From positions 5,208,001-5,272,000 of the forward strand of contig NZ_OY970459.1 of NCBI RefSeq assembly GCF_963853665.1: DNA of 64,000 nt. Direction: 5' to 3'. The notes beneath the pieces are model-generated. The model ran no database searches. It was not told the DNA's origin and saw only the letters and a program-made list of their open reading frames with translations. The position numbers and the translations under genes are program-made. The DNA is from Mycobacterium decipiens (GTDB lineage: Bacteria > Actinomycetota > Actinomycetes > Mycobacteriales > Mycobacteriaceae). How positions within the stretch are numbered: the stretch's first letter is position 1; the number at the start of each line of letters is the position of its first letter. Of this stretch, positions 1 through 64,000 are shown piece after piece.

Positions 1-1058
1 GTGGTGCAGTTGGACGTCGACGTCAGCTCGCGATAGGTGCCCTGCGTCGGGACCCAGGCCTCGCAGTCGAACTTGCGCGCGGCCGACGAGCCCAGATCGC
101 CCGCGGCAACGTCGACGACCCGGTACGGGACCTCGATGCGCGCCAGCAACTCGCGCTGCCAGCCCAGCAGGCGTTGATGTTCGGCCTCGGCTTCGGCGGG
201 TGCGCAGTAGACGAAGCCCTCCACCTTGTCGAACTGGTGCACCCGGATGACGCCACGGGTGTCCTTGCCGTAGCTGCCGGCCTCGCGTCGGAAGCACGAC
301 GACCAGCCCGCATAGCGCAGCGGGCCGGCCGACAGATCCAGGATCTCGTCGGCGTGGTAGCCGGCCAGCGGCACTTCGGAGGTGCCCACCAGGTAGAGGT
401 CGTCGACCTGGACCCGGTATACCTCGTCGGCGTGGGCGCCCAGAAATCCGGTCCCGGCCATCACCTCCGGGCGCACCAGCACCGGCGGGATCATCGGGAT
501 AAAGCCATTGTCGACGGCCAGTCGCAGCGCCAGTTGCAGCAGACCCAGCTGCAGCAGCGCGCCCTGGCCGGTCAGGAAGTAGAACCGCGAGCCGGAAACC
601 TTCGCGCCGCGCGCCATGTCGATGAGGCCCAGTGCTTCGCCGAGTTCCAGGTGGTCCTTCGGGTTCTCGAGCTGCGGTGGCTCGCCGACGATATCCAGAA
701 CCGCGTAGTCGTCCTCCCCGCCCGGGGGTACCCCGGCCACGATGACATTGGAGATCGCCATGTGTGCCGCGGTGAACGCCTTCTCCGCTTCGGCCTGGCT
801 CGCCTGGGCGGCTTTGACCTGTTCGGCGAGTTCCTTGGCACGCTGCAGCAGCGTCGGGCGCTCCTGAGCTGACGCGGCGCCGACGCTCTTGCTGACCCTC
901 TTCTGCTCACCGCGCAGCGAGTCCGCTGCCGAGATCGCGTCCCGGCGGGCGGCGTCAGCCGTCAGCAGGGCATCCACCAGCGCCGGGTCCTCGCCGCGGC
1001 TGAGTTGCGAGCGGCGTACGGCGTCGGGGTTTTCGCGAAGCAGCTTCAGGTCGATCAC
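1..1058 (-). CDS. serS: Seryl-tRNA synthetase, partial (3' end outside window)
   Basis: Class II aminoacyl-tRNA synthetase that charges tRNA-Ser with serine in the cytosol. The start is a GTG (1058-1056) giving [18 protein letters not shown], the usual N-terminal long-helix arm. About 352 codons are present out of roughly 419 in mycobacterial SerS, so the last class II motif is missing. The coiled-coil arm covers about residues 28-105. Motif 2 is visible as FRREAGS followed by [12 protein letters not shown]. The reading frame runs cleanly off the window edge in a TSTSNC segment typical of the active site. It is divergent from the next gene, with about 120 bp between them. Confidence 0.97.
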
Positions 1059-1181
1059 GGCCGCAAGACTACTTTTGCCGCCGAACCGGGGTGGCGCCAG
1101 CCGGCCGCGTAACCGCCGTGCAAAAGTCCCGCAAGATGACAACTGCAACATTGGTCACGCGGCCGCTCCAGGCCTGTCAGA

Positions 1182-2534
1182 ATGGAGCGGATGTTGGACG
1201 CGCCCGAGCAGGAACCCGCAGATCCCGGCGACCCCGCCGGCGAACCCGCCAGCCCCCCGGACGGGGTAGCGGAACAGCTCCTGGCCCGATCCCGGTGGCC
1301 GCGTGCCCTGCAGGCGACAGCAACCCGGCGAGCGCTGCTACTCACCGCTTTGGGCGGCCTGCTGATCGCCGGGCTGGTCACCGCGATTCCCGTCGTCGGC
1401 ACCGGGCCGGGGCGGCTGGCCGGCTATATCGACGGCACTGCCAGGCCCAACACCGGCGCCAAGAGCAACGGCACCTTCAACCGCGCTGCCAGCGGGGACT
1501 GTCTGATGTGGCCGGACGGCACGCCGGAGTCCGCCGTCATCGTCAGCTGCGCCGACGACCACCGGTTCGAAGTCGCCGAGTCCATCGACATGCGGACGTT
1601 CCCCGGCTCGGAGTACGGGCCCAACGCCGCTCCCCCGTCGCCCGCCCGCATTCAGCAGATCAGCGAGGAGCAGTGCGAGGCTGCCGTGCGCCGCTACCTC
1701 GGCGCAAAGTTCGATCCCAACAGCAAATTCACCATCAGCATGCTGTGGCCCGGCGACCGGGCATGGCGGCAGGCTGGCGAGCGCCGCATGCTCTGCGGCG
1801 TGCACTCGCCCGGTCCGAACAACCAGCAGCTCGTCTTTAAAGGCAAGGTCGCCGACATCGACCAGTCCAAGGTCTGGCCGGCCGGCACCTGCCTGGGTAT
1901 CGACTCCACCACCAACCAGCCGATCGACGTTCCGGTGGACTGCGCGGCACCGCACGCAATGGAAGTCTCCGGCACGGTCAATCTGTCCGAGAAGTTTCCC
2001 GATGCGCTGCCCGCCGAACCCGAGCAGGACGGGTTTATCAAGGACGCGTGCACCCGGATGACGAATGCCTACCTGGCGCCCATCAAGTTGCGCACCACCA
2101 CGCTGACGCTGATCTACCCCACGCTATCGCTGCCCAGTTGGTCGGCGGGTAGTCGAGAGGTCGCGTGCAGCATCGGGGCGACGCTCGGCAACGGGGGCTG
2201 GGCAACCCTGGTGAACAGCGCCAAGGGGGACCTGTTGATCAACGGCCAGCCTCCGATACCCCCGCCCGACATTCCCGAAGAGCGGCTCAATCTGCCGCCG
2301 ATTCCGGTGCAGCTGCCGACATCTCAACCCGCCGCCCCACCGCAACAATTCCCGAGTAACCCGCCGGGCAATCAGCACCTCCCGAACCAACAACCCGTGG
2401 TGACGCCCACCCGGGCACCCGGATCGCCAACTCCGGCGGCTCCCGCGCCGCAGGCACCGGCCGAGACCCAGCCACCCCCCGCGGACGCCGGGGCGCCGGC
2501 GCCCGGGGCCGCTGAGCCCGCACCGGCGGGCTAA
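1182..2534 (+). CDS. Septum-formation-domain membrane protein (Rv3835-like)
   Basis: 450-residue single-pass membrane protein of unknown exact role, similar to Rv3835 of M. tuberculosis. Residues 1-45 are acidic and cytosolic. A hydrophobic segment (RALLLTALGGLLIAGLVTAI, about 48-70) spans the membrane. The extracytoplasmic part carries a repeated CxxW/CADxHxxEV pattern (CLMWPDGT, CADDHRFEVAES and CAAPHAMEVSGTV) that I associate with the septum-formation (Septum_form) family. The last about 90 residues are Pro/Ala-rich. ATG codons at 1182 and 1191 are both possible starts. It ends 4 bp before the GTG of the zincin gene, suggesting co-transcription. A role in the cell envelope or septum is inferred from the family name only. 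Confidence 0.85.
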   Translation: MERMLDAPEQEPADPGDPAGEPASPPDGVAEQLLARSRWPRALQATATRRALLLTALGGLLIAGLVTAIPVVGTGPGRLAGYIDGTARPNTGAKSNGTFNRAASGDCLMWPDGTPESAVIVSCADDHRFEVAESIDMRTFPGSEYGPNAAPPSPARIQQISEEQCEAAVRRYLGAKFDPNSKFTISMLWPGDRAWRQAGERRMLCGVHSPGPNNQQLVFKGKVADIDQSKVWPAGTCLGIDSTTNQPIDVPVDCAAPHAMEVSGTVNLSEKFPDALPAEPEQDGFIKDACTRMTNAYLAPIKLRTTTLTLIYPTLSLPSWSAGSREVACSIGATLGNGGWATLVNSAKGDLLINGQPPIPPPDIPEERLNLPPIPVQLPTSQPAAPPQQFPSNPPGNQHLPNQQPVVTPTRAPGSPTPAAPAPQAPAETQPPPADAGAPAPGAAEPAPAG

Positions 2535-2538
2535 CCGG

Positions 2539-2889
2539 GTGGCAGTGCGGATGGACCCGCAGCGGTTCGACGACCTGGTCTCCGACGCACTCGACCTGAT
2601 TCCGCCCGAATTGGCGGCCGCCATGGACAACGTCGTGGTGTTGGTCGCCGACCGCCACCCGCGGGACAACGATCTGCTCGGGCTGTACGAAGGGGTGGCG
2701 TTGACCGAGCGGGACTCCGATTACGCCGGATCGTTGCCGGACGCCATCACGATCTATCGGGACGCGCTGTTGGACACCTGCGACTCCGCGGACGAGGTCG
2801 TCGAGCAGGTGGCGATCACGGTGATCCATGAGATCGCCCACCACTTTGGCATCGATGACGAACGCCTGGACCAACTGGGTTGGGGGTGA
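2539..2889 (+). CDS. Minimal zincin-like metallopeptidase (Rv3836-like)
   Basis: 116-residue protein of the small bacterial zincin family (DUF1025/Zincin_1). The core motif HEIAHHFGIDDERL near residues 96-109 contains the HExxH zinc site and the downstream helix expected of that fold. There is no signal peptide, so it is presumably cytosolic; substrates are unknown. It starts with GTG (2539), only 4 bp after the previous stop codon, so translation is probably coupled with the septum-formation-domain gene. The length fits the family. Confidence 0.85.
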   Translation: MAVRMDPQRFDDLVSDALDLIPPELAAAMDNVVVLVADRHPRDNDLLGLYEGVALTERDSDYAGSLPDAITIYRDALLDTCDSADEVVEQVAITVIHEIAHHFGIDDERLDQLGWG

Positions 2890-2951
2890 ACCACCAGCGC
2901 CCCCGGGCGCGGCATCCCGGATTCGACGGCGCGCGGTGCTATGAACGGCTC

Positions 2952-3185
2952 ATGAGCACGGACTGCCGCGACTGCCGGGCAGGCTTGGAGCACTGCCACG
3001 GCACCATCATTCGTCATGCTGAAGGCCCGCTGCATCACCGCGCGGAATGCATCGAGCGGGACTGCGTCAGCCCCGACCTGTTACCGCACGCCTTCGCGGT
3101 GGACTGCAGTGCCGTCGGCTGCGGATGCGCTCAATCGGTCGCGCCAACCGGGCTGGTCCGATCAGCCCATCGGGTCAGTGCTTGA
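2952..3185 (+). CDS. Small Cys/His-rich protein, unknown function
   Basis: 77-residue ORF starting at ATG 2952. The first about 55 residues hold a strikingly regular set of metal-ligand-type residues: CRDC, EHCHG, AEC, RDC and VDC followed by VGCGC. This arrangement suggests a small zinc-binding protein. The C-terminal about 15 residues after GCGC look less constrained and overlap the 3' end of the convergent phosphoglycerate-mutase-like gene by 24 bp. No clear Shine-Dalgarno sequence is visible. I have the impression that similar short proteins occur in other mycobacteria, but I cannot confirm it, and the function is unknown. Confidence 0.5.
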   Translation: MSTDCRDCRAGLEHCHGTIIRHAEGPLHHRAECIERDCVSPDLLPHAFAVDCSAVGCGCAQSVAPTGLVRSAHRVSA

Positions 3186-3860
3186 CGTCACCGCCTCGAT
3201 AACCGGGCTGGCCGGGTGTTCGGCGGGCTCAGGATAGAACGGCGGCGTCCGCACGCCCCACCGCACACAGCTCCACCGCCCGTCGGTTATCGGGGCCAGC
3301 ACCACCGACTCGGCGTTGTCCAGGTGGTTGTCCAGCACAAAGCTGCCATCCACCCCGGCGAGCACCGCGGAGGCTAGCCGGATCGCCGCGCCATGGCTGA
3401 CGACGACGATGTCGCCGTCCCAGTCGTCGTCGTCGAGGTAGCGCATGCGCAGGTCCGCCAGCACCGGTAGATAGCGATCCAAGACGTCGTTGGCGGTCTC
3501 ACCGCCTGGCAGTTGCGCATCCAGTTCCCCGCGATGCCAGCGGCTGTAGATGGCGTTGAACACCGCGACCGCCTCGTCGTCGTTGCGGTTTTCCAGCTCC
3601 CCGACCTGTACCTCGTGAATACCGGCAAATTCGTGGGCCACCACGTCGAGCTCGGCGGCGATCACCGCGGCCGTCTCCGAGGCCCGAATGGCCACCGAGT
3701 GCGCGAGCATGGCCGGCCGGCGACAATCGGCACGCGCGAACGCCCTGGCTTGATCGCGCCCCAGCGGTGTCAGCGCTGCCCCCGGTGGCAACGTGTCCAA
3801 CCTGCGCTCGACGTTGCCATAGGACTGGCCGTGCCGCAGCAGCACCAAACGACCGCTCAT
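3162..3860 (-). CDS. Histidine phosphatase / phosphoglycerate mutase family protein (Rv3837c-like)
   Basis: 232-residue cytosolic protein of the histidine phosphatase superfamily. The phosphohistidine signature LRHGQS is at residues 8-13, a family Glu region follows (VQVGELENR), and the second catalytic His is in VVSHGAAIR near residue 153. Its start codon overlaps the pheA stop by 4 bp (ATGA at 3860-3857), so the two are one translationally coupled operon. The substrate cannot be told from sequence; a broad-specificity phosphatase is as likely as a mutase. It is convergent with the Cys-rich small ORF. Confidence 0.88.
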   Translation of the reverse strand: MSGRLVLLRHGQSYGNVERRLDTLPPGAALTPLGRDQARAFARADCRRPAMLAHSVAIRASETAAVIAAELDVVAHEFAGIHEVQVGELENRNDDEAVAVFNAIYSRWHRGELDAQLPGGETANDVLDRYLPVLADLRMRYLDDDDWDGDIVVVSHGAAIRLASAVLAGVDGSFVLDNHLDNAESVVLAPITDGRWSCVRWGVRTPPFYPEPAEHPASPVIEAVTSSTDPMG

Positions 3861-4840
3861 GCCGCGGACCCGCCGCCGTCGGTACTAGCCCGAGCTTGCT
3901 CGGGCTTGCCGGCCAGCAGCCGCGCCAGCCAAGTTGCCGCCTCGTCCACCGGCGGCGGCACCACCCCGGTGGCCAACCCCGTCGGCCAGGAACCCAGGTA
4001 TCGCACATCAGCACAACGCCGGTGCAACGCTTTGAGTGCCTCGGCGACGGCGACGTCGTCGATGTGGCCAACACAATCCACGAAGAACAGGTAGGTGCCC
4101 AGTTCGGTACGGGTAGGCCGGGATTCGATCCGAGTGAGGTCGATGCCGCGGATGCCGAACTCGGCCAGCGCAGCGACCAGCGCGCCCGGCGCGTTGTCGA
4201 TGCGCAACACTGCCGAGGTGCGATCGGCTCCGGTACGCGCCGGTGGCGGCCCGGGCTGGCCAACCAGGACGAATCGGGTGCGGGCGTTGGCTTCGTCGAC
4301 GACACCGTCGGCCAGGGCCGCCAATCCCCAGTGCGTGGCCGCCAGCGGCGAGGTCACCGCGGCGTCGACCAAGCCGTCAGCCACCTGCCGGGCCGCGTCG
4401 GCATTGGAGTAAGCCGGCCGCAGCTCGGCGCCGGGCAGATGAGCCGCCAGCCAGTGCCGCACCTGTGCGGCCGCGACCGGGAAGGCCGCCACGGTCCGCA
4501 CGTCACCGGCCCCAGGGCTGGCTTCGCGGCCCGGTTTGACCACGATGCTGAACGCGACGTCCAGCGTGGTCTCGGCGAACACTTGCAGGGGCGAACCGGC
4601 GGCCAGGCCATCCAAGGTGGGCATCACGGAGCCGTCGATCGAGTTCTCGATCGGCACGCAGGCATAGTCCGCACCACCATCGCGGACCGCATCCAGCGCT
4701 GCGGGCGTGCTCTCGATCGGTAGCCGCTGCAGGGCATCGGGCCCAGTTTCGGGTATCAGGCCGGCCGCGGTCATCCGGACCAGCGCTGCCTCGGTGAATG
4801 TCCCCTCCGGACCGAGGTAAGCGATGCGGGCCACGCCCAC
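3857..4840 (-). CDS. pheA: Prephenate dehydratase
   Basis: Converts prephenate to phenylpyruvate in phenylalanine biosynthesis. The protein opens with the family signature RIAYLGPEGTFTEAAL. The two-lobed PDT domain covers about residues 5-195 and includes VPIENSIDGSV and TSPLAATHWGL. A C-terminal ACT regulatory domain begins near residue 210 (GALVAALAEFGIRGIDLTRIESRP), expected to bind Phe for feedback control. A GTG at 4840 or the in-frame GTG two codons on could be the start. It is followed with 4-bp overlap by the phosphatase-like gene and lies divergent to the IdeR-box gene. Length (327) fits mycobacterial PheA. Confidence 0.96.
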   Translation of the reverse strand: MGVARIAYLGPEGTFTEAALVRMTAAGLIPETGPDALQRLPIESTPAALDAVRDGGADYACVPIENSIDGSVMPTLDGLAAGSPLQVFAETTLDVAFSIVVKPGREASPGAGDVRTVAAFPVAAAQVRHWLAAHLPGAELRPAYSNADAARQVADGLVDAAVTSPLAATHWGLAALADGVVDEANARTRFVLVGQPGPPPARTGADRTSAVLRIDNAPGALVAALAEFGIRGIDLTRIESRPTRTELGTYLFFVDCVGHIDDVAVAEALKALHRRCADVRYLGSWPTGLATGVVPPPVDEAATWLARLLAGKPEQARASTDGGGSAA

Positions 4841-4894
4841 AACCCTAACGGCGCACCACGCGCCGCCAACTCTTGCGACCCGACCCGATCTTAG

Positions 4895-4913
4895 TTAACT
4901 TAGGCTTACCTAA
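4895..4913 (+). promoter_or_regulatory. IdeR iron box upstream of the DUF2470 gene
   Basis: The 19-mer TTAACTTAGGCTTACCTAA matches the IdeR consensus TTAGGTTAGGCTAACCTAA at most positions and is nearly palindromic. It ends 17 bp before the ATG, so an iron-loaded IdeR bound here would block initiation. The M. tuberculosis equivalent (Rv3839) is, to my knowledge, an IdeR-regulated gene. Confidence 0.85.
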
Positions 4914-4930
4914 GCAGATAAGGAGCCGTG

Positions 4931-5707
4931 ATGCCGCCGCTGACTAGTCCCGCGCCGACGACTGCCGAACGCATTCGCAGCGCCTGCGCGCGGGCCGGGG
5001 GTGCCCTGCTGGCGGTCGAGCGGCAGGATCCGGTCGCGATACCGATACACCACCTGATGTACGACGGGTCTTTCGCCGTTGCGGTTCCGGTCGATCGTGG
5101 CGGCGTGGCCGGATCGCAAGCGCTGCTGGAGTTGACCGACTACGCGCCGCTGCCGGTACGTGAACCCGTCCGTTCGCTGGTGTGGGTCCGCGGCAGCCTC
5201 CACCATTTCCCACGGGCGACGCTGGCCGAGACGCTTGACCTGATCGCCGCGGAGAATCCGAATCCGGCGCTGCTGCAAGTCGAGAACCCGAGGTCCGGGC
5301 CCCCCAACGAGGCGCAGTCCCGGTACACGCTGTTGCGGCTCGAGATCGAATCCGTGGTGGTGACCGACGCCACCGGCGCCGAGCCCGTCACCGTCGCGGA
5401 TCTGCTCACGGCTCGGCCCGACCCGTTCTGCGAAATCGAATCGACCTTGCTCTGGCATCTGACCACCGCCCACAACGATGTGGTGGCGCGGCTGGTTTCC
5501 AGGCTGCCGGCACCGCTGCGACGCGGGCTGGTTCGCCCCCTTGGTCTCGACCGGTACGGCGTTCGGTTTCGCGTCGAAGATCACGACGGCGATCGCGACA
5601 TCCGGCTGCCGTTCCACAAGCCGGTGGACGACATGACCGGGTTAAGCCATGCCATCCGGGTGCTGATGGGTTGCCCATTCCGCAATGGGCTGCGCGCTCG
5701 CCGGTAG
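4931..5707 (+). CDS. DUF2470-domain protein, iron-regulated (Rv3839-like)
   Basis: 258-residue cytosolic protein related to Rv3839. ATG 4931 is chosen because AGGAG (4921-4925) sits 5 nt upstream; the GTG at 4928 would be too close. The N-terminal about 140 residues resemble the split-barrel part of HugZ-type haem-utilisation proteins. The C-terminal region (PFCEIESTLLWHLTTAHNDVV then LGLDRYGVRFRVE and IRLPFHKPVDD) is typical of DUF2470, with His residues that could contact haem. The IdeR box predicts expression under iron limitation. Haem or iron handling is inferred from family and regulation; no reaction is established. Confidence 0.88.
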   Translation: MPPLTSPAPTTAERIRSACARAGGALLAVERQDPVAIPIHHLMYDGSFAVAVPVDRGGVAGSQALLELTDYAPLPVREPVRSLVWVRGSLHHFPRATLAETLDLIAAENPNPALLQVENPRSGPPNEAQSRYTLLRLEIESVVVTDATGAEPVTVADLLTARPDPFCEIESTLLWHLTTAHNDVVARLVSRLPAPLRRGLVRPLGLDRYGVRFRVEDHDGDRDIRLPFHKPVDDMTGLSHAIRVLMGCPFRNGLRARR

Positions 5708-5775
5708 CGGACGCGCCCGCCGCTGGGCCGTGCCGGCTGGCTGCGCGCAACGACTCGACCACGTAGGTTGTCCGG

Positions 5776-6960
5776 GTGAACGGCGATCGATCAGCGCAAC
5801 CGCCGGGACAGCAACAACCTCCAAGACCTGTGCCGCCCGCGGCGCGGCGCGAACCCTCGCAGGTGATTCGCCGCGACACGAATCCGCCGCGACCGGTAGT
5901 CGCACCGCCCTCGGTGCGGTTGCGGCCCGCCCGGCGGCCGAATCGCCCGCCGCCGCGCCCGGTCGTATCGAGGGCGCGCCGCCGCACACGTGGCAAGCGC
6001 CGCTGGGGCCGGGCGTTGGCGGCAAGTCTGCTCGTGGGTCTGCTCCTGGCCGGTGCCGGCATCCTCGCCGGGGCGGTTTGGCTCGACACCACGCTGCATC
6101 GCGAGGCAGTGTTCACCGACTACGCCGATCGGCCCGGAACCGGCCGCGGCAGCAATTGGCTGCTGGTCGGTTCCGACAGTCGTGCCGGCCTGTCCCCCGA
6201 GCGGCAGCAGGAACTGGCTACCGGCGGCGACATCGGCAGCGGGCGCACCGACACGATTCTGCTGGTGCACGTGCCGGGATTCGCCTCTGCCAACCCGACG
6301 ACACTGGTGTCGATCCCGCGCGACTCCTATGTGGGAATCCCCGGTCACGGCCGGGACAAGATTAACGCCGCGTTCGCGTTGGGCGGGGCTCAATTGCTGA
6401 CACAGACGGTCGAGCTGGCCACCGGGCTGCGCCTCGACCACTACGCCGAGGTCGGATTCAGCGGATTCGCCGACCTCGTTGATGCGTTCGGCGGGATTAC
6501 CATGTGCCCGCCCGAACCGATCGGCGATCCGTTGGCCGGCATTGACCTACCGGCTGGCTGCCAGACGCTCAACGGGCGCACAGCGTTGGGTTACGTCCGG
6601 ACTCGGGCAACACCGCGGGCCGATCTGGACCGGATGGTCAACCAACGGCAGTTCATGTCGGCGCTACTACACCGGGTTGCAACCCCGGCTGTGTGGCTCA
6701 ATCCGTGGCGCTGGTACGCGGTGCCGCGGGCGGCCGCCGGCTCGCTGATCGTTGACCAGGGTGACCACGTATGGGACCTGGCCCGACTCGGCTGGGCGCT
6801 GCACGGGCAGACCACCCCGATGACCGTCCCCATCGGGGAGCTCACCGACAGCGGCGCGGGCTCGGTGGTGGTGTGGAACCATCACGCGGCCGGCGAGTTG
6901 TTCGACGCGCTGGCCTCCGACGCGCCGGTGCCGGCCGCCGCCCTCGACGGACAGCTGTAG
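5776..6960 (+). CDS. LytR-CpsA-Psr (LCP) family membrane protein (full-length Rv3840 locus)
   Basis: 394-residue membrane-anchored LCP protein; the family transfers polymers such as arabinogalactan onto peptidoglycan from lipid carriers. Residues 1-90 are Pro/Arg-rich and cytosolic, followed by a transmembrane segment (ALAASLLVGLLLAGAGILAG). The LCP core shows SNWLLVGSDSR, GRTDTILLVHV, LVSIPRDSYVGIPGHGRDKINAAF, the family's phosphate- and Mg-binding motifs. A GTG at 5776 starts it, 68 bp after the DUF2470 gene. From memory the M. tuberculosis counterpart is annotated much shorter, so this may be the intact form. No frameshift is seen. Confidence 0.85.
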   Translation: MNGDRSAQPPGQQQPPRPVPPAARREPSQVIRRDTNPPRPVVAPPSVRLRPARRPNRPPPRPVVSRARRRTRGKRRWGRALAASLLVGLLLAGAGILAGAVWLDTTLHREAVFTDYADRPGTGRGSNWLLVGSDSRAGLSPERQQELATGGDIGSGRTDTILLVHVPGFASANPTTLVSIPRDSYVGIPGHGRDKINAAFALGGAQLLTQTVELATGLRLDHYAEVGFSGFADLVDAFGGITMCPPEPIGDPLAGIDLPAGCQTLNGRTALGYVRTRATPRADLDRMVNQRQFMSALLHRVATPAVWLNPWRWYAVPRAAAGSLIVDQGDHVWDLARLGWALHGQTTPMTVPIGELTDSGAGSVVVWNHHAAGELFDALASDAPVPAAALDGQL

Positions 6961-7051
6961 CGACGCTGCTTCTCCACGAATTCAACCGCCTCGATGTGCT
7001 CCACGCCGCAAATTCGGGCGAAAAGCATAGGCCTTTTCACCATAGCCATGC

Positions 7052-7070
7052 TTTACTTAGGCAAACCTGC
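7052..7070 (+). promoter_or_regulatory. IdeR-like box 1 upstream of bfrB
   Basis: TTTACTTAGGCAAACCTGC matches the IdeR 19-mer at 13 positions, including the TTAGGC...AACCT core. It lies about 105-125 bp upstream of the bfrB ATG. In M. tuberculosis IdeR activates bfrB from upstream tandem sites; this arrangement fits that. Confidence 0.6.
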
Positions 7071-7103
7071 CCTCAATAGGAGGGCCATTCTTGGCTGCGC
7101 TAT

Positions 7104-7122
7104 GTAGGAAAGCCTTTCCTGA
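7104..7122 (+). promoter_or_regulatory. IdeR-like box 2 upstream of bfrB
   Basis: GTAGGAAAGCCTTTCCTGA contains the near-perfect palindrome AGGAAAG-C-CTTTCCT and matches the IdeR consensus at 12 of 19 positions. Its start is 52 bp downstream of the start of box 1, about five helical turns, so two IdeR dimer pairs could bind on the same face. Confidence 0.55.
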
Positions 7123-7175
7123 GTAAGTAATACCTTCGTTGCTTACCGCCACCTACCTGCGCTAACCTGCATTCT

Positions 7176-7721
7176 ATGACAGAATATGACGGTCCCAAGA
7201 CAAAATTCCATGCATTAATGCAAGAACAGATTTACAACGAATTCACCGCGGCACAACAATATGTGGCGATCGCAGTTTATTTCGACAGCGAGGACCTGCC
7301 TCAGTTGGCGAAACATTTTTACGGCCAAGCAATCGAGGAACGAAACCACGCGATGATGCTGGTGCAACATCTACTCGACCGCGACCTGCGGGTCGAGATC
7401 CCCGGCGTGGACACGGTGCACAACCAGTTCGACCGACCACGCGAGGCATTGGCGCTGGCACTCGATCAGGAACGCGCGGTCACCGACCAGGTCGGTCGGC
7501 TGACAGCCGTGGCGCGCGACGAGGGCGACTTCCTCGGCGAGCAGTTCATGCAGTGGTTCTTGCAGGAGCAGATCGAAGAGGTGGCCTTGATGTCCACCCT
7601 CCTGCGGGTTGCCGATCGAGCCGGGGCCAACCTGTTCGAACTGGAGAACTTCGTCGCGCGCGAGGTGGATCGGGCCCCGGCCGCATCGGGCGCCCCGCAC
7701 GTTGCCGGCGGCCACCTCTAG
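7176..7721 (+). CDS. bfrB: Bacterioferritin-like ferritin BfrB
   Basis: 181-residue non-haem ferritin that stores iron in a 24-subunit cytosolic shell. The ferroxidase ligands are in place: E22 (NEFTAAQQY), E55 and H58 (EERNH), and the later Glu/Gln cluster in QWFLQEQIEEVA. The C-terminal tail (about residues 165-181) is the extension seen in mycobacterial BfrB. No Shine-Dalgarno sequence precedes ATG 7176; instead TAACCT (7163-7168) could be a -10 box placing the transcript start at or next to the ATG. Two IdeR-like boxes lie upstream. It is convergent with glpQ1, 10 bp away. Confidence 0.97.
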   Translation: MTEYDGPKTKFHALMQEQIYNEFTAAQQYVAIAVYFDSEDLPQLAKHFYGQAIEERNHAMMLVQHLLDRDLRVEIPGVDTVHNQFDRPREALALALDQERAVTDQVGRLTAVARDEGDFLGEQFMQWFLQEQIEEVALMSTLLRVADRAGANLFELENFVAREVDRAPAASGAPHVAGGHL

Positions 7722-7731
7722 GGCGGACCGA

Positions 7732-8556
7732 TCAGCTCCCGTTAGCCCGCCGATCTGCCAACCAGGCCTTGGTGCGGCCGGGGTGATGAGTACCAATCCA
7801 GGCCACTCCGACCTCCCGGCAAAAGTCGATGTCCTCGTACTCGTCGACGTTCCAGCAGTACACCGCCCGGCCCTGTGCCGCGGAGCGATCGACGAGTTGC
7901 GGGTATTCCTTCAACGCGGGCAACGAGGGTCCTACCGCGGTTGCCCCGACGGCGGTGGCCGCACCGCTGGTCAGGTACCGGGCGGTCCTGCCGAGCAACA
8001 CCGTCGGCAGCAGCGGTGCAGCCCGCCGGATCCGCCAGACCGCGGCCGCCGAAAACGACATCACCACCGCACGGGACCGGTCGGCGGAGGCGGGCGCGGC
8101 GATACCGAAGCGGTGCAGCAGCGCCAGCAGCTTGTTCTCCACTAGCGAGCCATAGCGGACGGGATGTTTGGTCTCGATGAAGATCTTCACCGGCCGGTGC
8201 CAGTCGAGAACCAGCGAAACCAGCGCGTCCAGCGTCAGCAGACTCGTGTCGCCATGCGAACCGTCCGGGCGCCAGCTGTCGTGCCACGCGCCGTACTCCA
8301 ATTCGCGTAGCTGGGCCAGGGTCATCGTGCTGACCAAACCAGCTCCCGTCGAGGTCCGGTCCAGCCGGCGGTCGTGCACACAAACCAGATGGCCGTCGCG
8401 GGTCAACCGCACATCACATTCCACGCCGTCGGCGCCTTCTTTGAGCGCCAGGTCATAGGCGGAAAGAGTGTGCTCCGGCCGGGCGGCCGACGCACCGCGG
8501 TGGGCAACCACAAAGGGATGTCCGGCGAGCACCTCGTCGGCCCACGTCATGTCCAC
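7732..8556 (-). CDS. glpQ1: Glycerophosphodiester phosphodiesterase GlpQ1
   Basis: 274-residue GDPD-family enzyme that hydrolyses glycerophosphodiesters to glycerol-3-phosphate and an alcohol. Catalytic and metal-binding motifs are visible: AHRGAS near residue 19, VECDVRLTRDGHLVCVHDRRLDRTS around residues 46-69, and a C-terminal WNVDEYEDI. There is no signal peptide, so it probably acts in the cytosol. Its first base coincides with the last base of the DUF4328 gene upstream on the same strand, indicating an operon. Confidence 0.93.
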   Translation of the reverse strand: MDMTWADEVLAGHPFVVAHRGASAARPEHTLSAYDLALKEGADGVECDVRLTRDGHLVCVHDRRLDRTSTGAGLVSTMTLAQLRELEYGAWHDSWRPDGSHGDTSLLTLDALVSLVLDWHRPVKIFIETKHPVRYGSLVENKLLALLHRFGIAAPASADRSRAVVMSFSAAAVWRIRRAAPLLPTVLLGRTARYLTSGAATAVGATAVGPSLPALKEYPQLVDRSAAQGRAVYCWNVDEYEDIDFCREVGVAWIGTHHPGRTKAWLADRRANGS

Positions 8557-9602
8557 TATGCTGCCGGTTCCTGCCCCTCCAACTCAACCGAAGCAGCAGA
8601 CGCGGGCGGGGTGGACGCGTCTCGGCTCACCACGACCCAGCGATGCGCCGGACGTTCGACCGGCTTTCGCTCGAACCCCTCGAAGACCCTTGCCACGGTG
8701 GCGACTGTGGCTGCCGCACACAGATACGCGAGCACCATCATGACGGTGTTGTTCGCGATGCCCTGAGCGTCGGAGACCCAACTGGTAGCGATGGCGAAGA
8801 TCGATATCGCGGTGCTAACAACCCATGCGATCCACCACACCACGATCGGCCTGCGCAGCCGAGCGTAGTGGTCCTCGACGAGCGCCAGCTCGATGACGTA
8901 CACCGGGGCCCACAGCAGATTGACCACCGGCAGCAGACAGCCCGCCCACAATGCACGGGCGCAACGCTGCTCCGGCAGGCCCTGATGCAGGAACGCGGCG
9001 GCCCGGCGGGCGATCAGCCACCGGATCAGCAGCACAACGGTAGTGCCCGCCGCCACGATCGCCGCCAAGCTGACCAAAATCCCCAACCAGACCGAGGCGC
9101 CGGCCACCACCGAGTTCAACAATGTGTTTCGGTTGATCACCAGCAGCACATACCGCACCACGAACACCAATGCCGCGATGCTGAACACCAGCAGACTGAC
9201 AAACAGCATGGTGCGCACCGCCGCTGGCGCACCGGTACCGATGGCCGCTGCCTTCGCCGAAACTGCCGCCGGCGCGGGTGCCTGGTCGACACGGTCCGCA
9301 AGACCCCAACGCGGTATCACCGCGTAGCGGGGAGTGGGCCCACGCAACCGTGGCCCATGCCGCGGCGGCGGTGCGGCCCCGGGCCGCACCGCTATCCAGC
9401 GAAAGCCCGGGGGAAGCCGCGGCGGCGTGCGCCGCATCGCGGGAGCCGTCGGTACCTGCGCGCCGGCCGGCGTCCGCCAGCGCTCCTCGGCCGTCATCTC
9501 CGCCAGCGGCGCCATCAGCGCCCCCCGACAGCGTGGACACCACATGCGTTGCCGCTCGCGGACGTTCCACCGAGTGCCGCACTGGGAGCACACTTGGATC
9601 AC
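8556..9602 (-). CDS. Zinc-ribbon multi-pass membrane protein, DUF4328 type (Rv3843c-like)
   Basis: 348-residue protein beginning with a GTG. An N-terminal zinc ribbon is made of CSQCGTRWN and CPRCRG (residues 5-25). A Pro/Arg-rich linker runs to about residue 125, and then about six hydrophobic segments follow (for example TMLFVSLLVFSIAALVFVVRYVLLVI). The membrane half resembles DUF4328 proteins (PEQRCARALWAGCLLPVVNLLWAPVYVIELALVE). Function is unknown. It overlaps glpQ1 by one base and is probably co-transcribed with it. Confidence 0.82.
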   Translation of the reverse strand: MIQVCSQCGTRWNVRERQRMWCPRCRGALMAPLAEMTAEERWRTPAGAQVPTAPAMRRTPPRLPPGFRWIAVRPGAAPPPRHGPRLRGPTPRYAVIPRWGLADRVDQAPAPAAVSAKAAAIGTGAPAAVRTMLFVSLLVFSIAALVFVVRYVLLVINRNTLLNSVVAGASVWLGILVSLAAIVAAGTTVVLLIRWLIARRAAAFLHQGLPEQRCARALWAGCLLPVVNLLWAPVYVIELALVEDHYARLRRPIVVWWIAWVVSTAISIFAIATSWVSDAQGIANNTVMMVLAYLCAAATVATVARVFEGFERKPVERPAHRWVVVSRDASTPPASAASVELEGQEPAA

Positions 9603-9750
9603 CGGACCAGCCTAACGGGATGTCCGGCCCCGGCACCGGTGCGGCGTTCCTCGCAGCGTCAGCCCCAACGACGTGGTGGCAGACCCCGGCTTTCGCGCTG
9701 GATCGAACGCGTCCGGGCACCGGCGCACAACCCGACACAGCAATCTATGG

Positions 9751-9849
9751 CTATCCACAGTTTCCACAACTTTATCCACAACGGCTGAAATGAGACCAAC
9801 GGCATTGACACCGCCTCTATCCGTCAGCCTGGACCAGAACTGTGGATAA
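9751..9849. promoter_or_regulatory. Cluster of DnaA-box-like nonamers
   Basis: TTATCCACA occurs perfectly on the plus strand at 9772-9780 and on the minus strand at 9841-9849. CTATCCACA (9751-9759) and TTTCCACAA (9761-9769) are one- and two-mismatch relatives. Four such sites in 99 bp of GC-rich DNA suggest DnaA binding, although mycobacterial oriC boxes usually read TTGTCCACA. Confidence 0.5.
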
Positions 9850-10104
9850 CAGGGTCCGCCGAGGCGTTCTAATCGACAGCCTGGCCGGTGCCCGAGCGAA
9901 ATGGATTGTCCCGCTAAGCATCCATCCCCGCCCGGGTAGGCAAGGCACTCCCACCCGGTCCGGCCCGGTGCGCTCCGAAAGCCTGCCAACTCCACGTTTC
10001 ACGGTGCTGCCGGCGCCGCGATCGGACCTCCCGGTATGCCCTGTTTGGTGCCAAGTTTCCCGACTCATTCACCAGGCGTTATGATCGCGAGCACGACACT
10101 TAGT

Positions 10105-10120
10105 TGTGATTCACCTCACC
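10105..10120 (+). promoter_or_regulatory. CRP-type binding site
   Basis: TGTGA-TTCACC-TCACC matches the CRP consensus TGTGA-N6-TCACA at 9 of 10 defined positions. It lies 35 bp before the ATG of the small membrane protein and about 345 bp before sodA. The TATGAT at 10080-10085 would place a transcript start near 10092, so CRP bound here would more likely repress than activate. Confidence 0.45.
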
Positions 10121-10154
10121 GGCGCGAGGTGAGCAAGCAGGTGAAAGGCGGCCG

Positions 10155-10304
10155 ATGGCCACACACTCGTACCGTCCAGGGTCGACAACGCCGCCGAATT
10201 CGGGCTCGCCGGTCTGGAACCATGCCTACGTCATTGCCGCTTTTCGCGCCGCCCTGATCGCCTTGGCGTTACTGGCGGTTCTCGCCGTCATCGCTTTGTC
10301 TTGA
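10155..10304 (+). CDS. Small single-pass membrane protein (49 aa)
   Basis: A 49-codon ORF that is easily missed. The first about 22 residues are polar (MATHSYRPGSTTPPNSGSPVW), followed by NHAY and a strong hydrophobic helix (VIAAFRAALIALALLAVLAVIALS) reaching the C-terminus. AAAGG at 10144-10148 sits 6 nt before the ATG, a plausible ribosome site. The next gene is sodA, 161 bp downstream on the same strand. The function is unknown; possibilities include a small membrane regulator. Codon usage is typical of the surrounding genes. Confidence 0.65.
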   Translation: MATHSYRPGSTTPPNSGSPVWNHAYVIAAFRAALIALALLAVLAVIALS

Positions 10305-10465
10305 GTCCCGCCCACCGGGTGCCCGGGGATCGCCCCTAGGGTCGTTGTTGCGGCGCGCGCGGTCATGGAGCAGGGTTGACCTGTCAAGCTAGCGCCAGCC
10401 CGTCGCGTGGGAGCACCCACGCGAAAGACGCGTCGGACGATCATTTCATCGAAGGAAGGAATGCC

Positions 10466-11089
10466 GTGGCCGAATACACATTGCCGGACCTGGACTGGGA
10501 CTACGGAGCACTGGAACCGCACATCTCGGGTCAGATCAACGAGCTGCACCACAGCAAGCACCACGCGACCTACGTCAAGGGTGCCAATGACGCCGTCGCC
10601 AAACTCGAAGAGGCACGCGCCAAGGACGACCATTCGGCGATTTTGCTGAATGAGAAGAATCTGGCGTTCAACCTAAGTGGTCACGTCAATCACACCATTT
10701 GGTGGAAGAACCTGTCGCCCAACGGTGGTGACAAGCCGACCGGCGAACTCGCCGCGGCCATCGACGACGCGTTCGGATCCTTTGACAAGTTCCGTGCGCA
10801 GTTCCACGCCGCCGCTACCACCGTGCAAGGATCGGGATGGGCGGCACTCGGCTGGGACACACTCGGCAACAAGCTGCTGATATTCCAGGTTTACGACCAC
10901 CAGACGAACTTCCCGCTGGGTATCGTTCCGCTGCTGCTGCTCGACATGTGGGAGCACGCCTTCTACCTGCAGTACAAGAACGTCAAGGTCGACTTCGCCA
11001 AAGCGTTCTGGAATGTCGTGAACTGGGCCGATGTGCAGTCACGGTATGCGGCAGCGACCTCGCAGACCAAGGGTTTGATATTCGGCTGA
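10466..11089 (+). CDS. sodA: Superoxide dismutase [Fe] SodA
   Basis: 207-residue Fe superoxide dismutase; dismutates superoxide to peroxide and oxygen. The GTG at 10466 is the start because GGAAGGA lies just upstream and it gives [19 protein letters not shown], the known mycobacterial N-terminus; upstream in-frame codons are not protein-like. Metal ligands H28 ([10 protein letters not shown]), H76 (GHVNHTIWW), D160 and H164 (LDMWEHAFY) are all present. There is no classical signal peptide; in M. tuberculosis export depends on SecA2. Confidence 0.98.
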
Positions 11090-11308
11090 CTCCATTGCCG
11101 CAGGCTTGGTGCCCGAACTCGGGGGCCGCCCAGATAACGCCCTGCCTTTTGGCCGGACCTTTTATTTCCGCTCTGTGAACGCGGCCCAGAGGCGGCCGTG
11201 TCGAGTTGCAGGGCGCGTAAACCGCGCGCATGCTTGGCTATTCGAGCTACCATTTATCTCGAGCTACCAGCGTGGTTACTTCGGGCGGAAGCGGCGCGGA
11301 GGGGCGAG

Positions 11309-11842
11309 ATGGATACCGGGTCAGGTGGGCCTATAGGGGTTGCCCCCTTCCATTCACGTGGTGCCCTGAAAGGGTTTGTGATCTCTGGGCGTTGGCCAGA
11401 TTCGACCAAAGAGTGGGCCCAGCTGCTGATGGTCGCGGTTCGGGTCGCATCGTTGCCCGGGTTGCTCTCCACCACAACGGTGTTCGGTGCGCGCGAGGAG
11501 TTGCCCGACGAACCCGAGCCGGGGACGGTCGGTCTGGTACTGGCGGAGGGCACCGTCTTCGGTGAATCAGCAATCCAGCCAGGCTATTTCGCCGATCACC
11601 AGCCCCCGGCATTGCTGATGCTGCATCCCCCCTCGGAGACGACGCCGTCGCTGCCAGAATGTACTGGAGCGGCGTCGGGTTGCGTGCTGCTGCCCGGATT
11701 GCCGTATCTGGGATTGGAGCATCGCGCGGCTTGGGTGGAGGCTGAAGCGGACGGCACCATCACGTCAATGGTCAGCCGGGTCGGCGTCGACCCGATCAGC
11801 CATCCCGATACCGCAATTCTGGCGATGCTGCTTGCAGCATAA
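11309..11842 (+). CDS. Conserved hypothetical protein (Rv3847-like)
   Basis: 177-residue soluble protein of unknown function, similar to Rv3847. GGAGGGG at 11298-11304 and the ATG at 11309 set the start; in-frame codons upstream are not protein-like. The protein has a hydrophobic central segment (LLMVAVRVASLPGLLSTTTVF), a region rich in Pro/Glu (REELPDEPEPGTVGLVLAEG), and a C-terminal stretch PDTAILAMLLAA. No catalytic motif was recognised. It stands alone, about 220 bp after sodA. Confidence 0.82.
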   Translation: MDTGSGGPIGVAPFHSRGALKGFVISGRWPDSTKEWAQLLMVAVRVASLPGLLSTTTVFGAREELPDEPEPGTVGLVLAEGTVFGESAIQPGYFADHQPPALLMLHPPSETTPSLPECTGAASGCVLLPGLPYLGLEHRAAWVEAEADGTITSMVSRVGVDPISHPDTAILAMLLAA

Positions 11843-11944
11843 GGAAATTCGAACGAATTAGTTCGGGCGGCGAATCGCAAAATTCGGGTGCCCGAAGTTC
11901 TCCGACGCCCTAGTGCGCATCAAATACGCCCGCTAACCTGGGGA

Positions 11945-12060
11945 CGTTAGCGAAGGGGAGTAGCCCCGAATCGTCGAGTCGACATACTGGCGAAAGCCCG
12001 GCCGGCGAACCGCCTTTCCGACGGTGGGCGAGACCTTCGACCGATGTTCGATGACCCAAT
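11945..12060 (+). promoter_or_regulatory. yybP-ykoY manganese riboswitch
   Basis: The leader has the signature pieces of the yybP-ykoY (Mn2+) riboswitch in order. GGGGAGTAGC is at 11955-11964, GACATACT at 11981-11988, and GGCGAGACCTT at 12027-12037. P1 is closed by CGAAGG (11951-11956) pairing with CCTTCG (12034-12039). The 3' strand of P1 (GACCTTCGA, 12032-12040) is also complementary, with one bulge, to TCGAAAGGTC (12077-12086). That segment contains the AAAGG ribosome site of the downstream gene. Mn binding should hold P1 together and free the ribosome site, giving an ON switch. The family identification is from memory of the consensus. Confidence 0.85.
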
Positions 12061-12093
12061 GGGCGTCGACAACGCGTCGAAAGGTCGCCTGCC

Positions 12094-12786
12094 ATGCTCA
12101 CTACCGCGCTGCTGAGTCTGGGAATGGTATTCGTTGCTGAGCTAGGCGACAGATCCCAGCTCATCACGATGACCTACGCACTTCGCTATCGCTGGTGGGT
12201 GGTGCTGTCTGGGGTCGCAATCGCCGCGTTCACGGTGCACGGGATCTCGGTCGCGATCGGCCACTTCCTGGGCGCTGCGGTGCCGGCGCGTCCCCTAGCC
12301 TGCGCATCCGCGATCGCGTTCCTGATCTTTGCCGGGTGGGCCTGGTGCGAGAGCGCGGCCGGCGACGGCGAGAACGCGTCAACCGCTTCCGAACCCCGGT
12401 TCGCACTGCTCACCGTGGTGTCGTCGTTCGCGCTGGCCGAGTTGAGTGACAAGACAACGCTGGCGACGGTGACCTTGGCCAGCGATCACAACTGGGCCGG
12501 CGTGTGGCTCGGCACCACGGTCGGCATGATCCTGGCCGACGGCCTGGCGATCGGTGCGGGGCGCCTGCTGCATCAGCGCGTCCCGGAACGGGTACTGCAT
12601 GCCGTGGCCAGCCTGCTGTTCCTGCTGTTCGGATTGTGGCTGCTGTTCGACGATGCGTTGGGTTTCAGATCGGTTGCCATCGCCGTAACCGCGGCGGTCG
12701 TGCTGGCCGCCGCTGCGGCGGTATCGGTGCGGATGGCGCAAACTCGTCAGCGGCGGCGAGCCTCGGTGGCAATCACCGGAAACTGA
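12094..12786 (+). CDS. GDT1/UPF0016 family Mn2+ (or Ca2+/Mn2+) exporter (Rv3848-like)
   Basis: 230-residue integral membrane protein of the TMEM165/GDT1 family. It carries both hallmark motifs: ELGDRSQL at about residues 16-23 and ELSDKTTL at about 115-122, each starting a repeated three-helix unit. About six to seven hydrophobic segments are seen. Family members export Mn2+ or Ca2+. The upstream yybP-ykoY riboswitch strongly supports Mn2+ efflux here. AAAGG (12080-12084) is 9 nt before the ATG. A loop with EnasTAsep separates the two halves, and the C-terminus is Arg-rich. Confidence 0.9.
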   Translation: MLTTALLSLGMVFVAELGDRSQLITMTYALRYRWWVVLSGVAIAAFTVHGISVAIGHFLGAAVPARPLACASAIAFLIFAGWAWCESAAGDGENASTASEPRFALLTVVSSFALAELSDKTTLATVTLASDHNWAGVWLGTTVGMILADGLAIGAGRLLHQRVPERVLHAVASLLFLLFGLWLLFDDALGFRSVAIAVTAAVVLAAAAAVSVRMAQTRQRRRASVAITGN

Positions 12787-13262
12787 CCTGACACCGGCTG
12801 GGCAGTATTCGACCGCACCGCCCATCCCGGCCGTATCGGTCCGGCGCATCCGGAAGTGTCTATGCGAGCCGCGGATCGCGTCCCGAGTCGCTTGACGAGT
12901 TCCGCGCGGCGCCAGACAGCAAAGCACTATCTCGGCGGGTCCCCGTCTGCTGCCGGTTGCCCGGAGTCGGGCATATCCGGCCGACACGGTCGATGTGATC
13001 ATTTCGCCGAACCCGCGCGCGACAAAATGGAGCGCATGTTCTCAGCGTGTTTTCTGCGGATAACCTGTGAAATCCGTTCATCTTGTGGACACGTCACCGT
13101 TTCGGTTGGACGCTCATCTGGAGTGCTCTCGTTGACCGCGTGCAACACCGGTACCCGATCCGCTCAGGTTTGCACTTGGTTGTAGACACAACTGTCGCTA
13201 CCATGATCAGCAAATACATATAGATAACCGTTTGCTCCTGGAGCCCGGTGGAGGTCATATCG
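12787..13262. other. espR upstream region, no gene seen
   Basis: No supported gene in about 475 bp. The distal half is ordinary GC-rich DNA. The last about 120 bp are AT-richer (AAATACATATAGATAACCG around 13210-13228) and contain a short inverted repeat TTGT-AGAC-ACAA at 13180-13191. This is consistent with a regulated espR promoter. A DnaA-box-like TTGTGGACA occurs at 13083-13091. Confidence 0.5.
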
Positions 13263-13661
13263 ATGAGCACGACGTTCGCTGCCCGCCTGAACCGCCTGTT
13301 CGACACGGTTTATCCGCCCGGACGCGGGCCGCACACCTCCGCGGAGGTGATCGCGGCGCTCAAGGCGGAGGGCATCACGATGTCGGCTCCCTACCTATCG
13401 CAGCTACGCTCCGGAAACCGCACGAACCCGTCGGCGGCGACCATGGCCGCCTTGGCCAACTTCTTCCGCATCAAGGCGGCCTACTTCACCGACGACGAGT
13501 ACTACGAGAAGCTCGACAAGGAACTGCAGTGGCTGGCCACAATGCGCGACGACGGTGTGCGCCGGATCGCGCAGCGGGCCCACGGGTTGCCTGCCCACGC
13601 GCAGCAGAAGCTCTTGGACCGGGTCGACGAGCTGCGCAGCGCGGAAGGGCTCGACGCTTAA
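13263..13661 (+). CDS. espR: EspR, nucleoid-associated regulator of ESX-1
   Basis: 132-residue DNA-binding protein almost identical to M. tuberculosis EspR. An N-terminal winged or XRE-like helix-turn-helix covers about residues 1-75 (TSAEVIAALKAEGITMSAPYLSQLRSGNRTNPS) and a C-terminal dimerisation helix pair follows (DDGVRRIAQRAHGLPAHAQQKLLDRVDELR). The ATG at 13263 is preceded by GGTGGAGGT and gives MSTTFAARLNRLFDTVYPPG. EspR in M. tuberculosis binds the espACD promoter and acts globally; its targets include ESX-1-linked genes such as those at the far end of this window. Confidence 0.97.
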   Translation: MSTTFAARLNRLFDTVYPPGRGPHTSAEVIAALKAEGITMSAPYLSQLRSGNRTNPSAATMAALANFFRIKAAYFTDDEYYEKLDKELQWLATMRDDGVRRIAQRAHGLPAHAQQKLLDRVDELRSAEGLDA

Positions 13662-13815
13662 CCCCGCCACGCGTTCGACACGCTTTGGTCCCGGATAGCG
13701 GCGGACCGGTCCGCCCGACCTGGCGGGTTGCCGTCCGGCTGCTCCGATTAGGGTTGGCCCAGCGATCGCGCACACGCACGGCGATAGTCGACGAGATACC
13801 GGGAGGCGGCCGGCA

Positions 13816-14472
13816 ATGGGCCTGTTCGGCAAGCGGAAGAGCCGCGCGACCCGTCGCGCTGAGGCCCGCGCGATCAAAGCCCGCGCCAAACTCGAGGCCA
13901 AGCTGTCCGCCAAGAACGAAGCGCGCCGCATCCGGGCCGCCCAGCGCGCCGAAGACAAGGCGCTCAAGGCGCAGCTCAAGGCCCAGCGGGACAGCGACCG
14001 GGCGGCGCTCAAGGTCGCCGAAGCCGAGCTCAAGGCGGCCCGCGAGGGCAAGTTGCTGTCACCGACGCGGATCCGCCGGGTGCTGACGGTTTCTCGGCTA
14101 CTCGCCCCGATACTGACGCCGGTGATCTACCGGGCGGCGATGGCTGCTCGCGGGCTGATCGACCAGCGTCGCGCCGATCAGCTGGGAGTTCCGCTGGCAC
14201 AGATCGGCCGGTTTTCCGGGCATGGCGCTGGGTTGTCGGCGCGGATCGGTGGAGCCGAGCGATCGCTGCGGATGGTGCAGGAGAAGAAGCCCAAGGACGT
14301 CGAGACCAAGCAGTTCGTGTCAGCTGTTGCCGATCGGCTCGCCGATCTGTCGGCGGCCGTCGCGGCCGCGGAGCACATGCCGGCCCAGCGGCGCCGGGCG
14401 GCGCACTCCGCAATCTCGTCGCAGCTGGATGGCATCGAGGCGGACCTGATGGCCCGGCTCGGGTTGACCTAA
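13816..14472 (+). CDS. DUF6474-type conserved protein (Rv3850-like)
   Basis: 218-residue protein. The first about 75 residues are very rich in Lys, Arg, Ala and Glu (KRKSRATRRAEARAIKARAK) and predicted to be one long, basic helix or coiled coil. The middle holds a moderately hydrophobic segment (RLLAPILTPVIYRAAMAARG), and the C-terminal part has Ala-rich helices (RLADLSAAVAAAEHMPAQRRRAAHSAI). It may associate with nucleic acid or the membrane, but no function is known to me. It lies between espR and a small membrane protein on the same strand. Confidence 0.82.
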   Translation: MGLFGKRKSRATRRAEARAIKARAKLEAKLSAKNEARRIRAAQRAEDKALKAQLKAQRDSDRAALKVAEAELKAAREGKLLSPTRIRRVLTVSRLLAPILTPVIYRAAMAARGLIDQRRADQLGVPLAQIGRFSGHGAGLSARIGGAERSLRMVQEKKPKDVETKQFVSAVADRLADLSAAVAAAEHMPAQRRRAAHSAISSQLDGIEADLMARLGLT

Positions 14473-14483
14473 CCGCCGGCGCG

Positions 14484-14768
14484 ATGACCGCACCCCACAC
14501 GTCACACCCGTCTCGTGGTGGTCCGTCCGTCAGCGGGAAGCGCGCCGTAATGACCGCGGGTATGGGCCTTGTACTGGCCACCTTGGTGCTGATCGCGATC
14601 GCGAACCCGGCAGTGGCGTTTGCGCACGCCGCGCAGGTATCCACCGGTGCACCCGGATCCGTGGTCGCGGCCACCGACGCCAATGACGTCCCGACGTGGC
14701 CATTCGTCCTGGGGACAGTGGCGGTGGTCGCGGTGGCCGCATTGTGGGCCGTGCGGCGCCGGCCCTAG
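14484..14768 (+). CDS. Small membrane protein (Rv3851-like)
   Basis: 94-residue protein with two hydrophobic segments: AVMTAGMGLVLATLVLIAIA (about residues 21-40) and FVLGTVAVVAVAALWAV (about 74-90), followed by RRRP. The Ala/Val-rich region between them would be extracytoplasmic. It begins 11 bp after the Rv3850-like gene and is probably in the same operon. Function unknown. Confidence 0.78.
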   Translation: MTAPHTSHPSRGGPSVSGKRAVMTAGMGLVLATLVLIAIANPAVAFAHAAQVSTGAPGSVVAATDANDVPTWPFVLGTVAVVAVAALWAVRRRP

Positions 14769-14876
14769 GCAATCAACCTCGGTAGCCCGGATGACTCAGC
14801 AACGTGTGCTGGCATGATGGGACCCGAGCGTTCTGCGACCTAGTGAGCGACGACAAAGCTGTAAAGGAGCGGCCGC

Positions 14877-15293
14877 ATGGCAGACCCGCAGGATCGACCC
14901 GACAGCGAGCCTGGCGACGCACCCACACCGCCGGCTAAAAGGCAGCCAGCTAAGAAGGCCGTCAAGAAAGCACCTGCAAAGAAAGCACCCGCCAAAAAGG
15001 CACCCGCAAAGAAGGCACCCGCTAAGGCCGCTAAATCCGCACCCCCGACGGTGGGCGAGCAACCGCCGGCGGCGCCGGTCGGTTTGCAGCAGCGGATCGA
15101 AACCAACGGCCAGCTTGACGCGGCGGCTAAAGATGCAGCGGCACAAGCGAAATCGGCCGTGGAGGGTGCCAACGACCCACTGGCGGGAAGCACGTCGACG
15201 CCGTCACCGAGCCACTCGCCCGTGCCGCTGATCATTGCAGTCACGCTCAGCCTGTTGGCCTTGCTGCTGATCCGGCAGCTGCGCCGCCGCTGA
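14877..15293 (+). CDS. hns: H-NS-like / HU-like membrane-anchored nucleoid protein (Rv3852-like)
   Basis: 138-residue protein with five to six PAKK/PAKKA repeats between residues 20 and 50, the kind of basic Lys-Ala-Pro tail found in histone-like proteins. The middle is low in charge ([18 protein letters not shown]), and the C-terminus is a hydrophobic helix ([16 protein letters not shown]) ending RQLRRR, so it is tail-anchored. AAAGGAG upstream fits ATG 14877. In M. tuberculosis the homologue binds DNA and has been linked to membrane-tethered nucleoid organisation. The name hns reflects function rather than homology to enterobacterial H-NS. Confidence 0.92.
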
Positions 15294-15309
15294 ACGCGGT
15301 GGCAGCGCG

Positions 15310-15783
15310 GTGACCATCTCGTTTCGGCCAACCGCCGATCTCGTCGACGACATCGGGCCCGACGTGCGCAGCTGTGACCTCCAGTTCCGCCAGTTCGGCG
15401 GCCGATCGGAGTTCGCCGGACCGATCAGCACCGTGCGGTGTTTTCAGGACAACGCGCTGCTGAAGTCGGTCCTCTCGCAGCCAGGTGCGGGCGGCGTGCT
15501 GGTGATCGACGGCGCCGGGTCGCTGCATGCCGCGCTAGTCGGTGACCTTATCGCTGAATTGGCCCGCTCCAACGGCTGGAACGGGTTAATCGTCCATGGC
15601 GCGGTGCGAGACGCCGCCGCGTTGCGCGGCATCGACATCGGCATCAAGGCGCTGGGCACCAATCCCCGCAAAAGCACCAAGACCGGCGCCGGAGAGCGCG
15701 ACGTCGAGATCACGCTGGGCGGGGTGACATTCGTTCCGGGCGATATCGCCTACAGTGACGACGACGGCATCGTCGTGGTCTAG
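15310..15783 (+). CDS. rraA: RraA-like protein (formerly MenG)
   Basis: 157-residue member of the RraA family. GTG 15310 is the start, 16 bp after hns. Key family segments are [24 protein letters not shown] (about 79-102) and [15 protein letters not shown] at the C-terminus, with the [12 protein letters not shown] loop between. In E. coli RraA binds RNase E and inhibits it; related proteins can be oxaloacetate decarboxylase/HMG aldolases. Old annotations as the menaquinone methyltransferase MenG are unlikely given the fold. It is convergent with ethA, 8 bp apart. Confidence 0.92.
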
Positions 15784-15791
15784 CTGCTAGC

Positions 15792-17261
15792 CTAAACCGG
15801 CACGGCGACAGGCTTTTTGGCGAACCGCATACCCTCATCGTTGATCTTGCCGCGCCGGATGAGTCGAACATCGCGCAGGTAGTTCTGATTCAGGCGCCAC
15901 GGGGTGCGCGAGCCCTGCTTGGGCAACTCGTCTAGCGAGCGCAGCACATAACCCGGGGTGAACTCCATGAACGGCCGCTCTTCGATATCTGAACCCGGTT
16001 GCTCCACTACCACGGCGTCAAAGCCGTTGTCGTCCATGTAATTCAACAAGCGGCAGACAAACTCCGACACTAGGTCGGCCTTCAACGTCCAGGAGGCATT
16101 GGTATAACCAACCGTGTACGCCATGTTTGGGATGCCGGACAGCATCATGCCCTTGTAGGCCATCGCCTTGGTGATGTCCACTTGTTGTCCATCGACGGTA
16201 GCTGTCGCCCCGCCAAAGAGCTGGAGGTTCAACCCGGTTGCGGTGATGATGATGTCGGCCGGTAACTCGCGACCCGAGTTGAGTCGGATTCCGGTGGCGG
16301 TGAACCGCTCAATGGTGTCGGTGACAACCTCGACCTTCCCGTGCCGAATGGCCCGGAACAGATCGCCGTTGGGCACCAGGCATAATCGCTGGTCCCACGG
16401 GTTGTAGTGCGGTCCGAAGTGCCTTCGCACGTCGAAGCCCTCGGGCAGCTGGCGCTGGACCAAGCCCAGGAACATTTTCCGCATCCGCCGCGGCCATTTC
16501 TGGCAAGCGCCGTACACGGCCGCCTGCCGCAGCACGTTCTTCCATCGAACTGCGGTGTAGGCCAGGTTCTCCGGCAGCCAGCGGTTGAGCTTCTCGGCGA
16601 TGCCGTCCTGCTCCGGTTGAGACACGATGTAGGTGGGTGAGCGCTGCAGCATCGTGACGTTCTTGGCACCCGAATCCGCCAGCGCCGGAACGAGAGTGAC
16701 GGCGGTTGCGCCACTGCCGATCACGACAATGTTCTTGCCTTCGTAATCGAGATCCTCGGGCCAGTGCTGCGGATGGATGATCGGGCCGGTGAAGTCTTCC
16801 GAGCCGGCGAACTTGGGCGAGTACCCCTGGTCGTAGTTGTAGTAGCCACTGCACAGTAGGAGGAATGAGCAGGTGAGCATGCTCGGCGTGCCGTCGCTGT
16901 CGACGTGCACGGTCCAGCGGTTCTCCGAGGTCGACCAATCGGCGCTGATCACCTTGTGATTGAACCGGATGTGCTTGTCGATTCCGTACATGGTCGCGGT
17001 GCTCTTGACGTACTCGAGGATGGGCTTGCCATCGGCGATCGCCTGGCGCTCGGTCCACGGACGGAAGCGGAAACCCAGCGTGTACATGTCGGAGTCGGAG
17101 CGAATTCCGGGGTAACGGAACAGATCCCAGGTGCCACCCATGGCTTCCCGCTTCTCCAGGATCGCGTAGCTCTTGGTGGAGCAACGGTCCTGCAGGTGCC
17201 AGGCCGCGCTGACACCGGAAATGCCGGCGCCCACGATGACGACGTCCAGATGCTCAGTCAT
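15792..17261 (-). CDS. ethA: Baeyer-Villiger monooxygenase EthA
   Basis: 489-residue FAD/NADPH Baeyer-Villiger monooxygenase, the same length as M. tuberculosis EthA, which bioactivates ethionamide. The FAD site is VVIVGAGISGVSAAWHLQ (about 7-24), the BVMO fingerprint is FTGPIIHPQHWPEDL near residues 152-168, and the NADPH site is VVIGSGATAVTL (about 177). A second conserved segment is DIIITATGLNLQLFG. It is divergent from ethR, sharing a 76-bp control region. The natural substrate is not known from sequence. Confidence 0.97.
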   Translation of the reverse strand: MTEHLDVVIVGAGISGVSAAWHLQDRCSTKSYAILEKREAMGGTWDLFRYPGIRSDSDMYTLGFRFRPWTERQAIADGKPILEYVKSTATMYGIDKHIRFNHKVISADWSTSENRWTVHVDSDGTPSMLTCSFLLLCSGYYNYDQGYSPKFAGSEDFTGPIIHPQHWPEDLDYEGKNIVVIGSGATAVTLVPALADSGAKNVTMLQRSPTYIVSQPEQDGIAEKLNRWLPENLAYTAVRWKNVLRQAAVYGACQKWPRRMRKMFLGLVQRQLPEGFDVRRHFGPHYNPWDQRLCLVPNGDLFRAIRHGKVEVVTDTIERFTATGIRLNSGRELPADIIITATGLNLQLFGGATATVDGQQVDITKAMAYKGMMLSGIPNMAYTVGYTNASWTLKADLVSEFVCRLLNYMDDNGFDAVVVEQPGSDIEERPFMEFTPGYVLRSLDELPKQGSRTPWRLNQNYLRDVRLIRRGKINDEGMRFAKKPVAVPV

Positions 17262-17337
17262 GGACCCACGCTATCAACGCAATGTTGACTCCGTCAACGA
17301 CGTGTCGAAACTGTCTACACGTAGTAAGCTGCCAGTC
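17262..17337. promoter_or_regulatory. ethA-ethR divergent operator
   Basis: The 76-bp gap between ethA and ethR contains the perfect inverted repeat GTTGAC-TCC-GTCAAC (17284-17298) plus related half-sites (CAACG at 17276-17280, GTGTCGAAACTGTCTACAC at 17302-17320). In M. tuberculosis EthR binds a roughly 55-bp operator here cooperatively. The half-site pattern is kept although the exact sequence differs. Confidence 0.75.
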
Positions 17338-17985
17338 GTGACCGCCTCCGCCGCCAGTCCGGCTTCGCTGCATCGGGGCCGGCGCACCCCGCGGCCGTCC
17401 GGCGACGACCGTGAACTGGCGATCCTTGCCACCGCCGAGAATTTGCTTGAGGACCGACCACTCGCCGATATCTCCGTCGACGATCTGGCCAAGGGCGCCG
17501 GAATCTCACGGCCAACGTTCTACTTCTATTTCCCTTCCAAGGAAGCGGTGCTGCTGACCCTGCTGGACCGGGTGGTCAACGAGGCGGACACTGCGCTGGA
17601 AACCCTGATCGATCGGGCGGACACCGACCGCGACAACATGTGGCGCACCGGGATCAACGTGTTCTTCGAGACGTTCGGATCGCACAAGGCTGTGACCCGG
17701 GCCAGTCAGGCCGCCAAGGCAACCAGTGCCGACGTCGCCGAACTGTGGTCGACGTTCATGCAGAAGTGGATCGCCTACACCGCCGCGGTGATCGACGCCG
17801 AACGCGACTGCGGTGCGGCGCCGCACACCCTGCCGGCACGGGAGCTGGCCACCGCGCTCAACCTGATGAACGAACGGACGCTCTTCGCGTCATTCGCCGC
17901 CGAGCAGCCGTCGGTGCCGGAACCTCGCGTGCTGGACACACTGGTACACATCTGGGTGACCAGCATCTACGGCGAGACCCGCTAG
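17338..17985 (+). CDS. ethR: TetR-family repressor EthR
   Basis: 215-residue TetR-family regulator that represses ethA. GTG 17338 gives VTASAASPASLHRGRRTPRPSGDDREL, matching the M. tuberculosis start; upstream in-frame codons belong to the operator. The helix-turn-helix is at about residues 42-64 (DISVDDLAKGAGISRPTFYFYFPSKEA). The C-terminal ligand pocket region keeps MWRTGINVFFETFG and LWSTFMQKWIAYTAAVID. It lies divergent to ethA. Compared with M. tuberculosis there is a two-residue difference near EtlidRADTD. Confidence 0.97.
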   Translation: MTASAASPASLHRGRRTPRPSGDDRELAILATAENLLEDRPLADISVDDLAKGAGISRPTFYFYFPSKEAVLLTLLDRVVNEADTALETLIDRADTDRDNMWRTGINVFFETFGSHKAVTRASQAAKATSADVAELWSTFMQKWIAYTAAVIDAERDCGAAPHTLPARELATALNLMNERTLFASFAAEQPSVPEPRVLDTLVHIWVTSIYGETR

Positions 17986-18019
17986 CTCGGATTCGTCTCG
18001 CGACTTGTCGGCCGTGCGT

Positions 18020-18035
18020 GCGAACATATGTTCGT
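18020..18035. promoter_or_regulatory. LexA/SOS-box-like palindrome overlapping dinB start
   Basis: G-CGAAC-ATAT-GTTCG-T is a perfect 14-bp palindrome and matches the mycobacterial SOS box TCGAAC-N4-GTTCGA at 10 of 12 defined positions. The dinB ATG (18028-18030) lies inside it, so LexA bound there would block initiation directly. Confidence 0.6.
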
Positions 18036-19266
18036 GCGGTGTGAGGCTTCCATCCTGCACGCGGATCTGGATTCGTTCTATGCGTCCGTCGAACAGCGCG
18101 ACGACCCGGCGTTGCGTGGCCGTCCGGTGATCGTCGGCGGTGGGGTGGTGCTGGCCGCCAGCTACGAGGCCAAGGCCTACGGCGTGCGCACCGCGATGGG
18201 CGGGGCCCAGGCACGACGGCTGTGTCCGAACGCCGTGGTGGTACCGCCGCGAATGTCGGCCTATACGCGGGCCAGCGAGGCCGTGTTCGACGTGTTTCGC
18301 AACTGCACACCGCTGGTGGAGCCGGTCTCGGTGGACGAGGCGTTCCTCGATGTCGGCGGGTTGCGCCGGGTTGCCGGCGCACCCGTCCAGATCGCTGCGC
18401 GGCTGCGCGCCGATGTTCGCGACCAGGTTGGCCTGCCCATCACTGTCGGCGTCGCCCGAACGAAGTTCCTCGCCAAGGTCGCCAGCCAGGAAGCCAAGCC
18501 CGACGGCTTGCTGCTGGTGCCGCCGAATCGGGAACTGGAGTTCCTTCATCCGTTGCCGATTCGCCGATTGTGGGGCGTTGGTGCGGTGACCGCCGACAAG
18601 CTGCACACGCATGGCATCAACACCGTCGCCGACGTCGCCGAGTTCAGCGAGTCGACGCTGGCGTCACTGCTGGGTGCGGCAATGGGCCGCCAACTGTATG
18701 CGCTGGCCCGCAACATCGACGGTCGCCGGGTGACCACCGGCGTACGGCGCCGATCTGTCGGTGCGCAGCGTGCCCTGGGCCGCGCCGGCAACCCCATGTC
18801 GTCCGCCGAGCTCGACGCGGTGGTGGTCACCCTGATAGATCGGATCACCGGCCGGATGCGCGCCGCGGGGCGGACCGGGCGGACCGTGGTGCTGCGACTG
18901 CGGTTCGGCGATTTCAGCCGGGCGACCCGATCACACACCTTGGGGTGGGCAACGGCGTCGACCCAGCCCATCCTTGGCACCGCCCGACAGTTGGTCGCGT
19001 CGGCCGCGCCCGCCATCGCGGAGCGCGGATTGACGCTAGTCGGCTTTGCGGTGTCGGGCATCGACCGCAGCGGTGCTCAGCAGCTGATGCTGCCGTTTAC
19101 CGGGGTTTCGCTCGGGGTCGACACTGCCGTCGACCAGGTGCGTCGCCGGTACGGCAACGCCGCGCTCATCCCCGCGGTGTTGGTCGGCCGGGATCTGGGC
19201 CTCGAGATGGGCGCATCTACCCGACTGCAGCCCACTGCAACAGCTGCTCGACCGGCCAGCTGTTGA
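18028..19266 (+). CDS. dinB: Y-family DNA polymerase IV (DinB, third mycobacterial type)
   Basis: 412-residue error-prone translesion polymerase. The palm catalytic residues are in HADLDSFYASVEQRD (about 12-26) and SVDEAFLDVGG (about 107-117). Fingers and thumb segments are visible (YEAKAYGVRTAMGGAQARRLCP and LPIRRLWGVGAVTADKL), followed by a little-finger domain. AQQLMLPF near residue 355 resembles the sliding-clamp-binding motif. The position right after ethR suggests the DinB3 type described in M. smegmatis, which I believe M. tuberculosis lacks here. An SOS-like palindrome overlaps the ATG. Its 3' end overlaps the convergent PHP gene by 50 bp. Confidence 0.9.
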   Translation: MFVRCEASILHADLDSFYASVEQRDDPALRGRPVIVGGGVVLAASYEAKAYGVRTAMGGAQARRLCPNAVVVPPRMSAYTRASEAVFDVFRNCTPLVEPVSVDEAFLDVGGLRRVAGAPVQIAARLRADVRDQVGLPITVGVARTKFLAKVASQEAKPDGLLLVPPNRELEFLHPLPIRRLWGVGAVTADKLHTHGINTVADVAEFSESTLASLLGAAMGRQLYALARNIDGRRVTTGVRRRSVGAQRALGRAGNPMSSAELDAVVVTLIDRITGRMRAAGRTGRTVVLRLRFGDFSRATRSHTLGWATASTQPILGTARQLVASAAPAIAERGLTLVGFAVSGIDRSGAQQLMLPFTGVSLGVDTAVDQVRRRYGNAALIPAVLVGRDLGLEMGASTRLQPTATAARPASC

Positions 19267-20224
19267 CGATGCGGTCGACGGGAATACCCGCGGACAGTGC
19301 GCGCTCCGCGCCATACCCGAGAAAATCCAGCTGACCGGGCGCGTGGGCATCGGTATCAATACTGAAGACACAGCCGATGTCGCGCGCGAGGTTCAGCAGC
19401 CTGGTCGGCGGGTCACGGCGCTCCGGACGGGAATTGATCTCCACCGCGGTGCCGTGATCACGACAGGCGGTGAACACCGCCTCGGCGTCGAACTTCGATT
19501 CGGGCCGGATCCCACGGTCACCGGCGACCAACCGGCCTGTGCAGTGACCCAGCACATCGGTGTGGCCGTTGCAGACGGCACGCACCATCCGGCGGGTCAT
19601 CGCGGCGGAATCCATTGAGAGCTTCGAGTGGACGCTGGCCACCACGATGTCGAGGCGGTCGAGCAACTTGGGTTCCTGATCCAGGCTGCCGTCGTCGAGA
19701 ATGTCGACCTCGATTCCGGTGAGAATGCGCATCGGTGCGAAGTTGTCACGCAACCGCTCGATCACGTCGAGCTGTTCCCGCAGCCGATCCGGCGACAGGC
19801 CGTTGGCAATCGTCAGCCGCGGCGAGTGGTCTGTCAGCGCGCAGTACTCGTGGCCCAGCCCCGCCGCGGTGGTCATCATCTCCTCGATCGGCGCCGACCC
19901 GTCCGACCAGTTGGAATGCAGGTGCAGATCCCCGCGCAGCGCGGCACGGACCTCGCCGCCACCGAGATCCTGCGCAGCGGCACGCAATTCGACCAGAATG
20001 TCGGGCTCACGGCCGGCCCAGGCCGAAGCGATCACCGTTGCGGTTTTGGGCCCGATGCCCGGCAGTGACTGCCAGCTATTGGCCTGGCCGTGCCGCTCCC
20101 GCGCTGCGTCGTCAAGACCCTCGATGATGTCGGCGGCCTTTCGATACGCCATGGCGCGTCTGGGATCTTGGCGGCTTCGATCCTTGTAGTAGGCGATCTG
20201 CCGCAGCGCGGTTACCGGATCCAT
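19217..20224 (-). CDS. PHP-domain phosphoesterase with helix-hairpin-helix (Rv3856c-like)
   Basis: 335-residue protein related to the C-terminal PHP domain of PolX polymerases. The N-terminal about 85 residues contain a helix-hairpin-helix (LPGIGPKTATVIASAWAG). The PHP metal site is spread over LHLHSNWSDG, ALTDHS, GIEVDILDDG, VASVHSKL and SIDTDAHAPGQLDFL, all intact. Likely activity is metal-dependent phosphoesterase or nuclease in DNA repair, but the substrate is unproven. It is convergent with and overlaps dinB by 50 bp. The next gene upstream on the same strand is the small membrane protein. Confidence 0.9.
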   Translation of the reverse strand: MDPVTALRQIAYYKDRSRQDPRRAMAYRKAADIIEGLDDAARERHGQANSWQSLPGIGPKTATVIASAWAGREPDILVELRAAAQDLGGGEVRAALRGDLHLHSNWSDGSAPIEEMMTTAAGLGHEYCALTDHSPRLTIANGLSPDRLREQLDVIERLRDNFAPMRILTGIEVDILDDGSLDQEPKLLDRLDIVVASVHSKLSMDSAAMTRRMVRAVCNGHTDVLGHCTGRLVAGDRGIRPESKFDAEAVFTACRDHGTAVEINSRPERRDPPTRLLNLARDIGCVFSIDTDAHAPGQLDFLGYGAERALSAGIPVDRIVNSWPVEQLLQWAAVG

Positions 20225-20234
20225 CGCTGCTGAC

Positions 20235-20666
20235 TCACAACAGTTGCCCGACGACGAATCCGGCGAAAATCACCGCGAATCCACCCATCTCGCCCACGAT
20301 AAGCGAGGCCATCGCGACCTCGATTCCGCGCGTAGGGGGTTCGAACTGGTTGATGGTGTCGCGTCGAGCACCGTGGACGATATAGCTTGCGATGGCGGCC
20401 ACGAAAAAGAACACCACCACCAGCGCCGCGGATAGATTTACCCATCCCGGCCAGACGCTGAGCTCGACGAAGGCCGCGATCAGCAGCGTCGCGAACGCGT
20501 ACAGCAACGCCGCGCGGTGCGCGATGTCGACGTATGGGTGCGCACGGTGCTCATCGGTGACCATGATCTGCCGGTACTTCCACACCCCAAGACCAAGCGC
20601 CAGAAGAAAGATCAGTCCGGCCGCCAACATAGTGAGCTTGGTGTCGATTCCGAGGGCGTAGGTCAT
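20235..20666 (-). CDS. Four-helix membrane protein (Rv3857c-like)
   Basis: 143-residue integral membrane protein with four clear hydrophobic segments: LTMLAAGLIFLLALGLGVW, RAALLYAFATLLIAAFVELSV, WVNLSAALVVVFFFVAAIASYIV and VAMASLIVGEMGGFAVIFAGFVV. Conserved polar residues (HRAHPYVDIAHR, PPTRGIE) lie in the loops. No function is known to me. It sits 10 bp upstream of the PHP gene, so the two are probably one transcript. Confidence 0.8.
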   Translation of the reverse strand: MTYALGIDTKLTMLAAGLIFLLALGLGVWKYRQIMVTDEHRAHPYVDIAHRAALLYAFATLLIAAFVELSVWPGWVNLSAALVVVFFFVAAIASYIVHGARRDTINQFEPPTRGIEVAMASLIVGEMGGFAVIFAGFVVGQLL

Positions 20667-21063
20667 TGTCGGTTCGAGTCTAAAGCGTGTCGAACGACTC
20701 TGGTGGAAGGTGAGTGCCGGCCTTCTCGGGCGTCGTCACCGCGCCGCGGGGCCACACCAACGGGCGTCGGGCAATCGGGAACACACCACACCCGCTTCGT
20801 GATCGTGTCAATCGATCGCAAAGCGGGTGTGGCGCGGATGGAGTTGCCGATCCAGATCTTCCACCGGAGCCGGCTCAGTACGTCGTTCGCGCCGTAGCTG
20901 GACCGAGTGGCGTTGTCGTTGCCCGAGCCGGCGTTTCGCACGGCGTCGGCGTCACGGCGTTCGGGATATCCTCGGCAACATTGATGAAGCTTGGCCGACA
21001 AGAATGTCAACCCTCGCGCAGCCGAACCCGGCTACGCCTTGAACGACATCCCTGAGGGGCCGG
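20667..21063. other. Intergenic region with perfect 12-bp inverted repeat
   Basis: No convincing gene in about 400 bp. It contains the inverted repeat described separately at 20786-20832. Weak ORFs in several frames have compositions expected of shadows. Confidence 0.5.
20786..20832. repeat. Perfect inverted repeat, 12 bp arms, 23-bp loop
   Basis: CCACACCCGCTT (20786-20797) is exactly complementary in inverted orientation to AAGCGGGTGTGG (20821-20832). The spacer contains ATCG-rich sequence that can itself pair weakly. It could be a bidirectional terminator, although no T-run follows, or a relic of a mobile element end. Confidence 0.6.
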
Positions 21064-21414
21064 CTAATTCGCCGCATCCGGCTGGGTTGGCTCCGGCGAG
21101 TATTCCATGATGATAGGTCCAGGCGAATTCTCCACACCTTGGCCTGGTATCAGCTGCTCCAGGCCCAACTCATTCGGCTCCTGCTGCAGTGCCAAGTCAT
21201 TTCCTTGCGCATTTCCCGGCGCATCCAACGCAATTGGAAAACCGTTGGGATCGACCCCATTTTCGGCGAACATAATTTCGGGGCCCGCATCCGGATCGGC
21301 CGGAATCCGCGCGGAAGCGATTGGAGCAAAAGCCACGAGCGGCAGTGCGATCAGCGCACCGGCTACGGACACCCGAGTGAGGTTGTTCAGCCGCGCTGTC
21401 TTGGAGTGAAACAC
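21064..21414 (-). CDS. Small secreted protein, copy A of a tandem duplication
   Basis: 116-residue protein starting at GTG 21414, with AGAAAGGA 5 nt upstream; earlier in-frame codons lie in the leader. Residues 1-35 form a Sec-type signal peptide (basic start VFHSKTARLNN, hydrophobic ALIALPLVAFAPIASA, cleavage after ASA). The mature part is acidic and Pro/Asn-rich (IPADPDAGPEIMFAENGVDPNG, then NDLALQQEPNELGLEQ). Its N-terminal about 85 residues are nearly identical to copy B, then the C-termini diverge completely (IPGQGVENSPGPIIMEY here). Function is unknown. Confidence 0.65.
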   Translation of the reverse strand: MFHSKTARLNNLTRVSVAGALIALPLVAFAPIASARIPADPDAGPEIMFAENGVDPNGFPIALDAPGNAQGNDLALQQEPNELGLEQLIPGQGVENSPGPIIMEYSPEPTQPDAAN

Positions 21415-21613
21415 GACATTCCTTTCTGTCGAATGGCGAGCACAAATTGGCAACTCGCCCTGAAATCGGCGATCAAACAAAGCTTATCTGGTGCCGAAAG
21501 CCGTTGGTAAATAGCAACGTTCAAAGCAGACTTCCACGCTGCAGTGAACTAACTAGTGATGGCAGAGATCGGTGCACTCAACGCCGACAACGCCGCATCA
21601 ATCGCCCAAGGGA
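21151..21613. repeat. Tandem duplication, copy 1 (about 460 bp)
   Basis: The segment is almost identical to 22169-22630 and spans the end of the shared coding region, the signal peptide, the ribosome site and about 200 bp of upstream DNA. Beyond 21613 the similarity continues in degenerate form (ACTGCCGGGAAAGGCCAGG near 21700 resembles ACTGCCGGGCAAGGTAGG near 22652), separated by a deletion or insertion of about 65 bp. Confidence 0.85.
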
Positions 21614-21952
21614 GCCTGTAGGCAATGCGGACCGATGCACTACGTTGAGCGGTTCGGCTATTCTAGGGTGCTACCGTCCTGTGCCAGAGCCCGAGATCAA
21701 CTGCCGGGAAAGGCCAGGAGAAGCAAGGGTTGGGTGTGCATCAGCCAACGTGATATGCAGGTCGGTCCCGACCGTCCTGTGCTTGCTAACCACATTCCGG
21801 ACATACTCCAACCCAATCCGTGGGCGGGCTGTAGCCAAACTACGCGAATGCCACCATCACCGCGCTTGCACCGCCTCAACCATCACACCGTCGAGATCGA
21901 GCAGCAGTGAACTACCTCAACCGTGCCCGCGCTTCTTGCTGTCCTGGATCGC
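21415..21952. other. Shared upstream region of copy A and spacer between the duplicated genes
   Basis: 21415-21613 is the duplicated leader/promoter region. 21614-21952 contains no convincing gene. Short ORFs on the plus strand (for example near 21572-21910) lack ribosome sites and protein-like composition. Confidence 0.5.
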
Positions 21953-22432
21953 CTAGTCGCCTGTCGGCTGAATGTCGGGTGCGTCTACCGCAGCCATCAA
22001 ATCTGCCACAATCTGGTCATCCATAGGCAGCGGACTCAGAGGCGGAGGACTCACAAGGACGTCTTCAATACCCTGAATCCATACCTCGCGGGGAATGTCA
22101 ATTTCCGGGCCCGGCAAGGCCAGATCCTCGTCATCAAGGGCTAGAGGTGACGGTGGCACCGGCTCCTCCAGCTGCTCCAGACCCAACTCGTTCGGCTCCT
22201 GTTGCAGTGCCAAATCATTTCCTTGCGCATTTCCCGGCGCATCCAACGCAATTGGCAAACCGTTGGGATCGACCCCATTTTCGGCGAACATAATTTCGGG
22301 GCCCGCATCCGGATCGGCCGGAATCCGCGCGGAAGCGATTGGAGCAAAAGCCACGAGCGGCAGTGCGATCAGCGCACCGGCCACCGCGGGCCGGGTGAAG
22401 TTGTTCAGCCGGGCAGTTTTGGAGTGAAACAC
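21953..22432 (-). CDS. Small secreted protein, copy B of a tandem duplication
   Basis: 159-residue protein from GTG 22432 (AGAGAGGA just upstream). It has the same signal peptide as copy A (VFHSKTARLNNFTRPAVAG then ALIALPLVAFAPIASA) and the same mature N-terminus. After ELGLEQLEEP the C-terminal half is unique: acidic, with DDEDLALPGPEIDIPREVWIQ and PLSPLPMDDQIVADLMAAVD. The longer and more regular tail suggests B is the complete ancestor and A a truncated or re-ended copy. Export is by Sec; no partner or function can be inferred. Confidence 0.68.
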   Translation of the reverse strand: MFHSKTARLNNFTRPAVAGALIALPLVAFAPIASARIPADPDAGPEIMFAENGVDPNGLPIALDAPGNAQGNDLALQQEPNELGLEQLEEPVPPSPLALDDEDLALPGPEIDIPREVWIQGIEDVLVSPPPLSPLPMDDQIVADLMAAVDAPDIQPTGD

Positions 22433-22630
22433 AACATCCTCTCTGTCGAACGGCGAGCACAAACTGGCAACTCGCCCTGAAATCGGCGATCAAACAAAGC
22501 TTATTTGGTGCCGAAAACCGTTGGTAAATAGCAACGTTCAAAGCAGACTTCCACGCTGCAGTGAACTAACTAGTGATGGCAGAGATCGGTGCACTCAACG
22601 CCGACAACGCCGCATCAATGGCCCAAGGGA
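22169..22630. repeat. Tandem duplication, copy 2 (about 460 bp)
   Basis: Partner of the repeat at 21151-21613, in direct orientation, with start-to-start distance 1018 bp. Differences are scattered single bases, mostly in the signal-peptide region, implying a fairly recent event. Confidence 0.85.
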
Positions 22631-23417
22631 CGTGCCGGGCATCCGAAATCTACTGCCGGGCAAGGTAGGTGACTGCGCGTCAACGCGGACAGGTAACACA
22701 AAATTCCTTCCACCGAAGCTCGCGGTGAACTTCTGATTACGGGGAACCGACGGGTACAGATATTAGACATACATCCAATACAGCTCCAAACTCAGCACGC
22801 CGCAGGTGATTAACCGCACAGGCGACCGTGTCGGGACGGCAGTTCGTAGGCGGGTCGATACACGAAAGTGCCTGGCCTGCCGAACCGATCCGCATCGCAG
22901 CCCGGCGATTGGTCGCGTCCCCTTACCGCCGAGCGGGTTGCGGTGTCGGACATCGACCGCAGCGGCCGAGCTGACCCGCACCTGGATTCAGAACGCAGCT
23001 GCGGGCAGTCCAGACGCCCTGGAAGCACCGGCGGAGACGTCCGGGAGCCGGGGCTCCGATAGATAACAACTCGACAAAGATGAGCAAACCCGTCGCGGCC
23101 CAAGCGGGGCGCCGGCCGAGCGATTAGATGGCGAAGCGCAGTAGCTCTTCAGCGGTAATCAGGCGCTCGTGCTTGGCGGGGAACTCGTGACTCTTTACCG
23201 GGTGACGAAACCATGACCAGGCTATTCGCCCCATCCTTGACCGGGGTACTGGGTTGGTACGCACAGTGACACTCCTGCGATCGGACAATTCAACTGGGAC
23301 CTCACCCGCGACCTCTATGTGACGAAGCCCACATCTGGTTATTAGACACCTCGACTCTGGCAAACAGAGAACGACGCGCCGAGCAATTATCAAATGTTTC
23401 TGGTGTGATTATTGTGA
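22433..23417. other. Gene-poor region before gltD
   Basis: About 985 bp with no supported gene. 22433-22630 is duplicated leader DNA. A 27-bp stretch at 22936-22962 matches part of the dinB gene of this window (19047-19073) with one mismatch and in the same frame. A minus-strand ORF at 23393-23124 ends FPAKHERLITAEELLRFAI but has no ribosome site and no recognised family. The region looks like decayed coding DNA. Confidence 0.45.
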
Positions 23418-24884
23418 CTACTGAAGCGGGGCGGCCGTCGGCTTTACCGGCGCCGGCAACGCGGTGGCACCCATCAGATACCGGTCCGCACCGGCCGCCG
23501 CGGCCCTGCCCTCGGCAATCGCCCAGACGATCAATGACTGACCCCGGCCCATATCACCGGCTACGAACACACCGGAAACCGAAGTGTCGAAGTCGGCGCC
23601 GCGGGCCACGTTCCCGCGCTCGGTGAACTTCACCCCGAGGTCGGTGAGCAGGCCAGGCTTCTCCGGGCCGACGAAGCCCATCGCCAGCAACACCAGGTCG
23701 GCCTCGAGCTCGAAGTCGGAGTCCTCAACCTTGACGAACTTGCCGTCCTGCATGGTCACCTCGTGTGCCCGCAGCGCGCGCACGCTCCCGTCCTTGCCGA
23801 CGAACTCCTCGGTGTTGACCGAGAACACCCGCTCACCACCTTCCTCGTGCGCCGCCGATACCCGGTACATCAGCGGGTAGGTCGGCCACGGGGTGGATTC
23901 GGCGCGGGCGTCTGGTGGACGCGGCATGATCTCGAACTGGTGCACGGCGATCGCACCCTGGCGGTGCACGGTACCCAGGCAGTCCGCCCCGGTATCGCCG
24001 CCGCCGATGATGACGACTTTCTTGCCCTTGGCGGTGATCGGCGGCTGCCCGTTGTCGTCTAGGACGTCATCGCCTTCTTGCACCCGGTTGGCCCATGGCA
24101 GAAATTCCATCGCTTGATGGATGCCATCCAGCTCGCGGCCGGGAATCGGCAACTCGCGCCACGCGGTTGCACCACCGGCCAGTACCACCGCATCGAAATC
24201 GGCGCGTAGCTGTTCGGCGGAAATGTCGACTCCGACGTTGACACCGGACCGGAATTCGGTTCCCTCGGCCCGCATTTGGTCCAGACGCCGATCAAGGTGC
24301 CGCTTTTCCATTTTGAATTCCGGGATGCCATAGCGCAGCAATCCGCCAATGCGATCGTCGCGCTCGAAAACGGTAACGCTGTGACCCGCGCGGGTGAGCT
24401 GCTGGGCGGCAGCCAGGCCGGCGGGTCCCGAACCCACCACGGCGACGGTCTTTCCGGTCAGCTGCTGCGGCGGAAGCGGCTGCACCCAGCCTTCGTCGAA
24501 GGCCTTGTCGATGATCTCCAGCTCGATCTGCTTGATCGTCACCGGATCCTGGTTGATGCCGAGCACACAGGCCGGCTCGCACGGTGCCGGACACAGCCGG
24601 CCCGTGAAGTCGGGAAAGTTGTTGGTGGCGTGCAGCCGTTCGATCGCGTCGCGCCAGCGGCCCCGACGCACCAGGTCGTTCCATTCCGGGATCAAGTTAC
24701 CCAGCGGACATCCGTTGTGACAGAACGGAATGCCGCAGTCCATGCAGCGAGTCGCCTGTTGGCGCAAGGTCTCGTTATCGAATTCCTCGTAGACTTCCTG
24801 CCAGTCGCGCAGCCGCAGCGGGACAGGCCGGCGCTGCGGCAACTTCCGGTCGGTGTACTTGAGGAAGCCGCTCGGATCAGCCAT
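23418..24884 (-). CDS. gltD: Glutamate synthase small subunit GltD
   Basis: 488-residue NADPH-dependent small subunit of glutamate synthase (glutamine + 2-oxoglutarate to two glutamates). ATG 24884 gives [20 protein letters not shown], the expected mycobacterial start. N-terminal cysteines for Fe-S clusters are [17 protein letters not shown] and [12 protein letters not shown] binds at [15 protein letters not shown] (about 148-162) and NADPH at [13 protein letters not shown] (about 290). The C-terminal [21 protein letters not shown] is the second FAD contact. It overlaps gltB by 8 bp. Confidence 0.98.
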
Positions 24885-27800
24885 GCGCAGCCGCCATGAT
24901 CGCCTTGTCGACATCCACGCCGTCGCGTTCGGCCAGAGCGATCGCTTCCAGGACCCGCTTGTAGTCACGCGGCATTACCTTGGTGAAGTGACGCTGCTGT
25001 CCCGCCCAATCGGCCAGGATCCGCCGGCCGACCGCGGAATCGGTGGCGTCGACGTGCGCCTGTACGGTGCCGTACAGCCAGTCCACGTCATCCTCGTCGA
25101 GGGTCTCGAGTTCGACCATCTCCGAATTCAGGTTGGCCGGCAGTTCACCATTGGGGTCGTACACATAGGCCACACCGCCGGACATACCGGCCGCGAAGTT
25201 ACGGCCCGTGCGGCCCAGGATGACCACCCTGCCTCCAGTCATGTACTCGCACCCGTGATCGCCCACACCCTCGACCACAGCGTGGGCCCCGGAGTTGCGC
25301 ACCGCGAACCGTTCGCCGACCACGCCGCGCAGGTAGACCTCCCCGCTGGTGGCGCCGAACAGAATCACGTTGCCCCCGATGATGTTGTCTTCAGCTACAT
25401 AATCCTGCGGTGCGTCGTCGGACGGCCGCACCACAATCCGGCCACCGGACAGCCCCTTACCGACGTAGTCATTGGCGTCGCCGTAGATGCGCAAGGTAAT
25501 TCCATTGGGTACAAAGGCGCCGAAGCTGTTGCCCGCCGATCCGTCGAACGTGATGTCGATGGTTCCATCCGGCAAGCCTTGGCCGCCATAGGCCTTCGTC
25601 AGCTCGTGGCCGAGCATGGTGCCCACCGTGCGGTTGACGTTGCCTATGGTGGTGGAGAACCGGACGGGTTTCCCGGAATCCAGTGCTTCCCTGCTCATCA
25701 CGATCAGCTGCTGATCGAGCGCCTTGTCCAGGCCGTGATCCTGGCGCGAGCTGCAGTACAGATCCTGATTCATGAAGGCCGATTCCGGCTCGTGGAGCAC
25801 GGGCGTCAGATCCAACCTGTGCGCCTTCCAGTGTGCGCGTGCCAACGTGGTGTCCAACGCACCGGCTTGGCCGACCGCCTCGTTCAAGGTGCGGAAGCCC
25901 AACTGCGCCATATATTCCCGGATTTCCTCGGCAACGAACATGAAGAAGTTCTCCACGAACTCGGGCTTTCCGGTGAACCGCTCGCGCAGCACCGGGTTCT
26001 GGGTGGCGACACCGACCGGGCAAGTGTCGAGGTGGCACACCCGCATCATGATGCAGCCGGCGACCACCAATGGCGCCGTGGCGAAGCCGAATTCTTCCGC
26101 CCCGAGCAGCGTGGCGATCATCACGTCGCGGCCCGTCTTTAGCTGACCGTCCACCTGGACCACAATTCGATCGCGTAACCCGTTGAGCAACAAGGTCTGT
26201 TGCGTCTCGGCCAGACCCAACTCCCACGGTGCGCCGGCGTGCTTCATCGATGTCAGCGGGGTCGCGCCGGTGCCGCCGTCATGCCCGGAGATCAGGACCA
26301 CGTCGGCATGCGCTTTGGAAACTCCAGCCGCAACCGTCCCTACCCCATTTTCGGAGACCAGCTTCACGTGCACCCGCGCGGACGGGTTGGCGTTCTTCAG
26401 GTCGTGGATCAGCTGCGCCAGATCCTCAATGGAGTAGATGTCGTGGTGGGGCGGCGGCGAGATCAGTCCGACACCTGGCGTTGAGTGCCGGACCTCGGCG
26501 ACCCACGGGTACACCTTGTGTCCCGGAAGTTGGCCTCCTTCACCAGGTTTCGCACCTTGCGCCATCTTGATCTGGATGTCGGTGCAGTTGGTCAGGTAGT
26601 GCGAGGTAACCCCAAATCGTGCGGAGGCGACCTGCTTGATCGCACTGCGGCGCCAGTCCCCGTTAGGGTCGGGGTCATAGCGGCGGGCGTCCTCGCCGCC
26701 CTCACCGCAGTTCGATCGGCCCCCCAGCCGGTTCATCGCAATGGCTAGCGTCTCGTGCGCCTCAGCGGAGATCGAACCGTAGCTCATCGCCCCCGTCGAG
26801 AAGCGCTTGACGATTTCGCTGGCGGGTTCGACCTCGTCCAGCGGAACCGGCGGACGCACGCCGGTACGGAACTTGAGCAGACCACGCAGCGACGCCATCC
26901 GCTCGCTCTGATCGTCGACCAGCCGGGTGTACTCCTTGAAGATCTTGTACTGGCCGGTCCGCGTGGAATGCTGCAGCTTGAACACCGTCTCCGGGTTGAA
27001 CAGGTGGTACTCGCCCTCGCGGCGCCACTGGTATTCCCCGCCCACCTCGAGTTCGCGGTGCGCGCGTTCGTCCGGCCGGTCCAGGTAGGCCAGCCTGTGC
27101 CGGGCGGCGACGTCGGCGGCGATGTCTTCCAGGGTGATCCCGCCGGTGGGGCAGGTCAGCCCGGTGAAGTATTCGTCGAGCACTTCCTCGCAGATGCCGA
27201 CCGCCTGGAACAGTTGGGCACCGGTGTAGGAGGCCAGCGTCGAGATGCCCATCTTGGACATCACTTTCAGCACACCCTTACCAGCGGCCTTGACGTAGTT
27301 GTTCAGCGCCGTGTCGCGATCTAGCCCATTGGAAAAGCCGTCGATGACGCCACGGTCGATCATGTCCTCGATCGACTCGAACACCAGATAGGGATTCACC
27401 GCGGCGACACCGCAACCGACCAGCATCGCCATGTGATGCACTTCGCGGGCATCACCGGATTCGACCACCAAACCCACCTGGGTGCGGGTCCGGTCGCGCA
27501 CCAAGTGGTGGTGCACCGCACCAACGGCGAGCAGCGACGGTATGGGTGCCATCCGCTCGTCGGACTCGCGGTCGGACAAGATGATGACTCGCGCACCATC
27601 GGCAATCGCCGCAGACGCCTGCTCGCGTATCTCGGTGAGCGCGGCGGCCAGCCCGGCGCCTCCCTCGGCGACCTGGTACAGACAGCGAATCACTTTGGAT
27701 CGCATACCGTGCGGGCGCCCATTGACCTCATCGTCGGGGTTGAGGCTGACCAGCTTGGCCAGCTCGTGGTTACGCAGAATCGGCTGGGGCAGCACGATCT

Positions 27801-29472
27801 GGTGACACGAGTGCTCGTCCGGGTTCAGCAGGTCACGCTCACCGCCGGTGGTGCCCTGCAGGCTGGTCACCACCTCCTCGCGAATGGCGTCCAACGGCGG
27901 GTTGGTCACCTGGGCGAACAGCTGATGGAAGTAGTCGTAGAGCATCCGGGGACGCTGCGACAGCACCGCAACTGGAGTGTCGGTCCCCATCGACCCGATC
28001 GGCTCGGCTCCGGCCCGAACCATCGGCGCCACCAGCAGGTTGAGTTCCTCGTAGGTGTAACCGAATGCCAACTGCCGCATGACGAGTCGATGGTGGGGCA
28101 TCCGCACGGCCTTACCCGCCGGTAGTTCGTCGAGCGGAACCAGCCCTTGGTCGAGCCACTGCTGATAGGGGTGCTCGGCCGCCAGCTCCGCCTTGATCTC
28201 CTCGTCGTCGACGATGCGGCCCTGCGCCATGTCCACCAGGAACATCCGGCCCGGCTGCAACCGCATCCGGCGTACCACCTTCGACGGAGGTAGGTCCAGC
28301 ACACCGGCCTCGGAGGCCATCACCACCAAACCGTCGTCGGTGACCCAGATCCGCGATGGGCGCAGGCCATTGCGGTCGAGGACAGCGCCCACCACCACGC
28401 CGTCGGTGAACGTCATCGACGCCGGACCGTCCCACGGTTCCATTAGCGACGCGTGGTACTGGTAAAACGCGCGCCGCGCGGGGTCCATCGACGCGTGGCG
28501 TTCCCACGCTTCGGGGATCATCATCAACACCGCGTGGGCCAAGCTGCGTCCACCCAGATGCAGCAGCTCAAGCACCTCGTCGAAGCGCGCGGTGTCGGAG
28601 GCGCCCGGTGTACAAATCGGGAACAGCTTCGCCACGTCGGCTTCCGAGCCGAAGATGTCGGTTTTGATCAACGCCTCACGGGCCCGCATCCAGTTCTCGT
28701 TGCCAGTGACGGTATTGATCTCCCCGTTGTGGGCGATTCGCCGGAACGGATGCGCCAGCGGCCAGGACGGGAACGTGTTGGTGGAGAATCGGGAGTGCAC
28801 AATGCCCAGTGCGCTGGTCAACCGGTCGTCCTGCAGGTCCAGGTAAAACGCTTTCAGCTGCGGGGTGGTCAGCATGCCCTTGTAGACGAACGTCCGGCCG
28901 GAGAGGCTGGGGAAGTAGACGGTTTCCCGGCCGGGCCCGTCTTGGCCTGGGCCTTTGGTGCCGAGTTCGTGCTCGGCGCGCTTGCGCACGACGTAGCAGC
29001 GCCGTTCCAGCGTCATACCGGAGGCCCCCGCGATGAACACCTGCCGGAAGGTGGGCATCGCGTCGCGAGATAAGGCACCCAGCGACGAGTCGTCGGTGGG
29101 CACGTTTCGCCAACCCAGTACCTGCAGCCCCTCGGCTTCGGCGATCTTCTGCACCGCGGCGCAGGCCGCCGCCGCGTCTTTGGACGACTGCGGCAAGAAT
29201 GCGATACCGGTGGCGTAGCTGCCCGGGGCGGGCAACTCGAAATCAACGACCTCCCGGAGGAATGCGTCCGGGACCTGAATGAGGATGCCGGCGCCGTCGC
29301 CGCTGCGCGGTTCGGCGCCCTGGGCGCCGCGATGTTCAAGGTTGAGCAACGCGGTAATCGCCTTGTCCACAATGTCGCGGCTACGCCGGCCGTGCATATC
29401 CACGACCATGGCTACCCCGCACGAATCGTGTTCGAATGCGGAGTTGTACAGCCCGACGCGCTTGGGCGTCAT
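24877..29472 (-). CDS. gltB: Glutamate synthase large subunit GltB
   Basis: About 1531-residue ferredoxin/NADPH-type glutamate synthase large subunit. A short propeptide ([17 protein letters not shown]) precedes the Ntn nucleophile Cys in [15 protein letters not shown], which becomes the N-terminus after processing. Glutaminase, central, FMN (TIM-barrel) and C-terminal beta-helix domains follow in order. The [3Fe-4S] ligands are in [17 protein letters not shown] 29472 is preferred; GTG 29478, two codons upstream, is an alternative. It forms an operon with gltD. A large amount of antisense open frame is caused by high GC content, not genes. Confidence 0.98.
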
Positions 29473-29478
29473 TCCCAC

Positions 29479-30191
29479 CTAACCCTTCAGCAGACGTTCT
29501 GCGCGGCCGCGTTTGCGGATTCGACGGGGCCGCACCCGGAGGTAGCGGGCGAGACCCCTTCGGTCTTGTCGGTCGGCTGTCCGTCAAGCGGAAACAGTCC
29601 GGTCAGGGCTTCGTCCGTGCGCCGCTGAACGCCTAACCCTGGAATCGGGCTCGACAAGTCGTAAAACGATATGACAAAACCCGCCTGACATGCCAACTTT
29701 CCCCAATACTAACCCGTCGAGCGGCGGCACCGTACCTGCAGCGCGGCCAGCGACCAACCACGATGTCACGTGCAGCTTTCCCGGTCGACAATTGGCGGCG
29801 CTACCTGCGTGCCGAGCCGATCGCTAGCCACAGGAAACACTTAGATAAGTTTGCTGCGGTAGCTACAGGACACCCCTGGTTGCCGCTTGCAGCGGCGCGA
29901 GCAGCCGCCGGAACGGCGGGTATCCGTGTTGTTGCGTGGGGAAGTCGGCGCGGCGGCAACGCCGTGGAGCCCCCCAGAGTTTGCACAATACTAATAAGAG
30001 TCTAAAACAGACAACAAACTAGTCAGCCGCCGGTCCAGGACGGCCAACCCATCTCACGCGGCAGGCCGCCAACCGATACTGGGCGATACTGGTCAGCATC
30101 CGGCGTTGGCGGCCTGATCACGGGGCCTATCGGCCGCGCCCGCCCCAGCCGGCCACCGCCGGCGATCGGTCGCCTGTCAGCTGAGGAGCCC
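29479..30191. other. Intergenic region between gltB and the EspI-like gene
   Basis: About 710 bp with no gene supported. The gltB-proximal half is GC-rich and unremarkable. Around 29981-30010 the DNA is AT-rich (TTGCACAATACTAATAAG, then AAAACAGACAAC), which could hold a promoter for the downstream plus-strand gene. Confidence 0.5.
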
Positions 30192-31493
30192 ATGAACGAA
30201 CGCGACGAATTCATGCGGGACCGGGTGCGGCCACACCAACCGGGCGCGCCTCGCGGATATCCGCCCCAATCGCGGTCCGGAGATCCCCGACCGGCACCGC
30301 CGCCCGCTGTCGTGCCCCGGCCCCACCCGCGTGCTGCTCCCCCTAAACCACCCGGGCCACCACCACCTGCGCCCGCACCGCGACGACAGCCCGATCCCCC
30401 GCCGCCGTTGCCGCACCCGGCGCAGGCTACGCCACGATCCGACATCCCGCAGCGCCCGGCACCGGACCGGCCCCGCCCAGTGCCGGACCCGCAGTCACCA
30501 TCGCGCCAGCCGGCGCCGCACGCTGACGTCCCGCCGCCCGCGCCGAGCCCCTGGGCCGATCCCGCCCTGGCGCCGGTCCGCAGTCGGGCGCAACCCGGCG
30601 AGCGCGGTTGGCGACGCATCGCGCGGCTGGCCACCTTTGGCCTTGTCCACCCGGGCCCATCGGGCACGCAGCGCCAGGAGGCCGAGTTCGACTTGGCCAT
30701 CCGCACCGTCCTGCATGGCAACCACAAGGTCGGCGTGGTGGGCAAGGGGGGTGTCGGAAAGACATCGGTGGCGGCTTGCGTCGGATCGGTCCTCGCCGAA
30801 CTGCGCCGGCAGGACCGGATCGTCGCGATCGACGCCGACACCGCGTTCGGCAGGCTGAGTAGCAGAATCGATCCTTCGGTAGCCGACTCGTTCTGGGAGC
30901 TGACCGCCGACAAGAACCTGCAGTCGTTCACCGATGTCGCCGGGCGCCTGGGCAGGAATTCCGCCGGGCTGTACGTACTGGCGGGCCAGCCGGCACCCGG
31001 TCCGCGCCGGGTGCTCGATCCGGCGATCTACCGGGAAGCCGCGCTGCGGCTGGATCGCCATTTCGCGATCTCGGTTATCGACTGTGGCTCGTCGATGGAC
31101 GCAGCGGTCACCCAAGAAGTCCTGCGTGATCTGGATGCGCTGATCGTGGTGTCCTCACCGTGGGCGGATGGCGCCTCCGCCGCTGCCAAGACCATCGAAT
31201 GGTTGTCGGACCACGACCGCACGGGTTTGTTGCAACGCAGCATCGTGGTGCTCAACGATTCTGACGGGCACGCCGACAAGCGCACCAGGTCGGTGCTGGC
31301 CCGCGAATTCATCGAGCACGGACAGCTGGTGGTCCAGGTGCCCTTCGATCCCCATCTACGGCCCGGCGGCATCGTCGATGTGAGCCACGAAATGGCGCCA
31401 GCGACGCGGCTGAAGTTCCGGGAGATCGCGGCGACGGTCGCGCGGTACTTCGCGTCGCAACCCGATGGTGCGCGCGACAACCCGCCCCAGTAA
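30192..31493 (+). CDS. EspI-like ParA/MinD-family ATPase with Pro-rich N-terminus (Rv3860-like)
   Basis: 433-residue protein built like EspI of this window. Residues 1-135 are Pro/Arg-rich and disordered (APPPAVVPRPHPRAAPPKPP and similar). The C-terminal about 265 residues are a MinD/ParA-type ATPase with deviant Walker A GKGGVGKTSVAACVG near residue 186, VAIDADTAFGRLS, and VIDCGSSMD as Walker B. The M. tuberculosis equivalent, Rv3860, is an EspI paralogue of unproven role. A function in positioning or regulating a secretion system is inference. Upstream is the 710-bp gap; downstream lies the convergent sigma factor. Confidence 0.88.
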   Translation: MNERDEFMRDRVRPHQPGAPRGYPPQSRSGDPRPAPPPAVVPRPHPRAAPPKPPGPPPPAPAPRRQPDPPPPLPHPAQATPRSDIPQRPAPDRPRPVPDPQSPSRQPAPHADVPPPAPSPWADPALAPVRSRAQPGERGWRRIARLATFGLVHPGPSGTQRQEAEFDLAIRTVLHGNHKVGVVGKGGVGKTSVAACVGSVLAELRRQDRIVAIDADTAFGRLSSRIDPSVADSFWELTADKNLQSFTDVAGRLGRNSAGLYVLAGQPAPGPRRVLDPAIYREAALRLDRHFAISVIDCGSSMDAAVTQEVLRDLDALIVVSSPWADGASAAAKTIEWLSDHDRTGLLQRSIVVLNDSDGHADKRTRSVLAREFIEHGQLVVQVPFDPHLRPGGIVDVSHEMAPATRLKFREIAATVARYFASQPDGARDNPPQ

Positions 31494-31545
31494 CCGGGCT
31501 GGTCGCCGGATCTCCTCGTGCACAACCCATGCTGCCCACCGCCAA

Positions 31546-32472
31546 TCACCTCGGTGGCCTGACCCGCGACGAGCGGGCCGGTACGTGTCGGGCCGGCGCC
31601 GTGCGCGCCGACGGGTCCGCCGTCGCCACGATCTTGGCGACGAGACCGCCGCGGATGGTGAGCACAACAACGGCGAAGAGCCGCCGGTCACCGAACGCCA
31701 GCACCACCGGCTCCCCGGCCGGGCCGCTGACCAGCGTCACCCCCGGCCCCAGATAGCGCAGCAAGTTGGTGGCCACCTCGTGCGGCCCATGGCTGATCTG
31801 CGGTGGCGGCGGCGGGTCCGCCAGGACCGTCCCCGCCCCCCAGACCGTCGGATCCAAGACCGCGGTCAGCGCGGCGATATCGCCGTTGGCACATGCGGTG
31901 ATGAACTTCTCGGTGACCAGCTGGTGCTCGGCCGGGGCCACTTCGCTCAACCTTGGTTGTGCCGTCGCGAACTTGGCGCGCGCGCGTCGCGCCAGCTGGC
32001 GGCAGGTGCCAACGGGGCGGCCGACGGTTTCGGCGATCGTGCCGAACGGGACGCCGAACACGTCGTGCAAGACGAAAGCCACCCGCTCAGCGGGACTGAG
32101 TCTGCGCAGGACTTCCAACAGTGCAGTGCGGATCTCGTCGTCGAGGGTGACCCGGTTAGCGGGGTCCAAGCGGCGTGACTCGCCAATCGTGGCCCGCCGG
32201 TCGGCAACGGCGGGGTCGCCGGGCCGTTCGTAGCGGGCTCGCGCCGAACGCAGCTGATCCAGGCAGAGCCGGCTGGTGACCACGGTAAGCCAGCCGCGGA
32301 TATCGTCGATCCGGTTCGGATCCGCCCGTGAAAGCCGCAGGAACGCGTCTTGCGCCGCGTCTTCCGCGTCACCGACATCGCCGAGTATCTGGTACCCGAG
32401 ATTGACCAGATACGAATGGTGATGTCGCCAGGCCTCGATGACCTGGTCGCTCGGTGCCGGTGATTGGTTCAT
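31546..32472 (-). CDS. ECF sigma factor with SnoaL-like C-terminal domain, SigI-like
   Basis: 308-residue extracytoplasmic-function sigma factor of the type with a C-terminal extension (SigI/SigJ/ECF41 relatives). Region 2 is around residues 12-80 (DVGDAEDAAQDAFLRL, DDIRGWLTVVTSRLCLDQLRS) and region 4 around 115-165 (LRRLSPAERVAFVLHDVFGVPFGTIAETVGRPVGTCRQLARRARAK). Residues about 180-300 look like a SnoaL/NTF2-like domain that may regulate activity in place of an anti-sigma factor. It resembles M. tuberculosis SigI (Rv1189) most. It is divergent from an NmrA-family gene and absent at this position in M. tuberculosis as far as I recall. Confidence 0.85.
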   Translation of the reverse strand: MNQSPAPSDQVIEAWRHHHSYLVNLGYQILGDVGDAEDAAQDAFLRLSRADPNRIDDIRGWLTVVTSRLCLDQLRSARARYERPGDPAVADRRATIGESRRLDPANRVTLDDEIRTALLEVLRRLSPAERVAFVLHDVFGVPFGTIAETVGRPVGTCRQLARRARAKFATAQPRLSEVAPAEHQLVTEKFITACANGDIAALTAVLDPTVWGAGTVLADPPPPPQISHGPHEVATNLLRYLGPGVTLVSGPAGEPVVLAFGDRRLFAVVVLTIRGGLVAKIVATADPSARTAPARHVPARSSRVRPPR

Positions 32473-32500
32473 GAGTCATCGACGATTCGTTGGCCAGAAA

Positions 32501-32533
32501 AGTTACTCCGCCGACTTTAGGCGGGATGTAACT
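32501..32533. promoter_or_regulatory. Inverted repeat in the sigma-factor/NmrA divergent promoter
   Basis: AGTTACTCCGCC (32501-32512) faces GGCGG...TGTAACT (32520-32533): outer AGTTAC/GTAACT and inner CCGCC/GGCGG arms pair, with two extra bases on the right side. It sits between the divergent starts and could be an operator or the autoregulated promoter of the sigma factor. Confidence 0.45.
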
Positions 32534-32592
32534 TTCCCACCTTCCGGCGCGTCCTTGGTGAAGTAGCCGTCTCACCCGTAAGGAGGTGCGCT

Positions 32593-33459
32593 GTGACGAT
32601 CGTCGTCGTGACCGGAGCGACCGGCCATGTCGGCCGCCCTCTGGTCACCGAACTGGCCGCCGCGGGCGCCCGAGTGCGGGCGATCACCCGCACCCCGCGC
32701 TGCGCCGACTTTCCCCCTGGCGTCGAGACGGTCTGCTCGGCGGCAGCGGCACTACCGGGAGCATCGGCGGTGTTCCTCAACTCCCGCGCGCTGGGCCAAT
32801 CCCTCGCCGATGCGGTCGCCCGGTGTGTGGCCGCCGGAGTCACCAAGCTGGTTGCGCTGTCGGCCATCAATGTCGACGACGACTTCTCGCGGCAGCCATC
32901 GCGCTTCCGCGGGGACCGCAACGCGGAGGTTGAACAGCTCGCCGTCGACTCCGGGCTGGCCTGGGTAAGCCTGCGGCCCACGATGTTTGCCACAAACTTC
33001 AGCGGTATGTGGTCGGCGCAGATCCGTGCCGGTGATGTAGTGACCGGCCCGTATGCCGCGGCTTCCAACGCCCCGATCGCCGAGAGCGATGTTTCGGCGG
33101 TCGCGGCACGGGCCCTGCTCACCGACCACCTCGTGGGCCAGAAGATCGGGTTAACCGGTCCGCACGCGTTGACCAACGTAGAGCTCGTACAGACCATTGG
33201 CGCCGTCCTGAACCGTCCACTGCAGTATCGGGAAATACCGCCGGATGAGGCGCGGCGCCGATTTACCACCGTGGGTTTCACCGCCGAATTCGGGGAAGCC
33301 TATCTGGCCATGCTCGCGTCGACGGTCGGCGAACCCGCGCCGGTCACCCACAACGTGGCCAAGATCCTGGACCGCCCGGCGATCACGTTCGCTCAGTGGG
33401 TGTCCCAGCACCGTGACGTATTCACCAACCCGATCGAGCGGAGGTCCAGACATGGCTGA
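32593..33459 (+). CDS. NmrA-family NAD(P)-binding oxidoreductase/redox sensor
   Basis: 288-residue Rossmann-fold protein of the atypical short-chain NmrA/QOR2 group. The nucleotide-binding motif is VVVTGATGHVGRPLV at residues 3-17. Later conserved pieces are LSAINVDDDF, LRPTMFATNF and the NADP-linked substrate segment VGQKIGLTGPHALTNVELV. GTG 32593 follows AAGGAGG (32579-32585). It overlaps the nitroreductase gene by 8 bp, so the two are coupled. It may be an oxidoreductase or a redox-responsive regulator; its link to the divergent sigma factor suggests a stress cassette (inference). Confidence 0.82.
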   Translation: MTIVVVTGATGHVGRPLVTELAAAGARVRAITRTPRCADFPPGVETVCSAAAALPGASAVFLNSRALGQSLADAVARCVAAGVTKLVALSAINVDDDFSRQPSRFRGDRNAEVEQLAVDSGLAWVSLRPTMFATNFSGMWSAQIRAGDVVTGPYAAASNAPIAESDVSAVAARALLTDHLVGQKIGLTGPHALTNVELVQTIGAVLNRPLQYREIPPDEARRRFTTVGFTAEFGEAYLAMLASTVGEPAPVTHNVAKILDRPAITFAQWVSQHRDVFTNPIERRSRHG

Positions 33460-33910
33460 CATTTTGAATCCCCAACCGCCCCGCTACCTCAAGCCAATGA
33501 ACAAGGTCATGATGGCGGCGCAAAAGCTCGGGATACCGACCGGCCCCGCGATGGTGCTCACGGTGCCAGGCCGCAGGTCGGGTCGCCCGCGCAGCACACC
33601 GCTGACGCCGTTCGAATTTCGGGGCGGACTCTACGTTGTGGCCGGCTATCCCGGCGGGGACTGGGCGGCCAATGCCCGGGCCGCCCGCACCGGCACGCTG
33701 GCCCGGGGACGCCGGTCGCGACGGGTACACATCGTCGAGTTGACTGCCGAGGAAGCACGCCCGGTGCTGCGCGCGTTTCCTATTCAAGTGCCGGTCGGTG
33801 TCGCCTTCGCGAAGCGTTCCGGGATGGTGCGCGACGGCACGGCCGACGAATTCGAGGCACTGGCGGGAAGACTCGCCGTGTTCCGATTCGATCCGTTCGG
33901 CGGGCCGTAG
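33452..33910 (+). CDS. F420-dependent nitroreductase-family protein (DUF385/Ddn-like)
   Basis: 152-residue deazaflavin-dependent nitroreductase-family protein. ATG 33452 (GGAGG at 33440-33444) gives MADILNPQPPRYLKPMNKVM. The family core is MVLTVPGRRSGRPRSTPLTPFEFRGG followed by YVVAGYPGGDWAANARA, the split-barrel F420-binding region. Ddn of M. tuberculosis, a relative, reduces quinones and activates pretomanid; the substrate here is unknown. It is the last gene of the NmrA operon, overlapping by 8 bp. Confidence 0.85.
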   Translation: MADILNPQPPRYLKPMNKVMMAAQKLGIPTGPAMVLTVPGRRSGRPRSTPLTPFEFRGGLYVVAGYPGGDWAANARAARTGTLARGRRSRRVHIVELTAEEARPVLRAFPIQVPVGVAFAKRSGMVRDGTADEFEALAGRLAVFRFDPFGGP

Positions 33911-34037
33911 GGCAACACGGCGCCCAACGTAGGCAGCGCGAGAAACCTCTTTCGATTCCTCGCGCTGTCTACATTCAGGGCATGTCACCGCCACCCCACC
34001 GCAGACCCCTCGAATCAGCGGCTCCCTGGCGGTTGCG

Positions 34038-34406
34038 TTATGCCGATTGGGCAGACACCCGGTGGTCACGCACGGGGTAACCGTTGCGCTCGGCCAGAGA
34101 CCGCAGCTGACCCAACGCGAACGCCCGCGCCCGGCCCGCTTCGGGAATCACGACGCCCGCCCACAGTCCTTCCGCACCCGCGGACTCGACGGCGTCGCGG
34201 GCACACATCCACCTGCGCGGACAGGCCCGGCACAGGGTCTTGGCCTCGTCGTCGGGAGTTGTCGTCCAGCGATCGGGGTCTTGCGTGCAAACGCCGAGCG
34301 GGACCTCGAACAGGGCGATGGCGGTCATATCTACGTTCCTCCAGAAAGCGTTGCAGGTTTGTAGCTTCTGCCACGGAAGCGTATCCCACCAACCATCGCG
34401 TTGCAA
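34038..34406 (-). CDS. whiB6: WhiB6 Fe-S regulator (N-terminus uncertain)
   Basis: WhiB-family [4Fe-4S] transcription factor that in M. tuberculosis controls ESX-1 genes in response to redox state. The cluster cysteines are in TCNAFW, CRACPRRWMC, and a further Cys in GVCTQDPD. The WhiB turn is GLWAGVV. From NAFWRNVDM onward it matches M. tuberculosis WhiB6. Upstream, the codons corresponding to its MRYAFAAEAT are in a different frame because of one extra base near TGCAGGTTTGT. The only in-frame start keeping the first Cys is TTG 34406, which follows a TAA by one codon. A shorter start would lose that Cys. Confidence 0.85.
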   Translation of the reverse strand: MQRDGWWDTLPWQKLQTCNAFWRNVDMTAIALFEVPLGVCTQDPDRWTTTPDDEAKTLCRACPRRWMCARDAVESAGAEGLWAGVVIPEAGRARAFALGQLRSLAERNGYPVRDHRVSAQSA

Positions 34407-34793
34407 CAGTTAACGCTTTCCGCTGGCCAGCAGTGCTACGGCTCCGGTTCCGCGAGGTCTCAGTGTAGTTGGACATTCCTCTTCGGCCACGGCATATATG
34501 CTGTTAATCAGCTGTGTATCTGGTCGAACGGGCGTGGACCCGGCCGCCCGGAGCGGTACTCCCAGGATAGAAACTGTTCCTGGCTGCCACACTTCGAGGT
34601 AAGCTGAACCGTAGCGGCAGTCCGGTTTAACCGAGTTTTGGTCAACAGGCGCTGGGTAGCGGGCCGTCGCGGCTACGGATCCAAAAACGTAGCGAAGCCA
34701 TAGCATTAGAAGGGTGCAACGGTTAAGATGATGGCCGGTGGATCACCGGCCATCCAGCCCTCCCTAATGCCCACGAGCGAGGAACCGACGTAG
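34407..34793. other. whiB6 / FHA-protein divergent control region
   Basis: About 390 bp without a supported gene, containing a PhoP-type direct repeat (separate entry) about 95 bp from the whiB6 start. Near 34500 AT-rich sequence (GGCATATATGCTGTTAATCA) fits a promoter. The remaining part toward the FHA gene contains no recognised element. Confidence 0.5.
34500..34517 (-). promoter_or_regulatory. PhoP-box-like direct repeat upstream of whiB6
   Basis: On the minus strand, ACACAGC-TGAT-TAACAGC matches the PhoP box TCACAGC-N4-TCACAGC at 12 of 14 positions with the correct 4-bp spacing. It lies about 94-111 bp upstream of the whiB6 start, oriented toward it. PhoP control of whiB6 is known in M. 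tuberculosis. Confidence 0.65.
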
Positions 34794-35906
34794 ATGCCGA
34801 ACGTTGAGTCGAATGCCGGGCCAGCACTGCTGGTCGTGCACAGCGGCGACGCATCGCACACGATCGAGCCTCGCGGCGACCTCGTGGCCATTGGCCGCGC
34901 GCGTGCGGCCGGCGTACAAATCCACGATTCGCAGATCTCTCAGTTACATCTGCAAGCGGTATCCGATGATGGACGGTGGCGGATCGTCGACGACAGCCCA
35001 AGCGGTATGTTCGTCGACGGACGACGCAGAAGCTCGGTGACCGTCAGCGACAGAACCATCGTCCGGTTCGGCGATCCCACTGGAGGCAAGGCGTTGACGT
35101 TCGAAGTCGTCAGGCCGTCGGATTCCACCGCACAGCGCGGCCGTGAAAAACCACCAGCGGGCGACTCGGACGGTCAAACAACCACCGCCCAGACCGGCGC
35201 ACCGGATCCCGGTGTGGTTCGCGCAGGGGCGGCCGCTGCCGCGCGCCGGCGCGAACTCGACATCAGTCAGCGCAGCCTGGCGGCAGACGGGATCATCAAC
35301 GCGGGTGCGCTCATCGCCTTCGAAAAGGGCCGCAGCTGGCCCCGGGAACGAACCCGCGCCAAGCTCGAAGAAGTGTTGCAGTGGCCCGCAGGGACCATCA
35401 CCCGCATCCGCCGCGGTGAGCCCGCAGAGCCCACAGCAACCCCCGATGCACCCCCGGGCGTCCGGCCCGCGGACGGCCCGGCGTCGTTGATCGCGCAGGC
35501 CGTCAATGCCGCCGTCGACGGATGCAGTCTGGCCATCGCATCGTTACCGCCGACCGAGGATCCCGAGTTCACCGAACGGGCGGCGCCGATTCTTGCTGAT
35601 TTGCGTCAGCTTGAGGCGATAGCGGTCCAAGCGACCCGCATCAGCCGGATTACCCCGGAATTGATCAAAGCGCTGGGCGCGGTACGCCGCCACCATGACG
35701 AATTAATGAGGCTGGGAGCAACCGCCCCAGGTGCCACGCTGGCGCAACGTTTATATGCTGCCCGGCGGCGCGCGAACCTTTCCACACTGGAGACTGCACA
35801 AGCAGCCGGCGTCACGGAAGAAATGATCGTCCGCGCTGAAGCCGAGGAGGAGTTACCCGCGGAAGCCGCCGAGGCGATCGAAGCGCTGATCAGTCAGATC
35901 AATTGA
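34794..35906 (+). CDS. FHA-domain protein with helix-turn-helix regions (Rv3863 locus)
   Basis: 370-residue cytosolic protein at the Rv3863 position. Residues about 12-105 form an FHA phosphopeptide-binding domain: LVAIGRARAAGVQIHDSQISQLHLQ and GMFVDGRRRSSVTV show the Gly-Arg and Ser/His loops. Two XRE-like helix-turn-helix regions follow, at about 142-200 (RRRELDISQRSLAADGIINAG) and 320-360 (ARRRANLSTLETAQAAGVTEEMI). GAGGAA precedes ATG 34794. The combination suggests a phosphothreonine-responsive DNA-binding regulator, possibly for nearby ESX-1 genes; that is inference. Confidence 0.8.
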   Translation: MPNVESNAGPALLVVHSGDASHTIEPRGDLVAIGRARAAGVQIHDSQISQLHLQAVSDDGRWRIVDDSPSGMFVDGRRRSSVTVSDRTIVRFGDPTGGKALTFEVVRPSDSTAQRGREKPPAGDSDGQTTTAQTGAPDPGVVRAGAAAAARRRELDISQRSLAADGIINAGALIAFEKGRSWPRERTRAKLEEVLQWPAGTITRIRRGEPAEPTATPDAPPGVRPADGPASLIAQAVNAAVDGCSLAIASLPPTEDPEFTERAAPILADLRQLEAIAVQATRISRITPELIKALGAVRRHHDELMRLGATAPGATLAQRLYAARRRANLSTLETAQAAGVTEEMIVRAEAEEELPAEAAEAIEALISQIN

Positions 35907-36149
35907 GGTCGATGCCGGGCGCCCCCACAAGCACAAGCATGCCGGAACGCTCGGATCCAATGGTCCGGGGAGCGTTATCGTTGCCCCGATGTTTCGCCGT
36001 GCGATCAATCATGCTGCGCGCTCGAAAACCCCCGCCTCGTCAAAAAATTCGTGCATCGACCCCCGTCTGAGCGCTGCTAAGCTCAACGTGCAGAGCAAAG
36101 GTGCAGATAAAGACAGTGCACATGAACAGCGAGCGTGAGGAAGACGTAA

Positions 36150-37394
36150 ATGGCATCGGGTAGCGGTCTTTGCAAGTCGACCAGTAACTTCATCTGGGGC
36201 CAGTTGTTATTGCTGGGGGAGGGAATCCCAGACCCGGGCGACATATTCAACGCCGGTTCGTCTCTGTTCAAGCAAATCAGTGAGCAGATGGGGCTCGCCA
36301 TTCCGGGTACCAACTGGATCGGCCAAGCGGCGGAGGCCTATCTAAACCAGAACATCGCCCAACAACTTCGCGCGAAGGTGATGGGTGATCTCGACAAACT
36401 GACCGGCAACATGATTTCAAATCAGGCCGAATACGTCTCCAACACGCGCGACGTCCTGCGCGCAATGAAGAAGATGGTTGACGGAGTCTACAAAGCTTGT
36501 AAGAAACTAGAAAAAGTCTGGCTCATCGGCGACGCCCTATCGTGGGCACTCGCGATCCCGTCCTGCGGTCTGGCGATGGCCGTGGTCGGTGGCGCACTGC
36601 TCTATCTGACGATCATGACGCTGATGAACGCGACCAACCTGCAGGGGATTCTCGGCAGGCTGATCGAGATGTTGACGACCCTGCCCACCTTCCCCGGCCT
36701 ACCCGGCTTGCCCAGCCTCCCGGAGATCATCGACGGCCTCTGGCCGCCGAAGTTGCCCGAGATTCCCATCCCCGGCCTACCCAACATTCCGGGGTTGCCC
36801 GAGTTCAACTGGCCGCCCACCCCCGGCGGCCCGTTGTTCCCCGAGTTCCCGAACATCCCCGGGTTCCCCGGGTTCCCCTCGCTGCCCGGGATCCCCGGAT
36901 TCCCTTCTCTCCCCGGGATCCCCGGATTCCCCTCGTTGCCTGGGTTGCCCAGCATTCCCGATTTGTTCCCCGGCCTGCCTGGTCTGGGCGATCTGCTGCC
37001 CGGCGTGGGCAACTTGGGCAAGCTGCCCACCTGGACCGAGTTGGCCGCCTTGCCCGATTTCTTGGGCGGCTTCGCCGGCCTGCCCAGCTTGAGTTTCGGC
37101 AACCTGCTCGGCTTCGCCGGTTTGCCCACCGTGGGCCAGGTCACGGCGACCATGGGCCAGCTGCAACACCTGGTGGCTGCGGGCGGTGGGCCGGGTCAAC
37201 TGGCCAGCATGGGCGGCCAACAGGCACAAATGATCTCCTCGCAGGCCCAGCAGGGCGGCCAGCAGGCCACCCTGGTGAGCGACAAGAAGGAAGACGACGA
37301 GGGCGCCGCCGCAGGCATGACCGATGCGGAGCGCGCACCCATCGACGCTGGAACCGCAGCCCGGCGACCGAAGCCGGAGGGGACCGTCCTTTGA
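36150..37394 (+). CDS. espE: ESX-1 secretion-associated protein EspE
   Basis: 414-residue secreted ESX-1 substrate, first gene of the ESX-1 cluster. Residues 1-130 are helical and resemble EspA ([41 protein letters not shown]). A hydrophobic segment follows ([26 protein letters not shown]). The middle is a long Pro/Gly/Phe/Leu repeat region, including three back-to-back GIPGFPSLP units encoded at about 36880-36950. The C-terminus is Gln-rich then acidic. GAGGAAG lies 8 nt before the ATG. A -10-like TAAGCT is at 36077-36082. Confidence 0.95.
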
Positions 37395-37482
37395 CGCCGG
37401 GCAACCAGTCGCGGCAAGTCCATGCCATAGCGAGCCAAAGCCATAGCGAGTAGAAAGTTAAACGTAGAGGAGGGTCCAACCC

Positions 37483-37794
37483 ATGACAGGAATTCTCGGC
37501 GTCGTACCTTCGTTCCTGAAGGTGCTGGCGGGCATGCACAACCAGATCGTCGGCGATCTCAAGAAGGCGACCGATACGGTCTCCGGGATCAGCGGACGGG
37601 TCCAGATCACCCACGGTTCGTTCACTTCGAAATTCAATGACACTCTGCAAGAGTTCGAGACCACCCGCGCCAGCACGGGCACGGGTCTGCAGGGCGTCAC
37701 CGGCGGGCTGGCCAAGAATCTGCTTTCGGCGGCCAGCGCGTACCTCAACGCTGATGATGGCCTAGCCGGCGTTATCGACAAGATTTTTGGTTGA
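37483..37794 (+). CDS. espF: ESX-1 secretion-associated protein EspF
   Basis: 103-residue helical protein of the EspC/EspF (DUF2580) family. It starts [20 protein letters not shown] and keeps the [18 protein letters not shown] segment and the C-terminal [17 protein letters not shown]. The YLNAD sequence fits the YxxxD/E type VII secretion signal. It pairs with EspE as EspC pairs with EspA. AGAGGAGGG lies upstream. The stop is 2 bp before the espG1 GTG. Confidence 0.96.
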
Positions 37795-37796
37795 TC

Positions 37797-38648
37797 GTGA
37801 CAGGTCCGCTCGCTGCCGGCCGCGCGGGCACCGCCGACGACGTCGTGGGCGTCGAGTTGACCATCGACGGCATGTTGGTGATCGCCGACCGTTTGCACCT
37901 GGTCGATTTCCCTGTCACGCTTGGGATTCGACCCAACATCCCACAAGAGGATCTGCGAGACATCGTCTGGGAACAGGTGCAGCGTGACCTGACCGCGCAA
38001 GGAGTGCTGGACGTCCACGGGGAGCCCCAACCGACGGTCGCGGAGATGGTCGAAACCCTCAGTAGGCCCGACCGGACCCTGGAAGGTCGGTGGTGGCGGC
38101 GCGACCTGGGCGGCGTCATGGTCCGCTTTGTCGTGTGTCGCAGGGGCGACCGCCATGTGATCGCGGCACGCGACGGCGACATGTTCGTGCTGCAGCTGGT
38201 GGCAGCGCAGGTCGGCTTGGCGGGCATGGTGACAGCGGTGCTGGGACCTGCCGAACCCGCGAACGTCGAGCCGCTGACGGGTATGGCGACCGAGTTGGCC
38301 GAATGCACAACCGCGTCCCAGTTGGCGCAGTACGGCATCGCACCAGCCTCGGCCCGCATCTATGCCGAGGTCGTGGGCAACCCGACCAGCTGGGTGGAGA
38401 TCGTCGCGAGCCAACGCCACCCCGGTGGCACCACGACGCAGACCGACGCGGCCGCTGGTGTCCTGGACTCCAAGCTCGGCAGGTTGGTGTCGCTTCCCCG
38501 CCGTGTCGGCGGGGATCTGTACGGCAGCTTCCTGCCCGGCACTGAGCAGAACCTGCAGCGCGCGCTGGACAGCTTACTGGAGCTGCTCCCAGCGGGCGGT
38601 TGGTTGGACCACGCCTCAGATCACGCCCAAGCCTCGGTCCGAGGCTGA
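37797..38648 (+). CDS. espG1: ESX-1 chaperone EspG1
   Basis: 283-residue cytosolic chaperone that binds ESX-1 PE/PPE pairs such as PE35-PPE68. GTG 37797 gives VTGPLAAGRAGTADDVVGVE, as in M. tuberculosis; a TTG two codons upstream is less likely. The protein has no membrane segment. Recognisable blocks are VIADRLHLVDFPVTLGIRPN, GRWWRRDLGGVMVRFVV and LGRLVSLPRRVGGDLYGSF. It begins 2 bp after espF, implying coupling. Confidence 0.97.
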   Translation: MTGPLAAGRAGTADDVVGVELTIDGMLVIADRLHLVDFPVTLGIRPNIPQEDLRDIVWEQVQRDLTAQGVLDVHGEPQPTVAEMVETLSRPDRTLEGRWWRRDLGGVMVRFVVCRRGDRHVIAARDGDMFVLQLVAAQVGLAGMVTAVLGPAEPANVEPLTGMATELAECTTASQLAQYGIAPASARIYAEVVGNPTSWVEIVASQRHPGGTTTQTDAAAGVLDSKLGRLVSLPRRVGGDLYGSFLPGTEQNLQRALDSLLELLPAGGWLDHASDHAQASVRG

Positions 38649-38685
38649 CCACTCACTTTCCGCTACGACTTCAGAAAGGGGCGCC

Positions 38686-39237
38686 ATGGTGGACCTGCCC
38701 GGCAACGACGACGACCACGGTGATCTCTCCGCCTTGGATTTCACCGCCGCCGATACCGATGATGCGTCGACACTTGACGCCCTGGACGATTACGCGCCGG
38801 TCGAGACCGAGGACTCCGCGGCCGACCTGGATGCCCTGCATTCGCTAACCGAACGGGACGAAGAGCATGAGCTGGAGTTGTTCACGGTAGCCAACCCCCA
38901 GGGGTCGGTGTCGGTTACGGCCCTGATGGACGGCAAGATCCAACGTGTCGAGCTGAACGACAAAGTGACCAGCATGACCGAAGCGCAGCTCGCGGACGAG
39001 ATTTTCGTCATTGCGGATCTGGCCCGGCAAAAGGCTCGGGCCTCTCAATACACGTTCCTGGTGGAAAACATTGGTGAGCTGACGGACGAGGACCCAGAGG
39101 GCAGCGCCCTGCTACGTGAATTCGTGGGGATGACCCTGAATTTGCCGACGCCGGAAGAGGCTGCCGCGGCCGAAGCCGAAGTGTTCGCAACCCGTTACGA
39201 CGTCGATTACACCTCTCGATACAAAGCCGATGACTGA
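38686..39237 (+). CDS. espH: ESX-1 protein EspH
   Basis: 183-residue soluble, very acidic N-terminus (DDDHGDLSALDFTAADTDDAS) followed by a conserved C-terminal half resembling a small chaperone-like fold (ELELFTVANPQGSVSVTALMDGKIQRVEL; EAQLADEIFVIADLARQKARASQYTF). In M. marinum and M. tuberculosis EspH is needed for secretion of some Esp substrates. AGAAAGGGG precedes ATG 38686. Its end overlaps eccA1 by 8 bp. Confidence 0.95.
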   Translation: MVDLPGNDDDHGDLSALDFTAADTDDASTLDALDDYAPVETEDSAADLDALHSLTERDEEHELELFTVANPQGSVSVTALMDGKIQRVELNDKVTSMTEAQLADEIFVIADLARQKARASQYTFLVENIGELTDEDPEGSALLREFVGMTLNLPTPEEAAAAEAEVFATRYDVDYTSRYKADD

Positions 39238-40951
39238 TCGCTTGGCCAATCTGTTCGAAAGCGCCGTCAGCATGTTGCCGATGTCAGAGGCGCGGTCACT
39301 GGATCTGTTCACCGAGATCACCAATTACGACGAATCCGCTTGCGACGCATGGATCGGCCGGATCCGGTGTGGAGACACAGACCGGGTGACGCTGTTTCGC
39401 GCCTGGTATTCGCGCCGCAACTTCGGGCAGTTGTCGGGGTCGGTCCAAATCTCGATGAACACCCTGGGGGCGAGGGTTGCGATCGGCGGCCTGTACGGCG
39501 ACATCACCTATCCGGTCACGTCGCCGCTGGCGATCACCATGGGGTTTGCCGCGTGCGAAGCCGGGCAGGGCAATTACGCCGACGCGATGGAAGCCCTTGA
39601 GGCTACCCCCGTCGCCGGCTCCGAGCACCTGGTGGCGTGGCTGAAGGCGGTGGTTTACGGCGCGGCTGAACGCTGGACCGACGTGATTGACGACGTCAAG
39701 GGCGCCGGAAAATGGCCGGACAAGTTTTTGGCCGGTGCGGCCGGGGTGGCGCACGGCGTCGCCGCGGCAAACCTGGGCTTGTTCACCGAGGCCGAACGCC
39801 GACTCACCGAAGCCAACGACTCGCCAGCAGGTGAAGCGTGTGCGCGCGCCATCGCGTGGTATCTGGCGATGGCACGCCGCAGCCAGGGCAACGAAGACGC
39901 CGCGGTGGCGCTGCTGGAATGGTTGCAGACCACTCACCCTGAGCCCAAAGTGGCAGCGGCGCTGAAGGATCCGTCCTATCGGTTGAAGACGACCACCACC
40001 GAACAGATCGCCTCACGCGCCGATCCGTGGGATCCGGGCAGTGTCGTGACCGACAACTCCGGTCGGGAGCGGCTGCTCGCCGAGGCCCAAGCCGAACTGG
40101 ATCGCCAGATCGGTCTCACCCGGGTCAAGAATCAGATTGAGCGCTACCGAGCGGCAACAATGATGGCCCGCGTTCGCGAAGCCAAGGGTATGAAGGTTGC
40201 CCAGCCCAGCAAGCACATGATTTTTACCGGACCACCCGGAACCGGCAAGACCACGATCGCGCGGGTGGTGGCCAACATCCTGGCTGGCTTGGGCGTCATA
40301 GCCGAACCGAAACTCGTCGAGACGTCGCGCAAGGACTTCGTGGCCGAGTACGAGGGACAGTCGGCGGTCAAGACCGCTAAAACGATCGATCAGGCGCTGG
40401 GCGGCGTGCTGTTCATCGACGAAGCCTATGCGCTCGTCCAGGAACGGGACGGGCGCACCGATCCGTTCGGTCAAGAGGCGCTGGACACACTGCTGGCGCG
40501 GATGGAGAACGACCGGGACCGGCTGGTGGTGATCATCGCCGGTTACAGCTCGGACATTGATCGGCTGCTGGAAACCAATGAGGGTCTGCGGTCGCGCTTC
40601 GCCACTCGCATCGAGTTCGACACCTATTCCCCTGAAGAGCTCCTCGAAATCGCCAAAGTCATTGCCGCTGCTGATGACTCGGCATTGAGCGTAGAAGCGG
40701 CCGAAAACTTTCTGGAGGCCGCCAAGCTGTTGGATCAGCGCACGTTGCGCGGCCGGCCCGCGCTCGATGTCGCCGGCAACGGTCGGTACGCGCGCCAGCT
40801 CGTGGAGGCCAGCGAGCAGTGCCGGGACATGCGCCTGGCCCAGGTCCTCGATATCGACACGCTCGACGAGGACCGGCTTCGCGAGATCAACGGAGCGGAT
40901 ATGACCGAGGCGATCGCCGCGGTGCACGGGCACCTGAACATGAGAGAATGA
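39230..40951 (+). CDS. eccA1: ESX-1 AAA+ ATPase EccA1
   Basis: 573-residue cytosolic AAA+ ATPase of the CbxX/CfqX group. The N-terminal about 280 residues form a TPR-like helical domain. The Walker A motif GPPGTGKT is at residues 334-341, Walker B is GVLFIDEAYAL, and sensor/arginine-finger segments follow (EGLRSRFATRIEFDTYSPEEL). It is thought to release EspG chaperones from PE/PPE substrates. Overlaps espH by 8 bp and ends 3 bp before eccB1, part of one operon. Same length as M. tuberculosis EccA1. Confidence 0.98.
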   Translation: MTDRLANLFESAVSMLPMSEARSLDLFTEITNYDESACDAWIGRIRCGDTDRVTLFRAWYSRRNFGQLSGSVQISMNTLGARVAIGGLYGDITYPVTSPLAITMGFAACEAGQGNYADAMEALEATPVAGSEHLVAWLKAVVYGAAERWTDVIDDVKGAGKWPDKFLAGAAGVAHGVAAANLGLFTEAERRLTEANDSPAGEACARAIAWYLAMARRSQGNEDAAVALLEWLQTTHPEPKVAAALKDPSYRLKTTTTEQIASRADPWDPGSVVTDNSGRERLLAEAQAELDRQIGLTRVKNQIERYRAATMMARVREAKGMKVAQPSKHMIFTGPPGTGKTTIARVVANILAGLGVIAEPKLVETSRKDFVAEYEGQSAVKTAKTIDQALGGVLFIDEAYALVQERDGRTDPFGQEALDTLLARMENDRDRLVVIIAGYSSDIDRLLETNEGLRSRFATRIEFDTYSPEELLEIAKVIAAADDSALSVEAAENFLEAAKLLDQRTLRGRPALDVAGNGRYARQLVEASEQCRDMRLAQVLDIDTLDEDRLREINGADMTEAIAAVHGHLNMRE

Positions 40952-40954
40952 GCC

Positions 40955-42397
40955 ATGGGGCTTCGCCTGACCACCAAGGTTCAGGTTAGCGGCTGGCGTT
41001 TCCTGTTACGCCGGCTCGAGCATGCCATCGTGCGCCGTGACACCCGGATGTTCGACGACCCGCTGCAGTTCTACAGCCGGTCGGTCGCTCTTGGCATCGT
41101 CGTCGCGGTGCTGATTCTGGCGGGCGCCGCGCTGCTGGCCTACTTTAAACCACAGGGCAAGCTCGGCGGCACCAGCCTGCTCACCGACCGCGCGACCAAC
41201 CAGCTTTATGTGATCCTGTCGGGACAGTTGCATCCGGTCTACAACCTGACTTCGGCGCGGCTGGTGCTGGGCAACCCGGCCACCCCGGCCACCGTGAAGT
41301 CCTCCGAATTGAGCAAGCTGCCCATGGGCCAGACCATCGGCATCCCCGGCGCCCCCTACGCCACCCCCGTTTCGGGGGGCAGCACCTCGATCTGGACCCT
41401 GTGCGACACCGTCGCCCGAGCCGACACCGCGTCCCCGGCGGTGCAGACAGCGGTCATCGCGATGCCGCTGGTGATCGATCCCGCGATCGATCCGCTGCAG
41501 GCCAACCAGGCGGTGCTGGTGTCCTATCAGGACCGGACGTGGATCGTCACGCACAAGGGACGCCACGCCATCGATCTGACCGACCGGGCCCTCACCTCGT
41601 CGATGGGGATACCCGTGACCGCCAGGGCGACCCCGATCTCGGAGGGCATGTTCAACGCGCTACCCGACATGGGGTCCTGGCAGCTGCCGCCGATACCGGC
41701 CGCCGGCGCGCCCAACGATCTGGGGTTACCTGCCGATCTGGTGATCGGGTCGGTATTCCAGATCCACACCGACAAGGGGCCCCAATACTATGTGGTGCTG
41801 CCCGATGGCATCGCGCAGGTCAACGCGACGACCGCGGCGGCGCTGCGCGCCACCCAGTCACACGGACTGGTGGCGCCTCCCGCGATGGTGCCCAGCCTGG
41901 TCGTCAGAATTCCAGAGCGCGTTTACGGCTCGCCGCTGCCCGACGAACCGCTCAAGATTGTGTCCCGGCCCGAGGATCCCACGCTGTGCTGGTCGTGGGA
42001 GCGCAGCGCCGGTGACCAATCGCCGCGGACCACAGTGCTGTCCGGCCGGCATCTACCGATACCGCCGTCGGCGATGAACATGGGAATTAAGCAGATCCAT
42101 GGGACGGCAACCATTTTCCTGGACGGCGGGAAGTTCGTGGCGTTGCAGTCCCCGGATCCCCGCTACACCGAATCGATGTATTACGTCGATCCGCAGGGCG
42201 TGCGTTACGGGGTGCCCGACGCCGACGCGGCCAAGGCGCTGGGTCTGAGCTCGCCCCAGAACGCCCCCTGGGAGATCGTCCGACTCCTGGTTGACGGCCC
42301 GGTGCTGTCCAAGGATGCCGCCCTGCTCGAGCACGATACCCTGCCGGCCGACCCAAGCCCCCGAAAAGTTCCCGCCGGAGCGTCCGGAGCACCCTGA
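40955..42397 (+). CDS. eccB1: ESX-1 membrane component EccB1
   Basis: 480-residue single-pass core component of the ESX-1 translocon. The cytosolic N-terminus (about 40 residues) begins [32 protein letters not shown], followed by a transmembrane helix ([20 protein letters not shown], about 44-63). The large periplasmic domain has the family repeat structure; two cysteines (LCDTVAR, PTLCWSW) can form the conserved disulfide. Some EccB proteins show ATPase activity. Its stop overlaps the eccCa1 ATG by one base. Confidence 0.97.
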
Positions 42398-44640
42398 TGA
42401 CGACCAAGAAGTTCACCCCGACAATCACCCGCGGCCCCCGGTTGACCCCGGGCGAGATCAGCCTCACGCCACCCGATGACCTCGGCATCGACATCCCACC
42501 ATCGGGTGTCCAGAAGATCCTTCCCTACGTGATGGGCGGCGCCATGCTCGGCATGATCGCCATCATGGTCGCCGGCGGTACCAGGCAGCTGTCACCGTAC
42601 ATGTTGATGATGCCGCTGATGATGATCGTGATGATGGTCGGCGGTTTGGCCGGTAGCAGCGGCGGGGGCGGCAAGAAGGTGCCCGAAATCAACGCCGACC
42701 GCAAGGAGTACCTGCGCTATCTGGCTGGACTGCGCACCCGGGTGACATCTTCGGCCACCTCTCAGGTGTCGTTCTTCAGTTACCACGCACCACATCCCGA
42801 CGATCTGTTGTCGATCGTCGGCACCCAGCGGCAGTGGTCCCGGCCGGCCAACGCCGACTTCTATGCGGCCACCCGCATCGGTATCGGCGACCAGCCGGCG
42901 GTGGACCGGTTGTTGAAGCCGGCCGTCGGCGGAGAGCTGGCCGCCGCCAGCGCTGCGCCTCAGCCGTTCCTGGAGCCGGTCAGCCACATGTGGGTGGTCA
43001 AGTTTCTACGCACCCATGGACTGATCCATGACTGCCCGAAACTGCTGCAACTGCGTACGTTTCCGACGATCGCGATCGGCGGGGACCGGGCGGGGGCGGC
43101 CGGCCTGCTGACAGCGATGATCTGCCACCTGGCCGTGTTCCATCCACCGGACCTGCTGGAGATCCGGGTGCTCACCGAGGAGCCCGACGATCCCGACTGG
43201 TCCTGGCTCAAATGGCTTCCGCATGTGCAGCATCTGACCGAAACCGATGCCGCTGGGTCCACCCGGCTGATCTTCACGCGCCAGGAAGGTCTGTCGGATC
43301 TGGCCGCGCGCGGACCGCACGCGCCCGATTCGCTACCGGGCGGCCCCTATGTCGTCGTCGTCGACCTGACCGGCGGCAAGGCGGGGTTCCCGCCCGACGG
43401 CAGGGCCGGTGTCACGGTGATCACGTTGGGCAACCATCGCGGCTCGGCCTACCGAATCAGGGTTGACGAGGACGGGACGGCCGACGATCGGCTCCCGAAC
43501 CAATCGTTTCGTCAGGTGACATCGGTCACCGATCGCATGTCGCCGCAGCAAGCCAGCCGTATCGCCCGAAAGCTGGCCGGCTGGTCCATCACGGGCACCA
43601 TCCTCGACAAGACCTCGCGGGTCCAGAAGAAGGTGGCTACCGACTGGCACCAGCTGGTTGGTGCCCAGACCGTCGAGGAGATTGTGCCCTCCCGGTGGCG
43701 GATGTACACCGACACCGACCGTGACCGGCTCAAGATCCCGTTCGGTCATGAACTCAAGACCGGCAACGTCATGTACCTGGACATCAAGGAGGGCGCGGAG
43801 TTCGGCGGCGGACCGCACGGCATGCTCATCGGCACCACGGGGTCCGGAAAGTCCGAGTTCTTGCGCACCCTGATCCTGTCGCTGGTGGCAATGACCCATC
43901 CGGATCAGGTCAATCTCCTGCTCACCGACTTCAAGGGTGGTTCGACCTTCCTGGGAATGGAAAAGCTTCCGCATACGGCCGCCGTCGTCACCAACATGGC
44001 CGAGGAGGCGGAGCTCGTCAGCCGGATGGGCGAGGTGTTGACCGGAGAGCTCGATCGGCGCCAGTCGATCCTCCGTCAGGCCGGGATGAAGGTCGGCGCG
44101 GCGGGCGCCCTGTCCGGTGTCGCCGAATACGAGAAGTACCGCGAGCGCGGTGCCGACCTACCCCCGCTGCCAACGCTTTTCGTCGTCGTCGACGAGTTCG
44201 CCGAGCTGCTGCAGAGCCACCCGGACTTCATCGGGCTGTTCGACCGGATCTGCCGGGTGGGGCGGTCGCTGCGGGTCCATCTGCTGCTGGCTACCCAGTC
44301 GCTGCAAACCGGCGGGGTGCGCATCGACAAACTGGAACCCAACCTGACATACCGAATCGCGTTGCGCACCACCAGCTCTCATGAATCCAAGGCGGTGATC
44401 GGAACTCCGGAAGCGCAGTACATCACCAACAAGGAGAGCGGCGTCGGGTTCCTCCGGATCGGCATGGAAGACCCGGTCAAGTTCAGCACCTTCTATATCA
44501 GTGGTCCGTACGTTCCCCCGGCGACGGGCGCCGAAACCAATGGTGAAGCCGGAGGGGCCGGCCAGCAGACCACCAGACAGGCCGTGCGGATCCACAGGTT
44601 CACCGCGGCGCCGGTTATCGACGAGGCGCTGTCACCATGA
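42397..44640 (+). CDS. eccCa1: ESX-1 FtsK/SpoIIIE ATPase EccCa1
   Basis: 747-residue membrane ATPase that with EccCb1 forms the ESX-1 motor. Two transmembrane helices lie near residues 45-85 (VMGGAMLGMIAIMVAGG, LMMPLMMIVMMVGGLAGS). A DUF domain precedes the FtsK-like ATPase, whose Walker A GTTGSGKS is at residues 479-486 and Walker B is PTLFVVVDEFAELL. Unlike the other ESX systems, ESX-1 splits EccC into two genes, as seen here. Its ATGA stop overlaps the start of the first MIRU mini-ORF. Confidence 0.98.
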   Translation: MTTKKFTPTITRGPRLTPGEISLTPPDDLGIDIPPSGVQKILPYVMGGAMLGMIAIMVAGGTRQLSPYMLMMPLMMIVMMVGGLAGSSGGGGKKVPEINADRKEYLRYLAGLRTRVTSSATSQVSFFSYHAPHPDDLLSIVGTQRQWSRPANADFYAATRIGIGDQPAVDRLLKPAVGGELAAASAAPQPFLEPVSHMWVVKFLRTHGLIHDCPKLLQLRTFPTIAIGGDRAGAAGLLTAMICHLAVFHPPDLLEIRVLTEEPDDPDWSWLKWLPHVQHLTETDAAGSTRLIFTRQEGLSDLAARGPHAPDSLPGGPYVVVVDLTGGKAGFPPDGRAGVTVITLGNHRGSAYRIRVDEDGTADDRLPNQSFRQVTSVTDRMSPQQASRIARKLAGWSITGTILDKTSRVQKKVATDWHQLVGAQTVEEIVPSRWRMYTDTDRDRLKIPFGHELKTGNVMYLDIKEGAEFGGGPHGMLIGTTGSGKSEFLRTLILSLVAMTHPDQVNLLLTDFKGGSTFLGMEKLPHTAAVVTNMAEEAELVSRMGEVLTGELDRRQSILRQAGMKVGAAGALSGVAEYEKYRERGADLPPLPTLFVVVDEFAELLQSHPDFIGLFDRICRVGRSLRVHLLLATQSLQTGGVRIDKLEPNLTYRIALRTTSSHESKAVIGTPEAQYITNKESGVGFLRIGMEDPVKFSTFYISGPYVPPATGAETNGEAGGAGQQTTRQAVRIHRFTAAPVIDEALSP

Positions 44641-44770
44641 CCCGCGCCGGCGACGATGCAGTGGGGGCACCACCCGCTTGCGGGGGACGAAGCGATGAGA
44701 AGGAGCGGCGCTAATGACCCGCGCCGGCGACGATGCAGAGCGAAGCGATGAGAAGGAGCGGCGCCAATGA
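44637..44770 (+). repeat. Two tandem MIRU units (77 bp and 53 bp) between eccCa1 and eccCb1
   Basis: Unit 1 is 44637-44713 (77 bp) and unit 2 is 44714-44766 (53 bp). Both start ATGACCCGCGCCGGCGACG and end with AGCGATGAGAAGGAGCGGCGC; unit 1 carries the internal GTGGGGGCACCACCCGCTTGCG insert. These lengths and sequences are those of mycobacterial interspersed repetitive units, best known between senX3 and regX3. Each encodes a mini-ORF (44637-44714, 25 aa; 44714-44770, 18 aa). Starts and stops overlap in a chain: eccCa1 ATGA, TAATG, then ATGA of eccCb1. Confidence 0.88.
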
Positions 44771-46542
44771 CCGCTGAACCGGAAGTACGGACGCTGCGCG
44801 AGGTCGTGCTGGACCAGCTCGGCACGGCCGAATCGCGGGCGTACAAGATGTGGCTGCCGCCATTGACAGATCCGACCCCACTGGACGAGCTCATCGCCCG
44901 CGACAGGCGACAGCCGCTGCGCTTTGCCCTGGGGATCATGGATGAACCGCGCCGCCATCTGCAGGATGTGTGGGGCGTCGACGTCTCCGGAGCGGGCGGC
45001 AATATCGGCATCGGGGGCGCACCTCAAACCGGGAAGTCGACGCTACTGCAGACGATGGTGATGTCGGCCGCCGCCACGCACTCACCGCGCAACGTTCAGT
45101 TCTACTGCATCGACCTCGGCGGCGGCGGGCTGATCTATCTGGAAAACCTTCCGCACGTCGGTGGGGTAGCCAACCGGTCCGAGCCCGACAAAGTCAACCG
45201 CGTGGTCGCGGAGATGCAAGCCGTCATGCGGCAACGAGAAACCACCTTTAAGGAACACCGGGTGGGCTCGATCGGCATGTACCGGCAGCTGCGTGACGAT
45301 CCGAGTCAACCCGTTGCGGCCGATCCGTACGGCGACGTGTTTCTGATCATCGATGGGTGGCCGGGTTTTGTCAGCGAGTTTCCCGACCTCGAGGGGCAGG
45401 TCCAGGATCTGGCCGCGCAAGGCCTGGCGTTCGGCGTTCACGTAATCATCTCCACGCCGCGGTGGACGGAACTGAAGTCGCGTGTTCGCGACTACCTCGG
45501 CACCAAGATCGAGTTCCGCCTCGGCGACGTCAACGAAACCCAGATCGACCGGATCACCCGGGAGATCCCTGCGAATCGCCCAGGTCGCGCGGTGTCGATG
45601 GAGAAGCACCACCTGATGATCGGCGTGCCCAGGTTCGACGGCGTGCACAGCACCGACGACCTGGTGGAGGCCATCACCGCTGGGGTGGCGCAGGTAGCGT
45701 CCCAGACCACCGAACAGGCGCCCCCGGTGCGGGTCCTGCCGGAGCGCATCCACCTGCACGAGCTCGACCCGAACCCGCCAGGCCCAGAGTCCGACTACCG
45801 CACTCGCTGGGAGATTCCGATCGGATTGCGCGAAACGGACCTGACACCGTCGTACTCCCATATGCACACCAACCCGCATCTGTTGATCTTCGGTGCGGCC
45901 AAGTCGGGCAAGACAACCATTGCCCACGCGATCGCGCGCGCGATTTGTGCCCGGAACAGTCCCGACCAGGTGCGGTTCATGCTCGCGGACTACCGCTCGG
46001 GGCTCCTGGACGCGGTGCCGGACAGCCATCTGCTCGGCGCCGGCGCGATCAACCGCAACAGCGCGACGCTAGACGAGGCCGTTCAAGCCCTGGCGGTCAA
46101 CTTGAAGAAGCGGTTGCCCCCAACCGATCTGACGACGGCACAGTTGCGTTCGCGTTCATGGTGGAGCGGATTCGACGTCGTGCTTCTGGTTGATGATTGG
46201 CACATGATCGTGGGAGCTGCCGGGGGGATGCCGCCGATGGCACCGCTGTCCCCGTTATTGCCGGCAGCTGCAGATATCGGGTTACACATCATTGTCACCT
46301 GTCAGATGAGCCAGGCTTACAAGGCAACCATGGACAAGTTCGTCGGCGCCGCATTCGGGTCGGGCGCTCCGACAATGTTCCTTTCGGGAGAGAAGCAGGA
46401 ATTCCCGTCCAGCGAGTTCAAGGTCAAGCGACGACCCCCTGGCCAGGCATTTCTTGTCTCACCGGACGGCAAAGAGGTCATCCAGGCCCCCTACATCGAG
46501 CCTCCAGAAGAAGTGTTCGCAGCACCCCCAAGCGGCGGTTAA
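44767..46542 (+). CDS. eccCb1: ESX-1 FtsK/SpoIIIE ATPase EccCb1
   Basis: 591-residue soluble half of the ESX-1 EccC motor, with two ATPase domains: Walker A GAPQTGKS at about residues 84-91 and GAAKSGKT at 376-383, with acidic Walker B strands FLIIDGW and VVLLVDDW. In M. tuberculosis its last domain binds the C-terminal tail of EsxB, which delivers the EsxA-EsxB dimer. The start overlaps the second MIRU mini-ORF, so translation is probably coupled through the repeats. Same length as in M. tuberculosis. Confidence 0.98.
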
Positions 46543-46682
46543 GATTATTTCATTGCCGGCGTAGCAGGACCCGAGCTCACCTGGTTATCGAGTTCGGGGC
46601 AATGCTGACCATTGGGTTGTTTCCGGCTATAACCGAACGGTTTGTGTACGGGATGCAAATACAAGGAGGAAGAAGTAGGCAA

Positions 46683-46979
46683 ATGGAAGAAATGTCACAC
46701 GCTCCGGCGGCTGTCGACATTGCCACGCAAGTGAGCGACAACGCTCTGCGCGGCGCGACGGCCGGTGCGACGGCGTTGACGTCGGTGACCGAGCTGGTTC
46801 CCGCGGGGGCCGATGAGGTCTCGGCGCAGGCGGCGACGGCGTTCACGTCGGAGGGCTTCCAGTTGCTGGCTTCAAATGCATCGGCGCAAGATGAACTCCA
46901 CCGTGCGGGCGAAGCGGTGCAGGACGTCGCCCGGACCTATTCGCAAATCGACGACGGCGCCGCCGGCGTCTTCGCCTGA
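46683..46979 (+). CDS. PE35: PE family protein PE35
   Basis: 98-residue PE protein secreted by ESX-1 with PPE68. ATG 46683, preceded by AAGGAGGAAG, gives MEEMSHAPAAVDIATQVSD. The helical hairpin contains SAQAATAFTSEGFQLLASNASAQDE. A C-terminal YSQIDD gives the YxxxD/E secretion signal. It is one residue shorter than the M. tuberculosis protein, ending GVFA. The 140-bp gap after eccCb1 likely holds a promoter for the PE35-PPE68-esxBA unit. Confidence 0.97.
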   Translation: MEEMSHAPAAVDIATQVSDNALRGATAGATALTSVTELVPAGADEVSAQAATAFTSEGFQLLASNASAQDELHRAGEAVQDVARTYSQIDDGAAGVFA

Positions 46980-47024
46980 CAGTCCAACCACTAGACCCAG
47001 CGCAAATCGGAGGGAGTGATCACC

Positions 47025-48131
47025 ATGCTGTGGCACGCAATGCCACCGGAGCTAAACACCGCACGGCTAATGGCCGGCGCGGGCCCGGCTCCAATGCTTG
47101 CGGCGGCCGCGGGATGGCAGGCGCTTTCGGCGGCTCTGGACGCTCAGGCCGTCGAGCTGACCGCACGGTTGAGCTCTCTCGGCGAGGCATGGACCGGAGG
47201 CGGCAGCGACAAAGCGATCGCGGCTGCCATGCCGATGGTGGCTTGGCTGCAAAGCGCGTCGACACAAGCCAAGACTCGTTCGATGCAGGCAACGGCACAG
47301 GCCGCGGCATACACCCAGGCCATGGGGACAACACCGTCGCTGCCGGAGATCTTCGCCAACCACATCACCCAGGCCGTCCTTATGGCCACCAACTTCTTCG
47401 GCATCAACACGATCCCGATCGCGTTGACTGAAATGGACTACTTCATCCGGATGTGGAACCAGGCCGCCTTGGCGATGGATGTCTACCAAGCCGAGACGAT
47501 CGCGAACACGCTTTTCGAGAAGCTCGAACCAATGACGTCGATCCTGGACCCCAGCGTGGGCCAGGGCACGACAAACCCGATCTTCGGAATGCCGGCCCCG
47601 GGCGGCTCCGCGCCGGTTGGCCAGTTGCCGACCGGGGCTGCGCCCACCCTGTCCCAACTGGGCGAGATGGCCGGCCCGATGCAGCAGCTCACCCAGCCGC
47701 TGCAGCAGGTGACGTCGCTGTTCAGCCAGGCGGGCGGCACCGGCGGCGGCAATGCGGCCGACAAGGACGCCGCGCAGCTGGGCTTGCTCGGTGCCAGTCC
47801 GCTGTCCAACCACCCGCTGGCTGGAGGATCGGGCCCAAGCACGGGCGCGGGCCTGCTGCGTGGGGAATCGCTGCCCGGCGCAGGTGGGACGTTGACCCGA
47901 ACGCCGCTGATGTCCCAGATGATCGAAAAGCCGGTCACACCCTCGATGCAGCCGGCCGCAGCCGCCGGGTCGTCGACGACGGGTGGCACCGCTCCGGTGG
48001 GCGCGGGCGCGATGGGCCAGGGCGCGCAAGCCGGCGGCTCCACCAGGCCGGGACTGGTCGCACCAGCACCCCTCGCACAGGAGCGAGACGAAGACCACGA
48101 GGAAGACTGGGACGACGAGGACGACTGGTGA
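47025..48131 (+). CDS. PPE68: PPE family protein PPE68
   Basis: 368-residue PPE protein. ATG 47025 with GGAGGGA about 9 nt upstream gives [21 protein letters not shown], including the PPE motif at residues 7-9; the GTG at 47016 overlaps the ribosome site. The 170-residue PPE domain includes the WxG ([10 protein letters not shown]). The rest is Gly/Ala/Pro-rich and ends in an acidic tail ([13 protein letters not shown]). It binds PE35 and EspG1, and interacts with EsxA in the cell envelope. Confidence 0.97.
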
Positions 48132-48223
48132 GCGGCCGCAACGACAACAGACTTCCCGGCCACCCGGGCCGGAAGACTTGCCAACACCTTGGCGAGGAAC
48201 AGAAAGAGAGAAAGTAGTCCAGC

Positions 48224-48526
48224 ATGGCAGAGATGAAGACCGATGCCGCTACCCTCGCGCAGGAGGCAGGTAACTTCGAGCGGATCTCCGGTGACCTGAA
48301 GACCCAGATCGACCAGGTGGAGTCGACCGCGGGTTCGCTGCAGACCCAGTGGCGCGGCGCGGCGGGCACGGCCGCCCAGGCCGCGGTGGTGCGCTTCCAA
48401 GAAGCAGCCAACAAGCAGAAGCAGGAACTCGACGAGATCTCGACGAACATTCGTCAGGCCGGCGTCCAGTACTCGAAGGCCGACGACGAGCAGCAGCAGG
48501 CGCTGTCCTCGCAAATGGGTTTCTGA
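48224..48526 (+). CDS. esxB: EsxB (CFP-10)
   Basis: 100-residue WXG100 protein, partner of EsxA and secreted by ESX-1. The WRG turn (TQWRGAAG) separates two helices. The C-terminus has YSKAD, the YxxxD/E secretion signal, followed by LSSQMGF, the tail recognised by EccCb1 in M. tuberculosis. AGAAAG precedes the ATG. Differences from M. tuberculosis are few (for example SLQT for SLQG, YSKADDE for YSRADEE). Confidence 0.99.
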   Translation: MAEMKTDAATLAQEAGNFERISGDLKTQIDQVESTAGSLQTQWRGAAGTAAQAAVVRFQEAANKQKQELDEISTNIRQAGVQYSKADDEQQQALSSQMGF

Positions 48527-48534
48527 CCCCCTAA

Positions 48535-48846
<312 letters not shown>

Positions 48847-48856
48847 GGCAACTCCG

Positions 48857-48929
48857 GGTTCGCGTAGAATAGCGAACCACGAGATCGGGCGAGTTCGACC
48901 TTCCGGCGATCTCGCCCTTTCTCGTGTTT
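48857..48929 (+). terminator. Hairpin terminator after esxBA
   Basis: A small hairpin GGTTCGC/GCGAACC (48857-48878) is followed by a long one, CACGAGA-TC-GGGCGAG facing CTCGCCC-TT-TCTCGTG (48878-48926), and a short T-run. This is a plausible factor-independent terminator closing the PE35-PPE68-esxBA transcript before espI. Confidence 0.65.
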
Positions 48930-48960
48930 CCACGTTTGGGCGAACTTCTGAGAGGTTCTC

Positions 48961-51171
48961 ATGGCGGCCGACTACGACAGGCTCTTCCGGCCGCATGAGG
49001 GTACGGAAGCTCCGGACGAGGCGGCGGCGCAGCCATTCTTTGACGCCGCCGCCTCGTTTCCGCCACCACCCGCGCCGGCCAACCCACCGAAGCCCAACGG
49101 CCAGACTCCGCCCCCGACGCCCGCCGACCTGTCGGAGCCATTCCTGTCCACCCCGCCACCCCCACCCCCACCTCCGCCTCCCCCGATGCCGATCGCCGGG
49201 GGAGAACCGGCCGCACCCGCGGCCGCCGCGGCCAGACCGCCGACACCCCCGATGCCGATCGGCGGACCTCCCCCCACCCCACCGGAGCCCCCGTCGGAAA
49301 CACCCGAACCCCCATCAACCGCGCAAGAAGCGCCGCCCAGCGAACCCACGCCCGCACCCAAGCCACCGGCGCCCCCCATGCCGATCGGCGGACCTCCACC
49401 CGCACCACCCAAGCCTGCATCGGCACCACCGGAACCCCCTCATGCCGCACCCGAAGCACCGACCAGCGGGCCCGAACCGGCCGCACCCAAACCACCCACG
49501 CGCCCGATGCCGATCGGTGGATCTCCACCCGCACCACCCGAATCCCCGTCGACACCACCCAAACCGCCGACACCCAGGATGCCAATCAGCGGGCCACACC
49601 AAACCCCACCGACCGAACCGGAAGCGGCCCCGCGGATACCCACCCACGCGGCGCAGCAACCCCCACCGACCGAACCGGAAGCGGCCCCGCGGATACCCAC
49701 CCACGGTCCGCAGCAACCCCCGCGGACCGCACCCGAACCGCCCTGGGCAAAGATGCCAGCCGGTGGACGTCCGCCCGCCCCACCCAAACCCATCGCTCCC
49801 CCGGCCGAACCACCGAACCGGCCGCCACCCCAACACTCTCGACGCGCCCGCCGGGGCCACCGCTATCTCACGGATACCGACCAGAACGGCGGGAAAGTAG
49901 CAACCGGTCCATCCATTCAGGCGCGGCTGCGTGCCGAAGAAACATCCGGCGCGCCTCTCGCCGCCGGATCGGAACACTCGCCGGCGCCGCCGGAACAGGC
50001 GGGATCGCACCTGGCTCCGGCCACCCGACCCGCGCCGACCCAACCTCCCGCCGCGCCCCCGCCCGAACATGACAACGGTCGGCGTGCCAAGCGACGCGCC
50101 GACCGGGGCGTAGCGGCCCAACCTGCGGTGTCTCCACCCGAATCGGCGACGGCTGCAACCACCGGCGGACGTCGCCGCAAGCGCGCCGCGCCGGATGCCG
50201 ATGCGACGGCGACACCCACCAAGCCGGCGGCCAAGGGGCCGAAGGTCAAGAAGGTGAAGCCACACAAGCCCAAGGCCACGAAGCCGCCCAAAGTGGTGTC
50301 GAAGCGCGGCTGGCGGCGTTGGGTGCATACGTTGACCCGAATCAACCCGGGCCTGTCACCCGACGAGAAGTACGAGCTGGACCTAAACGCCAGGGTGCGC
50401 CGCAATCCCCGCGGTTCCTATCAGATCGCGGTGCTCGGTCTCAAGGGTGGGGCCGGTAAGACGACCTTGACGGCGGCTCTGGGCTCGACATTGGCTCAGG
50501 TGCGGGCCGACCGGATCCTGGCGCTGGACGCGGATCCGGGTGCCGGCAACCTCGGCGATCGGGTGGGGCGCCAGTCGGCCGCGACCATCGCTGATGTGCT
50601 GGCGGAGAGGGAGTTGTCGCACTACAACGACATCCGCGCGCACACCAGCGTCAACGCGGTCAATCTGGAAGTGCTGCCAGCACAGGAGTACAGCTCGGCG
50701 CGCCGTGCGTTCAGCGAAGCCGACTGGCATTTCCTCGCCGATCCAGCATCGAGGTTTTACAGCCTGGTGTTGGCCGATTGTGGGGCCGGTTTCTTCGACC
50801 CGCTGACCCGCGGCGTGCTGTCAACGGCGTCCGGGGTCGTGGTGGTGGCAAGCGTCTCGATCGACGGCGCACAGCAAGCCTCCGTCGCGCTGGAGTGGTT
50901 GCGCGGTAACGGCTACCACGATCTGGCGAGCCGCGCATGCGTGGTGATCAACCACATCATGCCGGGAGAACCGAATGTCGCAGTCAAAGACCTGGTGCGG
51001 CATTTCGAGCAACAAGTTCAACCCGGCCGGGTAGTCGTCATGCCGTGGGATAAGCACATCGCGGCCGGAACCGAGATTCGGCTCGACTTGCTCGATCCCA
51101 TCTATAGGCGCCGGGTCCTCGAATTGGCCGCGGCGCTTTCCGACGATTTCGAGAGGGCGGGACGTCGTTGA
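48961..51171 (+). CDS. espI: ESX-1 associated ATPase EspI
   Basis: 736-residue protein. A Pro-rich disordered N-terminus of about 440 residues contains five PMPIGG-like units and a duplicated 60-bp block (PPTEPEAAPRIPTH, 49606-49725). A basic linker follows (AKGPKVKKVKPHKPKATKPP). The C-terminal about 290 residues are a ParA/MinD-like ATPase with Walker A LKGGAGKTTLTAALG and LALDADPGAGNLG. In M. tuberculosis EspI limits ESX-1 secretion when ATP is low. It is about 70 residues longer than the 666 of M. tuberculosis, by expansion of the Pro-rich region. The last bases overlap the eccD1 TTG start. Confidence 0.96.
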   Translation: MAADYDRLFRPHEGTEAPDEAAAQPFFDAAASFPPPPAPANPPKPNGQTPPPTPADLSEPFLSTPPPPPPPPPPPMPIAGGEPAAPAAAAARPPTPPMPIGGPPPTPPEPPSETPEPPSTAQEAPPSEPTPAPKPPAPPMPIGGPPPAPPKPASAPPEPPHAAPEAPTSGPEPAAPKPPTRPMPIGGSPPAPPESPSTPPKPPTPRMPISGPHQTPPTEPEAAPRIPTHAAQQPPPTEPEAAPRIPTHGPQQPPRTAPEPPWAKMPAGGRPPAPPKPIAPPAEPPNRPPPQHSRRARRGHRYLTDTDQNGGKVATGPSIQARLRAEETSGAPLAAGSEHSPAPPEQAGSHLAPATRPAPTQPPAAPPPEHDNGRRAKRRADRGVAAQPAVSPPESATAATTGGRRRKRAAPDADATATPTKPAAKGPKVKKVKPHKPKATKPPKVVSKRGWRRWVHTLTRINPGLSPDEKYELDLNARVRRNPRGSYQIAVLGLKGGAGKTTLTAALGSTLAQVRADRILALDADPGAGNLGDRVGRQSAATIADVLAERELSHYNDIRAHTSVNAVNLEVLPAQEYSSARRAFSEADWHFLADPASRFYSLVLADCGAGFFDPLTRGVLSTASGVVVVASVSIDGAQQASVALEWLRGNGYHDLASRACVVINHIMPGEPNVAVKDLVRHFEQQVQPGRVVVMPWDKHIAAGTEIRLDLLDPIYRRRVLELAAALSDDFERAGRR

Positions 51172-52703
51172 GCGCACCTGCTGTTGCCGCTGGTCCTACC
51201 GCTGCGGGGGCAACCCCCGCCAAGCCTGCCACCACCCGGGTGACGATCCTCACCGGCAGACGGATGACCGACTTGGTGCTGCCGGCGGCGGTGCCGATGG
51301 AAACCTACATCGACGACACCGTCGCGGTGTTGGCCGAGACGTTGGAGGACACGCCGGCGGATGTCCTCGGCGGCTTTGACTTCTCCGCGCAGGGCGTCTG
51401 GGCGTTCGCCCGACCCGGATCCCCGCCGCTGCAGCTCGACCAGTCGCTCGATGACGCCGGGGTGGTCGACGGATCACTGCTGACCCTGGTGTCGGTAAGT
51501 CGCACCGAGCGCTACCGCCCCTTGGTTGAGGATGTCATCGACGCGATCGCGGTGCTTGACGAGTCACCCGAATTCGACCGCAAAGCACTGAATCGCTTTG
51601 TCGGCGTGGCGATCCCGGTCTTGACCGTGCCGGTCACCGCGATCGCGACGCGGGCGTGGTGGGAGACTGGGCGCGGCCTCTGGTGGCCGCTAGCGATCGG
51701 CATCCTGGGCATCGCTGCGCTGGTGGGTAGCTTCGTCGCAAAACGGTTCTACCGGACAGACCACCTCTCCGAGTGCCTGCTTGTCACGACGTACTTCCTC
51801 ATCGCCACCTCCGCAGCGCTGGCCATACCGCTGCCGCGCGGGGTCACCGCGTTGGGGGCGCCGCAGATTGCCGGCGCCGCCACGGCCGTTCTGTTCTTGA
51901 CCTTGCTGGCGCGGGGCGGCCCTCGGAAACGCCATGAGTTGTCATCTTTTGCCGTGATCACGGCTATCGCGGTGATCGCGGCCGCCGTCGCCTTCGGCTA
52001 CGGATACCAGCACTGGGTCCCGGCGGGTGCGATCGCGTTCGGGCTGTTCATCGTGACGAACGCGGCCAAGTTGACCGTCGCGGTCGCCCGGATAGCCCTG
52101 CCGCCGATTCCGGTACCCGGAGAAACCGTGGACAACGAGGAATTGCTCGATCCCGTTGCGACCCCGGAGGCCACCAACGAAGAAACCCCGACCTGGCAGG
52201 CCATCATCGCGTCGGTGCCCGCGTCCGCGGCGCGGCTCACCGAGCGCAGCAAATTGGCAAAGCAACTTCTCATCGGATACGTCACGTCAGGCACCCTGAT
52301 ACTGGCTGCCGGTGCCATCGCCGTCGTGGTGCGCGGACACTTCTTCGTGCACAGCCTGGTGGTGGCGGGCCTGATCACGATCGTCTGCGGCTTCCGCTCG
52401 CGGCTTTACGCCGAGCGCTGGTGTGCGTGGGCATTGCTGGCGGCTACCGTTGCCATTCCGACCGGCCTGACAGCCAGGCTCAGCGTCTGGTATCCGCACT
52501 ATGCCTGGCTGCTGTTGGCCATCTATCTCACGGTGGGCCTGGTTGCGCTGGTGGTCGTCGGGTCGATGGCCCAGGTTCGCCGTGTTTCACCGGTAGTGAA
52601 GCGGATTCTGGAATTGTTCGACGGCGCAATGGTCGCGGCAATCATTCCCTTGTTACTGTGGATCACCGGCGTGTACGACGCGGTCCGCAATATCCGCTTC
52701 TGA
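51168..52703 (+). CDS. eccD1: ESX-1 membrane component EccD1
   Basis: 511-residue multi-pass membrane protein of the translocon. TTG 51168 starts it (LSAPAVAAGPTAAG), overlapping the espI stop (TTGA). The N-terminal about 110 residues are a ubiquitin-like cytosolic domain (VTILTGRRMTDLVLPAAVPMETYIDD). Eleven hydrophobic segments follow, for example FVGVAIPVLTVPVTAIATRAW and LLLAIYLTVGLVALVVVG. EccD dimers form the membrane vestibule in related ESX-5 structures. No frame problems seen. Confidence 0.97.
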   Translation: MSAPAVAAGPTAAGATPAKPATTRVTILTGRRMTDLVLPAAVPMETYIDDTVAVLAETLEDTPADVLGGFDFSAQGVWAFARPGSPPLQLDQSLDDAGVVDGSLLTLVSVSRTERYRPLVEDVIDAIAVLDESPEFDRKALNRFVGVAIPVLTVPVTAIATRAWWETGRGLWWPLAIGILGIAALVGSFVAKRFYRTDHLSECLLVTTYFLIATSAALAIPLPRGVTALGAPQIAGAATAVLFLTLLARGGPRKRHELSSFAVITAIAVIAAAVAFGYGYQHWVPAGAIAFGLFIVTNAAKLTVAVARIALPPIPVPGETVDNEELLDPVATPEATNEETPTWQAIIASVPASAARLTERSKLAKQLLIGYVTSGTLILAAGAIAVVVRGHFFVHSLVVAGLITIVCGFRSRLYAERWCAWALLAATVAIPTGLTARLSVWYPHYAWLLLAIYLTVGLVALVVVGSMAQVRRVSPVVKRILELFDGAMVAAIIPLLLWITGVYDAVRNIRF

Positions 52704-52803
52704 GCCGAGCCGGCGAGAGCACGCGGCCACAAATTGCCGCAATTGCGCCGTGATACGTCCGGTAAAATTTGCTCGATGGCAAAACTATCTAGGAGATCCG
52801 GCA

Positions 52804-53643
52804 ATGGCTGAACCACTGGCCGTCGATCCCACCGGCCTGACCGCGGCGGCCGCCAAACTGGCCAGCCTCGTCTTTCCGCAGCCGCCGACGCCGATCGCCG
52901 CGGCCGGAACGGATTCGGTGTCGGCGGCGATCAACGAGACGATGCCCAACATCGAATCGCTGGTCGGTGACGGGCTACCTGGCGTGAAGGCCGCCCTCGC
53001 ACGAACAGCGTCCAACATGACCGCGGCGGCTGACGTATACACGAAGACCGACCAGTCGCTGGGCTCAACTTTGAGCCAGTACGCATTCGGCTCGGCTGAC
53101 GAGGGTCTGGCCAGCGTCGCGTCGGTCGGTACCGCAAGTCAGTTCGTCCAGGCGATGAGCACCCCCCTGCAGCAGGTCGTACCCCAGGTCGGTGCGACCG
53201 CCGCCGCGCTGGCGCCGCGCGTGGTTGCGACGGTGCCGCAGCTCGTTCAATTGGCTCCGCAGGCCGCTCAGATGGCCCAGACCGCATCCCCCATCGCACA
53301 GACGGTCAGCCAAACCGCGCAACAGGCCGCCCAGAGCGCTCAGAGCGGCGGCGGTGCGATGCCGGCACAGCTGGCCAGCGCGGAGAAGCCGGCCGACCAA
53401 CAAGCCGAAGCGCAGCTAGTCGACGACGCAAAGAAGGACGACCAGGGCGACAAGGACGACGAGCAGCAGGCCGAGACCGTCGCCGCGGTAGTAGACGAAG
53501 GTGCGGGCGCATCACCGAGCCAGCAGCCGGGCCGGGGCGTTCCCGCACAGGCCATGGACACCGGTGGCGGTGCCCGCCCGTCGGCGGGTCCGTCGGCGGC
53601 TCCAGTCGAACCGGCGCCGCGCTCCACGCCCACAACTCTGTAG
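52804..53643 (+). CDS. espJ: ESX-1 secretion-associated protein EspJ
   Basis: 279-residue ESX-1 substrate. ATG 52804 with AGGAG upstream gives MAEPLAVDPTGLTAAAAKLASL. The first about 110 residues are helical as in WXG/EspC-like proteins; YAFGSADEG may be part of the export signal. The middle is Ala/Gln-rich helical (LVQLAPQAAQMAQTASPIAQTVSQ) and the C-terminus is acidic and Pro-rich. It differs from M. tuberculosis mainly around residues 110-125. Followed by the dps-like pseudogene. Confidence 0.95.
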   Translation: MAEPLAVDPTGLTAAAAKLASLVFPQPPTPIAAAGTDSVSAAINETMPNIESLVGDGLPGVKAALARTASNMTAAADVYTKTDQSLGSTLSQYAFGSADEGLASVASVGTASQFVQAMSTPLQQVVPQVGATAAALAPRVVATVPQLVQLAPQAAQMAQTASPIAQTVSQTAQQAAQSAQSGGGAMPAQLASAEKPADQQAEAQLVDDAKKDDQGDKDDEQQAETVAAVVDEGAGASPSQQPGRGVPAQAMDTGGGARPSAGPSAAPVEPAPRSTPTTL

Positions 53644-53667
53644 CCCGGGTCAGCCCGCGACACGGCG

Positions 53668-54126
53668 CTAGGGCGTGCGATTCTCCGACTTGATCATCCA
53701 AGCGAGCTTTTCTAGCGTGTCGATGATCTCGTGTAGCAGATCGGAGGTGCTGGAGTCCTCGGCGTCGACGGCATCGTGGACCGACCGGATCGTGTTCACT
53801 GTCGGGTAGACGCGCGTGGTGATCAACGCCACGACGTCCCCGGTGTACTGCTCGCCCGCCGGGAACTGCGGCCGGCTGGTGCAGGCCGCGATCGTGTCCG
53901 ATTGCCCATCCGGGATGGCGTCGAGGGCCCGGAGCCGGCGACCTTGTCGCTGGCCTCACGCGCTGCCTCGACGAGCTCATCCAGCTGCAGGTGCAGGTCT
54001 TGCGAAGTTGGCTCCGACGACGTTGCAGTGGGCCTGTTTGCCCTGCAGATGCAGTTCAATGACGTCCACCAGCGCCCGCTGCAGGTAGCCGGCGAGGTCT
54101 GGGGAGTCCCGGAAGCTACCCCTCGC
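53668..54126 (-). pseudogene. Frameshifted Dps2-like DNA-protection/ferritin gene
   Basis: Three adjacent minus-strand segments together read as one Dps-family protein. FRDSPDLAGYLQRALVDVIELHLQGKQAHCNVVGANF is followed, after a +1 shift at about 54006-54012, by DLHLQLDELVEAAREASDKVAG. After a compensating deletion of about four bases near 53935, the original frame resumes with LRALDAIPDGQSDTIAACTSRPQFPAGEQYT, and it continues to LLHEIIDTLEKLAWMIKSENRTP and a stop at 53668. The arrangement matches the Dps2 type of M. smegmatis. Conserved HWNVVG reads HCNVVG. No start codon or ribosome site is clear. Disabled by two indels. Confidence 0.8.
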
Positions 54127-54181
54127 CGTCTCCGCTCGACGGCTAACCCGCCCATCGGCGCGAGCCTGCGGCTGCCCCGGT

Positions 54182-55393
54182 TCAGGATGCGGCGGCCAGG
54201 GCCCTGTCCAGTAGCCCGCTGACGTATTGCCAGTACAACCAGTCGGCGACGGCCGGACGCTGGACGCCCGGTTCGGTCGCACTGTGCGCCTGGTGCAGGG
54301 CAATCTCCTGCGAGTGTGCCGCGTAAGCGCGGAACGCCCGCAGATGGGCCGCCTCACGCCCGGTAGCGGTGCTGGTCATCGGCTTCATCAGCTCGAACCA
54401 CAGCATGTGCCGCTCGTCGGCCGGTGGATTGGCATCAACCGGCGCTGGTGGCAGCAGATCGAGCAACCGCTGATCGGTTGTGTCGGCCAACTGAGCCGCC
54501 GCCGAGGGGTCAACGACCTCCAGCCGCGACCGGCCCGTCATTTTGCCGCTCTCCGGGATGTCATCCGGTTCCAGCACAATCTTTGCCGCACCTGGATCGG
54601 AATTGGCCAACTGCTCCGCGGTGCCGATGACCGCACGCAGCGTCATGTCGTGGAAGGCCGCCCAGGCCTGCACGGCCAACACCGGATAGGTGGCACAGCG
54701 TGCAATTTCGTCGACCGGGATCGCGTGATCGCCGCTGGCCAGGTACACCTTGTTCGGCAATTCGATCCCGTCCGGGATGTAGGCCAGCCCGTAGCTGTTG
54801 GCGACAACAATGGAACCGTCCGTAGTCACCGCGGTAATCCAGAAGAACCCGTAGTCACCCTCGTTGACGTTGTCGGGCGCGTTGAGCGCCGCCGCGATGC
54901 GTCGCGCCAACCGCAGCGCATCGCTCCCGCCGCGCCGGCGAGCGGTGGAAGCCGTGGCGGCGTCGCGCGCGGCCCGAGCCGCCGACACGGGGATCGACGA
55001 CACCGGCATGGCATCGTCCGCAGAATCGGTGCGATCGGGTCTGTCGGTGTGATCGGTCGACGCCGGGCGGGCGGGAGGTGCCGTCCGTGCCGAGGCCGCC
55101 CGGGTGCTCGGCGCCGCCGCCTTGTCCGACGCTCCCAACGGCGCCCGCCCGGTCGCGGCACGTGATCCCGCGCCTGAGGCAGCAGCGGCCGGGCTGGCGC
55201 TCGAACCCGAGCCCGCTCCCATGGCGGCACTGCTCGGCGCAGCGCCCGCCATCCGTCCTCCTGCGACCCCGGATGCTGCCGCCGGCGCCACCGCGGCTGA
55301 CGAGTCGTCCGCATGACCCGGCCCGGCCTGCGTTCCCCCGCCCGCGTGCTGGCCCGGCGCACCGGGCTGCTCCCCCAACGCAGCAGGTTTCAC
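54182..55393 (-). CDS. espK: EspK, C-terminal part (split by frameshift)
   Basis: 403 codons corresponding to the C-terminal half of ESX-1 substrate/accessory protein EspK. It opens at GTG 55393 ([22 protein letters not shown]), which in M. tuberculosis is internal to EspK. It continues with an Ala/Ser/Pro-rich linker and the conserved C-terminal domain ([66 protein letters not shown]). The N-terminal part ends in a TGA that overlaps this GTG (GTGA). No ribosome site of its own is obvious, so expression would need reinitiation, slippage, or it is not translated. Confidence 0.8.
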
Positions 55394-56454
55394 GTGCGGT
55401 GCCGGCTCGCCCCTGGAGTTCCCGGCGTCCCCGGATCTGACGGACCGGGAGTGGCTGGCGATACCGGCGCCGGCGCCGGCGCTGGAGCCGGTCCCGGAGC
55501 CGGCTGCGGTTGAGGAGCGGGAGCTGGAGTGGCGGGTGTGGCCGGAGTCGCCGGTGTGACCGGGGCGACGGGAGGTGCGACCGGCGCGACCGGCGTCGGC
55601 TTGTCCGGGGTGCCCGGCTTCACCGGAGCTACCGGATTCACCGGGGTCACCGGGGTCACCGGGGTCACCGGGGTCACCGGGGTCACTGGGGTCACGGGGG
55701 TGACCGGAGTTCCCGGAGTCACCGGCATGCCTGGGGTGACCGGAGCGCCGGGCGTTGGTGTGATCGGAGTTACCGGCGCGCCCGGGATGGGCGTGATGGG
55801 GGTCCCCGGGGTTCCCGGGGTTCCCGGGGTTCCCGGGGTTCCCGGGGTTCCCGGGGTGATCGGCCTACCCGGGGATGGCGTCACCAACGTAGGTACGTCT
55901 GGCGGCGGTGGTGACTTCTGGTGCAGCAGATCCTCGAGAGCGTTCTTCGGCGGTTTCCAGTTCTTAGATTCCAGCACCCGTTCGGCGGTCTCGGCGACCA
56001 GGCTGGCATTGGCTCCATGCGTAGCCCTGACCAATGAATTGATGGCGTTAACTCGTTCGTCGGCATCCAAGTTTGGATCATTCTCGAGAATGTCGATCTC
56101 TCTTTGAGCGCCATCCACATTGGTGCCAATGTCGGATTTAGCCTGTTCAATCAACCCGGCAACATGCCGGTGCCAGGTAATCACGGTCGCCAGGTAATCT
56201 TGCAGCGTCATCAATTGAGTGATGTTTGCACCCAACGCGCCGTTGGCGGCATTCGCGGCACCGCCGGACCAAATGCCGCCTTCAAAGACATGGCCCTTCT
56301 GCTGGTGGCAGGTGTCCAATACGTCGGTAACCCGCTGCAAAACCTGGTTATATTCCTGAGCCCGGTCATACAAGGTGTCCTCATTGGCTTCCACCCACCC
56401 GCCTGGGTCCAGCATCTGCCTGGCGTAGTTGCCCGTCGGCTTCAAAATGCTCAT
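55390..56454 (-). CDS. espK: EspK, N-terminal part (split by frameshift)
   Basis: 354-residue N-terminal portion of EspK: helical WXG-like domain [20 protein letters not shown] to about residue 190 ([34 protein letters not shown]), then a long Thr-Pro-Gly-Val repeat region ([18 protein letters not shown]). The frame leaves the expected path after TPGTPG at a CCCC run (55410-55413 on the plus strand), giving ASRHRT and stop where M. tuberculosis has [13 protein letters not shown]. One missing base explains it. EspK interacts with EspB-type substrates and EccCb1 in M. marinum. Confidence 0.82.
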
Positions 56455-56917
56455 CGCCTACTGCCCTCCCCGAGCGGCCAAACCGCCTCGCTTACGCCTG
56501 TCCGGTGGGCCTCACGCAGTTCACGCCTGTCTTGGCTCGGCGCGCACAATGCACCGCTCGGGCCATCAGTCGGGTGGTTACCCCGCTTACGTTGGCCCGG
56601 TTGCCGCGAGGGGCGCTCGATCGTACCGGACGTCATAGCTAACAAGCCTAACCGACGTTAAGACCCGCTAGCTGCGCCAAAATTGGGCGACCAAGGCACC
56701 CATCGGACCCGACCGAAACCGTGTCAAACACGTTGACAATGCGCGCTAACGCCGAGCGTTATCTTGCGCAGGGTTGACCCCCACTGGGGCCCTGGGATCG
56801 CCCTGTGGGCTCGCTAATGCGGTCTCGCTGCCCAAACAGCGGGCATACCGCAACGTCACTGGAAATTGCGCGTTACGCGCTCATTCGGCGCGAATTCGCT
56901 ACCCCGCAACGATGCGT
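56455..56917. other. Region between espK and espL, no gene seen
   Basis: About 460 bp without a supported ORF. The DNA near 56690-56770 is somewhat AT-richer (CGTGTCAAACACGTTGACAATGCG) and includes the short palindrome CGTGTCAAACACG at 56719-56731. A promoter for minus-strand espK could lie in the proximal part. Confidence 0.45.
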
Positions 56918-57265
56918 TTACGCCATTCCTTCGTTCATCGTGCGGGACATGGCCGATAGCGCCGCGGTCAGCTGCTCTCCCGCCACGTCGTTGTACGCGG
57001 ATGCCGCGGTCTGCGCGTTGCGCAGCGCCTCGTTGACCCGCTGGCCCACGACTTCGGCGCCCAACTTCTTCAACAGGCCATCCTCGATACGCAGGCCGGT
57101 GAGCCACTGGTGGCCGTTGATCGTCACCTCGACGGTCTCGGTTTCGTCCGTGGCCCGGAAGGAGCCGTTGTTCATCTGATTGAGCGTCCCGTCCAGGGCC
57201 GACTGAAACCGCGCCGCGAGCGTCAACGCCTGGGCGACATGCGGATCCAACTCATCCATGCTCAC
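56918..57265 (-). CDS. espL: ESX-1 protein EspL
   Basis: 115-residue small cytosolic protein with a YbaB/EbfC-like fold: MSMDELDPHVAQALTLAARFQSAL, a central beta region TETVEVTINGHQWLTGLRIED, and C-terminal helices. In M. tuberculosis EspL is needed for stable EspE/EspF/EspH-dependent ESX-1 function and connects with EspD. Its ATG overlaps the espB stop by 4 bp (ATGA at 57265-57262), so it is co-translated with espB. Confidence 0.94.
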   Translation of the reverse strand: MSMDELDPHVAQALTLAARFQSALDGTLNQMNNGSFRATDETETVEVTINGHQWLTGLRIEDGLLKKLGAEVVGQRVNEALRNAQTAASAYNDVAGEQLTAALSAMSRTMNEGMA

Positions 57266-58641
57266 TTCGACTCCTTACTGTCCTGGCGCCGGCGATTACC
57301 GATAACGGCCTCGGTCCAGGCTCGGTCTTCGGTGTAGAGCGCCTCGTCATCCTGCTGAGAACCCTTGGTCTTGGAGCCCCCTTGACCCTGGTGGGCGCCG
57401 CCCATCGGCATCCCCATTCCGCCACCGCCCATCGCCGCGCCGCCGGGGGCCCGCCCCTGGCCTGCACCAGCAATGTCACCCGCAGCGGCGGGTCGCACCG
57501 ATTCGGCGTCCCCCATCGCGGGTCCCAACGGCATCGACGGCGCGCCGCCGCCACCACCACCGAGGGAGGCCGCTTTGACCGCCACATCACCGGACAGCTG
57601 CGCGGCGGCCTCTCGCCCGGCCGAAGTCAGCTCCGCCGCCGTTCCGGCCGGGAGGCCGCCACCCCCGGCGCCGGTGGGCGGAACCATCGGGGTAGCCGGC
57701 AAACCGGTGGTAGGGGTCCCGGAGCCGTCCGCGGGCGGCATCAGGAAACCCGGGATCAATCCCTGCTCTTGCGCGGGCGGGGGTGGGTCGATCTTGATGG
57801 CGGCGGGAGGCTTTGGCGGATTCACCGGTTCGAGGGCTGCCTTGTTGTTGTACTCGGTCAGCACCTTCTCCGACCTCTGCTGATACTCCGCATACACCGG
57901 GAGTATTTGGTCGCGAGCCGACGGGTTTTCCGCGTATAGCTTCTCGAGCCCAACAATGTCCGCGTATGTCGGATGTTCCCGCCTAGCCCACACATGCAGC
58001 TGGGCGACGTATTGAGCCTGCTTAGCCATCGCAGCGCTCAATTTGGCCATGTGGAGTATCCATTCTCGTTGTTGATCGAATGAAGCTTCACACGCCGTGG
58101 CCGCATCGCCTTCCCAATGGTCAAAGCCCCGGAACCGCTTGACGTCGCCCTGCAGCGTCAGGTTGTAGCTGTTCCAGCCATCCGCAAAATGCGCGAACGA
58201 TGAGCCTTGGTCTCCTGTTTCGAGCTTCCGAGCTGCTTCTTTGAGATCCATGAAGTTGGGTTCGCCGGTTGTCGCCACTCGCGGGGTCTCGGATAGTTCT
58301 GCCGAACTATCCCCTCCTACCGCCCCGGCCGATTCGGCCTGCACAGTACCCTCGCCATCGCTGTCCAGCGCAGTTGCAGCCTCTTCATCAACGTCGCCAT
58401 ACGCCTTGGCCGCATTGCGCAAGGAGGTCGCCAGCCGCTGCCGCTCTTTCGCGCCTGCCACCAGGTATTCCCGCATGTTTTCAGCGGACAATACGAGCTG
58501 TTGCGCCGCGTTCTTGGCCGCCGTGAGGTCGCACGGTGTCATCGGGACATCGCTTGGTGGGTCCGCCATGGGGGCCTCCACCTCGTTGGCCCTGTTCAGA
58601 ATCTCTTGCTGATCCACCGTCACGGTCTGCGACTGAGTCAT
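57262..58641 (-). CDS. espB: ESX-1 substrate EspB
   Basis: 459-residue secreted protein forming PE/PPE-like helical bundles that oligomerise into rings. The N-terminal helical region has the YxxxD signal (AYGDVDEE, Y near 81) and the WxG motif HWEGDAATAC near residue 176. A second Pro/Gly-rich C-terminal region (from about residue 285) is cleaved by MycP1 in M. tuberculosis. The ATG (58641) is preceded by AAGGAGGATGATCCGAC, a good ribosome site. First gene of the minus-strand espB-espL unit. Confidence 0.97.
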   Translation of the reverse strand: MTQSQTVTVDQQEILNRANEVEAPMADPPSDVPMTPCDLTAAKNAAQQLVLSAENMREYLVAGAKERQRLATSLRNAAKAYGDVDEEAATALDSDGEGTVQAESAGAVGGDSSAELSETPRVATTGEPNFMDLKEAARKLETGDQGSSFAHFADGWNSYNLTLQGDVKRFRGFDHWEGDAATACEASFDQQREWILHMAKLSAAMAKQAQYVAQLHVWARREHPTYADIVGLEKLYAENPSARDQILPVYAEYQQRSEKVLTEYNNKAALEPVNPPKPPAAIKIDPPPPAQEQGLIPGFLMPPADGSGTPTTGLPATPMVPPTGAGGGGLPAGTAAELTSAGREAAAQLSGDVAVKAASLGGGGGGAPSMPLGPAMGDAESVRPAAAGDIAGAGQGRAPGGAAMGGGGMGMPMGGAHQGQGGSKTKGSQQDDEALYTEDRAWTEAVIGNRRRQDSKESK

Positions 58642-58750
58642 GTCGGATCATCCTCCTTAGTGCTACAGCCATTATCGTCGCTAAACTGAGAGCTTCCTGC
58701 ACCAAATATCTGATGCAACCCAGTTTGCGCCGGTATCGCAGATGCCCGCC

Positions 58751-60139
58751 CTACTTTGGCAGCGCCAACTGGTAGCGGCTCTCCTCAGGTGGGGAAACTC
58801 GACGGATCGGCAGCTGGCGATGCCGCGGGGTACCGATCACGTTGTGCCGCAGAATTACCCGGTCGATACCGGGATGCGGACCGAGATAGGTTGTCGCGTT
58901 CGGCCAAGTCACCTTCACCTCCTGCCCGGTGTGTGCGCCTATCAACTGGGCAAATTCCTGGAATTGCGGTCCGACTGTGATGATCGCACCTGCGGCCGCC
59001 GCACGCACCACGAACTGGGTGAATGTCTGAGCATCACCCAGGTTGAGGGCAACGTCGACGTCGTCGAATGGCATATAGACCGGGCACCGGCTCACCGTCT
59101 CGCCGACCAGGACCCCCGCCGACCCGATCGGCAGCTGGCAGTGGCGGTTGGCGACCAGATTCTGGCCTTGCAACGCGGGCCGCTGCCCGCCGAACAGGCG
59201 GGAGAAGCCGCGCGGTGTCTTGGGCTTGTCCGTCGTGGTCAGCAGCACCGTGGACTGCGGCGCCGTCCCGGGCGCGATCCGAACCCTGGTGATGGTGTGG
59301 TCGGCGCGCGCCGACCACCACACGTCCGGACCACCGGACGCGGTGTAGGCGGCCGTGTAGGCATCCCGGCCTTTGATCATCGACCACTTCTCCCGCACAA
59401 ACCCAATGTCGGTGGCGTGGTCGTAGTCGTCGAAGCTGCGTCCACATACCGCGTCGACACCGTGGCTGGCCAGTTGATCGGCAATGCGCGTCGCCGACGC
59501 CACCAGATACCGGGCTAGTCCCGCAACGCCCTGGTCGCGTCGCTGCGCCGACTTGCGGGTACGTTCCGGGTCGGCGCGCAGCAGGACCCAGGTCCGGCGG
59601 TTCGCCGGCGCCGGGTCCGTCCCGATCACTTGCTGATAAAGGCTCACCACATCCGGTGGCGCGGACCTACCGACGCGGTAGCCGGCCGAGACAATATCGG
59701 CCTCCAGGTCGGGGCAGTTCACCGACAAAAGTTCCTCGACCAGGCCGGTGTCCAGCATGTCGTCGGTGTGGGCTTGCCCGTCGACGATGACCGTCGGCGT
59801 GAACGGCCGGGGAATGAGCTCGAGGACGGCGACCAGATGCTCCCCTTGCCAACGCACCGCGACGTGATCTCCCGGCTTCACGGTGGCTCCGACCACGGGT
59901 TCCGACGAGGAATCCGGGAGCCTGCGCCGCCGCCGCAACCACGCGTACACCGCCGCCACCCAGCCGGTGATCCGCCGCCCGTAGAAGGTGACCATGGCCA
60001 CGATGGCGCCCCCCGCCGCCAGCGCGATCCCCGCCCACCAGTACTGCATGTCCAAGAACGCGAGGATGGCGGCCGGGGCAAACGCCGCGGCAAGCACGGC
60101 GTGCCCGGTACTGAATCGAAGCCCAATTGGATTTCTCAT
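58751..60139 (-). CDS. eccE1: ESX-1 membrane component EccE1
   Basis: 462-residue translocon component. ATG 60139 gives MRNPIGLRFSTGHAVLAAAFAPAAI, as in M. tuberculosis; a much longer open frame upstream lies inside mycP1 and is not used. Two N-terminal transmembrane helices (about 14-32 and 38-56) precede a large domain that in ESX-5 is at the periphery of the complex: VRWQGEHLVAVLELIPRPFTPTV and PPDVVSLYQQVIGTDPAPANRRTW. It overlaps mycP1 by 4 bp (ATGA). Confidence 0.97.
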   Translation of the reverse strand: MRNPIGLRFSTGHAVLAAAFAPAAILAFLDMQYWWAGIALAAGGAIVAMVTFYGRRITGWVAAVYAWLRRRRRLPDSSSEPVVGATVKPGDHVAVRWQGEHLVAVLELIPRPFTPTVIVDGQAHTDDMLDTGLVEELLSVNCPDLEADIVSAGYRVGRSAPPDVVSLYQQVIGTDPAPANRRTWVLLRADPERTRKSAQRRDQGVAGLARYLVASATRIADQLASHGVDAVCGRSFDDYDHATDIGFVREKWSMIKGRDAYTAAYTASGGPDVWWSARADHTITRVRIAPGTAPQSTVLLTTTDKPKTPRGFSRLFGGQRPALQGQNLVANRHCQLPIGSAGVLVGETVSRCPVYMPFDDVDVALNLGDAQTFTQFVVRAAAAGAIITVGPQFQEFAQLIGAHTGQEVKVTWPNATTYLGPHPGIDRVILRHNVIGTPRHRQLPIRRVSPPEESRYQLALPK

Positions 60140-61482
60140 CGGCGGCTCAATGCCCGCCTGGCCAGCGCGCCCAGGCCCAGTGCCAACATGAGGCCGACGG
60201 CCACCACCACCACAGCCGTGATCGGTCGACGATCGGGACCCGGCTCCACCACCGGGGGTGGAAGTCGTCTGACGTTGTACGGCGCGGTCGCGGGGCCGGG
60301 CGGAATGTCCCACGTCAGCGCGGCGACAGCATCGATGACGCCCGAGCCGACGAGATCGTTGATCGCGCCCCCGGGGTGTCTGGCGGTGGCGGTGATCCGG
60401 TAGATGATCTGCGCCGGCGTCAGGTCGGGGAACTTCTGCCGGAGCAGCGCCGCCAGACCCGAGACATACGCCGCGGCAAACGAGGTACCAGCGATGGGGA
60501 CGGGCCCCTCCCTGCCCTGCAGCGCATTCACCGGATCGCCGTTGTCGCCCAGCGCGACGATGTTCTCCGCCGGCGCGGCCACGTCGACCCACGGCCCGTG
60601 CATCGAGAACGAACTGGGCGCACCGTTCTGGCCGATACCGCCGACGGTCAACACCAGCGGTGCATACCAAGCCGGCGTGACGACGGTCTGCACGCTGTTC
60701 CAGCCCCGTGGGTCACCGGGCGTGGACGCGTCCGGTAGCGGATTCTGCACACAATCGCCACCGGTGTTGCCCGCCGCGACCACCACCACTGCGCCTTTGA
60801 CATTGACCGCATAGTTGATGGACGCGCCCAGTGAGGATTCGTCGATCGGCCTGTTCACCTTGTAGCAGGCAGCTTCACTGATATTGATCACACCCGCGCC
60901 GAGATTGGCGGCGTGCACCACGGCGCGGGCAAGACTGCGGATGGAACCGGCGGCCGGGGTGGCGTTGGGGTCGTTCGCGTTGGCTTGCGAGCCGACCGGT
61001 TCGAAGGCCTCGGATGTCTGGCGCAGCGAGAGCAGTCGCGCGTCGGGCGCGACGCCGACGAATCCGTCGGTGGGTGCGGGCCGGCCAGCGATAATGGAGG
61101 CGGTGAGCGTCCCGTGCGCATCGCAGTCCGACAAGCCGTTGCCGGCCTGGTCGACGAAGTCGCCGCCGGGCTCTGCCGGGACTCGCGGCGAGGCGTCGAC
61201 ACCGGTGTCGATCACCGCCACGGTCACCCCGGCCCCGGTCGCGAACTTGTGGGCGTCGGCCACACCAAGATAGGTGTTGCTCCACGGCGGATCATGGAAA
61301 CTGGAATCGGGCAGCGTGGTGGGCGACGCACACAGGACCCGCTGTTCGGTGGGCTGATCCGGGCCCGTCACGTCGGGCGGCAGCGCGCCCGGATCGATCG
61401 GCGGTGGCGTGATCGCCAGCGCGGGAGCCGCGGTTAGCAACGCCAGCACCATCGCCACCGTCATCGGAAAGATACGGTGCAC
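60136..61482 (-). CDS. mycP1: Mycosin-1, subtilisin-like protease MycP1
   Basis: 448-residue membrane-anchored serine protease required for ESX-1 and cleaving EspB. GTG 61482 starts a signal peptide (VHRIFPMTVAMVLALLTAAPALA); the open frame upstream is not protein-like. Catalytic residues are D92 (VAVIDTGVD), H123 (DAHGTLTASI) and S334 (AGTSFAAAYVSGLA). N-terminal and mid-domain loops are typical (CASPTTLPDSSFHDPPWSN). The C-terminal hydrophobic helix (AVVVVAVGLMLALGLGALA) anchors it. About two residues longer than M. tuberculosis MycP1. Confidence 0.97.
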   Translation of the reverse strand: MHRIFPMTVAMVLALLTAAPALAITPPPIDPGALPPDVTGPDQPTEQRVLCASPTTLPDSSFHDPPWSNTYLGVADAHKFATGAGVTVAVIDTGVDASPRVPAEPGGDFVDQAGNGLSDCDAHGTLTASIIAGRPAPTDGFVGVAPDARLLSLRQTSEAFEPVGSQANANDPNATPAAGSIRSLARAVVHAANLGAGVINISEAACYKVNRPIDESSLGASINYAVNVKGAVVVVAAGNTGGDCVQNPLPDASTPGDPRGWNSVQTVVTPAWYAPLVLTVGGIGQNGAPSSFSMHGPWVDVAAPAENIVALGDNGDPVNALQGREGPVPIAGTSFAAAYVSGLAALLRQKFPDLTPAQIIYRITATARHPGGAINDLVGSGVIDAVAALTWDIPPGPATAPYNVRRLPPPVVEPGPDRRPITAVVVVAVGLMLALGLGALARRALSRR

Positions 61483-61638
61483 CCCCGGGACACTCCATTC
61501 ATCGAACCGCGTTGCTGCCTTGGGGCCACTCGACGGGCCTGTGTGCATTTTAGACGTACCGGCCGGGTAAACAACGCTTTGCCGCTTGGGCTGAGCTGGC
61601 GGTGAGCTCGTGGCGGGCAGTCGGCCTTGGGTTCGCGG

Positions 61639-63498
61639 TCAAAGCGCTATCGGCACGTGCTTTTCCGCGCAGGCATCGACCACCGCGGTGACGACATCCT
61701 GGGTGCGCAGCGCTTGCAGGTCCTCGATCGTCACCGAACCCTTCGCGCTGCGATGCTGGGCGGCCACCCGGGAGTCGCGCAGCCGCTCGGCGCGCTCGAC
61801 GACGTTGCGCGCGAACCGCCCGTTGTGCATGACGTCGATGCCATGGCCGCCGTCGGGCGCCTGGTAGGCGCGCAACGTGGCACAGGCAGCGTTCAGCGCT
61901 TCGGCGGCCGCGGCTTCGATAACGGTGGCACGCGGCTTTCCGTAGCGGACCGCGATCTGGACCAGCTCGGCAGGTGTGTAGGACTCGAAGCGCAATTTGC
62001 GGTTGAACCGACCCGCCAGACCCGGGTTGACGGTGAGAAATTCATCGACTTCCTTCTCGTATCCCGCGCCGATGAAGCAGAAGTCGAACCGGTGCACTTC
62101 GAGTGCCACCAGCAGCTGGTTGACCGCCTCCATGCCGATCATGTCCGGCCGGCCGTCCTGATGCCGCTCCACCAGCGAGTAGAACTCGTCCATGAACAAA
62201 ATGCGGCCCAGCGAGCGGTTGATCAGTTCGTTGGTCTTCGGACCCGAGGCCCCGATGTGTTCACCGCAGAAGTCGGCTCGCTTGACCTCGATGATCTCGG
62301 GATGACGCACGATCCCCAGGCCCGCATAGATCTTTCCCAGCGCCTCGGCGGTAGTGGTCTTTCCGGTACCGGGCGGACCGACCAACAGCATGTGGTTGGT
62401 TTGATTGGCCACCGGCAGCCCGGCCGCCAGTCGCAGCGCCCGGACCTCGATCTGGTCCTCCAGTTCGGCCACAGCCCGCTTGACTTCGGCCAACCCGACT
62501 TGATTGTCGAGCAGCGCGCGCCCCTCTTCCAGCAACTCGTTGCGCCGCTCTTCGTGCTCGGCCTCTTGGCGCTGCTGTGCGGACCGCTGGGTGCTGACGT
62601 CCCATTTGTCGGTTCGGCTGCGGATGGCTTCCTCGTCGGTGACCACCAGCTGCAGGGTGGGATCGGCCAACGCCTGCTTGGCAGGCTCGATCAGCGCGCC
62701 GTTGATCGTCGCCTTGGACAGCCACACCTGCGCCTCGTGTTCCTCCCCCAGTTGGCGATGTGCCATCCCACGCACATAGGCCAGGTCCGCCGCGATCAGC
62801 GGGAACTCGTGGGGATCGATCGCGGTGACGGCGGCGTCGACGCGGTGGCGACGCGACTCGGTTGGGCTTGGGTGTCCGGTGCGGATCTCGACCCGATCCG
62901 TCCAGTCGAGCGCGACCCGCGCCTGCCCGAGATGAGCCGCAGCATGGGCAGCAAGGGTGCTCGTCGCAGCGGTGACCGCCGCCATGATGATGGCCTGTGG
63001 GGGCAAAATGGCCGCGGCCACCGCGATGACATCCGGCCAGCGCTGCGCAGCGAACATCAGGTAGGCCTCGATGTACTGCTGCCACTGGTGATTCTCCCAG
63101 GTGTCCAGTAGCGATGAATCCGCCAGCAACGCTTCGGCTTTCCCGTACTGGCGATCGTCGATCAGGGCGCTCGCCAGCGCCAGGCCGGCGTGAGATGACT
63201 CGGTCACCGAAATCGACAGGTACGGACCGGCTTTGATGGGCGCTGATAGGCGCACACCCAATCGGTTCGTTTCGCGGTGTAGCCGAGCCCCGTACGCGTA
63301 GAGCTGCTGCACCGTCGGCAACGACTCTTCGCCCGCGGCGATCCGGCCGAGCCAGGCGTCGGCCATCGACGGGTCGATCTCGGTGGCTTCCCGGAACCGC
63401 GCCCCGGCCGCGGCGGCATCGGTGTCCAACAATGCCATCGCCTGATCGAACCGCTTGCGCGCAGCGGCCGTTGCGGTGCCGGTGGTCCTGTTGGTCAT
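61639..63498 (-). CDS. eccA2: ESX-2 AAA+ ATPase EccA2
   Basis: 619-residue EccA-type ATPase, start of the ESX-2 cluster as read from ESX-1. A TPR-like N-terminal region (residues 1-300, including LGRIAAGEESLPTVQQLY) precedes the AAA+ domain with Walker A GPPGTGKT at 374-381, Walker B ILFMDEFYSL, and LAGRFNRKLRFESYTPAEL. The ATG (63498) overlaps the stop of eccE2 by one base (TGATG). Same length as the M. tuberculosis protein. About 90 bp separate it from the mycP1 upstream frame. Confidence 0.97.
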   Translation of the reverse strand: MTNRTTGTATAAARKRFDQAMALLDTDAAAAGARFREATEIDPSMADAWLGRIAAGEESLPTVQQLYAYGARLHRETNRLGVRLSAPIKAGPYLSISVTESSHAGLALASALIDDRQYGKAEALLADSSLLDTWENHQWQQYIEAYLMFAAQRWPDVIAVAAAILPPQAIIMAAVTAATSTLAAHAAAHLGQARVALDWTDRVEIRTGHPSPTESRRHRVDAAVTAIDPHEFPLIAADLAYVRGMAHRQLGEEHEAQVWLSKATINGALIEPAKQALADPTLQLVVTDEEAIRSRTDKWDVSTQRSAQQRQEAEHEERRNELLEEGRALLDNQVGLAEVKRAVAELEDQIEVRALRLAAGLPVANQTNHMLLVGPPGTGKTTTAEALGKIYAGLGIVRHPEIIEVKRADFCGEHIGASGPKTNELINRSLGRILFMDEFYSLVERHQDGRPDMIGMEAVNQLLVALEVHRFDFCFIGAGYEKEVDEFLTVNPGLAGRFNRKLRFESYTPAELVQIAVRYGKPRATVIEAAAAEALNAACATLRAYQAPDGGHGIDVMHNGRFARNVVERAERLRDSRVAAQHRSAKGSVTIEDLQALRTQDVVTAVVDACAEKHVPIAL

Positions 63499-64000
63499 CA
63501 GGGCCTGGCCGCCGGTTCGAGCTCAGAGCCACGCAGCGTCGTCGGTTCGGACGATACGTAGCGGTTCTCGGCCCGGAACAACTCAACCTCCACCGTGTGC
63601 ACCTGACCCGCTGCCGCAACCGTCACCGTGGCCGGACCTGTCTGTGTGATAAGCACATTGACGTTGCCCCGGCATGGCACATCCGGTTCGCCGACGGAGA
63701 TCAAGGTGTTTGGACGTGGTGCCGGCGTGAGGGTACCGTCCACCACGCTCACCGTCGTGCCCGCGAGCGGCTTGGGCTGATCGCTCACCACGATATCGGG
63801 CATCCGAACGCTGGCCCACCGCTGCACGTTTCGAGTGTGCACCGTAATTCGCTCGCCTGCCCCGGCCATACGAACCACAATGCGCTTGGCCAACGAATCG
63901 TCCGCGGCAATGTGCACGCGGCTGCACTCCCCCGGGTCGTCCAATGGCAACAACAACCGGTTGCCGGCACCGACCTTGCCGAGCAGCACACCCGACGGCC
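63498..64000 (-). CDS. eccE2: ESX-2 membrane component EccE2, partial (5' end outside window)
   Basis: C-terminal about 167 residues of EccE2, the ESX-2 counterpart of EccE1. Recognisable text: LGKVGAGNRLLLPLDDPGECSRVHIAADD, MAGAGERITVHTRN, MPDIVVSDQPKPLAGTTVSVVDG and the tail VELFRAENRYVSSEPTTLRGSEL. The stop overlaps the eccA2 start (TGATG), so the genes are coupled. The protein is cut by the window end. Confidence 0.9.
   Translation of the reverse strand, partial: PSGVLLGKVGAGNRLLLPLDDPGECSRVHIAADDSLAKRIVVRMAGAGERITVHTRNVQRWASVRMPDIVVSDQPKPLAGTTVSVVDGTLTPAPRPNTLISVGEPDVPCRGNVNVLITQTGPATVTVAAAGQVHTVEVELFRAENRYVSSEPTTLRGSELEPAARP

Follow-up and report, generated by a model that had tools for sequence, protein, structure and literature searches.

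The leader of a GDT1-family gene in Mycobacterium decipiens is very likely (a probability of roughly 0.8 by our own estimate) a Mn2+-sensing riboswitch from an actinobacterial branch that has diverged within the yybP-ykoY class, equipped with a translational ON platform, and the exporter is probably turned on by a freed ribosome-binding site at high manganese. The yybP-ykoY class and its P1-based mechanism are already known; the element described here is a diverged, uncatalogued branch of that known class. A preliminary description of the same DNA had proposed a manganese riboswitch with such a platform, and the motifs, covarying helices, metal-site residues, gene association, and mutually exclusive pairings laid out below fit that proposal. 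Throughout, the window denotes the entire stretch of 64,000 nucleotides that was analysed, and coordinates (Table 1) are positions within it.

Genomic setting of the leader

The genome carrying the leader measures 5.30 Mb and consists of one contig. On the plus strand of the window, sodA is followed by a 214-aa ORF for which Pfam returned no match, the leader, the GDT1 gene, a helix-turn-helix (HTH) ORF, a DUF6474 ORF, and RraA. The HTH ORF is presumably EspR, a name that we take from the gene order of M. tuberculosis. In the latter organism, the end of rv3848 lies directly upstream of espR (PMC3315491), and the ribosome-protected small ORF MAB_4957 of M. abscessus is described as homologous to the Rv3847–Rv3848 region (PMC4974804), possibly a trace of expression.

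That the downstream gene is of the GDT1 type, as originally proposed, is borne out by the ORF opening at ATG 12094, the product of which reaches 140.9 bits against PF01169 (cut-off 27) over two stretches that represent the two repeats and so belongs to the family; in a comparison by sequence with solved structures it found no match. Its predicted function, export of Mn2+, is drawn from the other UPF0016 exporters tabulated in PMC9936198.

The spacing between the −10 box and P1 implies that the transcript should start a few bases before P1, at about 11945–11947 in the window. An intrinsic terminator was looked for on the plus strand of the leader and none was found. On the minus strand, a terminator-like hairpin (window 11929–11954) overlaps the −10 box of the leader and the P1 5′ strand.

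Table 1. The leader and neighbouring genes, by position in the 64,000-nucleotide window
Feature	Position	Strand	Evidence or remark
sodA	10442–11089	+	Sod domains (Pfam)
−10 promoter box TAACCT	11934–11939	+	TANNNT 16–19 nt upstream of P1 in 78/79 unique upstream regions
P1 5′ strand CGAAGG (anti-anti-SD)	11951–11956	+	Pairs with 12034–12039
L1 5′ side GGAGTA	11957–11962	+	Invariant in 75 mycobacterial rows and 43/43 phylum rows
P1.2 5′ strand GCCC	11963–11966	+	Pairs with GGGC 12026–12029; two-sided changes in 4/4 pairs (phylum alignment)
Outer P3 arm TCGTC	11971–11975	+	Pairs with GGCGA 12004–12008; alignment consensus
P3.1 5′ strand GTCG	11978–11981	+	Pairs with CGGC 11999–12002; alignment consensus
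L3 ACATACT	11982–11988	+	Same letters as X. oryzae L3; A11984 invariant (75/75)
P3.2 5′ strand GGC	11989–11991	+	Pairs with GCC 11996–11998; alignment consensus
P4 hairpin, variable length (ACCGCC..GACGGT)	12009–12025	+	Two-sided changes in 3/6 pairs (genus) and 6/6 (phylum)
P1.2 3′ strand GGGC and L1 3′ side GAGA (12030–12033)	12026–12033	+	GAGA in 40/43 and AAGA in 3 phylum rows
Shared strand CCTTCGAC	12034–12041	+	12034–12039, P1 3′ strand; whole, anti-Shine-Dalgarno strand
Linker hairpin, anti-SD to SD strand	12044–12073	+	CG/GC/AU/UA pair types vary; 58–70 of 78 standard per pair
GTCGAAAGG, copy of P1 5′ strand	12076–12084	+	Holds Shine-Dalgarno AAAGG 12080–12084, ending 9 nt before ATG
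SD-to-start spacer GCCTGCC	12087–12093	+	Can lengthen OFF stem with GGTGGGC 12023–12029 (MFE of window leader)
GDT1-family (UPF0016) divalent cation/proton antiporter, predicted Mn2+ exporter, 230 aa	12094–12786	+	PF01169, E 1.7e-41
HTH ORF	13263–13661	+	Weak HTH_3 match (Pfam)

Architecture and covariation of the aptamer

The conserved motifs GGGGAGTAGC (11955–11964), GACATACT (11981–11988), and GGCGAGACC (12027–12035) stand in the order in which they were first reported. The pairing of P1 also holds, with corrected limits: P1 proper comprises CGAAGG 11951–11956 and CCTTCG 12034–12039, and the GA of GACC, previously counted into the helix, falls within loop L1 when the aptamer is folded.

Within the genus, alignment A1 assembles 75 of 79 unique aptamers; the four omitted (L046, L049, L051, and L066), which carry a long P3.2 insert, score 95.7–100.1 bits with R1, the covariance model derived from A1. 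Its consensus consists of P1 (CGAAGG/CCUUCG), L1 (GGAGUA/GAGA), P1.2, a P3 arm with L3 (ACAUACU), and P4. While 98.3% of the cells pair and two-sided changes occur in three P4 pairs, P1 is invariant across all 75 rows and therefore draws no covariation support from the genus, and two of the five measures lie within the range of shuffled alignments (pairs changed on both sides, 347/500; further pair types, 296/500).

Across the phylum, alignment A2 collects 43 matches from 44 hand-chosen sources, fitted to R1 and hence favouring the structure; 96.0% of its cells pair, and two-sided changes are found in 23 of 28 pairs, at least two in each of the six helices, including four of the six P1 pairs. 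The covariation score of 0.513 compares with 0.054–0.126 for slid alignments and a shuffled mean of 0.181, and none of 500 shuffles reaches any of the five measures, so that helices P1.1, P1.2, P3.1, P3.2, and P4 all covary. P1 takes the forms CGAAGG/CCUUCG (25 rows), UGAAGG/CCUUCG (4), CGGAGG/CCUCCG (3), and CGAAAG/CUUUCG (2), with CAAAGG/CCUUUG and UAAAGG/CCUUUA among the rarer ones. Loop L1 reads GGAGUA in 43/43 rows, facing GAGA in 40/43, and L3 has A as its third letter in 38/43, with the remaining five either gapped or divergent; in 8/43 rows L3 is ACACACU, not ACAUACU. 

The P2 hairpin of the four-way junction was sought in the group A consensus and is absent, leaving a three-way junction; since a three-way-junction aptamer has been reported for a Streptococcus member of the class (PMC9495176), P2 is taken as optional. 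In loci L194–L197, a P2-like hairpin is discernible by eye, and the scanned downstream ORFs of L194 and L196 are Na/Ca exchangers.

The metal site can be compared with the structure of the X. oryzae RNA, in which Mn2+ is bound via N7 of A48 in L3 (ACA48UACU), L1 adopts a sarcin–ricin-like motif that docks on P3.1 through its A10, and P1.1 is stabilised by Mn2+ binding (PMC6754395). L1 of the leader corresponds to this sarcin–ricin-like loop, and L3 in the window consists of the same seven letters, with A11984 in the place of the Mn2+-discriminating A48. The unchanged metal-site loop L1 (43/43), covariation of one and the same fold phylum-wide, and shared gene families make it scarcely credible that this is a conserved hairpin of GDT1 leaders without ligand control whose motif match arose by convergence, an account that could appeal to the lack of an RF00080 call.

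Detection by covariance models

A search with the Rfam model of the class, RF00080, which the preliminary description had suggested as a check, was not significant, an outcome that the same description had listed among those that would refute it. At the gathering score of 45 bits there is no match in the window, and none over the whole genome at E 0.001; with relaxed filters, a 361-nt segment yields 12.5 bits at an E-value of 0.19, the 3′ half being placed on a different helix. Assignment to RF00080 by score is rejected because the score falls below the cut-off, a figure that marks a detection limit and not a biological feature. In 296 Actinomycetota genomes, RF00080 matches 10, one above the cut-off and none in this genus or family. 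We attribute this miss to the Rfam model, which in our reading passes over the actinobacterial branch.

R1, trained on the 75 mycobacterial leaders of A1, scores 110.9 bits on the window, itself one of the training sequences. The alx leader of E. coli is also recovered by R1, with 28.9 bits and an E-value of 7.5e-5. The mntP leader was discounted as a reciprocal match, its 21.3 bits being close to those of an unrelated minus-strand match at L070 (21.4 bits). Among 11 actinobacterial loci found with RF00080, R1 reaches only three at E ≤0.01 (L114, L120, and L111), which indicates that there is little overlap between what the two models detect. L111, which RF00080 places above its cut-off, has the same aptamer core upstream of an ORF with a GDT1 motif recognizable by eye, and its P1 3′ strand GACCUUUGGC likewise re-pairs with a downstream mimic, one containing GCCAAAGGUC; unlike that of the mycobacterial leader, the L111 mimic runs into a stretch of U residues and looks like a transcription terminator rather than a Shine-Dalgarno sequence.

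A proposed switching platform at the ribosome-binding site

The complementarity between a P1 3′ strand, GACCTTCGA (12032–12040), and the ribosome site, TCGAAAGGTC (12077–12086), was located correctly from the outset. In all 78 aligned platforms (78 of 81 unique ones, three with short linkers having been left out), the P1 3′ strand CCUUCGAC can pair instead with the GUCG-A-AAGG that holds the ribosome site, and in 78/78 each of the eight pairs formed with GTCG(A)AAGG is a standard one. Pairing between GACCUUCGACC and the segment with the ribosome site amounts to −15.2 kcal/mol. When both strands of the 64 kb, to which this estimate of chance pairing applies, were scanned in overlapping windows of 18 nt, 34 of 42,656 matched or beat this value; two of the 34 are the site itself. 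GTCGA[AG]AGG occurs within 90 nt downstream of P1 in 96/96 group A leaders, with the first ATG, GTG, or TTG 5–13 nt behind it (9 nt in 62/96). Neither the AC that follows P1 nor the GUC that precedes the Shine-Dalgarno sequence plays an obvious part in P1 or in binding the ribosome; that both are conserved therefore speaks for the alternative helix. Where the linker hairpin is gone (L024, L031, and L034), the alternative helix is longer, joining GACCUUCGACC to GGUCGAAAGGUC.

Folding the 82 unique leaders without ligand favours the alternative state: the anti-SD helix has a probability above 0.5 in 79, and P1 one below 0.5 in 82/82 (mean 0.00). When P1 is enforced, AAAGG is unpaired to a mean of 0.64 instead of 0.23; the gain exceeds 0.4 in only 55/82 leaders, and in L003, L004, and L007 the Shine-Dalgarno sequence remains largely paired. 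The mean cost of enforcing P1 is 10.1 kcal/mol, and a lead of this size for the OFF form disfavours switching at equilibrium. Shuffling the downstream part lowers this cost to 0.7–4.5 kcal/mol; for 23 chosen leaders the real cost stands at a mean z of 3.9 relative to shuffles, and for the window at z 2.6, with 3/60 shuffles reaching it. The contrast is weak for L042 (21/60), L026 and L059 (11/60 each), and L027 (6/60), and the gap between OFF stem and P1 is small in L026 (1.9 kcal/mol) and L042 (2.9 kcal/mol). The OFF stem of the window also takes in the P1.2 3′ strand and the spacer to the start codon, and its leader as a whole folds more stably than shuffles (z −2.21), 6/200 of which are equally good.

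The ON-switch reading of the preliminary description is thus supported with a qualification: given an OFF hairpin about 10 kcal/mol more stable, the switch would be decided during transcription, not at equilibrium. In the proposed sequence of events, transcription would begin a few bases before P1, and the aptamer would fold first, forming P1, L1, P1.2, P3 with L3, and P4 around a three-way junction devoid of P2. At high Mn2+, an ion would be held between L1 (GGAGUA/GAGA) and L3 (ACAUACU, via A11984), the two legs would dock, and P1 would be locked, such that the Shine-Dalgarno AAAGG, made some 40 nt later, would stay free and the exporter would be translated; for this kinetic, co-transcriptional decision, Mn2+ must lock P1 ahead of the synthesis of the Shine-Dalgarno sequence. 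At low Mn2+, P1 would be weak, and GUCGA-AAGG, the copy of its 5′ strand, would capture the 3′ strand CCUUCGAC, producing a long hairpin up to the start codon that would conceal the ribosome site.

The same Mn2+ aptamer might instead exert its main output through Rho- or processing-dependent loss of the transcript, translational control being only the trigger, which we consider unlikely. There is a mycobacterial precedent in the M. tuberculosis pe20 Mbox, where a translational platform and Rho-dependent termination operate together (PMC12810186), and both the lack of an intrinsic terminator on the plus strand of the leader and the location of the group B P1 mimic, by eye well upstream of the start codon, speak for it. 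Against it, the mimic contains the Shine-Dalgarno sequence, with the start 5–13 nt behind, in 96 group A leaders including that of the window, and a mimic that holds this sequence so close to the start argues for translation as the step directly controlled.

The platform is not identical everywhere. In GDT1 group B (about 45% identical; 20 chosen loci, L164–L183), the mimic lies tens of bases upstream of a GUG start, a position judged by eye and measured for L164 and L178. In other Actinomycetota, inspection by eye places the mimic inside the Shine-Dalgarno sequence in L145, L150, L152, L157, L158, and L193, and ahead of a terminator-like U run in L111, L147, L155, and L160. Compared with shuffled downstream sequence, 29 of 31 loci tried were measurable, 10 of which have a mimic that 0/200 shuffles equal; in L138, L153, L156, L157, L159, L162, and L163 it is no better than chance.

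Distribution in the genus and the phylum

R1 matches 153 of 198 genomes of the genus, and GDT1 relatives are present in 154. The two sets of genomes differ: for example, G016 encodes the protein but has no R1 match, and the reverse is true of G045, G087, and G098. In the wider phylum, 35 of 296 actinobacterial genomes are matched by R1, five of the 35 from this genus.

Named relatives of the GDT1 protein, the best 80 of 100 being kept, comprise 69 Mycobacteriaceae loci (L001–L069) and 11 from Williamsia and Gordonia. Among these best 80, the leader pattern CGAAGGGGAGTAG..G[CT]GAGACCTTCG is intact in 67/69 Mycobacteriaceae loci, at two of which (L006 and L039) the tblastn match starts within the leader. 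The exceptions, L020 with a short leader devoid of an aptamer and L041 with a decayed leader, both lack GTCG before the Shine-Dalgarno sequence. In L020, from a Mycobacterium metagenome-assembled genome, the short leader that takes the place of the aptamer retains GGGGATTAGCCCC and the Shine-Dalgarno sequence. The motif GGGGAGTAG was not found upstream of the GDT1 gene in the 11 Williamsia and Gordonia loci. Further loci of the genus (L082–L110) show the pattern in 28/29; L087, whose GACC is short of one C, is still matched by R1 (95.9 bits), and in some loci L3 contains CACACT rather than CATACT.

Nine genomes whose group B GDT1 gene lies elsewhere (L184–L192) possess an aptamer-like copy upstream of an espR-like gene. 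A GDT1 match is absent from this locus, L1 and L3 are altered, P1 and the copy within the Shine-Dalgarno sequence are retained, and R1 scores range from 49.9 to 81.2 bits. ORFs of 74–87 aa behind the nine copies were rejected as coding, for differences are about equally frequent at all three codon positions (0.409, 0.365, and 0.420). A far-reaching conception, in which mycobacteria harbour an uncatalogued Mn2+ riboswitch family built on a contest of three strands (P1 5′, P1 3′, and the Shine-Dalgarno copy) and these nine copies, with GDT1 lost, the switching strands kept, and the L1/L3 core rebuilt, are descendant riboswitches with a changed signal and not relics, strikes us as a long shot. 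Separately, in two reduced genomes of 3.3 Mb (G075 and G115; loci L198 and L199), the GDT1 match is interrupted or fragmentary and the aptamer decayed (62.5 and 46.7 bits).

Partner genes and the identity of the signal

At 25 phylum loci outside the genus, the genes downstream encode GDT1 (13), TerC (4), P-type ATPases (4), Na/Ca exchangers (2), and others (2). Partners of the Mn-exporter type accordingly stand at 23/25 of these loci, as GDT1 does in the window, the two remaining being SAICAR synthetase (L155) and peptidase M48 (L160). Downstream ORFs were chosen by a script that takes a GDT1-type motif within 500 nt or else the longest ORF, and for L145 and L147 the choice was corrected by means of ORF lists; in L147, the P-type ATPase gene sits behind a 61-aa zinc-ribbon ORF. 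R1 matches within the genus also precede genes for TerC (L193) and Na/Ca exchangers (L194 and L196). The matches at L160 and L155 score 35.7 and 45.8 bits, and terminator-like mimics precede their peptidase M48 and SAICAR synthetase genes.

The partner genes bear on the ligand. A yybP-ykoY-like switch could in principle answer to another signal (pH, Ca2+, or another transition metal) in place of Mn2+: full activation of E. coli mntP also needs alkaline pH (PMC9603457), the Streptococcus member also binds Ca2+ (PMC9495176), P-type ATPases and Na/Ca exchangers figure among the phylum partners, and ACACACU replaces ACAUACU in 8/43 phylum rows. We deem this very improbable in view of an L1 unchanged in 43/43 rows and an L3 discriminator A kept in 38/43, of window L3 letters equal to those of a structurally solved Mn2+ aptamer, and of GDT1 as the commonest partner gene (13/25). 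Mn2+ is thus the ligand that we infer.

Relation to known riboswitches

With the yybP-ykoY RNAs of the RF00080 family, which include the mntP and alx leaders of E. coli and the aptamers of X. oryzae and L. lactis, the leader shares L1 (GGAGUA/GAGA), the L3 discriminator A, the order of P1, P1.2, P3, and P4, a P1 3′ strand as the switching strand, and downstream genes of the Mn-exporter type. It departs from that family in being missed by its model, in its GC-rich stems, in the three-way junction without P2 of group A, and in a P1 3′ strand that pairs with a Shine-Dalgarno sequence copying the P1 5′ strand. It resembles the M. tuberculosis pe20 Mbox, likewise a metal-sensing leader from a mycobacterium in which an anti-SD platform acts on translation; the Mbox is Mg2+-type and of a different aptamer class, and the "Mn2+-type" Mbox of the same paper is also a different RNA (PMC12810186).

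A description of the element in mycobacteria is absent from the open-licence PMC matches listed. In Corynebacterium, two yybP-ykoY leaders have been matched to Rfam (PMC4046766), and a 2013 survey, the available text of which does not specify if yybP-ykoY is included, counted RNA motifs in Mycobacteriaceae (PMC3766115). The available text of a survey of Mn2+ riboswitches names 14 bacteria, no Mycobacterium among them (PMC9495176).

Surveys that depend on catalogue models can conclude that this riboswitch is absent from mycobacteria. If our interpretation is correct, the Rfam family would be extendable in Actinomycetota at once, and the GDT1 gene between sodA and espR would become a named candidate for a Mn2+ exporter. 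The copy of P1 within the Shine-Dalgarno sequence renders the mechanism directly testable, and many mycobacteria would exert direct RNA control over Mn2+ export.
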